A program made the translations under genes and the position numbers. Below, in pieces: positions 1 through 64,000 of a stretch of DNA of 64,000 nt; position 1 is the stretch's first letter; every line of letters begins with the position of its first letter. The DNA is from Leptolyngbya sp. FACHB-321 (GTDB lineage: Bacteria > Cyanobacteriota > Cyanobacteriia > Leptolyngbyales > Leptolyngbyaceae): assembly GCF_014695975.1 (NCBI RefSeq), contig NZ_JACJPI010000040.1:1-64000 (forward strand). The letters are read 5' to 3'. A model generated the notes under the pieces. The model was not told where the DNA came from. It saw only the letters and a program-made list of their open reading frames with translations, and made no database searches.

Positions 1-1
1 A

Positions 2-124
2 CCTGACCTCAATCGGATTGAAAAATGCTGGGCGTGGTTAAAAAGTCGTATTCGCAAACACTTACGTGCTGCCACTCCTTTGCGCGATGCGATGGAAACC
101 GTGCTCAAGCAGGCTGCGTCCTAA
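2..124 (+). CDS. C-terminal fragment of IS630-family transposase, truncated by window edge
   Basis: Open frame from the window edge: PDLNRIEKCWAWLKSRIRKHLRAATPLRDAMETVLKQAAS*; the PDLNxIExxWxxLK motif is typical of IS630/Tc1-mariner DDE transposases. Confidence 0.85.
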   Translation, partial: PDLNRIEKCWAWLKSRIRKHLRAATPLRDAMETVLKQAAS

Positions 125-129
125 CTTCT

Positions 130-540
130 ATGGTGGTGGCTATATCAAACTTTTCCTGACGCAAAAAGCGCACTGTGCGTGAACACAATGCGCTGTTGTT
201 TGAAAGCTCCGTAAACTAATGTCCGAGCGAGAAATCGCTTTGCGGTACGCTGACGAAACTCTGTGGAGTTCCGGTAAACGATGTAGGTGGTCTACGGGGC
301 GGTGGATCACGCGGAGGCGTGTAAGACGGTAAAACCACTGTCGTCAACACTAGTAAGGAACAGAGAGCCTGTCCACCTTGAAGCAGTGGTGAGGCTTGAG
401 GAAGCAAGCCTCTGAATCCAGAGGCTCTAATAACGTGTAATGGGTTTCGTGTCATGGTTCTGAAGGCGATGTACGTACATGATTTATGGGTTGGTAGATT
501 ACCTCGCCTCAAATATGCACTCTCAAAAAAGGGGTGAGAA
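130..540 (+). mobile_element. Non-coding or degenerate mobile-element remnant with hairpins (possible IS605-type right end or group II intron fragment)
   Basis: Next to a transposase end; no convincing protein; nested hairpins (GAGGCTTG..CAAGCCTC, CCTCTG..CAGAGG, ATGTACGTACAT); fragment frame 287-415 reads VVYGAVDHAEACKTVKPLSSTLVRNREPVHLEAVVRLEEASL*. Confidence 0.3.
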
Positions 541-820
541 TGCAAACCTGGAACAATTGTGCTCAAACCTGGCTAAGAGACCGCTCTGAGACGATTTCAG
601 GAATCCAGGTAAAACTTTTGCAAGTGCTTGCTGGAACTGTCTTGGTAGATGTCCCCAGTGCACCACTGAAGGCAGAGACGGTCAGCCAAGTGTGTGAAAC
701 GGTCCAGGCAACTGTAGGCGTAAGGGAAATGCGCCCTATACCTAGAGCTTAGGTCAGTTTTTTTGCATCAGGCTTGCAGAAAAGTGCCAACTTGATGACC
801 GTATTGAGTACCAAACGTGC

Positions 821-2704
821 TTACTGAAACCAGGGTTTAGTGAGAGGAAAGGCAAGCTCGCAAAGGGTTCCTTGAGGGGAGGAGGTTTCGCGCTTAAACT
901 TTCCGCCCAACCTGAAAGCAAGTTTACGAGCATGTTTTGTACCTTCGCCAGGAGTGGCTGTAGCGATGCCCTTGCCGTTATCAAAGACTCGCAAGCAGTA
1001 CCATTTTTGGCTCTGTGTACCGGTGACATCGAGGTGGGTTGCGTCTTCAGCGTGTTTGCCTACATTGCACAAGGCTTCTTCGATGAAACGGCACAAGTCT
1101 CGCTTTTGATCGATCGTCAACGGTCGTTTTTCTAGCGGTTCAAAGTAGCAAGATGTTTTGAGGGTGGCAAACTGGGAGAAATCCGATCGCTCTAGAGTGT
1201 TGGTGTAGACCTCATAGAGCAGTTCATGCAGGGGAAGTTTGAGGTCGAGCTTGAGTCCACTTCTAAGGTGCAGGCTCTCCTCTTGCGTCAAGGCTTCTTG
1301 CTTGAGATGCTCACCTACCCCCCGAATTTCAGCATTGAGATTCTCCAGCGTTAAAAACAGTTGCTCTTGTGGCAGCTTGTTGTCGCGCCCTTGTCTAAGC
1401 AGACTGGCTAACGTTTGTAGTGGACCATTGTGAAGGGTGTTAAAGGTTTGCTCGATCGTGCGTTGGCGTTCATCCAGCCGAGTTTTGAGTGTTTTCTCAT
1501 GCTCATAGACGTAGCTGTAGACGGCGGGGAGAACTACACTCAGATTGAGGACAATTAAGGCTGGCAGCACTGGTAACCACAAGCCTTGCAGCAGTAGAAG
1601 AGTATAGCTTCCCCCGACCAGGAGTAGATTGGCGATGCCAGCAGCAAAAAGAGTGCGTATCAGTCCGCGAGTCCGACGATCGATATAGACGCCAAGAATC
1701 CCCCAGCCTAAGATCCAGCCATATTCCCAGCCCTCTGTCCAGGTCGTCAAGAGCAGGCGTTGATCCAACACGGCGCTGATAATTTGGCTAACGGTGTGTG
1801 CCTGAATATCGAGCGAATTGGTTGGAGCGATCGCCGCTGTTGGGATGATGGGACGAATTTTGGGGTCTGTAATGCCGACAATGATGATGCGATCACGCAA
1901 CCAGTTTGGGTCAACCTTGCCTGCTCTAACATCATTTAAAGAAAGCACGCGAAACGGCTGGTGATGCTGCCGAAAGTTGAGCAAAATCTGCGGGCTACCC
2001 GTCCCAACCCCGGCATATGCACCCGATGGCTTCAAGCGCGGCAGTTCGGTCAAGCCAAACCGCATGGCTTCCTTGTCACGCAGCCCATTTTGAAGGGTAA
2101 GATTCTTGTCTTGAGCAGTTAAATAGGTTTCAACCAACCGAATCGTGAGTGAAAACTTGTAAGCTTCGGCATTAAGCGGATCGTAGATGCCAAGTAGGGC
2201 GCGCCTTACATGGTTATTTGCTCGGTTGTCACCTTCGGGAATCAAGTCGATCAGACCAACCTGTTTGCCAAAAAAGCCTGGTGGCGGCGGAATTTGATCG
2301 GCAGCCGTTAGAACGGTCTCAGAGACAATCAGCTTCTGGCGCTGTTTGAAACCGGCAAGCCGTACTTTATCTGACTTCGCAATTTGGTTTTGTAGAATGT
2401 GCAGACCAATGACCGCAGGCTTGTAAGTTTGCAGTCTGTTCAACAGGTCTACTAGATCACGTTCTGGAATGGGATAGCCTGTCTGTTGGATGGCAGTAGC
2501 GTCGATGCCAACTAACACAATGCGATCGTCTTTCGATTCAGTCGGACGATGACGCAAAAACGCATCCAGCGTCAGCAATTCCAAACTTTGCAGAGAGCCT
2601 GTGAGCCGAGCCGCTATCACTAGCCCAATGACAACCATACCTGGCAGTGCCCAACGCCAAAGTAAAGCGGTTGCTCTCAGGCTATTCCAGAGGTTGCGCT
2701 GCAT
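821..2704 (-). CDS. CHASE2-domain sensor histidine kinase (HisKA_3/NarX-like)
   Basis: N-terminal CHASE2-like segment (LELLTLDAFLRHRPTESKDDRIVLVGIDATAIQQTGYPIP), TM helices, TLHNGPLQTLASL phospho-His box, HATPase with DNGKGI. Confidence 0.85.
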   Translation of the reverse strand: MQRNLWNSLRATALLWRWALPGMVVIGLVIAARLTGSLQSLELLTLDAFLRHRPTESKDDRIVLVGIDATAIQQTGYPIPERDLVDLLNRLQTYKPAVIGLHILQNQIAKSDKVRLAGFKQRQKLIVSETVLTAADQIPPPPGFFGKQVGLIDLIPEGDNRANNHVRRALLGIYDPLNAEAYKFSLTIRLVETYLTAQDKNLTLQNGLRDKEAMRFGLTELPRLKPSGAYAGVGTGSPQILLNFRQHHQPFRVLSLNDVRAGKVDPNWLRDRIIIVGITDPKIRPIIPTAAIAPTNSLDIQAHTVSQIISAVLDQRLLLTTWTEGWEYGWILGWGILGVYIDRRTRGLIRTLFAAGIANLLLVGGSYTLLLLQGLWLPVLPALIVLNLSVVLPAVYSYVYEHEKTLKTRLDERQRTIEQTFNTLHNGPLQTLASLLRQGRDNKLPQEQLFLTLENLNAEIRGVGEHLKQEALTQEESLHLRSGLKLDLKLPLHELLYEVYTNTLERSDFSQFATLKTSCYFEPLEKRPLTIDQKRDLCRFIEEALCNVGKHAEDATHLDVTGTQSQKWYCLRVFDNGKGIATATPGEGTKHARKLAFRLGGKFKRETSSPQGTLCELAFPLTKPWFQ

Positions 2705-2793
2705 CGTCTTCGACTCCAGATTGTGAAAGCTATGGAGACTTACATGTAACGTTTTTAAGCGCTAACAATTAACAACTAACAACGGACAACCAA

Positions 2794-3528
2794 TTAGTCA
2801 ATCAGTCCTTCTTCCCTGGCGCGAATTTCGGTTTGAATGCGGATATTTTTGCCGTCTTGCTTGTCTTCATCAGGGTAGACTTCTAGCACATCTTGGATCT
2901 TTGTCCAGTAGTGCCGCACTGTGCGTTCAGAGACTTGCATTCGTTTGGCGATCGACCGATCTTGCAACCCTTCATGAAACGCAAGCTTGAGTACGGTGAT
3001 CCAGTCAGGTTTCACCTCTAGCGTACGTCCCCGTCGAATATCTTTGGTGTGAGTAATGCCTTTGAGCGCCCAGTCTACTCGCGTCAGCATTTCGCGGCTG
3101 GAAAGACTTTTATCAGCGACGGTAAACCCAGCCTTGTGACGATCGATTTCGGGTCTGATGCGCACCAACGCTCTGACGTGCGTACTTTGAACGGTCAAAT
3201 TGAGCGTAGGGTAGTTTTGCATCAACGTTTTCAGCAATTGCACGCCCGACTCAGCCTGGGCTGCACCGCCGTTTGTTTCGGGTAAGGAAAGGTCTAGCAC
3301 AATCAGGTCAGGCATCTGTAGTTTTACTTGGCTCAACGTACTCGCGACGGTTTGAGCCGTCAGAATTTCTGCATGTGGGTATTGTTGCTTAAGTAGATCG
3401 ATCGTGCCACCCAGAACGATTTCGTGATCATCAACCACTAAAAGACGAAGCTTGGCTGGTTCTGAGGGATTTTGGCTCATTGCCGACAACATAAAACGGA
3501 AAGAGCGATTGCATAAAGGTACCTTCAA
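2794..3528 (-). CDS. Response regulator, REC plus LuxR-like HTH
   Basis: LRLLVVDDHEIVLGG..PDLIVLDLSLPE receiver; C-terminal HTH DRSIAKRMQVSERTVRHYWTKIQDVL; same strand as the upstream kinase. Confidence 0.85.
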   Translation of the reverse strand: MKVPLCNRSFRFMLSAMSQNPSEPAKLRLLVVDDHEIVLGGTIDLLKQQYPHAEILTAQTVASTLSQVKLQMPDLIVLDLSLPETNGGAAQAESGVQLLKTLMQNYPTLNLTVQSTHVRALVRIRPEIDRHKAGFTVADKSLSSREMLTRVDWALKGITHTKDIRRGRTLEVKPDWITVLKLAFHEGLQDRSIAKRMQVSERTVRHYWTKIQDVLEVYPDEDKQDGKNIRIQTEIRAREEGLID

Positions 3529-3856
3529 CTTTGCCGAAAACTACAGAGAAAGGCAAGCAGTTTGCATGAAGCTGCTTACAGAAAACTGCAAGGCTTGCCA
3601 ACATTCTTGGCAATGAACTTGGCAGAGAGGGCTAATGTAACGCAACAAGCATTTTCATACAATCTGAGTTAATTCACCCAAACTTCAAATGATCCGGGAA
3701 AAAACGGTTGTCTTGGTGAGAAACCTGGACGTGATGTTTGGATGAAGCTTCGGTTAGTCATATTCACGTAAATTGCTCTGAATCACTGAAGCACTACTAC
3801 AGACCCAGTCATCAGTTTGAAAGCAGCTTTGTACCCTTCTCTAGCCCCGGAGAACT

Positions 3857-4447
3857 ATGCTAAGTCAACTAGAACAAACGAAATCATTCGCTCAAGACAG
3901 CACCCTGCTAAAAGGTGTACTTGAAGGTATTACTGATGGCATTTTAATTTTGTCCGATCGCGGTGAGTGGATCTATCACAACTACTACGCTCATTGCATT
4001 TGTCAACAGCTTAACCAGCACAACAATCAGGATTATGCAGGTGTGCCCACGGTGCCCGAAGCAATCTGGCAGACCTGTAAGGCATTGATTGAAAGCCGTG
4101 AGCTGTATGCTGATCAGCCGATTGTCATGGAGTCAGAAATTGCTTCCACTCGATCGCACACTTATCGGATTCGGGTCCGGTGGCTGACCTTAGATGACCT
4201 CAAACGCCCATATCTGGCGGTTTTACTAGAAGATCGGCAGCAGTCTTTGCAAAACCGGGCACTGGCTGAAGCCGTTTTGTACGATCTGTCACCACGACAA
4301 ACAGAGGTCTGGCTTTTACGTCGTGCGGGATTCACATATCAACAGATTGCGCTCGAGCTTTACATCACCCTCAATACGGTCAAACGACATCTCAAAGATA
4401 TTCGAGCGAAACAGAGCCTATCGATTGATCTAGAACGTCAAGCGTAA
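3857..4447 (+). CDS. PAS-like plus LuxR-type HTH transcriptional regulator
   Basis: LEGITDGILILSDRGEWIYHN PAS-like start; C-terminal LSPRQTEVWLLRRAGFTYQQIALELYITLNTVKRHLKDI HTH. Confidence 0.75.
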   Translation: MLSQLEQTKSFAQDSTLLKGVLEGITDGILILSDRGEWIYHNYYAHCICQQLNQHNNQDYAGVPTVPEAIWQTCKALIESRELYADQPIVMESEIASTRSHTYRIRVRWLTLDDLKRPYLAVLLEDRQQSLQNRALAEAVLYDLSPRQTEVWLLRRAGFTYQQIALELYITLNTVKRHLKDIRAKQSLSIDLERQA

Positions 4448-4532
4448 GCCTAAACCGCTGCGTTTGCTTTCTACCTGTTCGACGTTGGCAGCACCAGTAC
4501 AATGCAAGCCCTTAGCCTCAGGAGAAACCACG

Positions 4533-4826
4533 ATGTTAGCGTTTAATTCCATCAAGGCTTTTAATTCATTCCTCTTTAACGAGCCAATAGAGCAGGCTGC
4601 AACGTCCTTCCTTAGCGAAGCAGACCCCAACTATCGGGGACGGGCGATCGTCTCCGAAATCATTGCACCACACAAGCGAGGACGAGTGAAGTTTCAAGGT
4701 TCGTGGTGGCTCGCGCAGTGTGAACAAGATGTGACGCTTGCCGTTGGTGAGGTTGTGCAAGTCATTGGACGGCAAAACATTACGCTGCTCGTCAAACCGA
4801 CTTCGCTATCAGCAGCGTCGTACTAG
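4533..4826 (+). CDS. NfeD-like OB-fold protein
   Basis: YRGRAIVSEIIAPHKRGRVKFQGSWWLAQCEQDVTLAVGEVVQVIGRQNITLLVKP resembles the NfeD C-terminal domain; start ATG 4533 chosen. Confidence 0.65.
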   Translation: MLAFNSIKAFNSFLFNEPIEQAATSFLSEADPNYRGRAIVSEIIAPHKRGRVKFQGSWWLAQCEQDVTLAVGEVVQVIGRQNITLLVKPTSLSAASY

Positions 4827-4925
4827 GAAAGGTTTAGCGGTTAGCGGTTAGCGGTCAGCTATCAACTTTTCGCTGACTACTAACCGCTGATTGCTAATCA
4901 CATGCCCTTTCTATTCATCCGACCA

Positions 4926-5231
4926 TTACTGCTCTTGCATCAAGCGCAGGTAGTTTTGTTGCAGTCGAATATTGTCTTGCGTCAGGCGATCACCCATTTC
5001 TTTCTCAGCATCGCTAATCTGCTCCCAAAAGGCAGTAGAGCGTCGTGCGGTCAATAGCTCCTGCCAGAGTGCGTCGATCACTTCTGCGGCAACAGCGTCT
5101 ACGGCTAGATCGCTGAGTAGCTGTGCCATGTTTTGGCAAGCTGCTTCTTGCTGGGTCGGATTCCGTGCCAGTGAGAAACAGTCTTTCAGTTGAGCAAGCT
5201 GATTCTGAGTCAGAGAGTGGGTCATAATCAA
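4926..5231 (-). CDS. Conserved hypothetical small protein
   Basis: 101-aa ORF, alpha-helical composition, in a plausible intergenic slot. Confidence 0.55.
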   Translation of the reverse strand: MIMTHSLTQNQLAQLKDCFSLARNPTQQEAACQNMAQLLSDLAVDAVAAEVIDALWQELLTARRSTAFWEQISDAEKEMGDRLTQDNIRLQQNYLRLMQEQ

Positions 5232-5364
5232 ACCAATGCCGTTTTGTTTGAGACCTGGAGCGCTTAGGCTCAGGAGTTTACATTTCTTAACCGTAGCTTT
5301 ACTTACGGTACAATCAGCCTCACACTGACACGTCTACTTTTGGTTGGATTCTATTTTAGGGACT

Positions 5365-6381
5365 ATGGCGAAGCAGCGGATTCTTTCGGGAGTGCAACCA
5401 ACTGGCAATCTCCATCTAGGCAACTACCTGGGTGCCATTCGTAATTGGGTGGAGGGGCAACACCAGTACGATAATTTCTTTTGTGTGGTTGATTTGCACG
5501 CCATCACTGTGCCGCACAACCCCGCTACATTGGCGCAAGACACGTACACGATCGCGGCGCTCTATCTTGCCTGTGGCATTGACCTCAGCAACTCAACGAT
5601 CTTTGTCCAGTCCCACATTTCGGCGCATAGCGAACTTGCCTGGTTGCTCAATTGCATTACCCCGCTCAATTGGCTCACGGATATGATCCAGTTCAAAGAA
5701 AAAGCCGTTAAACAGGGCGAAAATGTTGGCGTAGGGCTGTTGGATTATCCCGTTCTGATGGCAGCAGACATTTTGCTCTATGACGCGGATAAAGTGCCTG
5801 TCGGCGAAGACCAAAAGCAGCATTTGGAATTAACCCGCGATTTGGTCGATTCGTTTAATCACAAGTTTGCCAAGCCCAACCAGCCCGTCCTTAAGAAACC
5901 CGATCCGCTTATTCGAGCAGAAGGTGCGCGGGTCATGAGCCTAACCGATGGCACTAAGAAAATGTCCAAATCCGATCCATCAGAACTCAGCCGTATTAAC
6001 CTGCTTGATCCACCAGATGTGATTCAGAACAAAATCAAGCGCTGCAAAACTGATCCGGTGCGCGGTCTGGTCTTTGATGACCCCGATCGCCCCGAATGCC
6101 ATAATCTCCTGACGCTCTATATGTTGCTGTCTGGTCAGACGAAAGCAGTCGTTGCAGCCGAATGCCAGGATATGGGCTGGGGGCAATTTAAGCCCTTGTT
6201 GACCGAAACCGCGATCGCCCATCTCCAACCCATCCAGGCAAAATATCAGGAAATTATGGCTGAACCAAGCTACCTGGATTCGGTATTGCGTGATGGTCAG
6301 GAGAAGGCAGGGGCGATCGCCAATGCCACATTGCTGCGTGTTAAAGATGCTCTTGGCTACTCACGTCTTCCTGTAGTGTGA
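5365..6381 (+). CDS. trpS: Tryptophan--tRNA ligase
   Basis: MAKQRILSGVQPTGNLHLGNYLGAIRNWV; HIGH-like GNLHLGN and KMSKS (KKMSKSDPS) motifs. Confidence 0.97.
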   Translation: MAKQRILSGVQPTGNLHLGNYLGAIRNWVEGQHQYDNFFCVVDLHAITVPHNPATLAQDTYTIAALYLACGIDLSNSTIFVQSHISAHSELAWLLNCITPLNWLTDMIQFKEKAVKQGENVGVGLLDYPVLMAADILLYDADKVPVGEDQKQHLELTRDLVDSFNHKFAKPNQPVLKKPDPLIRAEGARVMSLTDGTKKMSKSDPSELSRINLLDPPDVIQNKIKRCKTDPVRGLVFDDPDRPECHNLLTLYMLLSGQTKAVVAAECQDMGWGQFKPLLTETAIAHLQPIQAKYQEIMAEPSYLDSVLRDGQEKAGAIANATLLRVKDALGYSRLPVV

Positions 6382-6420
6382 GGAGGGTGAAGCACCCTGG
6401 AGACCTATACTAATTTGTAC

Positions 6421-6448
6421 GAGCGCGAGCTTTTGCGGCTCTTTTTTT
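6421..6448 (+). terminator. Likely rho-independent terminator after trpS
   Basis: GAGCGC..GCGGCTC imperfect stem followed by CTTTTTTT. Confidence 0.5.
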
Positions 6449-6455
6449 GATTTGT

Positions 6456-7382
6456 ATGTCTGATAACGCCACAAACACGACACGATCCCTAGCATCGACC
6501 TTCCGCGCTGCTGCTCAACAGGGCGACTTCCTCATTACGGCAGAAGTAATGCCGCCCAAGGGAGGAAACCCCGCTCATATGCTCGAAATGGCGCGATCGC
6601 TCAAGGGTCGGGTGCATGCGGTAAACATCACCGACGGTAGCCGAGCGGTATTGCGGATGTCGTCGTTGGCAGCGTCCGTACTTTTGGCGCAGGAAGGCAT
6701 TGAGCCGATTTGTCAGATGGCGTGTCGCGATCGCAACGCTATTGGCTTACAGGGAGACCTCATGGGTGCCCAAGCGCTTGGCATTCGCAACATTTTAGCG
6801 TTGACGGGTGACCCCATCAAGGCAGGCGACCATCCCCAAGCTAAAGCTGTGTTTGAGCTAGAGTCGGTTCGCTTGCTGCAACTGATTCACAAGCTGAATG
6901 CTGGGTGTGATTTCAATGACAAACTGTTAACGGATGGCGCGACCGAGTTCTTTGTTGGAGCGGCGATCGATCCTCAATGTGGTAGCTGGTCAGGGTTGCA
7001 GCGTCGATTTGAGCGCAAACTAGCAGCCGGAGCGGAATTTTTTCAAAGCCAGTTAATTTCAGACTTCGATCGACTCGAAAAGTTTATGACCCAGCTTGCA
7101 GTCGGCTGCAACAAGCCTGTCCTGGCAGGTATTTTCTTGCTCAAGTCAGCGAAAAACGCACAGTTCATTAATCGTTGTGTGCCAGGTGTGCAAATTCCTG
7201 ACCACATCATCGATCGCCTGGAACGTGCCGCTGATCCACTCCAGGAAGGCGTACTGATTGCAGCCGAACAAGTAAAGCAAGCCCGCCAGCTCTGTCAGGG
7301 TGTTCACGTGATGGCGGTCAAACGCGAAGATTTGATTCCGCAGATTCTTGACCTGGCAGGCATTGCACCGTTACAGAATTAG
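6456..7382 (+). CDS. metF: Methylenetetrahydrofolate reductase
   Basis: TAEVMPPKGGNPAHMLEMARSLKGRVHAVNITDG..ALTGDPIKAGDHP..FFVGAAIDPQ; start ATG 6456 preferred over the upstream TTG. Confidence 0.85.
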   Translation: MSDNATNTTRSLASTFRAAAQQGDFLITAEVMPPKGGNPAHMLEMARSLKGRVHAVNITDGSRAVLRMSSLAASVLLAQEGIEPICQMACRDRNAIGLQGDLMGAQALGIRNILALTGDPIKAGDHPQAKAVFELESVRLLQLIHKLNAGCDFNDKLLTDGATEFFVGAAIDPQCGSWSGLQRRFERKLAAGAEFFQSQLISDFDRLEKFMTQLAVGCNKPVLAGIFLLKSAKNAQFINRCVPGVQIPDHIIDRLERAADPLQEGVLIAAEQVKQARQLCQGVHVMAVKREDLIPQILDLAGIAPLQN

Positions 7383-7530
7383 CGATCAGCCGTCAGCTTT
7401 CAGCGATTAGCTCTAGTGTTGCCACTGCTTCGATCGATCGCTGGTAAGCAATCAACGTCTACGAAACAAGAGACAATATCCTTTCGGCTGGCTGCTGATC
7501 GCTGATAGCTGATAGCTTATAGCTGACCAA
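7383..7530. repeat. Heptad-type short repeats (GCTGATA / AGCTTTC variants)
   Basis: gatcagccgtcagctttcagcgattagct ... gctgctgatcgctgatagctgatagcttatagctgacc. Confidence 0.5.
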
Positions 7531-7531
7531 C

Positions 7532-8086
7532 CTAACGGTTGAAAAACTGACCCGCCATATTCAGCGCGTCGCCTAGATCAACGCTCCCATCATTATTTTT
7601 GTCCAGAAAGGCACTCAAGACAGGATTGCCTGCCTGTGGGTTTTCAGTATGTGCGCCACCCTGGAGGAACTTCAGCGCGAGGGGCACCAGGGTCGGCAGA
7701 ATAGCTTGAATCGTTTGTGGCGGAAGCCCTGTCCGCTGAATCAAATCTTGTACGACTTGCTGCTGCATAACGGGTCCCAGAACAGCATTTACCGCTTGGG
7801 GATTTGGTCCTGTGCCGCTGTATTGATTAACCATTGCCTGTGCTTGTCCTGCTCCTCCAGTAGCCTGCTGCTGTTGTAGCGCCGATTGCACGTAGCCACC
7901 AACAACGGACACGAGCGTCTGCGTTGTGCCTGCATCAATGCCATTGCTGTTGCTCATTTGCTGGACAGTATTGAGAATTGAGCCAAGCTGACTTGGGTTT
8001 GCCTGCTGACTTGGGTTGCTGACTGCGCTTAAGACTGCATCGAAAAGTCCCATAAGATTCCTCATTCCAACATTTTTGACCACCAC
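7532..8086 (-). CDS. DUF937-like protein with C-terminal EF-hand-like motif
   Basis: MGLFDAVLSAVSNPSQQANPSQLGSILNTVQQ.. low-complexity Gln region; DKNNDGSVDLGDAL at the C terminus; real start probably MGLF or MRN. Confidence 0.65.
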   Translation of the reverse strand: MVVKNVGMRNLMGLFDAVLSAVSNPSQQANPSQLGSILNTVQQMSNSNGIDAGTTQTLVSVVGGYVQSALQQQQATGGAGQAQAMVNQYSGTGPNPQAVNAVLGPVMQQQVVQDLIQRTGLPPQTIQAILPTLVPLALKFLQGGAHTENPQAGNPVLSAFLDKNNDGSVDLGDALNMAGQFFNR

Positions 8087-8276
8087 TCAAGCTACCAGAG
8101 CATAAACCGTCTAGCATCTCTCGGTTAGGGTAACTGTCTCATGCGTTGATCGCGACTGGCTTAATGATCTTTTAGGGCAGTGGACTATTAAGGCTAGCTG
8201 GCTTTAAGGGCAGTCAGGCACCTCTCCAAAAAAATCGGGGAACTAGAATGAAAGGCAGATGCACCACAAATAATTC

Positions 8277-9902
8277 ATGCGCCTTTCGCGTCTCCTCACG
8301 CTCATTGCTGGACTCGCCCTTATTTTAGGGCTGGTTATCTGGCTGATTGATGCACTCACTCGGCTTTCCTGGCAGCTTTATGCCTACCCGCTGCTGTCTC
8401 AGCTCTTGCTGGTGCTCATCGTGACGCTACTGGCAGTTTTGATTGGAGCCTTGATCTATTATCTCTTTGTGCTGCCGCGTGCCTCAAAACGTCGTCAGCA
8501 AGCACGACGGCAGCCCCGTGTGCCTGCCGAGAAAACGGAGGCGGCTGAAGAAACACTAAAAGCAGTGCGACAGCAGGTGAGCCAGATTCAAGATGAGGTA
8601 GCGCGGCAAGAATTGTTGCAGCGATCGCGCGAAATTGAGCAAAACCTTGCGCGGGGCAACCTGCAAATTGTCGTTTTTGGCACTGGGTCAGCCGGTAAAA
8701 CATCGTTGGTGAATGCCTTGATTGGGCGTATGGCAGGCAAAGTTGGTGCGGCAATGGGCACTACTGAAGTGGGCGAAACCTATTCACTAAAGCTGAAAGG
8801 CTTGCAGCGAGAGATTTTGCTGATTGATACGCCAGGGATCTTAGAAGCAGGCGTAGCAGGGACAGAACGCGAACAACTGGCACGGCAGTTAGCGACCGAA
8901 GCTGATTTGCTGCTGTTTGTACTGGATAATGACTTGCGACAGTCGGAATACGATCCGCTGCAAACCCTGGCAGAGATTGGCAAGCGATCGCTTGTTATCC
9001 TCAACAAGTCTGACTTGTATCGAGAGGAGGATCTCGACTTAATCTTGGCACGCTTGCAGGCACGTGTGCGTGGTTTGGTTGCGCCTGCTGATGTCATTGC
9101 AACGGCTGCTAATCCTGCCGCGATCGTGGTGGATGGTGAAACGCTTCAGCCTGACCCAGACATCATGCCGCTGATCCGCCGAATGGTGGCTGTGTTGCGG
9201 GCTGAAGGTGAGGATCTGATTGCCGACAATATCCTGCTGCAATCTCAACGGCTTGGGGAAAAAGCTCGCTATCTCATTGATGCTCAACGCCGACGACAGG
9301 CAGAGAAGATTGTCGATCGCTTCCAGTGGATTAGCGCCGGGGTCATTGCCGTGACGCCTTTGCCCGTAGTGGACTTGCTGGCAACGGCTGCTATCAACGC
9401 TCAGATGGTTGTGGAAATCGGGCGTGTCTACGGCTGCGATATCAACATGGAACGAGGACGCGAACTGGCGCTTTCCCTAGGCAAAACACTCGTCAGTTTA
9501 GGTATCGTCAAGGGTGCTATGACGTTAGTGGCAACAGCCCTAGAATTTAGCCTGGGCGGAATGTTGGCTGGGCGTGCCATTCAAGGCGTGAGCGCTGCTT
9601 ACCTGACACGCATTGCAGGCAAAAGCTTTATCGAATACTTTCGTCATAACCAGGAATGGGGAGACGGTGGCATGACTGAAGTGGTGCAACGTCAGTTTCA
9701 GCTCAACCGCAAAGATGAATTCATGCGTGCCTTTGTGCAGCAGGCGATTACGCGCGTGATCAAGCCGCTTAACCTCGATCGCGACTCGTCTGACACTCAA
9801 GACCCAGCCTTGCTAACCGAAGTTAGGCTACCACTTGAACTGAAAGCCGAACTGCTGAAAGCCGAACTCGACTCAGAGTTAGATGATTGGCACCGATCGT
9901 AA
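8277..9902 (+). CDS. Membrane-associated Era-like GTPase with DUF697-like region
   Basis: N-terminal TM helices; P-loop GTGSAGKTSLVNAL, DTPG, NKSD; C-terminal DUF697-like hydrophobic region. Confidence 0.85.
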   Translation: MRLSRLLTLIAGLALILGLVIWLIDALTRLSWQLYAYPLLSQLLLVLIVTLLAVLIGALIYYLFVLPRASKRRQQARRQPRVPAEKTEAAEETLKAVRQQVSQIQDEVARQELLQRSREIEQNLARGNLQIVVFGTGSAGKTSLVNALIGRMAGKVGAAMGTTEVGETYSLKLKGLQREILLIDTPGILEAGVAGTEREQLARQLATEADLLLFVLDNDLRQSEYDPLQTLAEIGKRSLVILNKSDLYREEDLDLILARLQARVRGLVAPADVIATAANPAAIVVDGETLQPDPDIMPLIRRMVAVLRAEGEDLIADNILLQSQRLGEKARYLIDAQRRRQAEKIVDRFQWISAGVIAVTPLPVVDLLATAAINAQMVVEIGRVYGCDINMERGRELALSLGKTLVSLGIVKGAMTLVATALEFSLGGMLAGRAIQGVSAAYLTRIAGKSFIEYFRHNQEWGDGGMTEVVQRQFQLNRKDEFMRAFVQQAITRVIKPLNLDRDSSDTQDPALLTEVRLPLELKAELLKAELDSELDDWHRS

Positions 9903-9920
9903 GAGACACTACCCGGCGTT

Positions 9921-10901
9921 TTACGGCATTGCTATATCGACAATCAGTGGTAGGTGATCAGACCCAACCTTGCGCCCGAGTTGCGTTTTCAACACTACAA
10001 GCTCCGGACTCACCAGGCAATGGTCAATCGGAATCGCTAGCCACGGTAGCCAGCTACGAGGCGACCAACTCGGCAGAATGCCAAAGCCAACGCGGCTGTT
10101 TTGCAAGCCACTAGCTGCTTCTAACCGCTTGTAGTAAGGCGACCACATAGTGATATTTAAATCACCGATCACCATAACAGGTGCTGTTTGCGATCGCACA
10201 TAGGGCACGATCGCAGCCAAAAGTTGATTACGCCATCGAAACAGTTCTTGCCGAATCGGTGGCGGTGGGTGAGCCGTCAGCAACGACAGCGTTTGTCCAC
10301 CCTTACTTACCTGCGTGGCAAGACTGGCATATTTAAGTTGTCCCAAGAACTGTACTGACGGCTGTTGCAGCGGTAACGCACTATAGATCACATTGCCAAA
10401 GCCCGCACTCCTCGGTTCAGCGTAGGTATAGGGCAGCACATCCCGAATTGCCTCCAGCGCTTCCAACCAACGCGCGTTGACTTCCTGAAACACAGCAAGA
10501 TCTGGCTTGACCTCTCTCACCAACGCAGTCACGCTATCATAGTCGCGATTACGCACCAGTACATTTGAGTGGAGCACGCGCAACGTGATAGCCGATGATG
10601 GAGCAATGATCGACGGTGGCACATACCATGGCACCACTTCAACCCCGTTAAGGACAATGCAGAATACGCTCAAGCCGATTAGCCAGCGTTGCCAGCGACA
10701 CGATCGCCAAAGCCAAAAGCAGACAAACGCGCCGAGACTAACCACCAGATATTGCAGCTTAAAATGAGCCGTCAGATCCAATCGCCAATGGTGACTGCCC
10801 CCATTGCCAGCTAGAGACAGCAACGCTATAAGGCTGGTGCCAAGCAGCGCCACGATTGCCAAAGCCTTACTTAAGAATGATCGCTGCTTTGGTAATGCCA
10901 T
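9921..10901 (-). CDS. Endonuclease/exonuclease/phosphatase-family protein with N-terminal membrane segments
   Basis: AVFQEVNARW, VMVIGDLNITMWSPYYK, GSDHLPLIVDI motifs. Confidence 0.85.
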   Translation of the reverse strand: MALPKQRSFLSKALAIVALLGTSLIALLSLAGNGGSHHWRLDLTAHFKLQYLVVSLGAFVCFWLWRSCRWQRWLIGLSVFCIVLNGVEVVPWYVPPSIIAPSSAITLRVLHSNVLVRNRDYDSVTALVREVKPDLAVFQEVNARWLEALEAIRDVLPYTYAEPRSAGFGNVIYSALPLQQPSVQFLGQLKYASLATQVSKGGQTLSLLTAHPPPPIRQELFRWRNQLLAAIVPYVRSQTAPVMVIGDLNITMWSPYYKRLEAASGLQNSRVGFGILPSWSPRSWLPWLAIPIDHCLVSPELVVLKTQLGRKVGSDHLPLIVDIAMP

Positions 10902-10915
10902 CTATACCTCAACCG

Positions 10916-11077
10916 TTAGCGGTTTATAACGGAGGCTGCCCCTTGCATCATCCAGCCCACAGGCGCAGGTATCATTTCACCACGCATATCCAGCAGTTGC
11001 ACCACGACTAAATACGCAATGCTAAGTGCTACCGCGATCGCCCCAGTTACAATTGCTACAAGTTTGGAACGATCCAT
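10916..11077 (-). CDS. 53-aa single-pass membrane protein (absent from ORF track)
   Basis: MDRSKLVAIVTGAIAVALSIAYLVVVQLLDMRGEMIPAPVGWMMQGAASVINR*; directly upstream of and co-directional with the EEP-family gene. Confidence 0.7.
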   Translation of the reverse strand: MDRSKLVAIVTGAIAVALSIAYLVVVQLLDMRGEMIPAPVGWMMQGAASVINR

Positions 11078-11573
11078 CCTGTTTCCTCTTCGCTCTCAGT
11101 ACTTAAGTTAGTGTGTGCCTTCATGCACAATCTAGGGCTAGGGTTGAGTTCCTATAAGCTTTGCCCATCTCGATCGTCTTGACGACTAGCTTATCAGTTT
11201 GTTCAAAGCCTGTCGTGAGTCGCCTACCATAAGAGATTAAACTCAGGTTGAAACAATCTTGCTTTCAGCATAGTGATTGACTATTGATAGTGAGGTGTCA
11301 CTACGCAACGCTCTACCAATCTCAAATGTATAAACAAAGTTTAAGCGTTTGGGCAGAATCTTGGCACATGCTCCTACCGCGATCGGATAATCAGCAACAG
11401 AAGCAAGGGCTAGTCGAGTTAAAAGATAGTAGTAGGCTCTAGACCAATGTGCTCTTCCCACGCTTCCCCTTAAAGTTCTTCCTACGCCTCAGCACGCCTA
11501 GAATAGCGTATTGGTTTTTCCAAAACGGCTCCTGGAATCTCTTGATCAGCAAATCTGCCAGACCCTTATTAGC

Positions 11574-12554
11574 ATGGCTACCGTTCCCGACCCTACCAGC
11601 GACGTTTTTACCGTTGACCGCTCCACCGTTGTGGAAACCCACGAACTTAGAAAGACTTATCGCACTGGGTTTTGGCTAAACCAAAAAATTGTTTCCCTTA
11701 AAGGTTGCACCCTCAACGTGTTGCAGGGCGAAACGTTTGGGCTTTTGGGACCTAATGGTGCGGGCAAAACAACGCTCCTGAAAACACTCTTGGGGATTGT
11801 GCGTCCCAGTGGGGGAGGGGGACGCCTGCTAGGGGTACCACTGGGCGATCGTGCCATTAAGCAACGCATTGGTTATTTGCCCGAAAACCCCTACTTCTAC
11901 GACTATTTGACTGGATGGGAAACGCTTCAGTTCACCGCTGGGCTGTTCCAGATTCCGCGATCGGTACAGAAACAGCGCATTCTCCAACTGCTAGATCTGG
12001 TTGGGCTATCGCTGTCTGCTGCCCGCAAGAAGCAGCTTCGGCAGTATTCCAAAGGGATGCTGCAACGCATTGGCATGGCGCAGGCACTGATTAATGACCC
12101 AGAACTGGTGTTTTTCGACGAACCCATGTCTGGGCTAGACCCAATGGGGCGCTATCAAATTCGCGAAATTATTCTCTCGCTTAAAGATCAGGGCAAAACG
12201 ATTTTCTTTAACAGCCATGTGCTGTCTGATGTGGAACTAATTTGCGATCGCATTGCCATTCTGGCTAATGGTGAGTTGATTTGCAGTGGTTCCCTACAGG
12301 AATTACTGGGCACTACAGAAACCTACACCATCAAAGGTCGGGGTGGCAGTCTGGATGTCATCAAAAAACGTATGCTGAACCTGGATTTTCGGGATGGCTA
12401 CTGGCAAGGGCAACTCAACGGTGATCCCTACGATTTTCTTGCCAGTTTAAGCTTGATGGGTGCCCAAATTGTTTCGGTCGATCTAGCACGCCCCTCCCTG
12501 GAAGAATTTTTTATGCAGCAGCTTAACGATCGCGGTATCCGTACGAGTGGCTAG
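11574..12554 (+). CDS. ABC transporter ATP-binding protein
   Basis: Walker A GPNGAGKTTLLKTL, signature QYSKGMLQRIGMAQAL, Walker B LVFFDEPMSGLDP; start ATG 11574. Confidence 0.92.
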   Translation: MATVPDPTSDVFTVDRSTVVETHELRKTYRTGFWLNQKIVSLKGCTLNVLQGETFGLLGPNGAGKTTLLKTLLGIVRPSGGGGRLLGVPLGDRAIKQRIGYLPENPYFYDYLTGWETLQFTAGLFQIPRSVQKQRILQLLDLVGLSLSAARKKQLRQYSKGMLQRIGMAQALINDPELVFFDEPMSGLDPMGRYQIREIILSLKDQGKTIFFNSHVLSDVELICDRIAILANGELICSGSLQELLGTTETYTIKGRGGSLDVIKKRMLNLDFRDGYWQGQLNGDPYDFLASLSLMGAQIVSVDLARPSLEEFFMQQLNDRGIRTSG

Positions 12555-12637
12555 CGTCAGGTATCTCTTGTGGCGGATGTTGCCTGACGCTTTACCTTTT
12601 ATCTGTAGGTAGTACAGTCGTCGAAAGGGAACAACGC

Positions 12638-13060
12638 ATGGCAAACCTGGTGGAAACAGCCGCTCAGGCAGGTAATTTCAAAACGCTACTGGCAGCCGTT
12701 GAAGCAGCGGAACTAGGTGATCTGCTCACCAGTGAAGGACCGATCACTGTACTTGCTCCAACAGACGAAGCTTTTGCAAAACTGCCTGATGGAGCATTAG
12801 ATGAGCTATTGCAGGATCACCCCAAGCTTAAGCGAGTGGTAATGTATCATCTGCTATCAGGCGATGTGCGATCAGACGACCTGGCACAGATTGACGAAGC
12901 GCCGACAGAAGAGGGATCAATCGTAGCGATCGAACACAGCAACGGCAGTACCCAAATCAACGATGCCACAGTGGTAAAAATGGATATCCTGGCTGCTAAC
13001 GGCGTGATTCACGTCATTGATGCCGTTTTAATGCCTACTATGCTGGGTGGTCACTTGTAA
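12638..13060 (+). CDS. Fasciclin (FAS1) domain protein
   Basis: MANLVETAAQAGNFKTLLAAVEAAEL..GPITVLAPTDEAFAKLP..NGVIHVIDAVLMP. Confidence 0.93.
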   Translation: MANLVETAAQAGNFKTLLAAVEAAELGDLLTSEGPITVLAPTDEAFAKLPDGALDELLQDHPKLKRVVMYHLLSGDVRSDDLAQIDEAPTEEGSIVAIEHSNGSTQINDATVVKMDILAANGVIHVIDAVLMPTMLGGHL

Positions 13061-13062
13061 CG

Positions 13063-13545
13063 TTACAGGTTGCGTGTTTCTAGCGCTCTAGAGAGTCGAT
13101 CGAGCGCGGCGGCTGTACGCTCTTGGGCAACGATCGCTGCATCAAGTACAGGAGCCTCTTCTGCGATCGCTTCCTGACGAGTCAGTCTGTTTTTTGCCTT
13201 CTCAAACGCACGGATGATGAGGAAAATGACAAAGGCAATCACCAGGAAGTTGATCACGGTCGCCAGAAAAACACCGTATTTGATGCCGTTTGCTGACAGT
13301 TTACTAATGTCATCTGCGCCGACAGCTGTCAACGCCGGTTGTAAAAGCGCTGGTGTGATGATGTCGCTTACTAACGAATCTACAATCTTGCCAAACGCAC
13401 TACCAATGATCACAGCCACTGCTAGATCAATGACATTGCCTCGAAACACAAATTTGCGAAAATCAACCCAAAAACCACTGTTTGCTCGTGTCATGACTCT
13501 TCTGTCTTCTCCACTAAATTGTGGAGCTAGCGTTGATTGGTGCAT
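13063..13545 (-). CDS. mscL: Large-conductance mechanosensitive channel
   Basis: FRKFVFRGNVIDLAVAVIIGSAFGKIVDSLVSDIITP. Confidence 0.95.
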   Translation of the reverse strand: MHQSTLAPQFSGEDRRVMTRANSGFWVDFRKFVFRGNVIDLAVAVIIGSAFGKIVDSLVSDIITPALLQPALTAVGADDISKLSANGIKYGVFLATVINFLVIAFVIFLIIRAFEKAKNRLTRQEAIAEEAPVLDAAIVAQERTAAALDRLSRALETRNL

Positions 13546-13589
13546 TGTAAGCTTAAGCAGCTGCCCAGCAAAATAATGCTGGCTCCAGT

Positions 13590-13695
13590 AGGTGGAAGGC
13601 GGCAGGCAAAGGGCAAGGGGCAGAAGGCGAAAGGCACAAGGTGGCTAGGAGCTAAAGCTGAAAGCTGAAAGCTAAAAGTCAAAAGCTGATAGTCT
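13590..13695. repeat. Heptad-type purine-rich short tandem repeats
   Basis: ggaaggcggcaggcaaagggcaaggggcagaaggcgaaaggcacaagg ... gctgaaagctgaaagctaaaagtcaaaagctg. Confidence 0.65.
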
Positions 13696-13771
13696 GCCGT
13701 CAGAATTAGCTACTATAGAATTAAGGCGGAATCATTCCGACATCAGACATTCGCTGCGAGTATTTAGAGTC

Positions 13772-14335
13772 ATGACTGCCGAGGTTTTGGTCGAGAAAAA
13801 GAAATTAGCAAAGCCACCGCTAGAGATTTATCGTCTAGGCGATCGTGTTTTGCGCCAGCCCGCTAAGCGCATTGCTAAAGTTGATGCTGAGATTAAACAG
13901 CTCATTCGTGAAATGCTGCAAACGATGTACAGCGCTGATGGTATTGGGCTAGCAGCACCGCAAACGGCTGTAAACAAGCAGCTCATTGTCATTGACTGCG
14001 ATCCAGAAGAAGCTGCCACGCCACCCTTGGTTTTGATTAACCCGGTTGTAAAGCAGGCAAGCCGTGACCTATCGGTGACTCAAGAAGGGTGCCTCAGTAT
14101 CCCGGGGGTTTACATGGATGTGAAACGACCGGCTGCGATCGAAGTTTCCTACAAAGACGAACACGGTCGCCCGCAAAAGCTGCAAGCTACAGGACTACTA
14201 GCCTGCTGCATCCAGCATGAGATTGATCATCTCAACGGTGTTCTCTTCGTTGACCGAGTAGAGAATGCACTGTTGCTAAACGAAGCGTTGGCTAAACACG
14301 GCTTTTCAGCACAGGCAGTTAAGTCCATTGCCTAG
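13772..14335 (+). CDS. def: Peptide deformylase
   Basis: GIGLAAPQ, EGCLSIPG and QHEIDHLNG motifs. Confidence 0.96.
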   Translation: MTAEVLVEKKKLAKPPLEIYRLGDRVLRQPAKRIAKVDAEIKQLIREMLQTMYSADGIGLAAPQTAVNKQLIVIDCDPEEAATPPLVLINPVVKQASRDLSVTQEGCLSIPGVYMDVKRPAAIEVSYKDEHGRPQKLQATGLLACCIQHEIDHLNGVLFVDRVENALLLNEALAKHGFSAQAVKSIA

Positions 14336-14460
14336 CCATCCTGCTTATTGATGCGGTGTTGTTGCAACTGACTCAACTTACCTGTCAATTAACACGTCCT
14401 TCGGCTTTAGTGTGAGTCGAAAGCAGCCTGCAAAATTCAAAAATGTGAGATTAAATTAGC

Positions 14461-14655
14461 GTGACTCCAAAGAGTGGTGTGTTTCTGGGCGGTTCGTGCA
14501 TTACTGCGATCGCTGCCGTTGGTTCGGTCTTCGAGCTGTCATCGGGGCTACCGCAGTTAGGCTATGGTCTGACCAGTGTAATTCTAGCGATTAGCGTGCC
14601 GTTAGCGATCGTGTTTTTCCTTGCGGCTGTAAAGGATACACGAGCAAACCAGTAA
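14461..14655 (+). CDS. Small two-TM hypothetical protein, GTG start
   Basis: 64 aa, two hydrophobic stretches, ends KDTRANQ. Confidence 0.45.
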   Translation: MTPKSGVFLGGSCITAIAAVGSVFELSSGLPQLGYGLTSVILAISVPLAIVFFLAAVKDTRANQ

Positions 14656-14775
14656 GCCACTAGACAGAAGGTAGGGTGTAGGGTGTAGGGTGTAAAGAAT
14701 AGGAAACGCAACTACCACTGCTCGGTACTTTTTATTGCCTCAGACCCCTTACAAGCTGGCTAGAATTCCCCGACA

Positions 14776-16191
14776 ATGACGGGAACGGATCGCTACACAA
14801 CATTTTTGCGGCTGTTACCGACTGGTGACAATGCTGGAGAACAAGCCCGCTATCCACTCTCAACAACGGAGAGTGTTGTACTTGGGCGTGATCCACACTG
14901 TAACGTGGTTCTTGATCCGCTTGTGCATCGTGCAGTATCGCGGCGGCACGCAGAGGTGAAACCCATTCTTGGGTTCGAGTCACCTGCTGGCAACTGCTTT
15001 TGGCAGCTTTGCGACCTTGCCAGCGCAAATGGCACTTTTTTGAATGGAGAGCGGCTGAAAGATTGTCAGGTACTGCAACCGGGCGATCGTATTATCCTGG
15101 GGCAGGGTGGTCCTACTTTTGTCTTTGAATGCCAGCCAAAGGCTAATCCTGCTCAACCCCTAACGCCGGCCCCAGCGTCAAGCAACCCACCAACTGCAAC
15201 GCGACGAAAGCGAACCGCTGCTTCCACCCCACGGTTGTCAGCAACCAGCCCGCCGCCCCGCCGCCGTGAACCAGATGCTATTAGCCTGACGCAGCTCTTC
15301 CCCATCCTTTCTACAGGGCGACAGCTAACCCACAAAGCCTATCTGCTGCCGGGCGGCATTACTGTCGGCTTTGTCGTGCTCATGTTTGCGGCTGTTGGCA
15401 ATCCGCTAGTTTTCAACTTGCTGTTGGCGGCTTACCTAGCTGGTGCAGCGTATTACTTCGTCTATGAACTGTGCGGCAAGCGTAAGCCGTGGTGGATTCT
15501 CGCAGGCGCAGCTTTAGTCACGCTGTTATTGCTGGTTAGTCCTGCATTGACGCTGTTTGTCTTTGTTTTTCGGCAGGTGTTACCCGGCGAGTTGCCCACG
15601 GGTGATACTCCAGTTGCCTTCCCAATACTGCTCATCAAGATGTTTTTTGGCGCAGGACTGATGGAAGAGCTGCTAAAGGCAGTGCCAGTCTTTGCGGCAT
15701 ATTTTCTAGGTACACAGTTGCGATCGCCCTACCGAGAGCGTATCGGCGTTTGGGAACCGCTGGATGGCATTTTGCTGGGCAGTGCATCAGCCGTTGGCTT
15801 CACATTACTAGAAACGATGGCACAGTACCTACCTGAAGTGTACAAAGCCACGTTGTCGTCTGGCGAAGGTGCGGCTCAACTTGCTAGCTTGCAACTGTTG
15901 ATTCCACGTGTTCTGGGTTCGGTAGCAGGGCACATGGCGTACAGCGGTTATTTTGGTTATTTCATTGGGTTAAGCGTGCTGCGATCGCGCCGTCGCTGGC
16001 TTATTCTGGGCATTGGCTACCTTACCTCTTCTGGTCTGCACGCCCTCTGGAATACGGTTGGTAGCATTAGTCCCGTTTTTCTAGCATTGGTTGGTCTGCT
16101 CTCTTACGCCTTTCTCGCTGCTGCTATCCTCAAAGCACGGGAACTGTCACCCACGCGATCGCAAAACTTCGCCACCCGCTTCTACAAGTAG
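14776..16191 (+). CDS. FHA domain fused to PrsW-like intramembrane protease
   Basis: N-terminal FHA (VVLGRDPHCNVVLD..VSRRHAEV..ANGTFLNG); linker; polytopic region with MEELLKAVPVF, LDGILLGSASAVGFTLLET and GSVAGHMAYSGYFGYF resembling PrsW. Confidence 0.85.
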   Translation: MTGTDRYTTFLRLLPTGDNAGEQARYPLSTTESVVLGRDPHCNVVLDPLVHRAVSRRHAEVKPILGFESPAGNCFWQLCDLASANGTFLNGERLKDCQVLQPGDRIILGQGGPTFVFECQPKANPAQPLTPAPASSNPPTATRRKRTAASTPRLSATSPPPRRREPDAISLTQLFPILSTGRQLTHKAYLLPGGITVGFVVLMFAAVGNPLVFNLLLAAYLAGAAYYFVYELCGKRKPWWILAGAALVTLLLLVSPALTLFVFVFRQVLPGELPTGDTPVAFPILLIKMFFGAGLMEELLKAVPVFAAYFLGTQLRSPYRERIGVWEPLDGILLGSASAVGFTLLETMAQYLPEVYKATLSSGEGAAQLASLQLLIPRVLGSVAGHMAYSGYFGYFIGLSVLRSRRRWLILGIGYLTSSGLHALWNTVGSISPVFLALVGLLSYAFLAAAILKARELSPTRSQNFATRFYK

Positions 16192-16239
16192 TTTTTGGTC
16201 GAATGTACACTACTGCACAAGCATCGAGATGTTTTCAGC

Positions 16240-16809
16240 TTTGCTATAAGCTAACCCGTAAATGCTGATGGCAACGCGTTACAAGCTTATTTGGATAGAC
16301 GACCTTCTGAGAACCCAAATTCACGGATTTACAAGGCTAAAGACGATGTAGCTAAAGCTGTTTCCATATACTTAGAGAATAAAAGGCAGCAAGAAGCTTC
16401 CTAAAACTATCAATCTTTGGCTTACGCCAAGATGCTATGAAACTAACAGCTTTCTAGCTCAGATTTTTGCAAACCAGCCCACACCAACTTCAACAGACTC
16501 AATCATTGTTATCTTGACACCAAGTTTGCTATAAGCTAACCCGTAAATGCTGATGGCAAAGCGTTATAAGCTTATTTGGATAGACGACCTTCTGAGAACC
16601 CAAATTCACGGGTTTACAAGGCTGAAGACGATGTGACCAAAGCTGTTTCCATATACTTAGAGAATAAAAAGCAGCAAGAAGCTTCCTAAAACTATCAATC
16701 TTTGGCTTACGCCAAGATGCTATGAAACCGACAGCTTTCTAGCTCAGATTTTTGCAAACCAGCCCACATCAACTTCAACAGACTCAATCATTGTTATCTT
16801 GACACCAAG
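16240..16809. repeat. Two tandem ~285-bp direct repeats
   Basis: 16240-16524 and 16525-16809 align end to end with roughly 11 substitutions by eye; the second copy contains the 3' end of the Mrr-like gene. Confidence 0.92.
16255..16404 (+). pseudogene. Possible truncated ORF remnant in the first repeat copy
   Basis: PVNADGNALQAYLDRRPSENPNSRIYKAKDDVAKAVSIYLENKRQQEAS* with no start; the equivalent frame in copy 2 has an internal TAA. Confidence 0.3.
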
Positions 16810-17604
16810 ACCTAGCTCTTTTAAGCGTTCAACTAACTGTTCGCCGTCTATTAAATCAATCGGTGGTGCGCCGTCTCGTGTAGCTTCTTTAATCGCGTCT
16901 CTAGTGAATGTACCAGTTGTAATAAACAAACCCTTATCAGTACGCCCTTGCATCGCCCCACGAAAGTCTCGAATTTGACCTGCTGTTACTGACCCCTGAT
17001 AGCGTTTGCATTGGAACAGCACATGAAAGCTTAAGAAGCCGTTAATACGAGCAATTCCGACACCATCAATGCCACCATCGCCAGCTTTGCCCGTAACCTG
17101 TACCTGGATAAAACCAGATTCACGTAATAATCGCTGTGCCAAACGCTCAAATGCAGATGGATCAAGCGACAGCAGTGTTGTGTGAAGTTCTTGGTGCCAC
17201 GCAAGCGCTTCTAAAGCTTCGATCGCTCCAACAGCTTCATCTGATGAACCCGAAGAGGCAGACTTATTTTTGTCAGCATCCCGAACTGCTCTAACAATCT
17301 CTTTAGCATCAAGATCAGCGAGATTGATAGAAGTTGAAATTAAAGACCAAACACCACGTGCTGAATTTTGCAAAAGCCCATACTTCTTAAGATACGTTCG
17401 GCTCCATGCAAGTCGGTATTCAACCTCGCTTTGTGATGTACTACCATGCAGAATCTCAAGTACTTTGTTAGAGAGGCTAAGAAGCTGCACTACTTTTTCA
17501 TAAATCTCCTCAGTCGTACCAGACCCACCCAAAAGTTGTAAAGCCTGAATTGTCGGCAGAAGCATTGAGTCAAAGGTTGGAACTGAGGAAGCAGATCGCT
17601 TCAT
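16744..17604 (-). CDS. Mrr-like restriction endonuclease
   Basis: GDGGIDG...FHVLFQCKRYQGSVTAGQIRDFRGAMQGRTDKGLFITTGTFTRDA, the Mrr catalytic D-(Q/E)xK pattern; N-terminal winged-helix-like region. Confidence 0.9.
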   Translation of the reverse strand: MKRSASSVPTFDSMLLPTIQALQLLGGSGTTEEIYEKVVQLLSLSNKVLEILHGSTSQSEVEYRLAWSRTYLKKYGLLQNSARGVWSLISTSINLADLDAKEIVRAVRDADKNKSASSGSSDEAVGAIEALEALAWHQELHTTLLSLDPSAFERLAQRLLRESGFIQVQVTGKAGDGGIDGVGIARINGFLSFHVLFQCKRYQGSVTAGQIRDFRGAMQGRTDKGLFITTGTFTRDAIKEATRDGAPPIDLIDGEQLVERLKELGLGVKITMIESVEVDVGWFAKI

Positions 17605-17760
17605 GTAGAAATCTCTAAGTGGATTTATAAGGTACAGCTTTGTTCAATATAAATCGCGACTCAAAATATGCCATCTTTTTACGATCGCGCAGTCTCAACA
17701 TCCCACAGATACTTTTGTGGTGCTACCCTAAACCAGGCATAAAACTAGCTGACAACTGCT

Positions 17761-18429
17761 TTACTCTTCACTCTTTGCCTCTAGTTCAGCAATAGCATAA
17801 CGAGCGATCGCCAGGCTTAAACGAGCCTGTTCAACATCAGAAAGCGCGTCCCATTCAACCGAACGGACGCGCTCAAGAGTAGATTCAATGGGTGCGTCAT
17901 TACCTCGCATGGCATAGGCTAGGGGACGTGCTAATACGTGTAAATCGTCTTCTGCCAGATGAGGGAGTGCTTCTTGAACGCACTGTACGAGCTGATCGGC
18001 TAAAGAGATAGAGCTAGACAAAACTTGTTGGGCGCGAGTGGCGATCGCGGTCAGTAATTGCTGAGGAACCCGTGTAGCGAAGCGCTGAGTCAGTGTTTCT
18101 TGGAGGGTTGCAGTAGACCAGAGTTGATTTACCTGAGCAAAGAACACATCAGAACGGGTAGCAACTTCGGCGGCGTTCCAGTCATCCAGGGGTAAGGCTT
18201 GTTCTAAGGCTGCAAAAAAAGGTTCTGCTTCAGGAGCCGCTGGATTCCAGACGTAAGGAATGGTAGCCTGTGGGTCTTCTGCGACTGTGAACTGATCTTC
18301 AGTCAACGGTTCGCCGTCCTTCCAGGCACAAGCAACACCTTCTGCATGCAGCAATGCTGCCCACAAGGCTTGCTCAACCTTAGCTCTTGAATTGGCTTGA
18401 TCGTCAGAACACATTACCTTACTTTCCAT
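17761..18429 (-). CDS. Uncharacterised protein downstream of CHAT-FHA gene
   Basis: Frame to 17761; ATG at 18429 (MESKVMCSDDQ) or 18411; no recognised domain. Confidence 0.6.
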   Translation of the reverse strand: MESKVMCSDDQANSRAKVEQALWAALLHAEGVACAWKDGEPLTEDQFTVAEDPQATIPYVWNPAAPEAEPFFAALEQALPLDDWNAAEVATRSDVFFAQVNQLWSTATLQETLTQRFATRVPQQLLTAIATRAQQVLSSSISLADQLVQCVQEALPHLAEDDLHVLARPLAYAMRGNDAPIESTLERVRSVEWDALSDVEQARLSLAIARYAIAELEAKSEE

Positions 18430-18598
18430 AGTGGGTTTCCTGCATACACTGAAAACAATGACCTCGTTGGTGTTACCTACAGGGGGATCACTGCCTGTTC
18501 CGCAACTCAATCTGATTTACGCCATCTGGCTGAAAAGTGACCACTCTACCATCAGTTTCCCCTTAAGCAGCAGTGCTTTCGGCTTCTGATATTACTCT

Positions 18599-20326
18599 TT
18601 AAATGGTGGGGCGAGCGCTAGATGCATCTAACGATGTCGTAAATTCCAGCACCTCATTTTGGGAACTGCCAAATTTTAATTGAGTGCCGGGTTGCAGGGG
18701 TACTTCCTGACGATGGACTTTGCGCCAGTTTCTGGAGCCCAGACCAGGCTCCAACATCCAAGTGCCAAAGCGCGAAAAATCTTCGAGAAAGTAGGATATT
18801 GCTTCATTGCTATTAGGCTGAGGCTGCCGACAAAAAATAACGGCGTGTTTGCGAGAAACTCCGCCCTGGTCTTCTTGTAGCACTAAATCGTTTTCACCTC
18901 GATCGCGACCGACTCGCATAAACCCGCTCTGGATGTGCCAAACTTTTGCAGTCACAAGCGATCGCAACGCTGCATCCGGCTTGGGCTGCCCCAGACGCGT
19001 GATGAGCCCTGGCATAGCGGTCAGACTACCCTCAAGCGGCTGCAACAGTTCGCCATCAAATTCGGGATGCATGTAGAGTACCGGCAGTGTCCAGGCTTGC
19101 TGGTTAAAGCGGTACAGCGTGAGCAGGTGCTGACGGGCAACCGCAACTGCCTGGTCGATCGGCACTCGTCCTGAGAGCGCTCGGGCAAATGCTTGAATAA
19201 AACTCAGCGCTTCTTCGTCGGTGATGGAATCACGCATACCTAAAACGGCAGGAACGCCATGATGAATCAGCACTTCTGCAAGGCTGCTACGCGGCATTGC
19301 CTGCGATCGTGATTCTGGTGCCACGGTAGAGTCAGCAATCGTTTCGTGGTCAGGTTGCGCGCCCCAGCAGGCATTAAAGACGGCTAGCTTTACCTGGCAG
19401 CGAGTAAGCACTTGCGCTAACTCAGTGCCATTCAAGGTCATAGCCGGTCGTAAAAATAGTAGTCCACCATCTGGAGCCGGAACCCCATGTCCTGCATAGA
19501 AAAAGACATTGTACGTCTGCTTCTCAAGCTGACTAATTAGAGCAGCAGGCGTGGGTTGCACGAGCGTATCCACCTGGCAGGGCGTAATCGTTGCGCCGCC
19601 AATGCCACTGCTGCCGGAGGTAGTTAGTAGGTGCGCCAGCACATTGGCTTCTTGTTCAAGCTGTAAGGTCTGTAGGGTTTCAGGTTGAACTGTGTTCGCA
19701 GAGCTTTGAGAGAAGCCTGACACGGGTTCAGAATCTTGACCCAGGACTAACAGAATTTTGAGAATGTTGTCCGATCGCAGTTCTGGCAAGGAACGGACAT
19801 CACTCGTTGTACGGCTAAACAAGAGTTGCTGTTGGAGCGAAATGGGTTGTTTGCCCGCGCCATCCTGCATAATTTCCCACGGCAGCGCCACCAAATTGGG
19901 ATCGCGAACTTCTAGCCGCAGCCGCAGCGGTTTTGATTGACCCATGGCAATCCCCTGACTGTGATTGAGGCTACCCTGGATGGGACCATCAAAAAGCCAC
20001 TGCCAGAGGCTCATGCCCAGGCTCTGCATCAACCGACCCGATTGGCTTACAGGCGCACCGGGAGTCGGTGGCGGTGTTTCTAGTGGCAAGACAAGATCAG
20101 GGGGCAGTTCATCAACTTGTGAAACTTGCGGCACGTCCGGTAGGCTTCTGGCAGAAAACATTTCTTGCCAGCCCAGCCAAAGATGCTGTAAGTTGTCTGA
20201 CCACAGACAGTCGTGCAAAACGTAGCCCCCTGGGTATGGAGCTTGGGTGACATGAACCGCATAGTGGTTGGCGGTGCGTAAAGGTGCGATCGCCAAATTC
20301 AAGCAGGGAATTTCAGACAAAGACAT
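18599..20326 (-). CDS. CHAT (caspase-like) protease with C-terminal FHA domain
   Basis: NVFFYAGHGVPAPDGG..LAVFNACWGA His/Cys motifs; C-terminal RVGRDRGENDLVLQEDQGGVSRKHAVIF FHA motif. Confidence 0.88.
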   Translation of the reverse strand: MSLSEIPCLNLAIAPLRTANHYAVHVTQAPYPGGYVLHDCLWSDNLQHLWLGWQEMFSARSLPDVPQVSQVDELPPDLVLPLETPPPTPGAPVSQSGRLMQSLGMSLWQWLFDGPIQGSLNHSQGIAMGQSKPLRLRLEVRDPNLVALPWEIMQDGAGKQPISLQQQLLFSRTTSDVRSLPELRSDNILKILLVLGQDSEPVSGFSQSSANTVQPETLQTLQLEQEANVLAHLLTTSGSSGIGGATITPCQVDTLVQPTPAALISQLEKQTYNVFFYAGHGVPAPDGGLLFLRPAMTLNGTELAQVLTRCQVKLAVFNACWGAQPDHETIADSTVAPESRSQAMPRSSLAEVLIHHGVPAVLGMRDSITDEEALSFIQAFARALSGRVPIDQAVAVARQHLLTLYRFNQQAWTLPVLYMHPEFDGELLQPLEGSLTAMPGLITRLGQPKPDAALRSLVTAKVWHIQSGFMRVGRDRGENDLVLQEDQGGVSRKHAVIFCRQPQPNSNEAISYFLEDFSRFGTWMLEPGLGSRNWRKVHRQEVPLQPGTQLKFGSSQNEVLEFTTSLDASSARPTI

Positions 20327-20465
20327 TCCAGGAGTAAGACCAACCCATCATGACGTCAAGATTGTTTTAACAGTCTAGTCCGTGTTTGTCCTAGTTGATA
20401 GCGCTAGCAAAGAGATAAGTATAAAGGATGAGTTTTCCCTTTTGCCTTTTCCCTTTTGCCTTCCT

Positions 20466-22283
20466 CTAATCCGTCTGCACTGGTTCAATCTGGCTAGGAC
20501 TGGTGATTTTCTTTTTGGGATTGAAGTAGGCTGCTAGCACCTGCCGTACCATGGGCGCTGCAAACGACCCACCGCCGCCACCAGAGTTTTCACCAAATGC
20601 CACGACGACAATTTCTGGTTTTGCGGTGGGACCGTAGGCTCCAAACCAGGTATGGGATTCCCGTCCGATGTCTTCTGCTGTACCGCTTTTACCAGACATT
20701 GGAGGCAGTGACGCTACATTTAGCGCCTCACCCGTGCCGCCATCAATGACCGCACGAAGCCCTTCGCGGAGTATGCGAACGGTTTCAGGTTTCAGGTTTA
20801 GGGGTTCCCTCCAATTTTGGGCGGCTTCATTATCTTTAAGCAGATGTGGCTTGACGAGATAGCCATCATTAGCTGGTACTGCAAACATGACAGCGACCTG
20901 AAGTGGCGTAGTTTGTAGAAAACCCTGTCCGATCGACATATTGACCGTATCGCCCAAATACCAGCCTTCTTTGACTTCTTTGCGCTTCCATTCATCGTCG
21001 GGTACGAGTCCGGCGCTTTCTTCTTCTGACAGGTCAATGCCTGTTTTGCGCCCAAAGCCGTAGCGCCGTGTCCATTGAATGAGGTCACGATCGCCGACAC
21101 CCATCCCAATCTGATAGAAAAAGGTATCGCTGCTCCATTGCATAGCACCGACAAAACCCAATGGACCAAAGCCAGCACGGTTCCAGTCGCCAAACTCAAT
21201 GCCACCGACCGTAATGGATGGGTAAGTTCCCAGTACGGTATCTGGGCTAAATTTACCCGTTTCTAAAGCGGCTGTAGTGGTGACAATTTTGAAGGTGCTG
21301 GCAGGCGGAAAGCCTTGTATGGCACGGTTAACGAACGGATGATCTTCGCTTTGTAGGCGCTGCCACTGGGCATCGGTAATGCGGGTAGAAAATAAATTGG
21401 GGTCAAAGGTGGGGCGGCTGACCATTGCTAACACAGCACCATTGGTTGGGTCGATCGCCACGATCGCCCCTTTGCGATTGCCCAGTGCCGTTTCTGCCGC
21501 CTTTTGCAGCTCTAGGTCTAGGGTAAGCTGTACATCCTTCCCCGCTTGTGTGGGCTTTTTGCCTAGGACTCTAACCACTTGTCCTTCACCGTCAACCTCG
21601 ACTTGTTGCCCGCCCCACTCGCCGCGCAGCAGCGTTTCATAAGTTGACTCAACGCCCATTTGACCAATGACATCGCCAAGCCGATAGCCTTCGCTCTTCC
21701 GCTTTTCGAGCTCGCGATCGTCCATTTCACCCGTGTAGCCAAGTACATGAGCCGCCAAATCCCCATTAGGGTAATAGCGTACTGCTTCCGCATCGACCTG
21801 CACACCCTCCATCTGGCTGCCGTATTCTGCCAGCGCTGTCACCTGTGCCGGACTCACACCACGCGCAATGCGAACCAAAAAAGGAGAGTTGTAGCCTGCT
21901 TGTTCCAGACGATTTTTGATAGTTGCTTCGGGTACGTTGAGGATTTGCGACAAACGCTGCAATGTAGTTGCCCATTCTGCCTTTTTACGAGCGAGAGGCC
22001 AAAGGAAGACAGAATGAGACAAACGGCTACCAGCCAGCATTCTGCCTTTACGATCGAGGATTTTGCCGCGCTCTGGCTGTTTGGGAATTAAGCGAATACG
22101 ATTATTCTCAGCCAACTGTTGATTGCGATCGCCCTCCACCAGCTGTAGGTATACAAGACGGCTACCCATGCCCACCATCATGACTAGCGAAACGCCCAGC
22201 ATCAAGGCGATCGATTGGTAGCGCCGTCCCACCGTACGGGGCGTGGTCTGAGTAACAACAGTAGAAGGTTGAGTTAAAGTCAT
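20466..22283 (-). CDS. mrdA: Penicillin-binding protein 2 (peptidoglycan transpeptidase)
   Basis: GFPPASTFKIVTTTAALE (SxxK), SSDTFFYQIG (SxN-like), SGKSGTAE (KSGT); N-terminal PBP dimer region. Confidence 0.92.
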   Translation of the reverse strand: MTLTQPSTVVTQTTPRTVGRRYQSIALMLGVSLVMMVGMGSRLVYLQLVEGDRNQQLAENNRIRLIPKQPERGKILDRKGRMLAGSRLSHSVFLWPLARKKAEWATTLQRLSQILNVPEATIKNRLEQAGYNSPFLVRIARGVSPAQVTALAEYGSQMEGVQVDAEAVRYYPNGDLAAHVLGYTGEMDDRELEKRKSEGYRLGDVIGQMGVESTYETLLRGEWGGQQVEVDGEGQVVRVLGKKPTQAGKDVQLTLDLELQKAAETALGNRKGAIVAIDPTNGAVLAMVSRPTFDPNLFSTRITDAQWQRLQSEDHPFVNRAIQGFPPASTFKIVTTTAALETGKFSPDTVLGTYPSITVGGIEFGDWNRAGFGPLGFVGAMQWSSDTFFYQIGMGVGDRDLIQWTRRYGFGRKTGIDLSEEESAGLVPDDEWKRKEVKEGWYLGDTVNMSIGQGFLQTTPLQVAVMFAVPANDGYLVKPHLLKDNEAAQNWREPLNLKPETVRILREGLRAVIDGGTGEALNVASLPPMSGKSGTAEDIGRESHTWFGAYGPTAKPEIVVVAFGENSGGGGGSFAAPMVRQVLAAYFNPKKKITSPSQIEPVQTD

Positions 22284-22721
22284 ACAGGCATCAAAGTAGC
22301 ATTAGCTGCAAGGTAGACGAGCCATTTGCCAGGTTGCTCGATCGCCCATGAGCCGTTGGTAAAAAAGTTGGGCAATCTAAGGTAACGCACTGTTCCATCC
22401 CACTCCCCCTTTATGCTGCAATGTAGTATCACCAGTACCGTATCCTGAGATTAATTAGTTGCTGAGAAAAATAGCTCATTTTTGCCAGCAGGCGATTACT
22501 TCAAAGGTTGAAAGCAGATTATAAGGGTAAGGATCGGTCATTGAGTCAACGTTCGATCGGTAGAATAAACCAGCAGGTACAATCCGTCACTTTATCAGAA
22601 GATGAGCTGATATTTCTCAGTACAGGTTCCAAAGCACCTTTAGCTATAAACTTATAAACTCCTTCCACGCCTCAATTGCCCCCTGCATTGTGTACGGAAT
22701 CAACCATAGGGAATCGCCGCT

Positions 22722-23855
22722 ATGTCTCAAACCATCACGCATAACCAGCGCTCTATGGCAACGGATACTAGGTTTGATGTTGAGCTCCGTAAGGTCTTCA
22801 AGGTTTTCAATGGCGAAACCGCAGTGCAAGGCATTGACCTTTGCATCCGTCGCGGCGAGTTTTTTAGTATCCTGGGTCCCTCTGGTTGCGGCAAAACAAC
22901 CACGCTGCGGATGATTGCAGGGTTCGATACGCCATCTGCAGGAGAGCTGCTTATTCAAGGTCAGTTGATGACTCAGGTGCCGCCCTACCGTCGTCCTGTC
23001 AACACGGTGTTTCAGAGCTATGCCTTGTTTAGCCACCTCACTGTGCGCGAAAATATTGGTTTTGGGCTACGCATTAAGCGACAGCGTAAGGCAGAAATCG
23101 CTGATCGCGTCCAGGAAGTAATGCAGCTCGTTAAGATGGAAGCGTTTGCCAATCGCTTTCCGGCTCAGCTTTCTGGCGGACAGCAGCAACGAGTGGCGCT
23201 GGCACGTGCCCTTGTTAATCGTCCGGCTGTGCTGCTTTTGGATGAACCCCTGGGTGCACTTGACCTTAAGCTGCGTAAAGAAATGCAGGTCGAACTGTCA
23301 AACTTGCATCAGGAACTGCAACTGACGTTTGTCATGGTGACTCACGACCAGGAAGAAGCGCTGAGTCTTTCTGATCGCATTGCTGTCATGAACCGTGGCA
23401 AAATCGAGCAAGTGGATACACCCAACCGGATCTATGAGCAGCCGCAGACTCCTTTTGTAGCTGATTTTATTGGTGATACCAATCTCTTTCCTGCCAAGAT
23501 CGAAGGTGCCCATCCAGCGATGCTCTGGATTACGACCGCCAACGGGCTGAAGATGAAGGTAAGACCGATCGAAACAGCGATCCCTTTAACATCAGGGTCA
23601 GTTGTCGTCAGTGTGCGTCCAGAAAAAATTTATGTCAGCCGCACTATTCCTGGCGACATGGTCAATTGTTTTGAAGGGCGCTTACGGCACGTGATGTACC
23701 TGGGTACCCATGTTCACTATGTTGTCGAACTGCTCTCTGGCGATCGCCTCACCATTATGCAACCCAACACAATCGACGGTTTGCCGGGTGCCGATACACC
23801 CATTTATGTCCAGTGGGCACCGAACGATTGTTTGGCGATTCCAGCCGTGAGTTAG
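22722..23855 (+). CDS. potA: Spermidine/putrescine ABC transporter ATP-binding protein
   Basis: Walker A GPSGCGKTTTLRMIAGF, LSGGQQQRVALARAL, LLLDEPLGALDLKLR, TOBE-like C terminus, pot-type neighbours. Confidence 0.9.
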   Translation: MSQTITHNQRSMATDTRFDVELRKVFKVFNGETAVQGIDLCIRRGEFFSILGPSGCGKTTTLRMIAGFDTPSAGELLIQGQLMTQVPPYRRPVNTVFQSYALFSHLTVRENIGFGLRIKRQRKAEIADRVQEVMQLVKMEAFANRFPAQLSGGQQQRVALARALVNRPAVLLLDEPLGALDLKLRKEMQVELSNLHQELQLTFVMVTHDQEEALSLSDRIAVMNRGKIEQVDTPNRIYEQPQTPFVADFIGDTNLFPAKIEGAHPAMLWITTANGLKMKVRPIETAIPLTSGSVVVSVRPEKIYVSRTIPGDMVNCFEGRLRHVMYLGTHVHYVVELLSGDRLTIMQPNTIDGLPGADTPIYVQWAPNDCLAIPAVS

Positions 23856-23957
23856 AAGCTAGCCGTCGACCGTCAGAACCAACTCTCATGTTCTAGCGCA
23901 GTGGTGCAATCAAGACTCAAAACTTTCAGCCTTTAGCCTTTAGCCTTATTCCCCATC

Positions 23958-25106
23958 GTGCCTCCTTCCTTTTACTCAACGCCAGCTTCGTCCTCATCCC
24001 GTCCTGGCAGGATGCACCGATCGCGGCGAGCGTTTTTGCAGGCAGCGGCAGGTGCCTTGTCTGGTCTGACCCTTTCAAGCTGTGGTTGGACGTTAGCAGA
24101 GGTGCGACCACTGCAACCCAATGCTAAAACAGCGAATGAATTACGTATCTACACGTGGTCAAGCTATATCGATAATGCCTTGCTAGAAGGCTTTAGAGCG
24201 CAAACGGGCATTCGAGTCATTGCCGATACATTTGACTCGAATGAAACGATGTTGGCAGCCTTTCAAGCTGGGAAGGGAGCCGCCTACAGCGTCATCTATC
24301 CCTCCGATTACGCTGTGGCAAAGATGATTCAACTCAAACTGCTACAACAGCTTGATCTAAGCCGTATTCAGGGTTTGGATAATATCCTGCCAAAGTTTCA
24401 GTCGTCTGCTCATGATCCAGGCAATCGCTACCATGTGCCGATTAGCTGGGGCACTACTGGTTTGATTTACAACAGTGTAAAGCTGAAGCCTGCACCAACT
24501 GATTGGAGCTATCTCTGGGCAGAGCAGCAAACCCTGTCTCGTCGGATGACGTTGATTAACGACACGCGAGAGGTGATGGGCGCAGCCCTGCGATCGCTCG
24601 GCTATTCTTACAACTCCACCAATCCGCAAGAAATTCAGCAGGCATACGAAAAGCTCGCCCTTCTGAAACCAGCGATCGCCTCTTTTACTACAGATGCGTG
24701 GCGCGATCAGCTGATTGCTGGGGATTTGCTTCTTGCGATGGGGTATTCGGCAGATGCTATGTCTGTCACGCTTGCCAATCCCGACTTGAAGTACGTCATT
24801 CCCAGTAGCGGCACCTCCCTTTGGAGCGACACAATGGTGATTCCCAAAAACGCCCCTAACCCCGATGTTGCTTATGCCTGGATTAACTACGTGCTGCAAC
24901 CGTCTGTTGCTGCCCAGATGACTGAGCGCCTCAACTTTGCCTCTCCCAATCAATCTGCTTTCGACCAGTTGCCAGCCCCTTTACGCAACAATGAGATTCT
25001 CTTTCCGCCAGAAAGCCTGTTAACGAAGTGTGAGGGCGTTGCACCAGTGAAAGCATCGATCGAAGAGCTATATGAAAAATATTGGACTCAGCTCACTAGC
25101 AGCTAA
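23958..25106 (+). CDS. potD: Spermidine/putrescine ABC transporter substrate-binding protein
   Basis: RRAFLQAAAGALSGLTLSSCGW Tat/lipobox-like leader; ELRIYTWSSYIDNALLEGF; YEKYWTQL C terminus. Confidence 0.9.
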   Translation: MPPSFYSTPASSSSRPGRMHRSRRAFLQAAAGALSGLTLSSCGWTLAEVRPLQPNAKTANELRIYTWSSYIDNALLEGFRAQTGIRVIADTFDSNETMLAAFQAGKGAAYSVIYPSDYAVAKMIQLKLLQQLDLSRIQGLDNILPKFQSSAHDPGNRYHVPISWGTTGLIYNSVKLKPAPTDWSYLWAEQQTLSRRMTLINDTREVMGAALRSLGYSYNSTNPQEIQQAYEKLALLKPAIASFTTDAWRDQLIAGDLLLAMGYSADAMSVTLANPDLKYVIPSSGTSLWSDTMVIPKNAPNPDVAYAWINYVLQPSVAAQMTERLNFASPNQSAFDQLPAPLRNNEILFPPESLLTKCEGVAPVKASIEELYEKYWTQLTSS

Positions 25107-25204
25107 AGGTCGGTTGTTAAAAAGCAAAAGGTAGCAGTCGGCGGTCAGCCATCAGCTTCAACTCAAAACTCATCCCTCAGTCTTCCTCCTTCATCCCTTC
25201 CTCT

Positions 25205-26110
25205 ATGTCCCAAGCATTGCCTCCTGCCCCGTCAAATGCTCCGTCCCGCGATGATCGCACAGAGTTGCCTCGGTGGATAGAGCCACTACTGCTTTTGGGA
25301 CCTGCTGGGATCTGGCTAGGCTTACTGCTGATTATTCCCACATTGTTAATTGTGGAGCTAAGTCTGGTGCCTAGCATACGACCGGGGCAGGTCGTGAATC
25401 CGTCTGGGTTGAACAACTATGCGCTCATTTTTCAGCCGATTTATCTTCAAGTGCTGGGGCGATCGCTGTTCTTTGCGTTAGGAACAACAATTATCTGTTT
25501 GCTGCTAGGCTTTCCTGTTGCTTACTGGATTGCTCTCATGGTGCCAAAGCGTTGGCAGAATCTACTCGTCGTCGGGTTTGTCCTACCGCTGTGGACATCA
25601 TCCCTGCTCCGCTCTTACGCCTGGATTACAATTTTGCGCCCAACGGGTGTCCTTAATTCACTGCTTCAAAGCATCGGGCTACCTGCACTCGACATTCTCA
25701 ATCGAAGTCCAGCGGTACTGGTGGGCATGAGCTATAGCCTGTTGCCGTATATGGTGCTGATCCTTTATGCCTCGCTAGAGAAGCTTGATCGATCACTGCT
25801 AGAAGCTGCCGCTGATTTGGGTGCCTCACCTTCACAGGTCTTCTGGCGCGTGACCGTACCACAAACCATCCCTGGCATTACTGCTGGTGCGCTGCTGGTG
25901 TTTATTACGGGACTGGGTGATTTTGTTGATCCAGAATTGCTAGGCGGCGCTTCTAGCATGACGGCTGCCCGCCTTATTTACAACCAATTTTTGGGTGCAA
26001 CGCAAAACTGGGGCTTTGGCTCTGCCCTTAGTACTCTGCTCATTCTGGCAGTCAGCATCGCGATCGCACTGCTGCTAAAGTACGGCGATCGCAACACCAG
26101 TAACGTTTAG
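25205..26110 (+). CDS. potB: Spermidine/putrescine ABC transporter permease
   Basis: Six-TM permease with EAAADLGASPSQVFWRVTVPQTIPGI EAA loop. Confidence 0.9.
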   Translation: MSQALPPAPSNAPSRDDRTELPRWIEPLLLLGPAGIWLGLLLIIPTLLIVELSLVPSIRPGQVVNPSGLNNYALIFQPIYLQVLGRSLFFALGTTIICLLLGFPVAYWIALMVPKRWQNLLVVGFVLPLWTSSLLRSYAWITILRPTGVLNSLLQSIGLPALDILNRSPAVLVGMSYSLLPYMVLILYASLEKLDRSLLEAAADLGASPSQVFWRVTVPQTIPGITAGALLVFITGLGDFVDPELLGGASSMTAARLIYNQFLGATQNWGFGSALSTLLILAVSIAIALLLKYGDRNTSNV

Positions 26111-26165
26111 GGTTTTAAGGTCAGTAAGTAATATACAGTAGCCAGAATTAACTCAGAACGTCCCC

Positions 26166-27023
26166 TTGCCTCCTGCCCCTTTCCTTTCTATCTTCATGTC
26201 TTCCTCCAAACCCAAACTCCCCGTTTCCTGGCAGTCGCTCTTCTCGCTGCTAATGTTTGGCTTTATGTATCTGCCCATTCTGGTGCTAGCGTTCTACAGT
26301 TTCAACCAGTCACCCTACAGCGCTGGTTGGACAGGCTTTACGTTAGATTGGTATCGCAAATTTTTTAGCGACGAACGCATTCTTTCGGCGTTGGCAGATA
26401 GCTTGAGGGTCGCGTTTTTTGCAGTTGGGATCGCCGCTATCATCGGCACATTAATGGCAGTGGGGCTAGCACGCTACCGGTTTCCGGGCAAAAACCTTTA
26501 TCGAGGTGCTGCTTACCTGCCGCTGATTATTCCCGATATTGCGATCGCAGTCTCGACACTGGTTTTTCTAGCTGCCGTTGCGATCCCGTTTAGCGGGGGT
26601 CTAGTGCAACTGAGTTTGTGGACAGTCGTAGCAGCCCACGTTGTTTTCTGCCTGTCCTACGTGGCGCTTGTCGTTTCTACCCGCCTAACCGATCTAAATC
26701 CGCATTTGGAAGAGGCAGCACTTGATTTGGGTGCAACGCCAGCGCAAGCGTTTGTACAGGTGCTGCTGCCGGAACTAATGCCCGCGATCGTCTCAGGCTG
26801 CTTACTGGCATTTGTACTCAGTATGGATGACTTTCTCATTGCCAGTTTTACAGCGGGCGGCGGCACCAACACCCTGCCGATGGAGATTTTTAGTCGCATC
26901 CGTACCGGAGTAAAGCCGGATATCAACGCCCTGAGCGTCATCCTAATTCTGGCATCCGGCTTACTTTTCTTTGTAGCCGAACTTATTCGCTACCGCAGTG
27001 ATAAAAAGCGGCTAGGCGAATAA
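26166..27023 (+). CDS. potC: Spermidine/putrescine ABC transporter permease
   Basis: EEAALDLGATPAQAFVQVLLPELMPAIVSG EAA loop; SMDDFLIASF; real start may be MSSSKPK. Confidence 0.9.
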   Translation: MPPAPFLSIFMSSSKPKLPVSWQSLFSLLMFGFMYLPILVLAFYSFNQSPYSAGWTGFTLDWYRKFFSDERILSALADSLRVAFFAVGIAAIIGTLMAVGLARYRFPGKNLYRGAAYLPLIIPDIAIAVSTLVFLAAVAIPFSGGLVQLSLWTVVAAHVVFCLSYVALVVSTRLTDLNPHLEEAALDLGATPAQAFVQVLLPELMPAIVSGCLLAFVLSMDDFLIASFTAGGGTNTLPMEIFSRIRTGVKPDINALSVILILASGLLFFVAELIRYRSDKKRLGE

Positions 27024-27075
27024 TGGCTATCGGTAGAAAGACCGATTAATTTCTTAACGATGACGAGAGAACGAA

Positions 27076-27252
27076 CTACTTAAAGCGATGTTTGCGCTTG
27101 GCGATCGCCTTACGCTTGCGCTTTTCGATCGGGGTTTCAAACTGCCGCAACCGCTTGATATCGGCAAAAATACCCGCCTTAGAAACCTGCCGCTTGAACC
27201 GCCGTAACGCCGATTCAATACCTTCGTTCTCGCCTAAAACTACCTGAGTCAT
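27076..27252 (-). CDS. rpsU: 30S ribosomal protein S21
   Basis: [58 protein letters not shown]. Confidence 0.95.
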
Positions 27253-27370
27253 GCTCTCTCCTAATCTGATCAATCAACCAAAGCGCTCCAGCAAACCGTC
27301 TTACAAACGGCTTCACTGGAGCAAAGACAGTGTTATCACCAATTGCCATTCTCAAAGCCGGCTAATGATC

Positions 27371-27676
27371 CTAGTAGCCGCCTCGACTGCTGGAATAGCC
27401 TCTGCCCTCGCCGCCACCAGACGGTTTCCGGTCTTCGCGTGGACGTGCTTTATTGACTTTAAGATCGCGCCCCATCCATTCTGCACCGTCTAAGGCTTCG
27501 ATCGCGGCAGTCTCTTCTGCATCGGTTTCCATCTCAACGAAACCAAAGCCGCGAGGACGACCCGTCTCACGATCAGTGGGTAGCTGGACACGCTTGACCG
27601 TGCCATACTCTGCAAAAACACCGCTGAGATCCTCTTGTGTAACGGCGTAGGAAAGGTTGCCTACATAGATTGACAT
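27371..27676 (-). CDS. Single-RRM RNA-binding protein with Gly-rich tail (cyanobacterial Rbp)
   Basis: MSIYVGNLSYAVTQEDLSGVFAEYG..RPRGFGFVEM RNP motifs; C-terminal GGGEGRGYSSSRGGY; followed by rpsU. Confidence 0.95.
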   Translation of the reverse strand: MSIYVGNLSYAVTQEDLSGVFAEYGTVKRVQLPTDRETGRPRGFGFVEMETDAEETAAIEALDGAEWMGRDLKVNKARPREDRKPSGGGEGRGYSSSRGGY

Positions 27677-27839
27677 GAAATATCTCCGGAGAGTAATAGG
27701 TGTTGGGGTTTAAATCCGGAGAGAAGCCTGCTGAAACCAAGAACAAACACTGCAACCGAATCAAACTCTGCATCCTAGATTAGCACAGGATTAAGATTCG
27801 CAACCCCTACTTACCGTACTGTGAAGGAGCTTCACCGTT

Positions 27840-28478
27840 CTAGCGCAACGAAATATCAACGCCGCCTTGCTCGTCTTTAACCCTAACCTGAGCAGACCGT
27901 GGCTGCAATTGTGCACCCTCGACTTTGCATTCAAAGGTGTCTCCTGGTTGCGCGATACGAATCTTACCGCCGCAATCTGCTGTCACATCAGGTCCACCTT
28001 TCGCACGAATGCGATTCTGGATAAATTGCTCTAGCTTTGGTAGGACGAGTAAGCCTTGAGTATTCCACTGAAATTGACCATCTGGATTCGTTAGCTCCAC
28101 CACAAGCGCGAACGACTGACCGTCTGATGTTGCCTGGCAGTTGAAACGGTTGCCTGTCTTGACATCAAATTGTGCTGGGCAATCAACTGAATTGATTGGA
28201 ACTTTTGTCGCATCGGTAAACGCTTTGCTTAAGCGGCTTTCCAAATCTTTTGTTGCTTGCGATTTGCTGGTCGCTGTAGGGCTAGGCGTAATCGTAGGGC
28301 TAGCCACAATGGAGACAGAAGGGGTTGGTATACTGTTCCCGCCACTTTGGGGTTGGGTTGTACATCCTGCTAGAAGAGCGACGGTAAAGAGGGCGATCGC
28401 GCTGCCCCATCGCCTAATCGTGCCAGCATGACCGAATGCAAGCCGTTCTGCCGTTGGTAGACTGTAATGCTGACTCAT
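27840..28478 (-). CDS. DUF4333-like lipoprotein
   Basis: Lipobox-like VALLAGCTTQ; two DUF4333-like segments (VDCPAQFDVKTGNRFNCQA; ADCGGKIRIAQPGDTFECKV). Confidence 0.75.
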   Translation of the reverse strand: MSQHYSLPTAERLAFGHAGTIRRWGSAIALFTVALLAGCTTQPQSGGNSIPTPSVSIVASPTITPSPTATSKSQATKDLESRLSKAFTDATKVPINSVDCPAQFDVKTGNRFNCQATSDGQSFALVVELTNPDGQFQWNTQGLLVLPKLEQFIQNRIRAKGGPDVTADCGGKIRIAQPGDTFECKVEGAQLQPRSAQVRVKDEQGGVDISLR

Positions 28479-28558
28479 GAACCTGCTCGCTGCTGCACTG
28501 CCTATCGTAACGCAAACAGTGAGCGGAGCTTTTTAATCAAGCTTGAATCGCCACTTGC

Positions 28559-29353
28559 TTATTCTATATAAGACAGCACTTCTTGCTCGGCTTCAAAAAT
28601 GTAATCGTAGTCAAAGATCAGCGACTGGGAGTGGCGAATAATGGAGAAGCCCAGATTAGTAGTGGTTTCAGTGGTGAAGGTGGCGATCGCCAGTTCAATC
28701 AACTTTCTTTCGCTGATGGCAGGTTTTTGGACAAAATAGTCGCGTCGTGCAAAAAACAACCGTTCGTCTTTCGGCACAATAATGCGATTGATCTTGTGCG
28801 TATGCTGAATCGGTCGGATATAGGTGTTGATAAATTCATCCTGATTTCGCTGTAGCCGATAGAGCTTTTCATGCTGAAACCAGCTCATCCGAAACATCAT
28901 TTTAATGAGTTCAAAACCCAGAATGTAGCTGAATACGTTATTGCGCTCTGCGGTATTCATGACCAGTCGCAGCGCTGATTCTAGATACAGATCGGGTTGC
29001 CCCCGCACATCTTGCGCGGAATGGATGTAGAACTGCCGAATGTAGAGTCTTAACGCGATCGGATCTAGCTCTGTTTTGACGTTAAATTCTTCTAAGTAAT
29101 GGCTGACTTTTTGCTTTGTATCTCGGTCTTCTAAAACTTTAGAAATCAACCCATCGGCTGTGTAATCGTCTAAAAAACCAGCGCGCATTTCAGGCGTGGC
29201 AGCACACATGAGATGACAGAGTGACAGCACAAAGCGACGCTGGTTCCAGGGTAAGCTTTCCGCCCACTGCTGTGCTTCGGGTGGCAGCATTGAGAGAATA
29301 CTTTCAGCACTCGATGCTGCGTTGGGAACGGGGTTGCCTGTTTGCTTGCTCAT
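28559..29353 (-). CDS. Cyanobacteria-type conserved hypothetical protein
   Basis: 264-aa soluble ORF without recognised catalytic motifs. Confidence 0.7.
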   Translation of the reverse strand: MSKQTGNPVPNAASSAESILSMLPPEAQQWAESLPWNQRRFVLSLCHLMCAATPEMRAGFLDDYTADGLISKVLEDRDTKQKVSHYLEEFNVKTELDPIALRLYIRQFYIHSAQDVRGQPDLYLESALRLVMNTAERNNVFSYILGFELIKMMFRMSWFQHEKLYRLQRNQDEFINTYIRPIQHTHKINRIIVPKDERLFFARRDYFVQKPAISERKLIELAIATFTTETTTNLGFSIIRHSQSLIFDYDYIFEAEQEVLSYIE

Positions 29354-29394
29354 GAGTGACCGAAAAAGGGGCGATCGGTAGCTCTAGTGTTCCC

Positions 29395-31926
<2,532 letters not shown>

Positions 31927-32057
31927 TCAAGCTGATTGCTGCGTCTACTTGCGGGCTAGCTTTAGCAGGTATACCGAATCTAGGGAAATAGCCCCTTTAG
32001 ACTGAGAGGCTAAAGACCTACCCGTGCTGCCATCCAGTTTTTTCTAGTCCTCAAATT

Positions 32058-32126
32058 AAAAACCGACTTTCTAGCGATCAAGCCTTAGTGTTGAAACACC
32101 TTTCTCGATCCAGAAAGTCGGTTTTT
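32058..32126. terminator. Long perfect inverted repeat, likely terminator of trnL-UAA (minus strand)
   Basis: AAAAACCGACTTTCT ... AGAAAGTCGGTTTTT, 15-bp arms with an inner GTGTTGAAACAC hairpin. Confidence 0.7.
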
Positions 32127-32146
32127 GTATCACTTTGTATGACGTA

Positions 32147-32635
32147 TGGGGGCAGAGGGACTTGAACCCTCACGACCTTGCAGTCAACGGATTTTCATCC
32201 TCTTGCAACTTTCGCTGCTGCCAACAGGGGGTGCCTGCTGGTTTTGAGAATTGGACTCTCCCTTTACCCTCGGCTGCACGTTAGGGTAGCTCCCGTCGAG
32301 TCTCTGCACCTTCCAAGGTACGAAGTTTTGAGTTTTGAGTTTGCAGTTTTGAGTTAAAGCAGTCACTCAAAGTCTGTAACCCGTCACTCAGCACAACTAC
32401 TTCGGCTTGGCTCAGGATTGCCTTGTTGAGGATGGGTTATGGGGCTTAGGAGTCAGGAGTAGAGAAAAGAGGCAGTTCTGAGTTCGCTCAAAACTTTATC
32501 TATCCCTTCGCCTTTATCCTTCATCCCTCATCCCTAATTTAGGTTTCCCTGAGTTTGAGAGCGGTCACTTGATCGATTTCTCCATCAAGGCTCAGTTGTC
32601 TAAGTCCGTTGCGTCTACCATTCCGCCATGCCCCC
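32147..32635 (-). tRNA. trnL-UAA: tRNA-Leu(UAA) interrupted by a group I intron; exons 32602-32635 and 32147-32195
   Basis: Minus strand: GGGGGCATGGCGGAATGGTAGACGCAACGGACTT | intron | AAAATCCGTTGACTGCAAGGTCGTGAGGGTTCAAGTCCCTCTGCCCCCA; acceptor GGGGGCA/TGCCCCC and anticodon stem ACGGA/TCCGT pair. Confidence 0.93.
32196..32601 (-). ncRNA. Group I intron in the anticodon loop of tRNA-Leu(UAA)
   Basis: Conserved core GGTGCAGAGACTCGACGGGAGCTACCCTAACGT and GAGGGTAAAGGGAGAGTCCAATTCTCAAA; splits U34|A35. Confidence 0.92.
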
Positions 32636-32853
32636 GTAAATTGAACGTCGATCCGTTGGACGTGAATCCATTGGATGTTAATCCATTCATTTATTGCACC
32701 ATCAATTGGAGTATTTGTACAACTTCCTTTTGTGTTGCCTCACGATCGCGTGGTGGCGATCGACCCTCGCTCGCATAATCCTTGTCAACAAAAACGCAGC
32801 GTTGACGACGGGCAAGCGGTAGAATGTTGTGAATTCCATCCCTTACCATCTCT

Positions 32854-33072
32854 ATGGATATTACGGTTGCCCTTCTGTATCTGGTTTTGGCTGGTGCCTT
32901 TTTGCTGGTTATCCCGGCTGCCCTCTACTTCTACTTAAATAAGCGCTGGTATGTCGCAAGTTCGTTTGAGCGGGCATTTATGTATTTTCTGGTGTTCATG
33001 TTTTTCCCAGGGCTGTTGCTGCTAGCGCCGTTTCTCAACTTTCGTCCACAGCGCCGTGAAGTGGCTGGCTAG
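32854..33072 (+). CDS. ndhL: NAD(P)H-quinone oxidoreductase subunit L
   Basis: [70 protein letters not shown]. Confidence 0.92.
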
Positions 33073-33158
33073 GGAGGGCGCGATCATGCCTCTCCGTTCT
33101 TCCCTGATTTACCCTTTTTCAAAAGGGTCGAGTCTGCGTTCCTACTTGTACATACTAA

Positions 33159-33464
33159 ATGCGACGGATTGATGCTCTTGGAATTGGCTTCGGAGTGTTC
33201 GCAGCCGGTGGACTGGCTTACTTGTTCTTGCAAGGTGCAGGTTTAGACAGCACGACCGCAGGTATCTGGACGCAGGTTGCACTCGTGGGTGGGCTGCTCG
33301 GCTGGGTTGCTACCTACGCACTCCGCGCTGTGACAAAAACCATGACCTATAACCAGCAGCTTAAAGATTACGAGGAAGCCGTGCTGCAAAAACGCCTGGA
33401 AGAGCTGACGCCAGAAGAATTAGCGAAATTGCAGGCAGAAATTGAGGCAGAGCGAAAAGGATGA
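33159..33464 (+). CDS. DUF3007-like membrane protein
   Basis: Two TM segments; conserved-looking C terminus MTYNQQLKDYEEAVLQKRLEELTPEELAKLQAEIE; between ndhL and trpA. Confidence 0.85.
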   Translation: MRRIDALGIGFGVFAAGGLAYLFLQGAGLDSTTAGIWTQVALVGGLLGWVATYALRAVTKTMTYNQQLKDYEEAVLQKRLEELTPEELAKLQAEIEAERKG

Positions 33465-33601
33465 GGGGCGGTGGAAGCCAGGGCAGACGGGAGCGCTAGA
33501 AAAGCGAGGGAAGTGTTTGTGCCGTCCTTTATTTGCTTCTCCAGTCGTCGCTGTATCCTCCGCCTACCAATGCTAAAAACTAACTACTAAAAACGATTCA
33601 A

Positions 33602-34402
33602 ATGACTTCGATCGCTCAACGCTTTGAAACTCTGCGCGACCATGCCCGTTGTGCGCTCATTCCCTTTATTACGGCGGGTGATCCTGATCTGGAGACAACG
33701 GCAGAGGCGCTGCGGGTACTTGATCGCAGTGGGGCTGATTTAATCGAACTGGGAGTGCCCTATTCTGACCCGCTGGCGGATGGTCCTGTCATTCAGGCGG
33801 CAGCTACGCGGGCATTGAAGCGGGGTACACGGCTAGATCAGGTGCTGGAGGTGGTGCGATCGGTTAGTCCGACATTGCAAGCGCCGATCATCCTGTTCAC
33901 GTACTACAACCCGATTTTGAATCGCGGCATTGAGACATACTTGCAGCAAATTTCGGCGGCTGGAGTGCGGGGGTTAGTCGTGCCCGATTTGCCGTTGGAA
34001 GAGGCAGAAACGTTGCTGAAGCCAGCGGCAGAGTTTGGTATTGATGTGACGCTGCTGATCGCGCCGACGAGCCCGAAGGAGCGTATTTTGGCGATCGCAG
34101 AGCAGTCGCAGGGCTTTATTTACCTGGTGAGCACTACAGGCGTAACGGGTATGCGAACGCAGGTGCAGTCACGGGTAAAAGATTTGCTCTTAGAGCTACG
34201 CACGGTTACAGACAAGCCGATCGGCGTAGGGTTTGGCATTTCGCAGCCGGAACACGCTCGCCAGGTAATGGAATGGGGCGCAGATGCAGCGATCGTTGGT
34301 AGTGCCTTTGTCAAGCGGTTAGCAGATGGTTCGCCAACAGAAGGGCTACAGGCGATCGAGACGTTTTGCCAGAGTTTGAAAGCCGCGATCGCGCCTATGT
34401 AG
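33602..34402 (+). CDS. trpA: Tryptophan synthase alpha chain
   Basis: [43 protein letters not shown]. Confidence 0.97.
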
Positions 34403-34783
34403 CCCTGCCCGTGTAATCGCCTAATTCGTGAGGATGGCTGCTGCTCAACGTCTTTCTGGGAGCGCAGTCACTAATTTACAGTGCAGTGTTAAGATTTTTA
34501 CGGAAATATTAAGTTTTTTAACTTTCCTGCGGAGTTTATATTTTTCTGGAAGATTATAACTAGATTCAGTACGATTACTGACTTGAGTGTGTTCCTAGCC
34601 ATATCCTGATCGTTCACGGTCAGTTGCTCAAGTAGGGGTGAGAATTCTGCTAATAAAGGGTTTAAGGCTTTTGTTGCTTTTGAACAATCCTGCTGTAGAT
34701 TTGTTCATCAGGGGTTTGCATCGACGTTTCGCTTACATCAGTTCCGCAGGATTACTGAACTGAGTTTTCGCTAAGTGTGAGGA

Positions 34784-35752
34784 GTGCATTTTTTGAAAAA
34801 ACTGCCAGGACTGGGGTCTCTCCACGTCTTAGCAGCTTGGGGATTGCTTGGAGGCATGATTGCCTTAGCTTTGCCTGTGGTTGCTGATGACGTTGTGATC
34901 ACGAATACCGCTTCAGCTCGCTTTAAAGACAGACCGGGTGGCGCTGATCGGACTGCAAACTCTAATCCAACAACCCTTACAGCAGTACCAAGCCGATCGA
35001 GCCTAGAAATTATTAAGACTGCCGATCGTGCCGCTGCTGAACCGGGCGATACCGTTGTGTATCGCTTGCAAATCAAAAATACGGGTGCAACAACCGTATC
35101 GCCCCTGCAAGTGATAGACACCTTGCCGCTGGGGTTGCAGTTTATTGCAAAATCGGTGAGTGGCTCAATCGGGACGGGTGGCAATGCGACACAGGTGGCA
35201 ATCGCAGCGCCGACTGTCAGCGGACGCACGGTTACGTTTACCTATCCCAGCCTTGCTCCGCAGCAAACACTGACGCTGGTATACGCAGCACTCCTTACGC
35301 CCGATGCTGTTCGGGGTACAGGCAGAAACCTTGCGGTAGCGCAGGGGCAAACGGCAACCATTCCTGTACAGAGCAATACTGCCAGCTACAGACTGCAAAT
35401 TCGCCCTGGCATTCTGGCGGATTGCGGCACGGTGATTGGGCGTGTGTTTGTTGATAAAAACTTTGATGGCGAGCAGCAGCCGGGAGAGCCGGGAGTTCCC
35501 AATGCGGTCATTTTTATGGATGACGGTAACCGCATCACAACCGATGCTGCTGGGCTGTTTTCACTGGCTTACGTGATTTCCGGCACCCGCACTGGCACGC
35601 TGGACTTGACGAGCCTACCAGGCTACACCATTGCTCCTAACTTGTACCGCATTGAGGCAAATAGTCCATCCCGTCTGGTGCGGTTAGCTTCCGGCTCAAC
35701 CGTGCGGATGAATTTTGCTGTTACGCCTAGCTTTAAGGAAGGGGGACAGTAG
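34784..35752 (+). CDS. Secreted DUF11-repeat protein with SdrD-B-like C-terminal domain
   Basis: LEIIKTADRAAAEPGDTVVYRLQIKNTGATTVSPLQVIDTLPLGLQF (DUF11); GRVFVDKNFDGEQQPGEPGVPNAVIFMDDGNRITTDAAGLFSL; hydrophobic N terminus. Confidence 0.85.
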   Translation: MHFLKKLPGLGSLHVLAAWGLLGGMIALALPVVADDVVITNTASARFKDRPGGADRTANSNPTTLTAVPSRSSLEIIKTADRAAAEPGDTVVYRLQIKNTGATTVSPLQVIDTLPLGLQFIAKSVSGSIGTGGNATQVAIAAPTVSGRTVTFTYPSLAPQQTLTLVYAALLTPDAVRGTGRNLAVAQGQTATIPVQSNTASYRLQIRPGILADCGTVIGRVFVDKNFDGEQQPGEPGVPNAVIFMDDGNRITTDAAGLFSLAYVISGTRTGTLDLTSLPGYTIAPNLYRIEANSPSRLVRLASGSTVRMNFAVTPSFKEGGQ

Positions 35753-35753
35753 G

Positions 35754-38700
35754 ATGCAAAATGTAACCCTGGGTCTAGCATTGCTGTCCTCGTTGTTGGG
35801 TGCTGTTGCCACGATCGCACCCGCCCATGCCCTTGAATCAGACAGCCCTGTTCTAGCGAGTTCTGATACAGTCAGTTCCACACCAACGCTTGATGCAGCC
35901 AGTCCTGATCCGGATCATCGCAAACCAGCTAGCACTCCAGCCAATGACGCACCCAGTCACGATCAACTGCTGGCTCAAACGTCTCCGCCACCTGAACCAG
36001 CACCGACTCCGATCGCCCCGGTCGTCCGCATTCTGGCACCGCAGACAACGACAATTGGAGAACGATCGACCAACCTGATCGTGCAGTATCCAGCCACGAC
36101 GAAGGTGCAGGTCACGGTGAACCAAACGCCGATCGACCCTGCCATTCAAACCCAGATTCAGGCTGGTGCAGATGATGTTACGCAAGTCTGGTACGACATT
36201 CCGCTACGGTTTGGTGAGAATACGCTGACGGTACAACCGGAGGGTGGTACGCCAGTAAGTGTTGTGGTAACGGTAAAGGAAACAGCAGCCCGTCTGGAGT
36301 TTTTGCCGACCAGCGATCCGCGCGTTCCAGCTGATGGGCGATCGTCCGTCACGGTGGAAGGTCAGGTTGTAGACGAAGCCGGACAGGTGATTACTCAGGA
36401 TGTGATCGTCACGCTCACTGCCAGTGCAGGCAAGTTTGTCGGTGTTGATCAAGATACAGAGCGTTCTGGCTTTCAGGTGTTGGCGCGAGGCGGCAAATTT
36501 ACCGCACAGCTTCAGTCTAATTTGGCACCCCAAAAAGTTCGTATCCGGGCGGCTGTCGCTTTACAAGAGGCGAAACTGCTTCAACCGGACGGCTCCAACC
36601 GTCCCCTGCCACCGATCCAAAAGGCGAACGATGGGCGATCGCGGTCTGCCCCTGTCCTTAGCCCTGCGCCTCGGACACCACTGCCGGGTCGTTCTGCCCA
36701 ACTACCAGAACTCGAAGCCTATACGCAAGTTGAGTTCATTACCAATTTGCGCCCGTTCATTATGTCGGGTTCCATCAATTTGCGGCTGGGTGCGCCGGGA
36801 ACCGACTATTACGGCAGCTTCCGTGATTTTCTCAACCCCGATCGCCTGAATGACGGTTCGCCCCGGTTTGACTTTGGTGCCGCTGCCTTTGCTACAGGTC
36901 GCATTGGTGAATGGCTGTTTACGGGTGCATTCAATAGCCAGCGTCCGCTCAACCAAACGTGCGATGGCACCACTAACCTGTTTCGGAATACCCAGGCGTG
37001 CGATCAGGTCTATCCCGTTTACGGCGATAGCTCGACTACCGATTTTCTGGCTCCCTCGATCGACAGCCTGTATCTCAAGCTGGAGCGCACGTCTAAGGTG
37101 CCCCAAGCCGGATCAGACTTCTTTATGTGGGGCGATTACAGCACACCAGAACTGGCAACGGCATCGCAATACTACACGGCAACCAACCGCCAACTGCACG
37201 GCTTCAAGGCAAACTACAATCTGGGCAATTTCCAACTGACGGGCTTCTACGCCGACAATCTGGAGGGCTTCCAGCGCGATTCGCTTATCCCCAACGGCAC
37301 TAGTGGTTACTACTACCTCTCGCGGCGGTTAGTGAAGGCAGGCAGCGAACTGGTCTATCTGGAAACGGAGGAACTGGGTCGCCCCGGTACGCTGGTCGAT
37401 CGCAAGCAACTGTTTCAGGGGCAAGACTACGAGTTTGACTACGATCGCGGCTCACTACTGTTCCGTCGCCCGGTTCAGACGACTGAATTTGACCTGTTTG
37501 GACGGACGCTGGTACGCCGTATCGTAGTCACCTATCAGTATGAAGGGCTAGGGCAGGATACGAGCTTGTACGCTGGACGGGTGCAGTACAACTTTGCTCG
37601 TACGCCAGGGGCAGAAAGCTGGGCAGCAGCCAGCTACCTAAACGAAGACCAGGGCGGTAATACCTTTGCGCTGTTTGGCTTGGATGCGCTGATTCCCTTG
37701 GGCAAAGATGCCAGATTAATTGCAGAGTATGCCCGATCGACCAACGATTCCGTTTTTCGCGGCACTATTCGCGGCAGTGCCTATCGGGTAGAACTTAACG
37801 GCAAACTCTCACCGAGCATTTTGGCACGCGCTTATTATCGATCAGTCGAAGAGAACTTTGCCAACGATGCAACCTTTAGCTTTGCACCGGGGCAGACCAA
37901 CTACGGAGCAGAAGTGTCTGCCAAAGTAACACCCACAACCAGCTTGCTCTTTCAGGTTGATCGCGAAGTCAACTTTGGTATTGCTACAGCAGTACGCGGT
38001 TTCACGACCTCGACTGGTTTAACCGACCTGTTTAACCTCAGTCGAGACCCTCTTCCGGGTACGCGGGTCGATAACAGCTTGACCACCATTCGGCTGGGTG
38101 TGCTGCAAACGCTGGGCAAAGCAGAAGTGGGCGTTGATTTTGTGAATCGCACTCGCGACGATCGGATCGCTCCCGGTCTCTTAGATCAGGGCAGTAGCCA
38201 GTTAGTCTCTCGGCTGAACGTGCCGCTGGCAAAAACGCTCTTGTTTCGCGCCCAGAACGAAACCAACATTGCTACACCCGATCCGCTCTACCCCAATCGG
38301 ACAACAGTGGCGCTTGATTGGGCAGTGATGCAAGGTGTAACGATGCGGCTGGCACAACAGTTTCTCAGTGAAACAAGCGTCTACCGTACCAACTCCATCA
38401 CCAGCCTGGATACGATCGTCGATCAACGCCTGACGGAAAATACCACCTTCACTGGACGCTACTCCATCCTGACGGGTGTTAATGGGCTGACTAATCAGGG
38501 GGCGATCGGGCTGAATCACCGTATCAAAATCGCGCCTGGTCTACGGGCAAACCTTGGCTACGAGCGCATCTTTGGTGATATTTTCGCCTACACTGCCGCA
38601 GGACAACAGTTCGCCCAACCTGTTGCAGTGGGACAAAGCGCCGCCTCACTGGGCATTACAGGCGGTGACAGCTACAGCATTGGGCTGGAGTACACCGACA

Positions 38701-39506
38701 ACCCTAACTTCAAAGCAACGGGACGTTATGAATACCGCACCTCCAAAGCAGGCAACAACACTGTCATCTCTGCCGGAGCCGCTGGTAAACTATCGCCAGC
38801 ACTCACCGCACTTGCACGTTACGACCAGGGCAATTTTGCCAACCAACTGCTGGTCGGCTCTGGGTTAGGCGACACGATTAACCTCAAAGTGGGTCTGGCA
38901 TACCGCGACCCCAGCAGCGATAAGTTCAATGCGCTGATGCGCTACGAATATCGCCAAAACCCCGCCTATACGCCTGATACGCTTCTGTTTGGCAGCGGCA
39001 CGGGTTCGACAGTGAATCTGTTTGCGGCAGAAGCGATTTATGCACCTAACTACCGCTGGGAGTTTTACGGCAAATTTGCGTTGCGAAACACCAAATCCTA
39101 CCTGGCAAAAGATCTGCTGGGCACCAACTCCATTACCCTGGCGCAGTTCCGCACGAGCTATCGCTTTGGCTATCGCTGGGATGTCGCGGGCGAAGTGCGC
39201 TGGATTGGGCAACCTGCCAGCGGCTATCAAGAGGTCGGTTTTGTCGCAGAACTTGGGTACTACGTCACGCCTAATTTGCGCGTAGCAGCAGGCTACAGTT
39301 TTGGCGATGCTCAGGATCGGGACTTTGGCGATCGCGATCGGGGCGGCTTCTTCGTTGGTCTTAGCCTGAAGCTGGATCAGCTCTCTGACATCTTTGGCTT
39401 TAAGCGCAACATCGCCCCGCCGCAGCAACAGGAGTCGATCGTTAAACCCATAGCAGGCGCTTCCGTGGCTCCAGAAGCAACGCTCAATGGAGGGCAAGGT
39501 CAATGA
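35754..39506 (+). CDS. Large outer-membrane beta-barrel protein with N-terminal Ig-like region
   Basis: Signal peptide [49 protein letters not shown] Ig-like; ~800 aa of alternating beta-barrel-like strands. Confidence 0.75.
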
Positions 39507-41782
39507 GCAAACTGTATCAGGGTGGTATGAATCAGCGGGCAGAAGGCAAAGGGCAGAAGGCAGAAGGCAGAAGGCAGAAGGCAGAAGACAAAGGGCAAAA
39601 GGCAAAAGGCAGAAGGCTCTATCAGGTGCCGCTTTTGCTGATGGTTCTGAGTGTTTTTGCAAGCGGTGTTGGGGTAGCGCAGACAGCAGATACAACGGCA
39701 GCGCAAGTTCTACGGGTGACGGTGAACAGTAACCAGGATGGAGCCGTGCAAGCAGATGAGGGCTTGACGCTGCGGGAGGCGATCGCGATCGTCAACGGCA
39801 CATTACCCCTCGATCGCCTGTCGCCTGCTGAACAAGGGCAGGTAGAACCGCTTACAGGTAATGCGTCATCGCAGATTGCCTTCCAACTGCCAGAGGGGCA
39901 AACGACCATTCGCCTTGTGGATGTGTTGCCTGCACTCCAGCGTAATGGGTTGCTGCTTGACGGCACCACGCAACCCGGCTATCAGGCTGAGCGATCGACG
40001 ATTAATGAACTGCCAATGCCCGTTCCTGTAGTTGCGATCGCCCCAGCAGAGGGCAAAGAAGTTTTTCGGGGGCTAACCGTTGCCGCTGACAACATTACCA
40101 TTCGCGGCTTGAGTCTTTATGGCTTCACCTCGACTCACCGCGAGACAGCCAGCACGCCTCCTGCGGATATTTTCATCACCCATCGCTTGCCCCCACCCGA
40201 CATCAGCAAACAGCGAACCCCTGCTAACTTTGCGCCGTATTACAAAGATGATGTGCCTGCGCAGAATGTGGTGATTGAGAACAATTGGCTGGGCATTCCA
40301 CCTTTGTCTGGAGAGTCGGGAGTCGGGAGTCAGGCGTCGGGAGCGACTCAAACGCCCCGCTCTGCCTTTGGTGTGTCAGTGTTCAATGGCGTTAATACCA
40401 CCATCCGCCGTAACTGGATTGCAGATCACGACGGCAGCGCCATCATTACCTCAGTGAACGCACAAAATTTACAAGTCAGCGAGAACGTGCTTATTGGCAA
40501 TGGCGTAGCAGGGATGCCAGATGCGATTCGGCTGGAAGGTGCCGTCAACCAGTCGCAGATTACAGGCAATCTCATCTGTGCAAATGATGGCAGCGGTGTG
40601 TATCTCTTTAAACCCAGCGGTGCTGTGCAGATTAAAGACAACCAGATCATATACAACGGCAGGCGTTTGCGACGTGCAGCCATTTACCTGATGGGCAGTA
40701 ATCATCAGGTGACGGGCAACCAGATTCGCTATCAGACGGGTCCCGGTGTCGTGGTCGCTGCTTATCCCACCAGTCGCCAGAATCAGATTGAGACGAATCG
40801 GTTCTCCAATCTAGAAGGGTTGAGCATTGATCTAGTCACGCGGCAGGGCACAGGCGGATCGCAGTACGCTGATCCAGTGGTGGAGTCAGGAACGGATGTG
40901 TCCGACTATCAGCGCGGCGATGGTGTCAACCCTCAGCGAGATACGTCTAATCGCCGCAAAGAAACCGGTAATGAGGCGATCGATGCGCCACGCTTTGCTA
41001 GCAAAGAGTTTTTTACGCTGGATGCAGCCGCTGCAAAACCATCGGTGCAGGTTTTTGGCAAGGCAGACCCCGGCTCCAAAATTGAGCTTTACCAGGTGTC
41101 CGGCAAGGATGATGGGTATGGCCCGTTGAGTGAATCGATCGCCACAACCGAAACTGACGCAAACGGCAACTTTAGCACCACAATCGCTGCTTCTGTGGGT
41201 GAGCAGATTAGTGCGATCGCCATTGACCCCCGCTACGGCTCCTCTGAGCCTGCCCGTCTTGCCGTTGTGCGTGCGATCGCTCCTGCTGCGTCTCCCGTGC
41301 CCGCTCCTCAATCCCCTACGTCACCGCCCCGCTGTACGACCCCCGTTGCTCAACAGCCGCCCCCCCAGCCAGAACCACCACCGGACGTTGTGCGGCTCAC
41401 GGTGCCCAAAAACATTCACTTTGCGCTCGACAAATCCACTATCAGCGCTGCAACAGCTAGAGTACTCGATCGCATTGCTCAAGTCCTGGTCGAGAACCCG
41501 TACATTCTCGTGACGATTGAAGGGCATACTGACCCCCGTGCTACCGATACCTATAACTTGGCGTTGGGTGAACGACGAGCCATTGCGGCGCGTAACTATC
41601 TGCTGCGGCGTGGCATTGCACCCGAGCGCCTGACTATTCGATCGTTGGGCGAGCGCCAGCGGGTTGCTCCTGGCAGTACTCGACTGGATTATGCCCGCGA
41701 TCGACGCGCTGAATTTATCTACCGCGATGTCAGAGATATTGAAGTAATCATCCAGGAACAAGATTTGCAGATCGAACCCTGA
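39503..41782 (+). CDS. Parallel beta-helix protein with C-terminal OmpA-like peptidoglycan-binding domain
   Basis: [10 protein letters not shown] and repeated N-x-I turns; C-terminal [46 protein letters not shown] OmpA signature; ATGA overlap with the upstream gene. Confidence 0.88.
39536..39618 (+). repeat. (GGCAGAA/GGCAAAG)n heptad array within coding sequence
   Basis: gcagaaggcaaagggcagaaggcagaaggcagaaggcagaaggcagaagacaaagggcaaaaggcaaaaggcagaagg, translated [27 protein letters not shown]. Confidence 0.95.
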
Positions 41783-41849
41783 GCCGATTACACCCTCAGT
41801 TGAAGTGCGATCGTGTTAACCCCATTCGAGTATTTTTCCTGTGTGAGGC

Positions 41850-43712
41850 TTGATGAACCGTCCCCTAAAGAAAATTTTTGCTCTATCATCTGTCAGCCTG
41901 CTACTGGGCTCACAAGCGTTCTTGCCCACACTGCCAGCCCACGCACAATCGGCTGTTGGTCCCAATGGCTGTCCCGCAGGCACCCGCGAAGGGCAGCTCA
42001 ATTTAATTAACAACGGCACCTTTACTGCTTCCCCTGGTGTCGTCGGTCCCCTTCCTCCTAATAATCCGGCTGGCTTTACTAGCAGTACGCCGTATCGCGG
42101 TGACGGAGTGTATCCCAGCGACAACGTAGGAGGGCTTTCCATTCAAAATGGACCGCTGACCGATCCAGCAACGCCTAGTGGGATTGTGAGTGGTCGTGGT
42201 GTTACGGCAGCAGAAGCGAGTCGGGCAGGTCTTGGCAATACTCCTATTAATACCTATCTCTATTCCAACCCCAATGCGAATGCAACCACGCCTGGGGTAC
42301 CACAGTCAGCCTTTCCGAATCCAGTGGTTTGGCGACAGACCTTAACAACGCTACGCCCCAACACTACCTACAACTTCAAGGGGTTGTTCTTTAACCTGCT
42401 GGTAAATGTAGGACCACCAGGTAGTAACGGGGTGCCGCCAGAGATCCGCTTGCAGGTTAGTTCACCTGTAGACCCAACCGGCTTTATCCAGCCCACAACG
42501 CAGTTAAGAGTAGGCGATCCAGCTCAGGCTGTGCCAGGGTTTGAGGAGCTTCCCAATGTGCGACAGTCATGGATTCCCACTCAATTTGCCTTTACAACGG
42601 GTGCAACACCAAATCCAACGACGTTTCAAATTCTTGACGAGGCAAACGATACTTTTGGTGATGACTTTGGTTTTACCGCGCTAGGCGTGCGGGAATGCCT
42701 TCCCACGCTGGGTGTTTCCAAAAGTGTGGGAACTCCGGTGCTAAACGCTAACGGTACATATACCATTCCCTATACGGTGCTGGTGCGTAACTTTGCACCT
42801 GTTGGGCAGTCATCGTTTGACATCACTAATTTGCAGTTGACCGACAATCTGGCGCAAACATTTGCCAATGCAACACTTAATGGCGTTACGAGCATTCAAA
42901 GCCCAACGTTGACAGTAAACACTGCATTTAACGGCAGCAGCAACCAAAATCTTTTACAGGGCACAGATACGCTGCCCTCAGGCACCACTGCAACGATTAC
43001 CTTTAGCGTTAATGTTACGCCTGGTACAGGAGCTAACGGTTTAGGTCCGTTCCCTAATACCACGACTGTAGCGGCAATCAGTCAGGGCGGTTCTCCACTC
43101 AGCGATCAGTCTAACGACGGTGCTAATGCCGATCCAGATGGAGATGGCAACCCAAACAACAACAACACACCAACTGTTGTTTCGCTGTCTCCAACTTCTG
43201 GTGGTGGTGGTAGCGGTGCCTTTCGCCTAGTGAAACGGATCACGAATGTAACTCGTAATGGCACATCATTAAGCGGCATCAATTTTGGCACCTTTATTGA
43301 TGCGCCTGGGGATGTTGATAATACGCCTGGGTTCACACAGCTTCAGCCAGGCGGCGCACCGATCGGGCAGATCAACCTTGATCCCGCATCCATTAAGCTC
43401 CAGAGTGGCGATGATGTGGAATATACGGTCTACTACCTGTCTGACGGTACGGCTCCGGCGATCGGCGTGAGTCTCTGCGACCCAATTCCCTTAAGCACAA
43501 CGCTCATTGCCAATACCACGCAGGTGCAGCGCAATAACGGCGCGATCGCGGCTGGCGGTACTGTCTTCGCGCCATTGGCACCCCTGCCGGTTGGCAACTC
43601 CTGTACGGATGCCAGCAACCAGAATGGGACAGTCATTTTTGACCTGGGCGACATTCCTAACACCGTCGGCAATAACTTTGGCTTCGTGCGCTTCCGGGTC
43701 AGAGTCAATTAA
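41850..43712 (+). CDS. Secreted protein with DUF11-like repeats
   Basis: Signal peptide MNRPLKKIFALSSVSLLLGSQAFLPTLPAHAQ; LGVSKSVGTPVLNANGTYTIPYTVLVRNF; second module LQSGDDVEYTVYYLSDGTAPAIGVSLCDPIP. Confidence 0.8.
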   Translation: MMNRPLKKIFALSSVSLLLGSQAFLPTLPAHAQSAVGPNGCPAGTREGQLNLINNGTFTASPGVVGPLPPNNPAGFTSSTPYRGDGVYPSDNVGGLSIQNGPLTDPATPSGIVSGRGVTAAEASRAGLGNTPINTYLYSNPNANATTPGVPQSAFPNPVVWRQTLTTLRPNTTYNFKGLFFNLLVNVGPPGSNGVPPEIRLQVSSPVDPTGFIQPTTQLRVGDPAQAVPGFEELPNVRQSWIPTQFAFTTGATPNPTTFQILDEANDTFGDDFGFTALGVRECLPTLGVSKSVGTPVLNANGTYTIPYTVLVRNFAPVGQSSFDITNLQLTDNLAQTFANATLNGVTSIQSPTLTVNTAFNGSSNQNLLQGTDTLPSGTTATITFSVNVTPGTGANGLGPFPNTTTVAAISQGGSPLSDQSNDGANADPDGDGNPNNNNTPTVVSLSPTSGGGGSGAFRLVKRITNVTRNGTSLSGINFGTFIDAPGDVDNTPGFTQLQPGGAPIGQINLDPASIKLQSGDDVEYTVYYLSDGTAPAIGVSLCDPIPLSTTLIANTTQVQRNNGAIAAGGTVFAPLAPLPVGNSCTDASNQNGTVIFDLGDIPNTVGNNFGFVRFRVRVN

Positions 43713-43736
43713 TAGTTGGTTGTTAGTGTTTTAAGG

Positions 43737-43778
43737 TTTGATAGCCGTGTAGAGTGCTGTATAGGCTTCGCTATCAAA
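43737..43778. other. Inverted repeat TTTGATAGC...GCTATCAAA, possible 3'-end hairpin of the surface cluster
   Basis: 9-bp perfect arms downstream of the 43712 stop; no T-tract. Confidence 0.4.
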
Positions 43779-43871
43779 GAAAAGCTTCAGCGTAACGCAC
43801 TGTCTCTTTGGGCTAACCCAATGAGTCAATGCATGTCAACACTGATGTCTAAAAACTAAAAACTTCCCAGC

Positions 43872-44459
43872 GTGTCCTACCGCTATCTGCTCTTTCATAA
43901 ACCCTATGATGTGCTGTGTCAGTTTACTGATGATGGCTCGAATGGCGTGCGGCGTACCCTCAAAGACTACATTCCTGTAGCAGGTGTTTATCCGGTTGGG
44001 CGGCTCGATCGCGATAGTGAAGGCTTGGTGTTGTTGACCAATCATGGCTCACTACAACATCGCCTCAGCGATCCCAAATTTCGGCACCCGCGTACCTATT
44101 GGGTGCAGGTTGAACGTCTGCCCGATGACGCGGCTCTTAAACAACTGCGGCAGGGTGTGCTCATTCAGGGCATCAAAACCCGTCCTGCGATTGTCACCTT
44201 GCTAACCGAAGAACCGACTCTACCACCACGTGACCCACCCGTTCGGTTTCGTAAAACAGTGCCGACTGCCTGGCTAGAGCTAACGCTGACCGAAGGTCGT
44301 AATCGACAGGTACGACGCATGACAGCGGCGGTCAATTTTCCCACACTGCGACTAGTGCGGGTGGCGATCGCCCACCTTCAACTCGACGGGCTTGCCCCCG
44401 GACAATGGCGCGATCTCACGTCCGCAGAACTCCGCCCACTGGAAGCCCTTTGTCAGTAG
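43872..44459 (+). CDS. RsuA/RluE-family pseudouridine synthase
   Basis: [20 protein letters not shown] catalytic Asp motif; [11 protein letters not shown]. Confidence 0.92.
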
Positions 44460-44470
44460 AATAGAAACCT

Positions 44471-45256
44471 ATGGAACGCGAAGTAATTACTCTCCTGTCC
44501 CCACGAGAGATCGATAAAATGCGTCAGGCGGGACACCTGGCAGCACAACTACTGCATCACCTTTCGTCGCTGGTGCAGCCTGGTGTAAGCACTCTTGCAC
44601 TTAATGACGAAGCCGAACGCTGGACGCAGGCGCATGGTGCAAAAAGTGCCCCATTAGGCTACAAAGGTTTCCCAAAATCCATTTGTACCAGCGTGAACGA
44701 AGTGGTTTGCCACGGCATTCCCAACGCCAAGCAACTTTTGAAAGATGGCGACATCGTTAATATTGACGTGACGGTAATTTTGGATGGCTATCACGGCGAT
44801 ACCTCCAAGATGTTTTTTGTGGGAGAACCATCGCCGATCGCCCGTAAGCTAGTCGAAGTTACCGATGAATGCCGACGACGCGGTATTGCAGCCGTGAAAC
44901 CTGGTGCCAAGATTGGCGATATTGGCGCTGCCATTCAAGAGTATGCCGAAGGGCAAGGCTTCTCGGTCGTACAAGATTTTGTAGGGCATGGCATCAGCCG
45001 AGTGTTCCACACTGCACCTCAGATTCCGCATTATGGCAAAGCCGGTACTGGCAAAAAGCTAAGACCCGGCATGGTGTTTACCATCGAGCCGATGATTAAT
45101 GAAGGCACTTGGGAAGTCGAAGTTCTTGCTGATAAGTGGACGGCTGTCACACTCGATCGCAAGCTCTCTGCTCAATGCGAACACACGATCGCCGTTACCG
45201 AAACAGGCGTGGAGATCCTCACTCCCTATCCCGGCGAAGAGACTTCAGAAGCATAG
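44471..45256 (+). CDS. map: Methionine aminopeptidase
   Basis: VNEVVCHGIPN, VNIDVTVILDGYHGDTSKMF, GHGISRVFH, FTIEPMI. Confidence 0.95.
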   Translation: MEREVITLLSPREIDKMRQAGHLAAQLLHHLSSLVQPGVSTLALNDEAERWTQAHGAKSAPLGYKGFPKSICTSVNEVVCHGIPNAKQLLKDGDIVNIDVTVILDGYHGDTSKMFFVGEPSPIARKLVEVTDECRRRGIAAVKPGAKIGDIGAAIQEYAEGQGFSVVQDFVGHGISRVFHTAPQIPHYGKAGTGKKLRPGMVFTIEPMINEGTWEVEVLADKWTAVTLDRKLSAQCEHTIAVTETGVEILTPYPGEETSEA

Positions 45257-45517
45257 TTAACTGTATGAAGCTGTCGCAACACTGGTAGAAATAACTGAGA
45301 TGCACTGAGTTGGGCTGATGGTCAAAGTGACAATTGATCAGATTTAACGCGATCCCTGAAAGATCTACAGCAAGTAGACGCTGGTTATTGTTCGATCTAA
45401 GACACCGATCGCGGAACTCAGGCTAATCGCCATAGCTAAACAACTTTGCCTCTCTGGTTTATGTGCAGGCGAGTTTACCTTCCAGATGATTTCGATGCGC
45501 CTTTAAAGGAGTTTTGA

Positions 45518-46159
45518 GTGCCATCAACCCGACTTGTACAGCAAATGCAATTCGTGATTGAGATCGATAAACTCAAGCAAGTGCTGCGGCAGACGTTGCT
45601 GACCGATGGTTCCCGACGCGAAAACAGTGCTGAGCACTCCTGGCACATTGCGCTAATGGCGATCGTTCTGACAGAATATGCTCCGGCTCCCCTCGATCTG
45701 CTGCACGTTATTAAACTATTGCTGCTGCACGATCTGGTCGAAATTGATGCGGGCGATACCTTCTGCTACGACAATAAGGGCAACCAGAGCAAAGTCGATC
45801 GAGAAACTCAAGCAGCCGATCGCCTGTTTGGTTTATTGCCGCTCGATCAGAGCAGTGAGTTTCGCGCTTTATGGGATGAGTTTGAAGCACAGGAAACGCC
45901 TGCGGCTAAATTTGCGGCTGCCCTTGATCGCCTTCAGCCCATTCTTAACAACCAGCAAACGGGTGGCTATAGCTGGAAACTGCATGGCATCACGAGCGAT
46001 CGCGTCTTGCAGCGCATGGCTCCTGTTCAAACAGGTGCACCAGAGTTATGGTCTGTAGTGCAGCAGGTAATCGAGGACTGCATCGCTGCTGGCTACCTAA
46101 AAGAACCCGCGTCGGAAGAAGAAGTCGCGATCGGTAATCTGGATTCGCCCGTAGCCTAA
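45518..46159 (+). CDS. HD-domain phosphohydrolase (HDDC2/YfbR-like)
   Basis: ENSAEHSWHIALMAIVL, LLLHDLVEIDAGDTF. Confidence 0.9.
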   Translation: MPSTRLVQQMQFVIEIDKLKQVLRQTLLTDGSRRENSAEHSWHIALMAIVLTEYAPAPLDLLHVIKLLLLHDLVEIDAGDTFCYDNKGNQSKVDRETQAADRLFGLLPLDQSSEFRALWDEFEAQETPAAKFAAALDRLQPILNNQQTGGYSWKLHGITSDRVLQRMAPVQTGAPELWSVVQQVIEDCIAAGYLKEPASEEEVAIGNLDSPVA

Positions 46160-46663
46160 AAACTGACCGTACGGCTGCTCCCCCGTGGGAAATGCCGTCA
46201 CGCCATACAGGTAAACACCACCCACGTCGGGGTTGCGCGTAGCGTACAGCCCAATCCTAACCTGGCTACCTGGTTCAATTGGTGGATTAAACGTCACAGT
46301 AATAGCACGTGTTTTGGGATCTTCAGTTACGTCCTGGATTGAAAGTCTCGCTTGGCGATCGCCCAGTTTGCCTACTGCTTCTGTTTGCCGGACATCAAAG
46401 CGGGCACGAGAGGGTGCGGCTTCAGGTGCAATCATAACCCGTTGTAAGGACTCCCCCGCATTCTCAGGCACGGTCAGCGTAAAGTAGTAGGTCGAACCCC
46501 AAGAGTAAGCTGTCTTTTGCGTTGCCGTTGCACCCTCAAACCGTGGTGGTTGCACAAAATATGTTTTGCCATTTGCTAACTGCACCGCCTGCATCGGTAA
46601 GCCGATACCACCGCTTGCTGCTAGCACTAAGACTGCACTTAAGCACAATTTACCGATTTTCAT
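46097..46663 (-). CDS. DUF2808-like secreted protein
   Basis: Signal peptide; VQLANGKTYFVQPPRFEGATATQKTAYSWGSTYYFTLTVPENAGESLQRVMI; paralogue of the next gene. Confidence 0.88.
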   Translation of the reverse strand: MKIGKLCLSAVLVLAASGGIGLPMQAVQLANGKTYFVQPPRFEGATATQKTAYSWGSTYYFTLTVPENAGESLQRVMIAPEAAPSRARFDVRQTEAVGKLGDRQARLSIQDVTEDPKTRAITVTFNPPIEPGSQVRIGLYATRNPDVGGVYLYGVTAFPTGEQPYGQFLGYGRIQITDRDFFFRRGFF

Positions 46664-46767
46664 CTCATCTTCTTATCTTGATACTAGGTAGCAATCTCTA
46701 CATCTACAGCCTATCCGTATGCCTGCACACTGCCTAGCGATCGCATCCATCTGCCCTGGCGGAATCA

Positions 46768-47334
46768 CTAAGAATCCTGACCACCATCGTAGATGGGGAT
46801 GCGTCCGTAGCCCAGGAATTGTCCAGACGACTGCTCGCCTGCTGGAAAAGCTGTAACGCCATAAAGGTAGGTGCCACCCAGATCAGGGTTGCGGTCAGCA
46901 TAAAGTCCGATCGTCACCGTTTTGCCGACTGCGACTGCTGGGTCAAAGGTGACTGTAATCGCTTGCGTCTTAGAATCTTGTGTCACTGATTGAAGCGGTA
47001 GCTTGTTGCCTTCTCGATCGAACGTGCCTTCAAACGCCTCTGTGCGATTGACATCAAACCGTGCACGATCGGGCGCTTCTTGAGGCGAGATCACCACTTT
47101 TTGCAATGACTCTCCTGCATTCTCAGGTAACGTCAGTGTGAAGTAGTACGTTGATCCTAGAAAACGGGCAACTTTTTGGGTCGCCATGGTACTCTCTAAA
47201 CGCGGCGGCTGAACGAAATGGGTTGTGCCATTTGCTAGTTTGACTGCCTGCGCCGAAACACCGACTAGCGCGACAGTGCTAAGGGAAAGGGATAGTGCGG
47301 TTGCTAACTGTGATCGCCAGTTCATAGCCTGCAT
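46768..47334 (-). CDS. DUF2808-like secreted protein (tandem paralogue)
   Basis: VKLANGTTHFVQPPRLESTMATQKVARFLGSTYYFTLTLPENAGESLQKVVI. Confidence 0.88.
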   Translation of the reverse strand: MQAMNWRSQLATALSLSLSTVALVGVSAQAVKLANGTTHFVQPPRLESTMATQKVARFLGSTYYFTLTLPENAGESLQKVVISPQEAPDRARFDVNRTEAFEGTFDREGNKLPLQSVTQDSKTQAITVTFDPAVAVGKTVTIGLYADRNPDLGGTYLYGVTAFPAGEQSSGQFLGYGRIPIYDGGQDS

Positions 47335-47420
47335 CCTGTGGTCTACACATCTGTTCTAGCAGGTTCAAACGGGAATTGCCGTCTCGCTTTTTGATGAGGT
47401 GATTGTGTGATGGTGACAAC

Positions 47421-47446
47421 AAAAAAGCCAGGGCAAACCCTGGCTT
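47421..47446 (-). terminator. Rho-independent terminator of ndhH
   Basis: Minus strand GCCAGGG-TTTG-CCCTGGC followed by TTTTTT. Confidence 0.88.
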
Positions 47447-47480
47447 CTCTAATAGTCTCTAACAGATTAAGTGGAAGCAG

Positions 47481-48665
47481 TTAGCGATCGACCGATCCCA
47501 TCACCACGTCAACGCTACCCAGAATCGCAAAAATATCCGCGACCTTGTGCCCCGTTACCAGGCTTGGTAGAACCTGTAGGTTGTTGAAGTCACCAGGACG
47601 GATTTTCCACCGCCAGGGGAAGACAGTATCGTTGCCGATGATGAAGATGCCCATTTCACCCCGACCCGCTTCAATACGGACGTAATGTTCGCCTTTAGGA
47701 ATTTTGAAGGTGGGCGCAATCTTTTTGCCAATGTACTGGTAGTCAAAGCCGTTCCATTCAGATTTGGGACCTGCTTCCATGCGCTTCGCTTCCAGGTTCT
47801 CGAAGGGACCACCTGGCAGACCCGCGATCGCCTGCTGAATAATCTTCACCGATTCGCGCATTTCTGCCATCCGCACTACGTAGCGTGCCAGACAGTCTCC
47901 CTCAGTTGCCCAGGCAACCTCCCAGTCAAAATCGTCATAGCATTCGTAGTGATCCACCTTCCGCAGATCCCACTGCACACCGGAAGCTCTTAGCATCGGA
48001 CCCGAGCAGCCCCAGCTAATAGCTTCTTCACGGGTTAAAACACCGACCCCTTCCAGACGGCGACGGAAAATCGGATTGTTGGTGATTAGTCTTTCGTACT
48101 CATCAATAACGGGCATGAAGTACGTGCAGAAGTCTTCACACTTGTCTACCCAACCGTAGGGCACATCAGCAGCGATGCCACCAATGCGGAAGTAGTTGTG
48201 ATTGACCATACGATAGCCAGTTGCCGCTTCGTACAAGTCAAGGATCATTTCACGATCGCGCAAGGTGTAGAAAAACGGCGTTTGTGCACCCAAATCCGCC
48301 ACAAATGGACCTAGCCACAGCAAATGGTTTACCACTCGTGCCAGTTCCAGCATGATCACGCGGATGTAACTGGCACGTTTGGGCACGGGCACGCCAGCTA
48401 ATTTTTCCACCGCATTAACGGTGACAGCTTCGTTAAACATCCCGCCGTAGTAATCCCACCGGCTGGTGTAGGGGACGTACATGATGTTGGTACGGTTTTC
48501 GGCAATCTTCTCCATGCCCCGATGCAGGTAGCCCAGAACAGGCTCGCAGTCAATGACATTTTCACCATCTAACGTCACAACCAGCCGGAAACATCCGTGT
48601 GTCGCAGGATGGTGAGGACCCATGTTGATCACCATGGGTTCTGTCTTGGTCTCGATCATTGACAT
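47481..48665 (-). CDS. ndhH: NAD(P)H-quinone oxidoreductase subunit H
   Basis: [50 protein letters not shown]-terminal [16 protein letters not shown]. Confidence 0.97.
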
Positions 48666-48915
48666 AGGTGAACAGTCTCCCTCTGAGCGGTTGGATTAGT
48701 TTTTAGTTTTTAGTTTTTGGTTGTTAGTGAAGAGGCGACCGAACAACTAACACCTAAGAACTAACAACTCATAACTGCGTTCTCTTTAGATTATACGGAT
48801 TGATCGACGGCAGAAGTGTCGAAGCTGACGGCGATCGGTATCAGGCTTTGAAAGGAAAGCGATAGAGTAGGGTCGAACGACCCGATCGCATTCCTTCTTA
48901 CCCTAGACCCGCTAC

Positions 48916-49833
48916 ATGGCACCTGTACAAGACCCACCCGACGACGCATCTACTTTGCCTGATCCATCCTCAGAAACGGCATTTGTACATATTCCTGTTT
49001 TGAGCCGTGAGGTGCTAGAAGGGTTGGCGGTGCGCTCAGGCGGGCATTACCTGGATGCAACCGTAGGTGGTGGTGGGCATAGCGCGTTGATTTTGGCTGC
49101 TGCACCGGATGTACGGGTGACAGCGATCGACCAGGATGAACAGGCGATCGCAGCAGCTCAGGCAAAATTGGCAGAGTTTAAAGATTGCGTGCAGTTTTAC
49201 CGTACTAACTTTGCCTCGTTTCAACCAGGAGCACAACGTTTTGACGGAATTTTAGCGGATCTAGGCGTGAGTTCTGCACAGTTCGATATCCCCGATCGTG
49301 GCTTTAGCTTTCGCCATGCTGCCCCCCTCGATATGCGGATGGATCAGCAGCAAGACCTCACCGCTGCTGACTTAATTAACCATTGGGACGAAACGAAACT
49401 CGCTGATATCTTTTATACCTACGGCGAAGAGCGGCTTTCGCGACGGATTGCCCGCCGGATTGTCGAGCGGCGACCCTTTGAAACCACAACTGCTTTGGCA
49501 GAGGCGATCGCCTACTCCGTGCCCAAGTCCTACCGTTACGGACGTATCCATCCTGCTACTCGTGTCTTTCAGGCGTTACGCATTGCAGTCAATCAAGAAC
49601 TGAGCGTTTTGGAGACGTTCATTGAGCGTGCTCCTCATTGGCTTAAACCAGACGGCAAAATTGCTATCATCAGCTTCCACAGCCTCGAAGACCGCATTGT
49701 CAAACATCGCTTTCGCGAGTCAGAGTTACTCAAAGTGCTGACCAAAAAGCCAATTCTGCCCCAGGAGGATGAAGTGGCAGAGAATGTGAGAGCGCGATCG
49801 GCAAAGCTACGTATCGCTGAACTATCTGTATAA
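48916..49833 (+). CDS. rsmH: 16S rRNA (cytosine1402-N4)-methyltransferase
   Basis: [65 protein letters not shown]. Confidence 0.96.
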
Positions 49834-50216
49834 AAAGGGGCTTTATAGAAAAGGGCTTTGAAGTCGAAATGTTACCATTGTGTTAACTAATATTAAGCTT
49901 TGAAACGCGAATTTTCAGCTTTTAGTTTTGTCGCTCTATTGTTGAGATAGAGCAGGTTTTAGGGCATCTCTATCTTTAGGGAGTAGTGTTTTTCTGAACG
50001 TTCTCCAGCTAGCAGAAGGGATGTCTATCATAAGTAAGGGGGCAATCATTTGATTGATTTGGCTCTCCCTCTAAAGCCATCTGGGCTTGCCGAGTGTCCT
50101 CGTATTGAAGCATCAGCCGTTTTTTGCCTTGCAGAAGTGGCAGTACCCCTCAAGCCACACCTCAAGTCAGAAAACGCAACCTTCGCCACACAGCACTTCA
50201 ATCTCTAGGGTCAAAA

Positions 50217-53200
50217 ATGAGCGTATTACGGTCTGTTGAAGAGGTAGCGAGACTTGAAGCTCTCTACCAATACAAAATTCTTGATACTGAACCGGAAACA
50301 GTCTTTGACGATATTGCGCGTCTTGCTGCCTATATTTGCGGCACGTCGATCGCGATCGTCAACCTTATTGATGAAAAGCGCCAATGGTTTAAGGCAAGGG
50401 TGGGGCTAAATGTTTCAGAAATGCCGCGCGATGTGGGTCTCTCCTATCTTTGCGTCGAGCATGGGGATGTTATTGTCGTGCCGGATACAGTAGCAGACCC
50501 TGTTCTTGCCAGTAATCCTCTAGTAACGTCGTATCCCTACATTCGTTTCTATGCGGGTATGCCGTTAAAAACACCAGAGGGACACACCATTGGAACGCTG
50601 TGTGTCATTGACTCTGTACCCAAGCAACTCGCTCCAGAACAGGTAGAGGCACTGCGAGCGTTGAGCCGCCAAGTGGTTGGTCAGCTAGAACTCAGACGAA
50701 ATTTATTTAGCCTGTCGCGCACCACAACCCAATATCAGCAGGCAGAAGCCTCCCTTCGGCAGGCAGCGGCAGAGAACCTCAAATTGGCGCAGGCGATGGC
50801 ATCGGTCTCAGATGGAGTGGTCATTACTGATCCGCACCAGTCTGATAATCCCATCATTTACTCTAACCTTGCGTTTTCTCGCATTACGGGTTACTCAGCT
50901 TCGGAAATTGTAGGTCGCAACTGCCGCTTTTTACAGGGTGCTGGCACCGATCGCGCCGTGGTAGCAGATATTCGAGCCGCCATGGACGAACAGCGCGAGA
51001 TTCAAACGACGCTGCTAAACTATCGCAAAGATGGCACACCCTTCTGGAACGAGTTAAAGCTTGCTCCTGTTCGATCTAAGCAAGGAGCGTTGCTCTATTT
51101 TGTCGGTATCCAGACCGATATTACCGATCGCAAGCTGGCAGAGGAAGAACGTACCCAATTTTTGGAGCGGGAACGGCTAGCACGGGCAGAAGCCGAAGTT
51201 GCCAGAGAACGGATTACCAATATTCTGGAAAGTATCACCGATGCCTTTTTTGCGCTTGATGATGACTGGCGCTTTACCTACCTAAATCATCAAGGCGAAC
51301 ACTTGCTTCAGCGATCGAAAGCTGACCTGCTAGGCAAAAGCTTTTGGGATGAGTTTCCAGAAACGGTAAAAGCCAGTTTCTACGAAGAGTTCAAACGGGT
51401 TGTTTTAGAACAAGTTAGCGTCCAATTTGAGACGTTTTATCCGCCTCTCAATTCATGGTTTGCTGTCCATGCTTATCCTGCCAAAGCCGGTCTATCCGTT
51501 TATTTTCAAGACATCACAGAGCGTAAGCAGCATGAAGTCGAACGGCAGCAAGCACAGTTAGCGTTGCAGGAAAGCCAACAACACCTCAAGCTGACCTTGC
51601 AAGCGGTAAAGCTTGGCTTCTGGCAATTGGACTTGCAGACCAATGAGCTTTCGGTGTCAAACCAGTGCAAAGCGAACTTTGGTCTTGCAGCGACAGCAGA
51701 CTTTTCGTATCAAACCTTCTTTGAGCGAATGCATCCAGACGATCGGGCACGGGTACGAGAGTCAGTCCAACAAGCTCTGGCAACCCTCTCCGATTACGAA
51801 GCCGAGTACCGCTGCGTGTGGTCCAATGGCAGCATTCACTGGATTTTGGCGTTTGGGCGACCCACCTACAACAGCGATGGTGCATTGATAGGGATGGATG
51901 GCATCACGCTTGATATCACCAGCCGTAAGCAGGCAGAACAAAAAATTCTTGAGCAGGCGGCGTTGCTCGATGTCGCCACTGATGCCATTTTTGTACGCAG
52001 CCTAGACCACCAGATTCTTTATTGGAACAAGGGTGCCGAACGGCTGTATGGTTGGCAGGCAGCCGAGGCATTGGGTAAGAATGCGATCGAGCTACTGCAT
52101 CGAGACGACCTGACGCAACTGAACGAGGCGCTGAAAATTGTTGTTGCGCAGGGCGATTGGCAGGGAGAGTTGACTCAAGTTTCCAAAACTGGTCAAGCCA
52201 TTACTATCGCCAGTCGCTGGACTCTCATGCTGGATGAAACGGGCGTGCCAAAAGCCATTCTGATTGTAAACACTGATATCACTGAGAAGAAACAGTTAGA
52301 AGCGCAGTTCCTACGCGTGCAGCGGATGGAGAGTATTGGCACCCTGGCAAGTGGTATTGCCCACGACTTGAACAATATCTTGACTCCCATCTTGTCTTCG
52401 GCGCAATTGCTGCTAATGCAAAACACGCTGACCGACGATCGCAAGCAGCACTTTATGAAAACGATCGAATTAAGCGCCAAGCGGGGTGCCTCACTCGTTA
52501 AGCAAGTGCTGTCGTTTGCCCGTGGAGTAGAAGGAAAGCGAGCTGTTCTACAAGTACGTCATCTGATTTCAGAAATTCAGCACATCGCCTTTGAGACCTT
52601 TCCAAAGTCTATTGATCTGAGCGTTGATTCTGCCAATGATCTCTGGCTTGTTTCTGGCGATGCAACGCACTTGCACCAAGTCTTCATGAATCTCTGTGTC
52701 AACGCCCGTGATGCGATGCCTAATGGTGGCACGCTGAACATCGCCGCGAACAATTTCATGATTGATGAAAGCTTTGCTCGTATGCACATTGAAGCTCAGG
52801 TGGGTGCCCATATTCTCGTAACGGTTTCAGATACGGGCACGGGTATTCCCGCCGACGCGCTTGGTCGCATCTTTGAACCATTCTTCACCACTAAAGATCT
52901 AGGTAAAGGCACAGGTTTAGGACTTTCAACCGTGCTTAGTATTGTCAAAAGTCATGGTGGTTTTATCGATGTGGTGAGCGAGATGGGACGGGGTACTCAC
53001 TTCAAGGTGTATCTACCAGCCATCCCAATGCACGAAGCGCCACCCGTGCAGGACAATGAATTGCCCCATGGGAAGGGTGAGTTGATTTTGGTCGTAGACG
53101 ATGAAGCGATGATTCGCCAAACGACTCAAGCCTCGCTCGAAGCTTATAACTACCAGGTTTTAACTGCCAGCGATGGCATTGAAGCGATCGCGCTCTATGC

Positions 53201-53456
53201 TCAGCACAGAGATACGATCCGTTTAGTGTTGGTTGATATGATGATGCCGTCAATGGATGGCATGACAACGATTCGTACACTGCTGAAAATGAACCCTCAG
53301 GTGAGAACGTTAGCCCTGAGTGGCTTGCTCTCAAGTACCCAAATATCTGAACTGGAAGGCATTCATACGTCAACAGTACTATCCAAGCCCTTTACCACTA
53401 AAGAGCTTTTAGAAAACATTCATCAAGTGCTTGAGGCTCAAGCAGACATTGCTTGA
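50217..53456 (+). CDS. Hybrid sensor histidine kinase: GAF-LOV-PAS(x3)-HisKA-HATPase-REC
   Basis: GAF-like N terminus; LOV signature GRNCRFLQGAGTDR with NYRKDGTPFWNELKL and FVGIQTDIT; ASGIAHDLNNILTPI H-box; DTGTGIP; C-terminal LILVVDDEAMIRQ..LVDMMMPSMDG receiver. Confidence 0.92.
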   Translation: MSVLRSVEEVARLEALYQYKILDTEPETVFDDIARLAAYICGTSIAIVNLIDEKRQWFKARVGLNVSEMPRDVGLSYLCVEHGDVIVVPDTVADPVLASNPLVTSYPYIRFYAGMPLKTPEGHTIGTLCVIDSVPKQLAPEQVEALRALSRQVVGQLELRRNLFSLSRTTTQYQQAEASLRQAAAENLKLAQAMASVSDGVVITDPHQSDNPIIYSNLAFSRITGYSASEIVGRNCRFLQGAGTDRAVVADIRAAMDEQREIQTTLLNYRKDGTPFWNELKLAPVRSKQGALLYFVGIQTDITDRKLAEEERTQFLERERLARAEAEVARERITNILESITDAFFALDDDWRFTYLNHQGEHLLQRSKADLLGKSFWDEFPETVKASFYEEFKRVVLEQVSVQFETFYPPLNSWFAVHAYPAKAGLSVYFQDITERKQHEVERQQAQLALQESQQHLKLTLQAVKLGFWQLDLQTNELSVSNQCKANFGLAATADFSYQTFFERMHPDDRARVRESVQQALATLSDYEAEYRCVWSNGSIHWILAFGRPTYNSDGALIGMDGITLDITSRKQAEQKILEQAALLDVATDAIFVRSLDHQILYWNKGAERLYGWQAAEALGKNAIELLHRDDLTQLNEALKIVVAQGDWQGELTQVSKTGQAITIASRWTLMLDETGVPKAILIVNTDITEKKQLEAQFLRVQRMESIGTLASGIAHDLNNILTPILSSAQLLLMQNTLTDDRKQHFMKTIELSAKRGASLVKQVLSFARGVEGKRAVLQVRHLISEIQHIAFETFPKSIDLSVDSANDLWLVSGDATHLHQVFMNLCVNARDAMPNGGTLNIAANNFMIDESFARMHIEAQVGAHILVTVSDTGTGIPADALGRIFEPFFTTKDLGKGTGLGLSTVLSIVKSHGGFIDVVSEMGRGTHFKVYLPAIPMHEAPPVQDNELPHGKGELILVVDDEAMIRQTTQASLEAYNYQVLTASDGIEAIALYAQHRDTIRLVLVDMMMPSMDGMTTIRTLLKMNPQVRTLALSGLLSSTQISELEGIHTSTVLSKPFTTKELLENIHQVLEAQADIA

Positions 53457-53557
53457 AACGCTCGATCGCTCAACTATAGTTTTGACAGCAGCATTGCAGC
53501 ACTTGATGCTTGCTAGAACTGTCTTGTGCCATCGCAACTTTTGAAGGCGTTAACGTT

Positions 53558-54220
53558 ATGGCAAACCAAACGATCAGACTTGACGACCAACTGTACCGCT
53601 ACTTGCAGTCTGTCTCCTTGCAGGAACCAGCCATCCTCACGCAGCTACGGCAGGAAACGGCGCAACAATCCATGAGCCAGATGCAGATTGCACCAGAGCA
53701 AGGACAGTTTATGGCGCTGTTGGTGCAATTGATGGGCGCAAAGAAAACGCTGGAAGTTGGAGTTTTTACAGGCTACAGTGCGCTGGTCGTTGCGCTGGCG
53801 TTGCCTCCCGATGGCAAAGTAGTTGCCTGTGATGTCAGCGAAGAATACACCACGATCGCCCGTCGCTATTGGCAGCAAGCAGGTGTAGCAGACAAAATTG
53901 ACCTTCACCTTGCCCCAGCTTTAGAGACGTTAGATCAACTGCTGGCAGCAGGGCAGGCAGACACCTTTGACTTTGCGTTTATTGATGCCGACAAAAGTAA
54001 CTACGATGGCTACTACGAGCGATCGCTCCAACTAGTGCGATCAGGTGGACTGGTGGCGATCGATAACGTCCTTTGGTCTGGACGTGTGGCTGATCCTCAG
54101 GTGCAAGACAACCGCACTAACAGCATTCGCGCTTTTAACCAGAAAGTGCATGAAGATGCGCGGGTAAGCCTTAGCATGGTGCCGATCGGCGATGGTCTAA
54201 CGCTGGCACGAAAGCATTAG
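53558..54220 (+). CDS. SAM-dependent O-methyltransferase (caffeoyl-CoA OMT-like)
   Basis: KKTLEVGVFTGYSALVVALALPPDGKVVACDVSEEYTTIARRYWQQAGV; FIDADKSNYDGYYE; GGLVAIDNVLWSG. Confidence 0.93.
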   Translation: MANQTIRLDDQLYRYLQSVSLQEPAILTQLRQETAQQSMSQMQIAPEQGQFMALLVQLMGAKKTLEVGVFTGYSALVVALALPPDGKVVACDVSEEYTTIARRYWQQAGVADKIDLHLAPALETLDQLLAAGQADTFDFAFIDADKSNYDGYYERSLQLVRSGGLVAIDNVLWSGRVADPQVQDNRTNSIRAFNQKVHEDARVSLSMVPIGDGLTLARKH

Positions 54221-54230
54221 GCAATTTGGT

Positions 54231-55148
54231 TCAAAATAATGGTTTCGTCTGTAGGGATGCTACATGTAACGTCCCTACAGAAAGGTCTTCTCGACGGTCT
54301 CGCTTAACCTCTGTCAGTTGGTTAACGCAATAAGGGCAGGCAATGCCGTCTTCATAATCTGGAGAAGCCTTATCCGCCTCAGAGATGGGATGTCCACAGC
54401 TACGGCACATGGCATAAGTTCCGGGTGCCAAACCATGCTGCACGGCAACCCGTTGATCGAAGACAAAGCATTCGCCTTCCCATAAGCTTTCGTCGGGCGG
54501 CACTTCCTCCAAATATTTTAGAATGCCGCCTTTGAGGTGGTAGACTTCCTCGAAGCCTTGCCCCAGCATGAAGGCAGACGCTTTTTCGCACCGAATGCCA
54601 CCCGTGCAAAAGAGCGCCACTTTTTTCTGCTTTGCCGGATCAAGGTGCGTGCGAACGTAGTCTGGAAACTGGCGAAACGATCGCGTGTGTGGGTTCTCTG
54701 CGTCCCGAAAGCTACCGATGCTGACTTCGTACTCGTTACGAGTGTCAATGACGGTCACGTCAGGATCAGAAATGACTGCGTTCCAGTCATGAGGGTCAAT
54801 ATAAGTACCGACTTGAGCATTGGGATCTGCTTCAGGTACGCCGATCGTGACGATTTCTGCTTTCAGGCGAACTTTCATGCGGTCGAACGGTTGCACATCA
54901 GCAAACGATTCTTTGTGCTCCAAATCGGTGAGTTGGGGATCGCTACGTAAAAAAGACAGCACCGCATCGATCGCCTCTCGTGCTCCCGCGATCGTGCCGT
55001 TGATCCCTTCTTCTGCCAGTAGGATCGTGCCCTTCACGCTCTGCGACTGGCACTGCAACAGCAATGGCAACTGCTTTTCGGCAGCATCCAGAAGCCTGAC
55101 AAATTTGTAAAACGTAGCAACAACCAATGTCATGTCTTTGTCAACCAC
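54231..55148 (-). CDS. trhO: Rhodanese-related tRNA uridine(34) hydroxylase
   Basis: [56 protein letters not shown]; Cys-rich C terminus. Confidence 0.92.
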
Positions 55149-55415
55149 AGCGCCGAAAAATCTAAAAGTGTCTGAATTCCTTGTGAGGAAGCCAGGATCA
55201 GACCGATGGCGAAAATCTTTCAGCCAGTTTCGATATTCTAGTGAAAACGATCGTATTGTGTAAGCGCTAGAACTTAGTGATATGACTTAAGCAAGCTATA
55301 TAAAGAGTTTGTTATGCGTCGCTCTAGCTACTGCTAACGATGGAGATTTGGCAGCAGTGCCGAAAGAAGAACCATTGACGCTTATAACTAAATGAGGAAA
55401 TGAGGAGAATTCTAG

Positions 55416-55907
55416 ATGAATAATCAAATTCAATCGCAAGCTGCAAGAGTTTGGGGCATTATCAAAGATCCAGCAACAGGCGCAACTTATACTCAAACGG
55501 CTACCACAACCTGGCTCATCTTAAAAGAAACAGGCTATCTGCTTTGGCTCGTCGTTTGCCTGACGCTGGTGTTTGGCGACTGGCTGTGGCGCACTGGCTA
55601 CCGCACTGGCTGGAGCACCCGCGAATGGATCAACAATTTTGAAAAACCGGACACCGAGCGCGTGGCACAAGATGCGGGTCAAGGGTTGCTAGAAGCCAGT
55701 AAAGCAGCTTTTTCTAACGCGATCGCTACAGCTAAGAGTCAGCTCGGCATTGAAGACAAGGCAGAACCGCTCTTCGCAGGCGCGCTATCTGCTTCAACGC
55801 CACCACCCCCCCCCACCCCTACACCTGCACCCACACCGACACCGGAGCCTCCGTTTACACCCTCAACACCCCCAGCACCAAACACAGAGGAGTTAGATTC
55901 TGATTAG
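55416..55907 (+). CDS. Hypothetical membrane protein with Pro/Thr-rich tail
   Basis: TM segment TGYLLWLVVCLTLVFGDWLW; C-terminal PPPPPTPTPAPTPTPEPP. Confidence 0.65.
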   Translation: MNNQIQSQAARVWGIIKDPATGATYTQTATTTWLILKETGYLLWLVVCLTLVFGDWLWRTGYRTGWSTREWINNFEKPDTERVAQDAGQGLLEASKAAFSNAIATAKSQLGIEDKAEPLFAGALSASTPPPPPTPTPAPTPTPEPPFTPSTPPAPNTEELDSD

Positions 55908-56016
55908 TCTGTCTTCGTTAGATTCTGATTAGGCAGCTACGTGCCCTGCCTTACCTACGCCAGCCAGATGGATGCGATAGACTAGCACTTCAGAAACGAT
56001 TGTGAGGTCAAAAAGA

Positions 56017-58077
56017 ATGGGGGCACGTGCTGCAAAGGCTAGCTTGAAAACGGACGCGACCGATACAGCCGATCGACAGGCGGCAAAAGCAGCGCTTCAA
56101 GCAAATAACGGGATCAAAGAGACAGCGGTGAACCCCTCGACTAATGGCTGGTCGATCGAGAAAAGCGAGGAACTCTACCGCATTACGGGGTGGGGCGAAC
56201 CATATTTTTCGATCAATGCGGCTGGACACGTCACCGTCTCTCCCGAAGGCGATCGCGGCGGCTCCCTTGACCTTTTTGACCTTGTTAATGCCCTCAAACA
56301 GCGGAACCTGGGGCTGCCGTTACTAATTCGCTTCTCCGACATTTTGGAGGACCGTATTGAACGGTTGAATGCTGCCTTTGCGAAAGCGATCGCTCGCTAC
56401 AACTATCCTGGCGTGTATCGTGGTGTGTTTCCCGTCAAGTGCAACCAGCAGCGGCACTTAGTCGAAGCGCTCGTTCGGTTTGGCAAACCGCATCAGTTCG
56501 GCTTAGAGGCAGGGTCTAAACCTGAACTTATGATCGCGCTGGCAACGTTGAAAACCCCCGGTGCGTTGCTGATCTGCAACGGTTACAAAGACCGGGAATA
56601 CATTGAAATGGCAATTCTGGCACAGCAGTTGGGGCAAATTCCCATCATTGTGCTGGAGCAAGTTGAAGAAGTACCGCTGGTAATTGAAGCAGGTCGTAAG
56701 CTGGGCATTCGTCCTATTTTAGGTGTGCGCGCTAAGCTAAGCAGCAAGGGTGTTGGACGTTGGGGTACTTCAGCGGGCGATCGTGCCAAGTTTGGCTTGA
56801 CCGTTCCCGAAATTCTCAGCACAGTGGAGCAGCTCAGCGCGGCGAATATGCTGGACTCGCTGCAACTGCTGCATTACCACATCGGTTCGCAAATTTCGTC
56901 GATCGCCGTTGTCAAAACTGCCATTCAAGAAGCCAGCCAAATCTATGTGGAGCTGGCAAAGCTTGGCGCAGACATGAAGTATCTAGATGTTGGCGGTGGC
57001 TTAGGCGTAGACTACGATGGTTCCAAAACTAACTTCTACGCCTCCAAAAACTATAACGTCCAGAACTACGCTAATGACGTGATTGCTGAAGTAAAGGAAG
57101 CCTGCGACGAGCGCAAGTTGCCTGTACCGACGCTTGTGAGCGAAAGCGGACGCGCGATCGCCTCTCACCAATCCGTCCTCGTATTCGATGTCCTTAGCAC
57201 TAGTGAAGTGCCCTCCGGTGTGCCTGACCCTGTTCAGGAAACGGAACATCTCATCATCCGTAACCTTTACGAAACTTACGAATCCATCACTGTCGAAAAC
57301 TACCAGGAGGCATACCACGACGCAACCCAGTTTAAAGAAGAAGCCATCAGCCTTTTTAACTTTGGTTACGTCAGCCTACCTGAACGCGCTAGAGCCGAAC
57401 GCCTCTACTGGCTGTGCTGCGAGAAGATTCTGGTGATTGCCCGTCAGCAAGAATACGTCCCCGATGACCTGGAAGATCTAGAAAAGATCATGGCATCGAT
57501 CTACTACATCAACCTCTCGGTGTTTCAATCGGCACCGGATAGCTGGGCGATCGACCAACTCTTTCCCATTATGCCCATCCATCGTTTGGACGAAGAACCC
57601 ACAAAACGTGCCACTCTCGCTGACCTCACCTGCGACAGCGATGGCAAAATCGACCAATTTATTGACCTGAAGGATGTGAAACCCGTGTTGGAGTTGCATC
57701 CGTTGCGTAAGGCAGAAGGCAAAGGGCAGAAGGCAGAAGTGGCGACTCCTCACTCTCACGAACCCTACTACCTGGCAATGTTTCTTGGTGGTGCCTACCA
57801 GGAAATCATGGGCAATCTGCACAACTTGTTTGGCGATACGAATGCGGTGCACATTCACCTCACGCCCAAAGGCTATGAAATTGAACACGTTGTTAAAGGC
57901 GACACAATGACAGAAGTGCTGGGCTATGTCCAGTACGACTCTGAAGACCTCATCGAAAGCATTCGTCAGCAAACTGAACTGGCATTGCAAGAAAAGCGCA
58001 TCACGCTGCAAGAGTCCCAACTGCTGCTGCAAAACTACGAGCGTAGCTTGAGCCGCTATACCTATCTCTCTGCCTAA
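56017..58077 (+). CDS. speA: Biosynthetic arginine decarboxylase
   Basis: GVFPVKCNQQRHLVEALVRFG (PLP Lys), LHYHIGSQISSI, LDVGGGLGVDYDGS; C-terminal GDTMTEVLGYVQYD. Confidence 0.96.
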   Translation: MGARAAKASLKTDATDTADRQAAKAALQANNGIKETAVNPSTNGWSIEKSEELYRITGWGEPYFSINAAGHVTVSPEGDRGGSLDLFDLVNALKQRNLGLPLLIRFSDILEDRIERLNAAFAKAIARYNYPGVYRGVFPVKCNQQRHLVEALVRFGKPHQFGLEAGSKPELMIALATLKTPGALLICNGYKDREYIEMAILAQQLGQIPIIVLEQVEEVPLVIEAGRKLGIRPILGVRAKLSSKGVGRWGTSAGDRAKFGLTVPEILSTVEQLSAANMLDSLQLLHYHIGSQISSIAVVKTAIQEASQIYVELAKLGADMKYLDVGGGLGVDYDGSKTNFYASKNYNVQNYANDVIAEVKEACDERKLPVPTLVSESGRAIASHQSVLVFDVLSTSEVPSGVPDPVQETEHLIIRNLYETYESITVENYQEAYHDATQFKEEAISLFNFGYVSLPERARAERLYWLCCEKILVIARQQEYVPDDLEDLEKIMASIYYINLSVFQSAPDSWAIDQLFPIMPIHRLDEEPTKRATLADLTCDSDGKIDQFIDLKDVKPVLELHPLRKAEGKGQKAEVATPHSHEPYYLAMFLGGAYQEIMGNLHNLFGDTNAVHIHLTPKGYEIEHVVKGDTMTEVLGYVQYDSEDLIESIRQQTELALQEKRITLQESQLLLQNYERSLSRYTYLSA

Positions 58078-58151
58078 GATTCAGCGCATGAATAGGGTAC
58101 ACTCCGGAGACTCGATCGCGCTGATTGTCCTAAACGCCTTCAGTAAACACC

Positions 58152-58523
58152 ATGACCAGCAATGGAAACCCCAACGCACCAGACAAGCTAGATATTCTGA
58201 TTGACCAGGTTGGGCATTTCACTGAAGGCTTAACAGAACTCAGGATCTTAGTGCAAGCACAGGCAGAAACAGCCCAAAAGCAGCTTGAGGCGATCGACAA
58301 GCAATCTGCCGCGATCGACAAACAATCCGCTGCGATCGAGAAGCAGGGCAATCGCTTCAACCAGATCGATGAACGCCTTGATCGAATGGCTCAAACTGTC
58401 GAGCACCAAAGCCATAATATCGAGCGTATTGTCTCAGCTATGGAAGCAAGCAACCGTAGCCAATCAGAGGCAACTAACCGTCTGGCAGCGATTGTTGATT
58501 GCCTGTTACCACCACAGCCTTAG
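58152..58523 (+). CDS. Coiled-coil hypothetical protein with tandem heptads
   Basis: QLEAIDKQSAAIDKQSAAIEKQGNRFNQIDERLDRMAQTVEHQSHNIERIVSAMEAS. Confidence 0.65.
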   Translation: MTSNGNPNAPDKLDILIDQVGHFTEGLTELRILVQAQAETAQKQLEAIDKQSAAIDKQSAAIEKQGNRFNQIDERLDRMAQTVEHQSHNIERIVSAMEASNRSQSEATNRLAAIVDCLLPPQP

Positions 58524-58677
58524 TCAAAAATTTGGCTGGACGGATGGCTTCAGTTACCAAGGTGCCAGCTAGAAAGTAGCCAGAAGATGAAATAATGACA
58601 AACGGATACCCAACGTTACGTTGCGATTGATCGCAGCCAGTTGACATCAACTTAGCCCTTCAGCCTTCCTCAAAACC

Positions 58678-59319
58678 TTGGGTATAGACCTCCGCAGCTA
58701 CGTTTACATTGATCGCCTGCAAGCCCAGCATGCGGCTTACATGGGAACCGTTTCCATTGGGTTTCTGCCACTCCCAGGCGATGCGTCCCTCTGGATCGAA
58801 ATCTCTCCTGGTATTGAGATCAATCGGATTACGGATGTTGCGCTGAAGTCGGCAGTCGTTCGTCCTGGCGTTTTAGTCGTTGAACGACTATACGGGTTGC
58901 TAGAAGTGCATTCCAGCAACCAGGGCGAAATTCAGGCAGCGGGTAGAGCTATCTTGGATGCATTGGGTGTGCGACGGCAAGACTGTCTCAAGCCTCGCGT
59001 TCTCTCTAGTCAGATTATTCGTAACATTGACCCGCATCATACGCAGCTCATTAACCGCAATCGACGCGGACAGATGATTATGGCAGGGCAAACGCTGTAC
59101 GTGATGGAGGTTGAGCCTGCTGCTTATGCGGCACTTGCTGCTAACGAAGCAGAAAAAGCAGCGATGATCAACATCCTCCAAATTTCGGCAGTCGGTAGCT
59201 TTGGGCGACTCTATCTGGGTGGCGAAGAGCGTGACATCATCGCAGCCGCTGGAGCCGTCGTGGAGGCAATGGAAAATGTTTCTGGACGGAGCCATCCCGA
59301 CGATCGCCGTGCAGAGTAG
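58678..59319 (+). CDS. ccmP: CcmP-like tandem-BMC carboxysome shell protein, TTG start
   Basis: [131 protein letters not shown]. Confidence 0.9.
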
Positions 59320-59374
59320 CTTTCATCAGCATTGATTCGTTAACGCCCTGAATTCGCTCGCAAAGGACGCAAGT

Positions 59375-60283
59375 ATGGCAAACCCAGAGCATCTTGCACT
59401 GCTAGACCACGGTGTCGCCCAGTGGAATGAATGGCGAGTGCGATCGCCCCACACACTACCCGATCTCAGCGACGCTAAATTGAGCGGCAAACAGCTTACA
59501 GGCATTAACCTGAACTGCGCCAACCTGAATGGAGCGCTCCTTTGCAACACTAATTTGAACGGCGCTAATTGCACAAAAGCCACATTCAACAACGCCAACC
59601 TCATGCGAGCTAGCCTCGAAAAAGCAACCTTGAAGCAGGCTGAACTTGTTAATGCGACCCTCAGTGTTGCCAATCTCAACAGTGCTAATCTTTCTCATGC
59701 TGTCCTTATTGGTGCCGATCTAAAAGTGGCGTTGCTACGTGATGCGGATCTCAGCCATGCTGATTTAAGCGCGACAGAACTCTATGGGGCAGATTTACGA
59801 TCGGCGGATCTGGATGAGGCGAATCTCAGCCGCGCTCATTTAAGCACCGCAATGCTGATTGCCGCTAACCTCAGCATGGCAAACCTGACTCGTGCAAACC
59901 TCGATCGTGCCGAAATGGGGCAAGCAACCCTCTACCGTACTAACCTCCACGCTGCGAGTTTAATTGACGCACATTGCGTAGGGGCGTTTCTGTCAGGAGC
60001 TGACTTGAGCCGTGCCAACCTGTCAGGAGCCGATTTTTCCTGGTCAAAGCTCAGTCGAGTTAATTTGGCTCACGCTGATGGTCGCAAAGCTAACCTACGC
60101 GGTGCTGACCTGCGCCATGCTGATTTAAGCGCTACCAATCTCATAGAAGCAAATTTACGGGGAGCTAATCTTAGCGCGGCAATGCTTACAGATGCAGTCT
60201 TAGTTGGCGCTGATTTGAGTGATGTAAAGTGCGATCGTACTCAGTTCGACACAACTAAGCCTGACAGTAACCGACCCCGCTAA
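59375..60283 (+). CDS. Pentapeptide-repeat protein
   Basis: Many A(N/D)LxxA repeats: LRSADLDEANLSRAHLSTAMLIAANLSMANLTRANLDRA. Confidence 0.93.
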   Translation: MANPEHLALLDHGVAQWNEWRVRSPHTLPDLSDAKLSGKQLTGINLNCANLNGALLCNTNLNGANCTKATFNNANLMRASLEKATLKQAELVNATLSVANLNSANLSHAVLIGADLKVALLRDADLSHADLSATELYGADLRSADLDEANLSRAHLSTAMLIAANLSMANLTRANLDRAEMGQATLYRTNLHAASLIDAHCVGAFLSGADLSRANLSGADFSWSKLSRVNLAHADGRKANLRGADLRHADLSATNLIEANLRGANLSAAMLTDAVLVGADLSDVKCDRTQFDTTKPDSNRPR

Positions 60284-60446
60284 TGGAGGAGAGAATGCAG
60301 ATAATCGCAACCTTTAGTCTGTCTCTAAAGGTGCTGGGGCATCCCTCTCCTGTGCTAACTACCCGGGAGCAAAAGTTGCGATCGTCCGGCGATCGAGATT
60401 CCATAAGCAGCGGGCAAGACGCTATAGCCTGCCGGACGCGATCGCT

Positions 60447-60803
60447 CTACACTCCAAGCTTTTCACGAATGACTTCGGGCTTGTCTCTAAAGCCGACCAG
60501 TACAGCAGCGCCATCTTTAACAAAGAGTGGGCGCTTCAGCAGCATGGCATCATTGGCAAACGCTTCCACCCATTGCTCATCCGTCCAGTCATCTTTGGTG
60601 GTGCCTAGGGCGCGGTAGGATTGCCCAGAAGTATTTTTCATGGGTTTAGAGCCGAGCGCTTCGACCCAGCTTTGAATGAGCGATCGCGAAGGTGGCGTCT
60701 CTTTGGTGTCAACGAACTCGTAGGCAACACCGTTACTATCTAGCCAGGTAAAGGCTTTCTTACAGGTGCCGCAATTGGGGATACCGTAAACTTGGAGAGA
60801 CAT
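60447..60803 (-). CDS. ArsC/Spx-family reductase-like protein
   Basis: LQVYGIPNCGTCKKAFTWLDSNGVAYEFVD CxxC active site; KRPLFVKDGAAVLVGF. Confidence 0.92.
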   Translation of the reverse strand: MSLQVYGIPNCGTCKKAFTWLDSNGVAYEFVDTKETPPSRSLIQSWVEALGSKPMKNTSGQSYRALGTTKDDWTDEQWVEAFANDAMLLKRPLFVKDGAAVLVGFRDKPEVIREKLGV

Positions 60804-60964
60804 GGGAAAAAAGGCGAGACAGCTTTTCCTAGTTTAGGCGGATGGCGGATGGTTCATGATTCCAAGTAGTGCGATCACAAGCTTAATCACTGTCCAAAGA
60901 GAAGCACCAAGGAACGTTGGGCATGAAGTCTAACAGCGATCGCTAACAGTTGTGCCCCTGCTTC

Positions 60965-63900
60965 CTACTGCCGACTGCCTGCCTCAGCCGTTGTAGCCAG
61001 CTCCGTTAAGAACCGGAGCGCCTTTGCCACATAGCTCGCGCAATCGTACGGCGAACTAGCGTAGAACGATCGCCATGCCCCAGCCTTGTGTTCGTCGTAG
61101 CGATCGTGTTGGTCGGGATGCTCCTCTAGCCAAGCTAACCGAACAGCGTGACCCACTAAGACATCCAGAACAATGTAGTCTTCGATCAGTAGGTTGGGGT
61201 TGCCCTCCGCGATCGTGCTCAGTTCCATCAGCGCTTCGATATTGACCTGACGGTATTCAGGAGCCTGTATTTTGTTGAGCAGATGTTCCACTTGCAGGGC
61301 AAAGTTTTTCTCGCCTGGCGTTGTTTCGGACAGCAGCACATCGCTATCCAACCGATTGCGGCGTTCGAGCTTGTCGCCAATCACCAAACCTTTGCAGTGT
61401 TTCAGCACGTTCCACACGTTTGGGTAGAAGTTTTTGGGCACGCGGTTGAGAGACCCATCGAGTTGGCGTTTGCGCCACCAGTTTTCGACAGCAGGCTGTG
61501 TCTCATCTTCTTCTTGCTGATCCGATCGCACTACCCATTCAATATTCATCTGTCGTTGGTTGACAGGCAGCGACTCCTGGCGGAACAGGGCTTTGTCCAA
61601 GCTTTGATAGCCTTCTAGCACATGCTGGAGACGCGTTTGAATTTCGTAAGGACTAAGCTGCATCATGCGTTCATAGGCTTCATCCTGAGGAATGCTAAGT
61701 TCCCATGCCAGTTCGCTAGTGATCAGCAGAATGAGATAGCCGACTCTGAGGGTCAGCAGCCCGTTGAAGAGAGGCGGTCGCGCTTTAATCAGTAGGCTGA
61801 GGTAGACCAGAATTTCTTGGGTGAGCATCCGATCGCGAATGTCTTCCCGACAAAACTCGGTGATTTTTTCCATCACTTCGATCGGTGAAGCTGGGCGCGT
61901 AATCAACGATGCTTCACTGTAAGCACGACCCACCGCAATTTGCTTCTGGCGTACCAAAATGTCGATAACGGCATCGGCAAGGCTGATGTCAACCTTATTG
62001 CAGAGTCCGGCAGCCCGTCGTACGATCGCCCACTGTTTGAGCCTGCCCGCTTTGACATAAACTTCATCCAACAAGTTGCCGACTGTGACCGTTTCGGTAG
62101 GCTGCCCAAACCCGGTATCAAACGCAAACCCCTTTAGCCGCAGCAGCGTACTGAGCAGCTCAATTTGCTCGTAAAGGTTGGCAGACTCCTTCAGGCTAGA
62201 GAGCAACAGCGTGATGTTAGTCTCGCATTCCAGCCTGAACTCTTGCGTGATGCTGAGTGGCACTAGCTTCTGGGGCTGAAAGTTGAGGTATTGGGTTTCG
62301 GGTAGTGCATCCTGAACCGGTGACTGGGTGAAATCAAAATCATGCAGAAAGTCAATGCGCTCGATGGCGGCAGTAAGCATCAGTTGGTTGAGTTGCCCCA
62401 ACTTGACTTGCACGCCGTTGCAGTTACCGCTATTAAGTTCTTGCAGCAGCGTGAGCAGAGGCATGGTATCGCTGGCTTCGGGGTCGTCCGCCTCGAGCAT
62501 TTCCTGATCCAGCAGTAAGGTCATGGTGGGTCGTCCAAGCTGGCTCCAGTGGCGCTGAACATGTGCCAACTCGGTGCGAATCTGCGTGGCTAGAAAATGT
62601 GGATCAAGGGTCAGATAAAACTGCTGTTTATCCAGCAAGGAGGGCAAAAAGACAATGCGATCGCCCCGAATCTGAAAAATGCGTGAGGTAGTTAAACTTC
62701 GTAACCGCCGCGCTGGGCGACCACTCAGGTTAAGTTTATCGTTGCGCCCAATTTGGGTATAAACGGCTGCCAACTCCTGCGCTTCTCGTACCTGAAATAC
62801 TTCTGCCTGGGTTGGTGTTTGGGTCGCAATGCCATATGCTGCCAGCGTTGATTGAAGGGCTTCATCTTCTGCTAATAGAGCGACCTGCACCTGAGGCTTG
62901 CGCTGCTGTCGAATGTGCAAATGGCGACCGAGTGGATCAATATCGCCAACAGCCAAGAGATTTTCGCTGAGTAGCTGCCCCAACAAGTACAGGCTTTGCG
63001 CCCAGACAAGAGGAACGTTTTCATTGGGCAGGCGCTTCTGGCTTTGCGGTGCAGCTTGTTCTGCTTCCACACAATTCGCAGGAACGTAATAAAGCTCTGG
63101 TAGCAGGTGTAACCCATCGCGCTCCACCAAAACAGCTTGTAGCCGCGCCTGATAGTCCTGGATTTGGTCACGATCGCCCCGAAACACTGCATCCAGCAGC
63201 AGGTAGGTAAAGAAGAGGGGCCATTCGCATTCGATATGTTCAAATTGCTTTAGCTCCCACGGCTCGTAGTGCAGGCGGCTAGTATCTTCTAGCACTGTCT
63301 GATGCCCATCGCGCAAAAAGCGCTTGCAGCCGTACTTGCCCTGAAGCTTCTGGATAATGTCATTACGGGTGCGATCGCGCAGTGCCCCATCATCTACCGC
63401 AAACGCCGGAAAGCCAATCACACTTAACAATGCCGCATCCACTTCTTTAGAACTGGATTCTCTGGGTAGCATTGATTCAAGCGTAATGCGCGATCGGGCA
63501 ATTTCGTCTGGTAGCACATGAATCACAGAGTTTTGATTGCCATGCACCCCAAAGAGGTTTAGCCCACTCATTGCCTCTAGCGCCGCTTTTGCCATACCAA
63601 CGGAACTGGCATTCAGTTCTGGGTTGCCGTGGTTAATTTTGTTACCTCGCTCCCAGATGCCAAAATCCGGAGTGCGGTAGGCGCGTCCAATGTAATAAAC
63701 CAGATTTTGAACGAAATTGACCTCATCCGTGGTGAACACAATATGCAGCCCTGAAGCCGTCATCTGCGCCAGCACCAGCAAATAAATTGAGGTCGCATCA
63801 AGCTGCAAGTGTCCCCACTGGTCATCACCCACAACGGTGGCACCTGTCTGGGTGTCATACTTCGCATGCAGTGCATCCAGTGGCGATTGGGTTACTTTGA

Positions 63901-64000
63901 ACTGCTCAACCTTCTGTACTTGCCGCATCATGGCAAACAGCAGCCCGCGCATTAGCTTGACAACGCTATGTTCTAGCTCAAAGGTGCGCCCACGATCGTC
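60965..64000 (-). CDS. Glycoside hydrolase family 15 / phosphorylase b kinase alpha-beta-subunit-like protein, 5' end beyond window
   Basis: [88 protein letters not shown]; the frame stays open upstream of ATG 63952 to the edge ([16 protein letters not shown]). Confidence 0.88.
   Translation of the reverse strand, partial: [1011 protein letters not shown]

Follow-up and report, generated by a model that had tools for sequence, protein, structure and literature searches.

The HetF–PatU3–HetZ pathway of Anabaena functions in heterocyst development and cell division. In this pathway, the CHAT protease HetF cleaves PatU3 (review, PMC12288457), and PatU3 binds HetZ through the C-terminal part of HetZ (PMC7377430). 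The sites cut by CHAT proteases can be non-conserved, as in the Craspase–Csx30 system (PMC11106740). In Bacillus, a different protease, PrsW, cuts the anti-sigma factor RsiW; fusions of an FHA domain to PrsW have been predicted to be signalling proteases (PMC3482391). Here we describe a locus that encodes a CHAT-FHA protease and a small partner protein. There appears to be a second protease switch of this kind in cyanobacteria, because the partner is related to PatU3, the substrate of HetF. We estimate a probability of about 0.6 that the CHAT-FHA protease, its PatU3-like partner and a protein annotated as HetZ-related protein 2 constitute a second, paralogous switch of the HetF–PatU3–HetZ type.

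The locus is found in a stretch of 64,000 nucleotides from Leptolyngbya sp. FACHB-321 (contig NZ_JACJPI010000040.1), to be referred to as the window. The four genes described by the sequence-only reading are confirmed in their reading frames, positions and domains (Table 1).

Table 1. Features of the CHAT-FHA locus in the window
Feature	Coordinates	Strand	Description
def (peptide deformylase)	13772..14335	+	Pfam Pep_deformylase 9.9e-53
FHA-PrsW	14776..16191	+	FHA 8.7e-16, PrsW 6.3e-34; convergent with the CHAT-FHA pair
285-bp tandem duplication	16240..16809 (16240-16524, 16525-16809)	.	96% identical; covers the mrr 3' end
Mrr-type nuclease	16744..17604	-	Mrr_cat 7.5e-31, Mrr_N 3.2e-16
PatU3-like partner	17761..18429	-	222 aa, helical; motifs YPWNP, DLxVLARPxAYAMR, WxxLSxxEQAR
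CHAT-FHA	18599..20326	-	575 aa; Pfam CHAT 3.6e-23, FHA 1.6e-9 (C-terminal)

The CHAT domain (PF12770) of CHAT-FHA scores 82.9 bits, against a Pfam gathering cut-off of 24. The putative catalytic pair, His280 (in YxGHG) and Cys320 (in NxCW), is invariant among 33 orthologues, and the protein is predicted to be a caspase-like cysteine protease with an intact dyad. The FHA domain (PF00498) scores 38.5 bits against a cut-off of 20.7. In the same 33 orthologues, its residues N479 and S491 are invariant, and R474 and H494 are conserved in at least 90%. The FHA domain thus keeps its phosphopeptide-binding residues and is a predicted phosphothreonine reader. The nearest NCBIfam model is HetF (3.7e-47), and HetF scores 149 bits against CHAT-FHA of the window, as compared to about 26 bits for other CHAT proteins of the surveyed genomes. 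These scores point to HetF as the nearest relative of CHAT-FHA. The protein is not HetF itself, however. Its score with the HetF equivalog model NF045509 is 161 bits, below the 1200-bit cut-off, and comes from the CHAT part only (positions 72-385 of 836); the FHA domain replaces the C-terminal half. A separate HetF relative is encoded at G000:C80. In a Foldseek search, the CHAT half matches 8tl0 best (1.2e-7), and 7zoq is also structurally similar. No description of a CHAT-FHA fusion was found in the literature.

The partner protein matches no Pfam, NCBIfam or PADLOC family and no significant PHROG family. Its profile matches no solved chain, and its structure model has no PDB match better than E 1.0 and no membrane segment. 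Pfam matches to globins in single members (best 3.9e-4) were ruled out, as the model has no globin match. On the other hand, profile-profile alignment (hhalign) of the partner with PatU3 gives an E value of 5e-5, and 2.5e-6 over 97 columns with deeper profiles, compared to 0.0056 for the best of 200 column-shuffled profiles and 0.065-0.37 for real controls. The resemblance spans about 100 residues, with 18–25% identity. A PatU3 HMM recognizes the partner in the window at 1.4e-5, and among 2,627 open reading frames it finds 72 matches, 42 of them partners, 30 in HetZ loci, and nothing else. Conversely, the partner HMM matches only PatU3 among the proteins of HetZ loci. One other match of this HMM, L195 (8.4e-6), is a response regulator/adenylate cyclase; it was taken as a false positive and left out of the final profile comparison. 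The profile evidence indicates that the partner is a distant PatU3 homologue with a shared helical domain.

The PatU3-like gene is the next gene after CHAT-FHA, on the same strand, in 80 of the 96 loci with room to see the neighbour, and this adjacency is kept in at least 13 families. FHA-PrsW lies beyond it in the convergent orientation in 41 of 87 such CHAT-FHA loci (a few genomes are in both locus sets). The co-location proposed by the sequence-only reading is therefore beyond chance for three of its four genes. The locus is single-copy, uniform within clades, and located beside the housekeeping genes ndhM and def. The latter follows FHA-PrsW in many loci and closes the conserved block, and is probably not a functional part of the system. 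The PBP2 gene in the window is a chance neighbour. CHAT-FHA and the PatU3-like gene, convergent with FHA-PrsW, make up an old cyanobacterial locus.

A search for a linked Ser/Thr kinase had been suggested as a check; none is present among the recurrent neighbours. Instead, a PP2C Ser/Thr phosphatase is encoded directly upstream of CHAT-FHA in 57 of 96 loci with room. PP2C is linked but not specific, because 35 of 36 cyanobacteria tested encode it, with or without CHAT-FHA, and it was rejected as an obligate component.

The distribution of the genes was compared across 386 cyanobacterial genomes, with kinship ignored in all phi values. CHAT-FHA is present in 87, the PatU3-like protein in 89, and HetZ-related protein 2 in 89 of them, with pairwise phi values of 0.971-0.985; all three are found in 85 of the 90 genomes that have any of them. 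CHAT-FHA and the partner occur together almost without exception (86 genomes, phi 0.97), and this holds where the two genes are unlinked (19 of the 86 genomes, and 14 of 16 further genomes). The gene for HetZ-related protein 2 is located elsewhere in the genome, unlinked to the CHAT-FHA locus. No literature description of this protein was found. The three genes segregate from HetF and HetZ as a unit: in G033, G044 and G131, HetF, HetZ and PatU3 are present and the CHAT-FHA set is absent, while G091, G101, G107, G127 and G139 have the set and neither HetF nor HetZ. In the partner, D162, R168 and R175 are conserved in 99% of 116 proteins. They are lost in the partner of G219, the single clean case of CHAT-FHA loss (n = 1), and kept, with CHAT-FHA present, in the far more divergent partner of G223, a pattern that speaks for the switch.

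In the proposed mechanism, the PatU3-like protein would most likely bind and restrain HetZ-related protein 2, as PatU3 does HetZ. Through its FHA domain, CHAT-FHA would sense a signal from a Ser/Thr kinase and be recruited or gated by it, and the PP2C encoded upstream in many relatives would probably erase this signal. CHAT-FHA would then cut the PatU3-like protein or inactivate it in some other way; a possible cut site is close to Arg175, in the loop that follows the conserved helix. HetZ-related protein 2 would be released, and transcription of its target genes would change. No conserved threonine stands out in the partner. The half of HetZ that binds PatU3 is also the half common to HetZ and HetZ-related protein 2. 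However, in the family of the window (G000, G056, G197, G301), HetZ-related protein 2 is missing its last ~55 residues, which fall in the part that HetZ needs for PatU3 binding, and this counts against the switch. The support that co-occurrence (phi 0.97-0.985) gives to the partner as a candidate protease substrate and HetZ-type binder is indirect only. A broader version, which we hold tentatively and at slightly less than even odds, is that this is an old, Ser/Thr-phospho-gated HetZ-type switch, found also in families without HetZ and HetF, and that both circuits are paralogous copies of a general module of caspase, restraint and regulator.

Alternatively, the PatU3-like protein may be dedicated to CHAT-FHA as its adaptor, inhibitor or activator, with the true substrate elsewhere (HetZ-related protein 2, or a cell-division or envelope protein). 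Co-inheritance and adjacency would be expected of a regulatory subunit no less than of a substrate, and the known CHAT cut sites may be non-conserved (Craspase–Csx30, PMC11106740). Moreover, the invariant residues of the partner cluster in one motif, which would fit a docking surface. On the other hand, its homologue PatU3 is a reported substrate of HetF (PMC12288457), and the partner persists after the decay of CHAT-FHA in G005 and G219, which implies that it has a task besides serving the protease. We consider the adaptor role unlikely.

A two-step proteolysis cascade is less probable still. Here a single phosphothreonine signal would bring both CHAT-FHA and FHA-PrsW to a membrane-bound factor, on which they would act in sequence, and the PatU3-like protein would be one component. 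FHA-PrsW matches the broad Pfam PrsW model (117.7 bits against 23.5) and scores 18 bits with the Bacillus-type equivalog NF033739, below its cut-off of 225. The convergent arrangement in 41 of 87 loci, the co-occurrence of FHA-PrsW with CHAT-FHA (phi 0.77 in 146 genomes, kinship ignored), and the cleavage of RsiW by PrsW in Bacillus together with the predicted signalling role of FHA-PrsW fusions (PMC3482391) are consistent with a cascade. However, 5 genomes have FHA-PrsW but not CHAT-FHA and 8 have CHAT-FHA but not FHA-PrsW, the FHA-PrsW gene is on the opposite strand, and the partner model has no membrane segment. The association of FHA-PrsW with the CHAT-FHA pair is conserved but looser.

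The sequence-only reading had also raised a defence role, with CHAT-FHA as an anti-phage or abortive-infection effector and Mrr as the accompanying nuclease. CHAT proteases do act in defence, in Craspase and SAVED-CHAT (the structural matches 8tl0 and 7zoq), and Mrr matches PADLOC restriction-type models. In comparison, CHAT-FHA, the partner and FHA-PrsW have no PADLOC match, and their stable chromosomal inheritance is neither island-like nor patchy. Apart from the window, only two close relatives (L103, L105) have Mrr at the locus, and its distribution is weakly correlated with that of CHAT-FHA (phi 0.25-0.30). In L106, which has no Mrr, 37 bp separate the partner gene from FHA-PrsW, and a remnant of the 285-bp repeat remains in L101, itself without mrr. 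The duplication is the scar of a rearrangement at the Mrr insertion. Mrr, rejected as a component by synteny and distribution, is a recent lineage-specific insertion and a bystander, and a defence function is very improbable. Of the suggested phosphorylation-controlled proteolysis locus, what stands is a conserved locus with FHA domains and both FHA-protease fusions together across many families; Mrr and defence fall away.

That the genes are unrelated chance neighbours has a negligible likelihood: it is true for Mrr and PBP2, and PP2C is near-universal, but the independent phyletic distributions expected of unrelated genes are not seen for CHAT-FHA and its partner (phi 0.97, including unlinked cases), which are adjacent in at least 13 families.

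Few substrates are known for the bacterial relatives of caspases, and the triad is a concrete, testable set of enzyme, partner and regulator, present in nearly one quarter of the sampled cyanobacterial genomes. The second switch proposed here would offer a function for proteins named only 'hypothetical' or 'HetZ-related'. It bears on the origin of the HetF–PatU3–HetZ developmental pathway, hints that a CHAT protease takes phosphothreonine as a controlling signal, and suggests a logic in common with Craspase, of a CHAT protease, a restraining partner and a sigma-like regulator.

The likeness to HetF–PatU3–HetZ is in a CHAT protease that belongs to one subgroup with HetF and has an intact dyad, a PatU3 homologue as partner, and an equally distributed HetZ-family protein. 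There are several differences, however. CHAT-FHA has an FHA domain where HetF has its C-terminal half (TM/TPR). The partner, at about 200 residues, is shorter than PatU3 and does not have its C-terminal domain. It is encoded beside the protease and not beside hetZ, whereas true PatU3 is beside hetZ (L203-L232, L287-L290). The CHAT-FHA set is also found in families without HetZ and HetF. FHA-PrsW has the same architecture as the predicted intracellular signalling proteases of PMC3482391; the papers searched yielded no description of its repeated convergent pairing with CHAT-FHA. SAVED-CHAT, the protease filament of type III CRISPR, is the top structural hit of the CHAT half by Foldseek (8tl0), while CHAT-FHA has an FHA domain in place of SAVED and no CRISPR neighbour. 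In Craspase (TPR-CHAT Csx29, Csx30 and RpoE; type III-E CRISPR), a CHAT protease acts on a dedicated partner and frees a sigma-like regulator by cleavage, a manner of working that is only proposed here. The CHAT-FHA locus has no CRISPR components, with no gRAMP/Cas7-11 effector among the recurrent neighbours in 108 loci, and its signal would be a phosphoprotein rather than a target RNA.

The four genes of the locus carry the domains that the sequence-only reading had given them, as borne out by the open reading frames of the window and domain searches. That reading had also raised a possible defence or stress module. The locus is neither a defence island nor a chance assembly, and apparently represents a paralogue, so far unrecognised, of a protease switch known from development. 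The searchable papers describe neither a CHAT-FHA protein nor the partner, nor HetZ-related protein 2 as a functional unit; most subscription literature lies outside this scope, so the novelty is provisional. The closest named relatives of the window by CHAT-FHA identity (83-91%) are Tildeniella nuda, Lyngbya sp. HA4199-MV5 and Stenomitos.

Coordinates of the features discussed (G, sampled cyanobacterial genome, with G000 of the window's family; C, contig; L, fetched locus)
Feature	Sequence	Position	Strand	Remark
FHA-PrsW	window	14776-16191	plus	
Tandem duplication	window	16240-16524 / 16525-16809		285 bp, 96%
Mrr	window	16744-17604	minus	
Partner	window	17761-18429	minus	222 aa
CHAT-FHA	window	18599-20326	minus	CHAT domain, then FHA domain
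PP2C phosphatase	L088	5457-7733		example from L061-L180
HetZ-related protein 2	L263 (G000:C72)	1275-2243	minus	shortened
HetZ-related-2-like ORF	G101:C1	1717-2208		short
HetZ-related-2-like ORF	G139:C3	1490786-1491277		short
HetZ-related-2-like ORF	G186:C1	2076759-2077235		short
HetZ in longer frame	G022:C1	3382045-3383067	plus	943-aa frame

The catalytic His280 (YxGHG) and Cys320 (NxCW) of CHAT-FHA are invariant among 33 orthologues, as are N479 and S491 of the FHA domain; R474 and H494 are at least 90% conserved. With a structure model of moderate confidence (pLDDT 69), Foldseek matches the CHAT half to SAVED-CHAT, separase and caspase-8, and the remainder to many FHA domains. The nearest characterised relative is HetF, whose model spans the CHAT domain (E 3.7e-47). 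Against the window protein, the best-scoring relatives of HetF reach 149 bits, compared to about 26 at most for other CHAT proteins of the same genomes. Identity with HetF itself was rejected: the score is far under the HetF equivalog cut-off, the FHA domain replaces the C-terminal half of HetF, and a separate HetF relative is encoded in the same genome.

CHAT-FHA and its partner are inherited together. In a sample of 386 genomes with a completeness of at least 90%, 87 encode full-length CHAT-FHA, 89 the partner and 86 both (phi 0.971); no species tree underlies these statistics, so the Fisher p-values overstate independence. Joint presence or absence is also seen inside groups, for example one family (f6) and one genus (g19). 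The two genes are adjacent and co-directional in 67 of the 86 genomes and unlinked in 19, and of 16 other genomes in which CHAT-FHA had no partner gene next to it in the fetched locus, 14 encode the partner elsewhere. The exceptions are informative. In genome G005, all that remains of CHAT-FHA is an FHA stretch of about 56 residues, immediately upstream of the partner gene; in G119, a fragment of CHAT-FHA lies where a contig ends; G219 has a partner gene with no CHAT-FHA beside it; and G249, a draft assembly, lacks the partner.

The partner has no match among curated families. Its best start is the ATG at 18429, kept in 98% of 116 homologues. Profile searches gave weak matches to an ORF of about 330 residues in three genomes of one family. 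The preceding ORF is HetZ (656 bits, cut-off 550), and the published position of PatU3 is just downstream of hetZ (PMC7377430), which identifies the matched ORF as PatU3. In HetZ loci gathered from 30 genomes, the sole match of the partner HMM is the ORF adjoining hetZ. Comparison of the two alignments gives E 5e-5 over 99 columns, with controls at 0.35 (HetZ) and 0.097 (CHAT-FHA). Deeper profiles (116 partners, 22 PatU3) give E 2.5e-6 and a score of 48.0, compared to 26.3 for the best of 200 column-shuffled profiles. In the reverse search of 2,627 ORFs, the PatU3 HMM finds 72, comprising 42 partners, 30 hetZ-locus ORFs and no others. A partner-HMM match at locus L195 is a false positive, a cyclase, and was excluded. 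In both proteins a PW motif comes first, then the helical region LVxxVxxLxP, followed by an Arg and a last helix. The partner is modelled as helical (pLDDT 81), with no match in the PDB.

PatU3 is cleaved by HetF (PMC12288457), and its binding to HetZ depends on the C-terminal part of HetZ (PMC7377430). If the partner does resemble PatU3, some HetZ-like protein would be expected to show a matching distribution. HetZ-related protein 2 (NF037965) is similar to HetZ chiefly over the C-terminal half and shows HTH and weak sigma-like matches. It passes the cut-off in 89 of the 386 genomes, of which 88 carry the partner (phi 0.985) and 86 carry CHAT-FHA. This triad and that of HetF, PatU3 and HetZ separate as units. 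HetF and HetZ occur with none of the second triad in G033, G044 and G131 (PatU3 is present where checked, in G033 and G131), and the second triad occurs without HetZ or HetF in G091, G101, G107, G127 and G139.

In the window's family, HetZ-related protein 2 stops about 55 residues early (all four genomes seen: G000, G056, G197 and G301), and the remainder is well conserved. The missing residues sit within the region corresponding to the part of HetZ that binding of PatU3 requires. This is a genuine difficulty for the proposed mechanism, whose downstream step may therefore differ in the organism of the window. Extra short ORFs (176-215 aa) in G101, G139 and G186 match only its N-terminal half and are possible stand-alone N-terminal domains. 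The HetZ of G022 lies within a longer open frame, possibly a HetZ-PatU fusion. The HetF relative still encoded in G054, G079 and G005 lacks most of the CHAT region, and HetZ itself is absent from all three; of the HetZ types, G005 has HetZ-related protein 2 only. Where HetZ/PatU3 is missing, the protease seems to be lost from HetF.

The usual order in 108 loci is ndhM, a zinc-ribbon PP2C phosphatase, CHAT-FHA, the partner, and then convergent FHA-PrsW and def. Where there is room to see, the partner is adjacent in 80 of 96 loci, PP2C is directly upstream in 57 of 96, and FHA-PrsW is convergent in 41 of 87, with a few genomes shared between the two locus sets. Co-occurrence of FHA-PrsW with CHAT-FHA is less strict (phi 0.77), and PP2C is nearly universal, with or without CHAT-FHA. 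This cyanobacterial phosphatase has an N-terminal four-cysteine zinc ribbon. A linked kinase was sought, and none recurs across the 108 loci. In the window, PBP2 is upstream of CHAT-FHA and Mrr is inserted between the partner and FHA-PrsW. Mrr is judged a bystander, as its insertion is common only to the window and loci L103 and L105, the Mrr-free locus L106 has 37 bp between the partner and FHA-PrsW, and the mrr 3′ end lies under the tandem duplication. A remnant of the 285-bp repeat is left in locus L101, where mrr is absent.

Three partner residues, D162, R168 and R175, each show 99% conservation across 116 sequences. The G219 partner, where CHAT-FHA is gone, has lost all three and kept the PW and WxxLS motifs; the much more divergent G223 partner, with CHAT-FHA present, keeps all three. 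From these comparisons, a single case, the motif is suggested to be what CHAT-FHA recognises. R175 could serve as the cut site or for docking: in the model it sits in a loop ahead of a variable segment, and PatU3 has an invariant Arg at the aligned position. Craspase indicates that CHAT cut sites are not necessarily conserved (PMC11106740).

The architecture, conservation, co-inheritance and homology of the system are observed, and we infer every biochemical step. Most likely, the FHA domain would read phosphothreonine, by which CHAT-FHA would be recruited or gated; removal of the PatU3-like restraint by the protease would then release HetZ-related protein 2. This proposed logic is like that of HetF-PatU3-HetZ, and also like that of Craspase-Csx30-RpoE.
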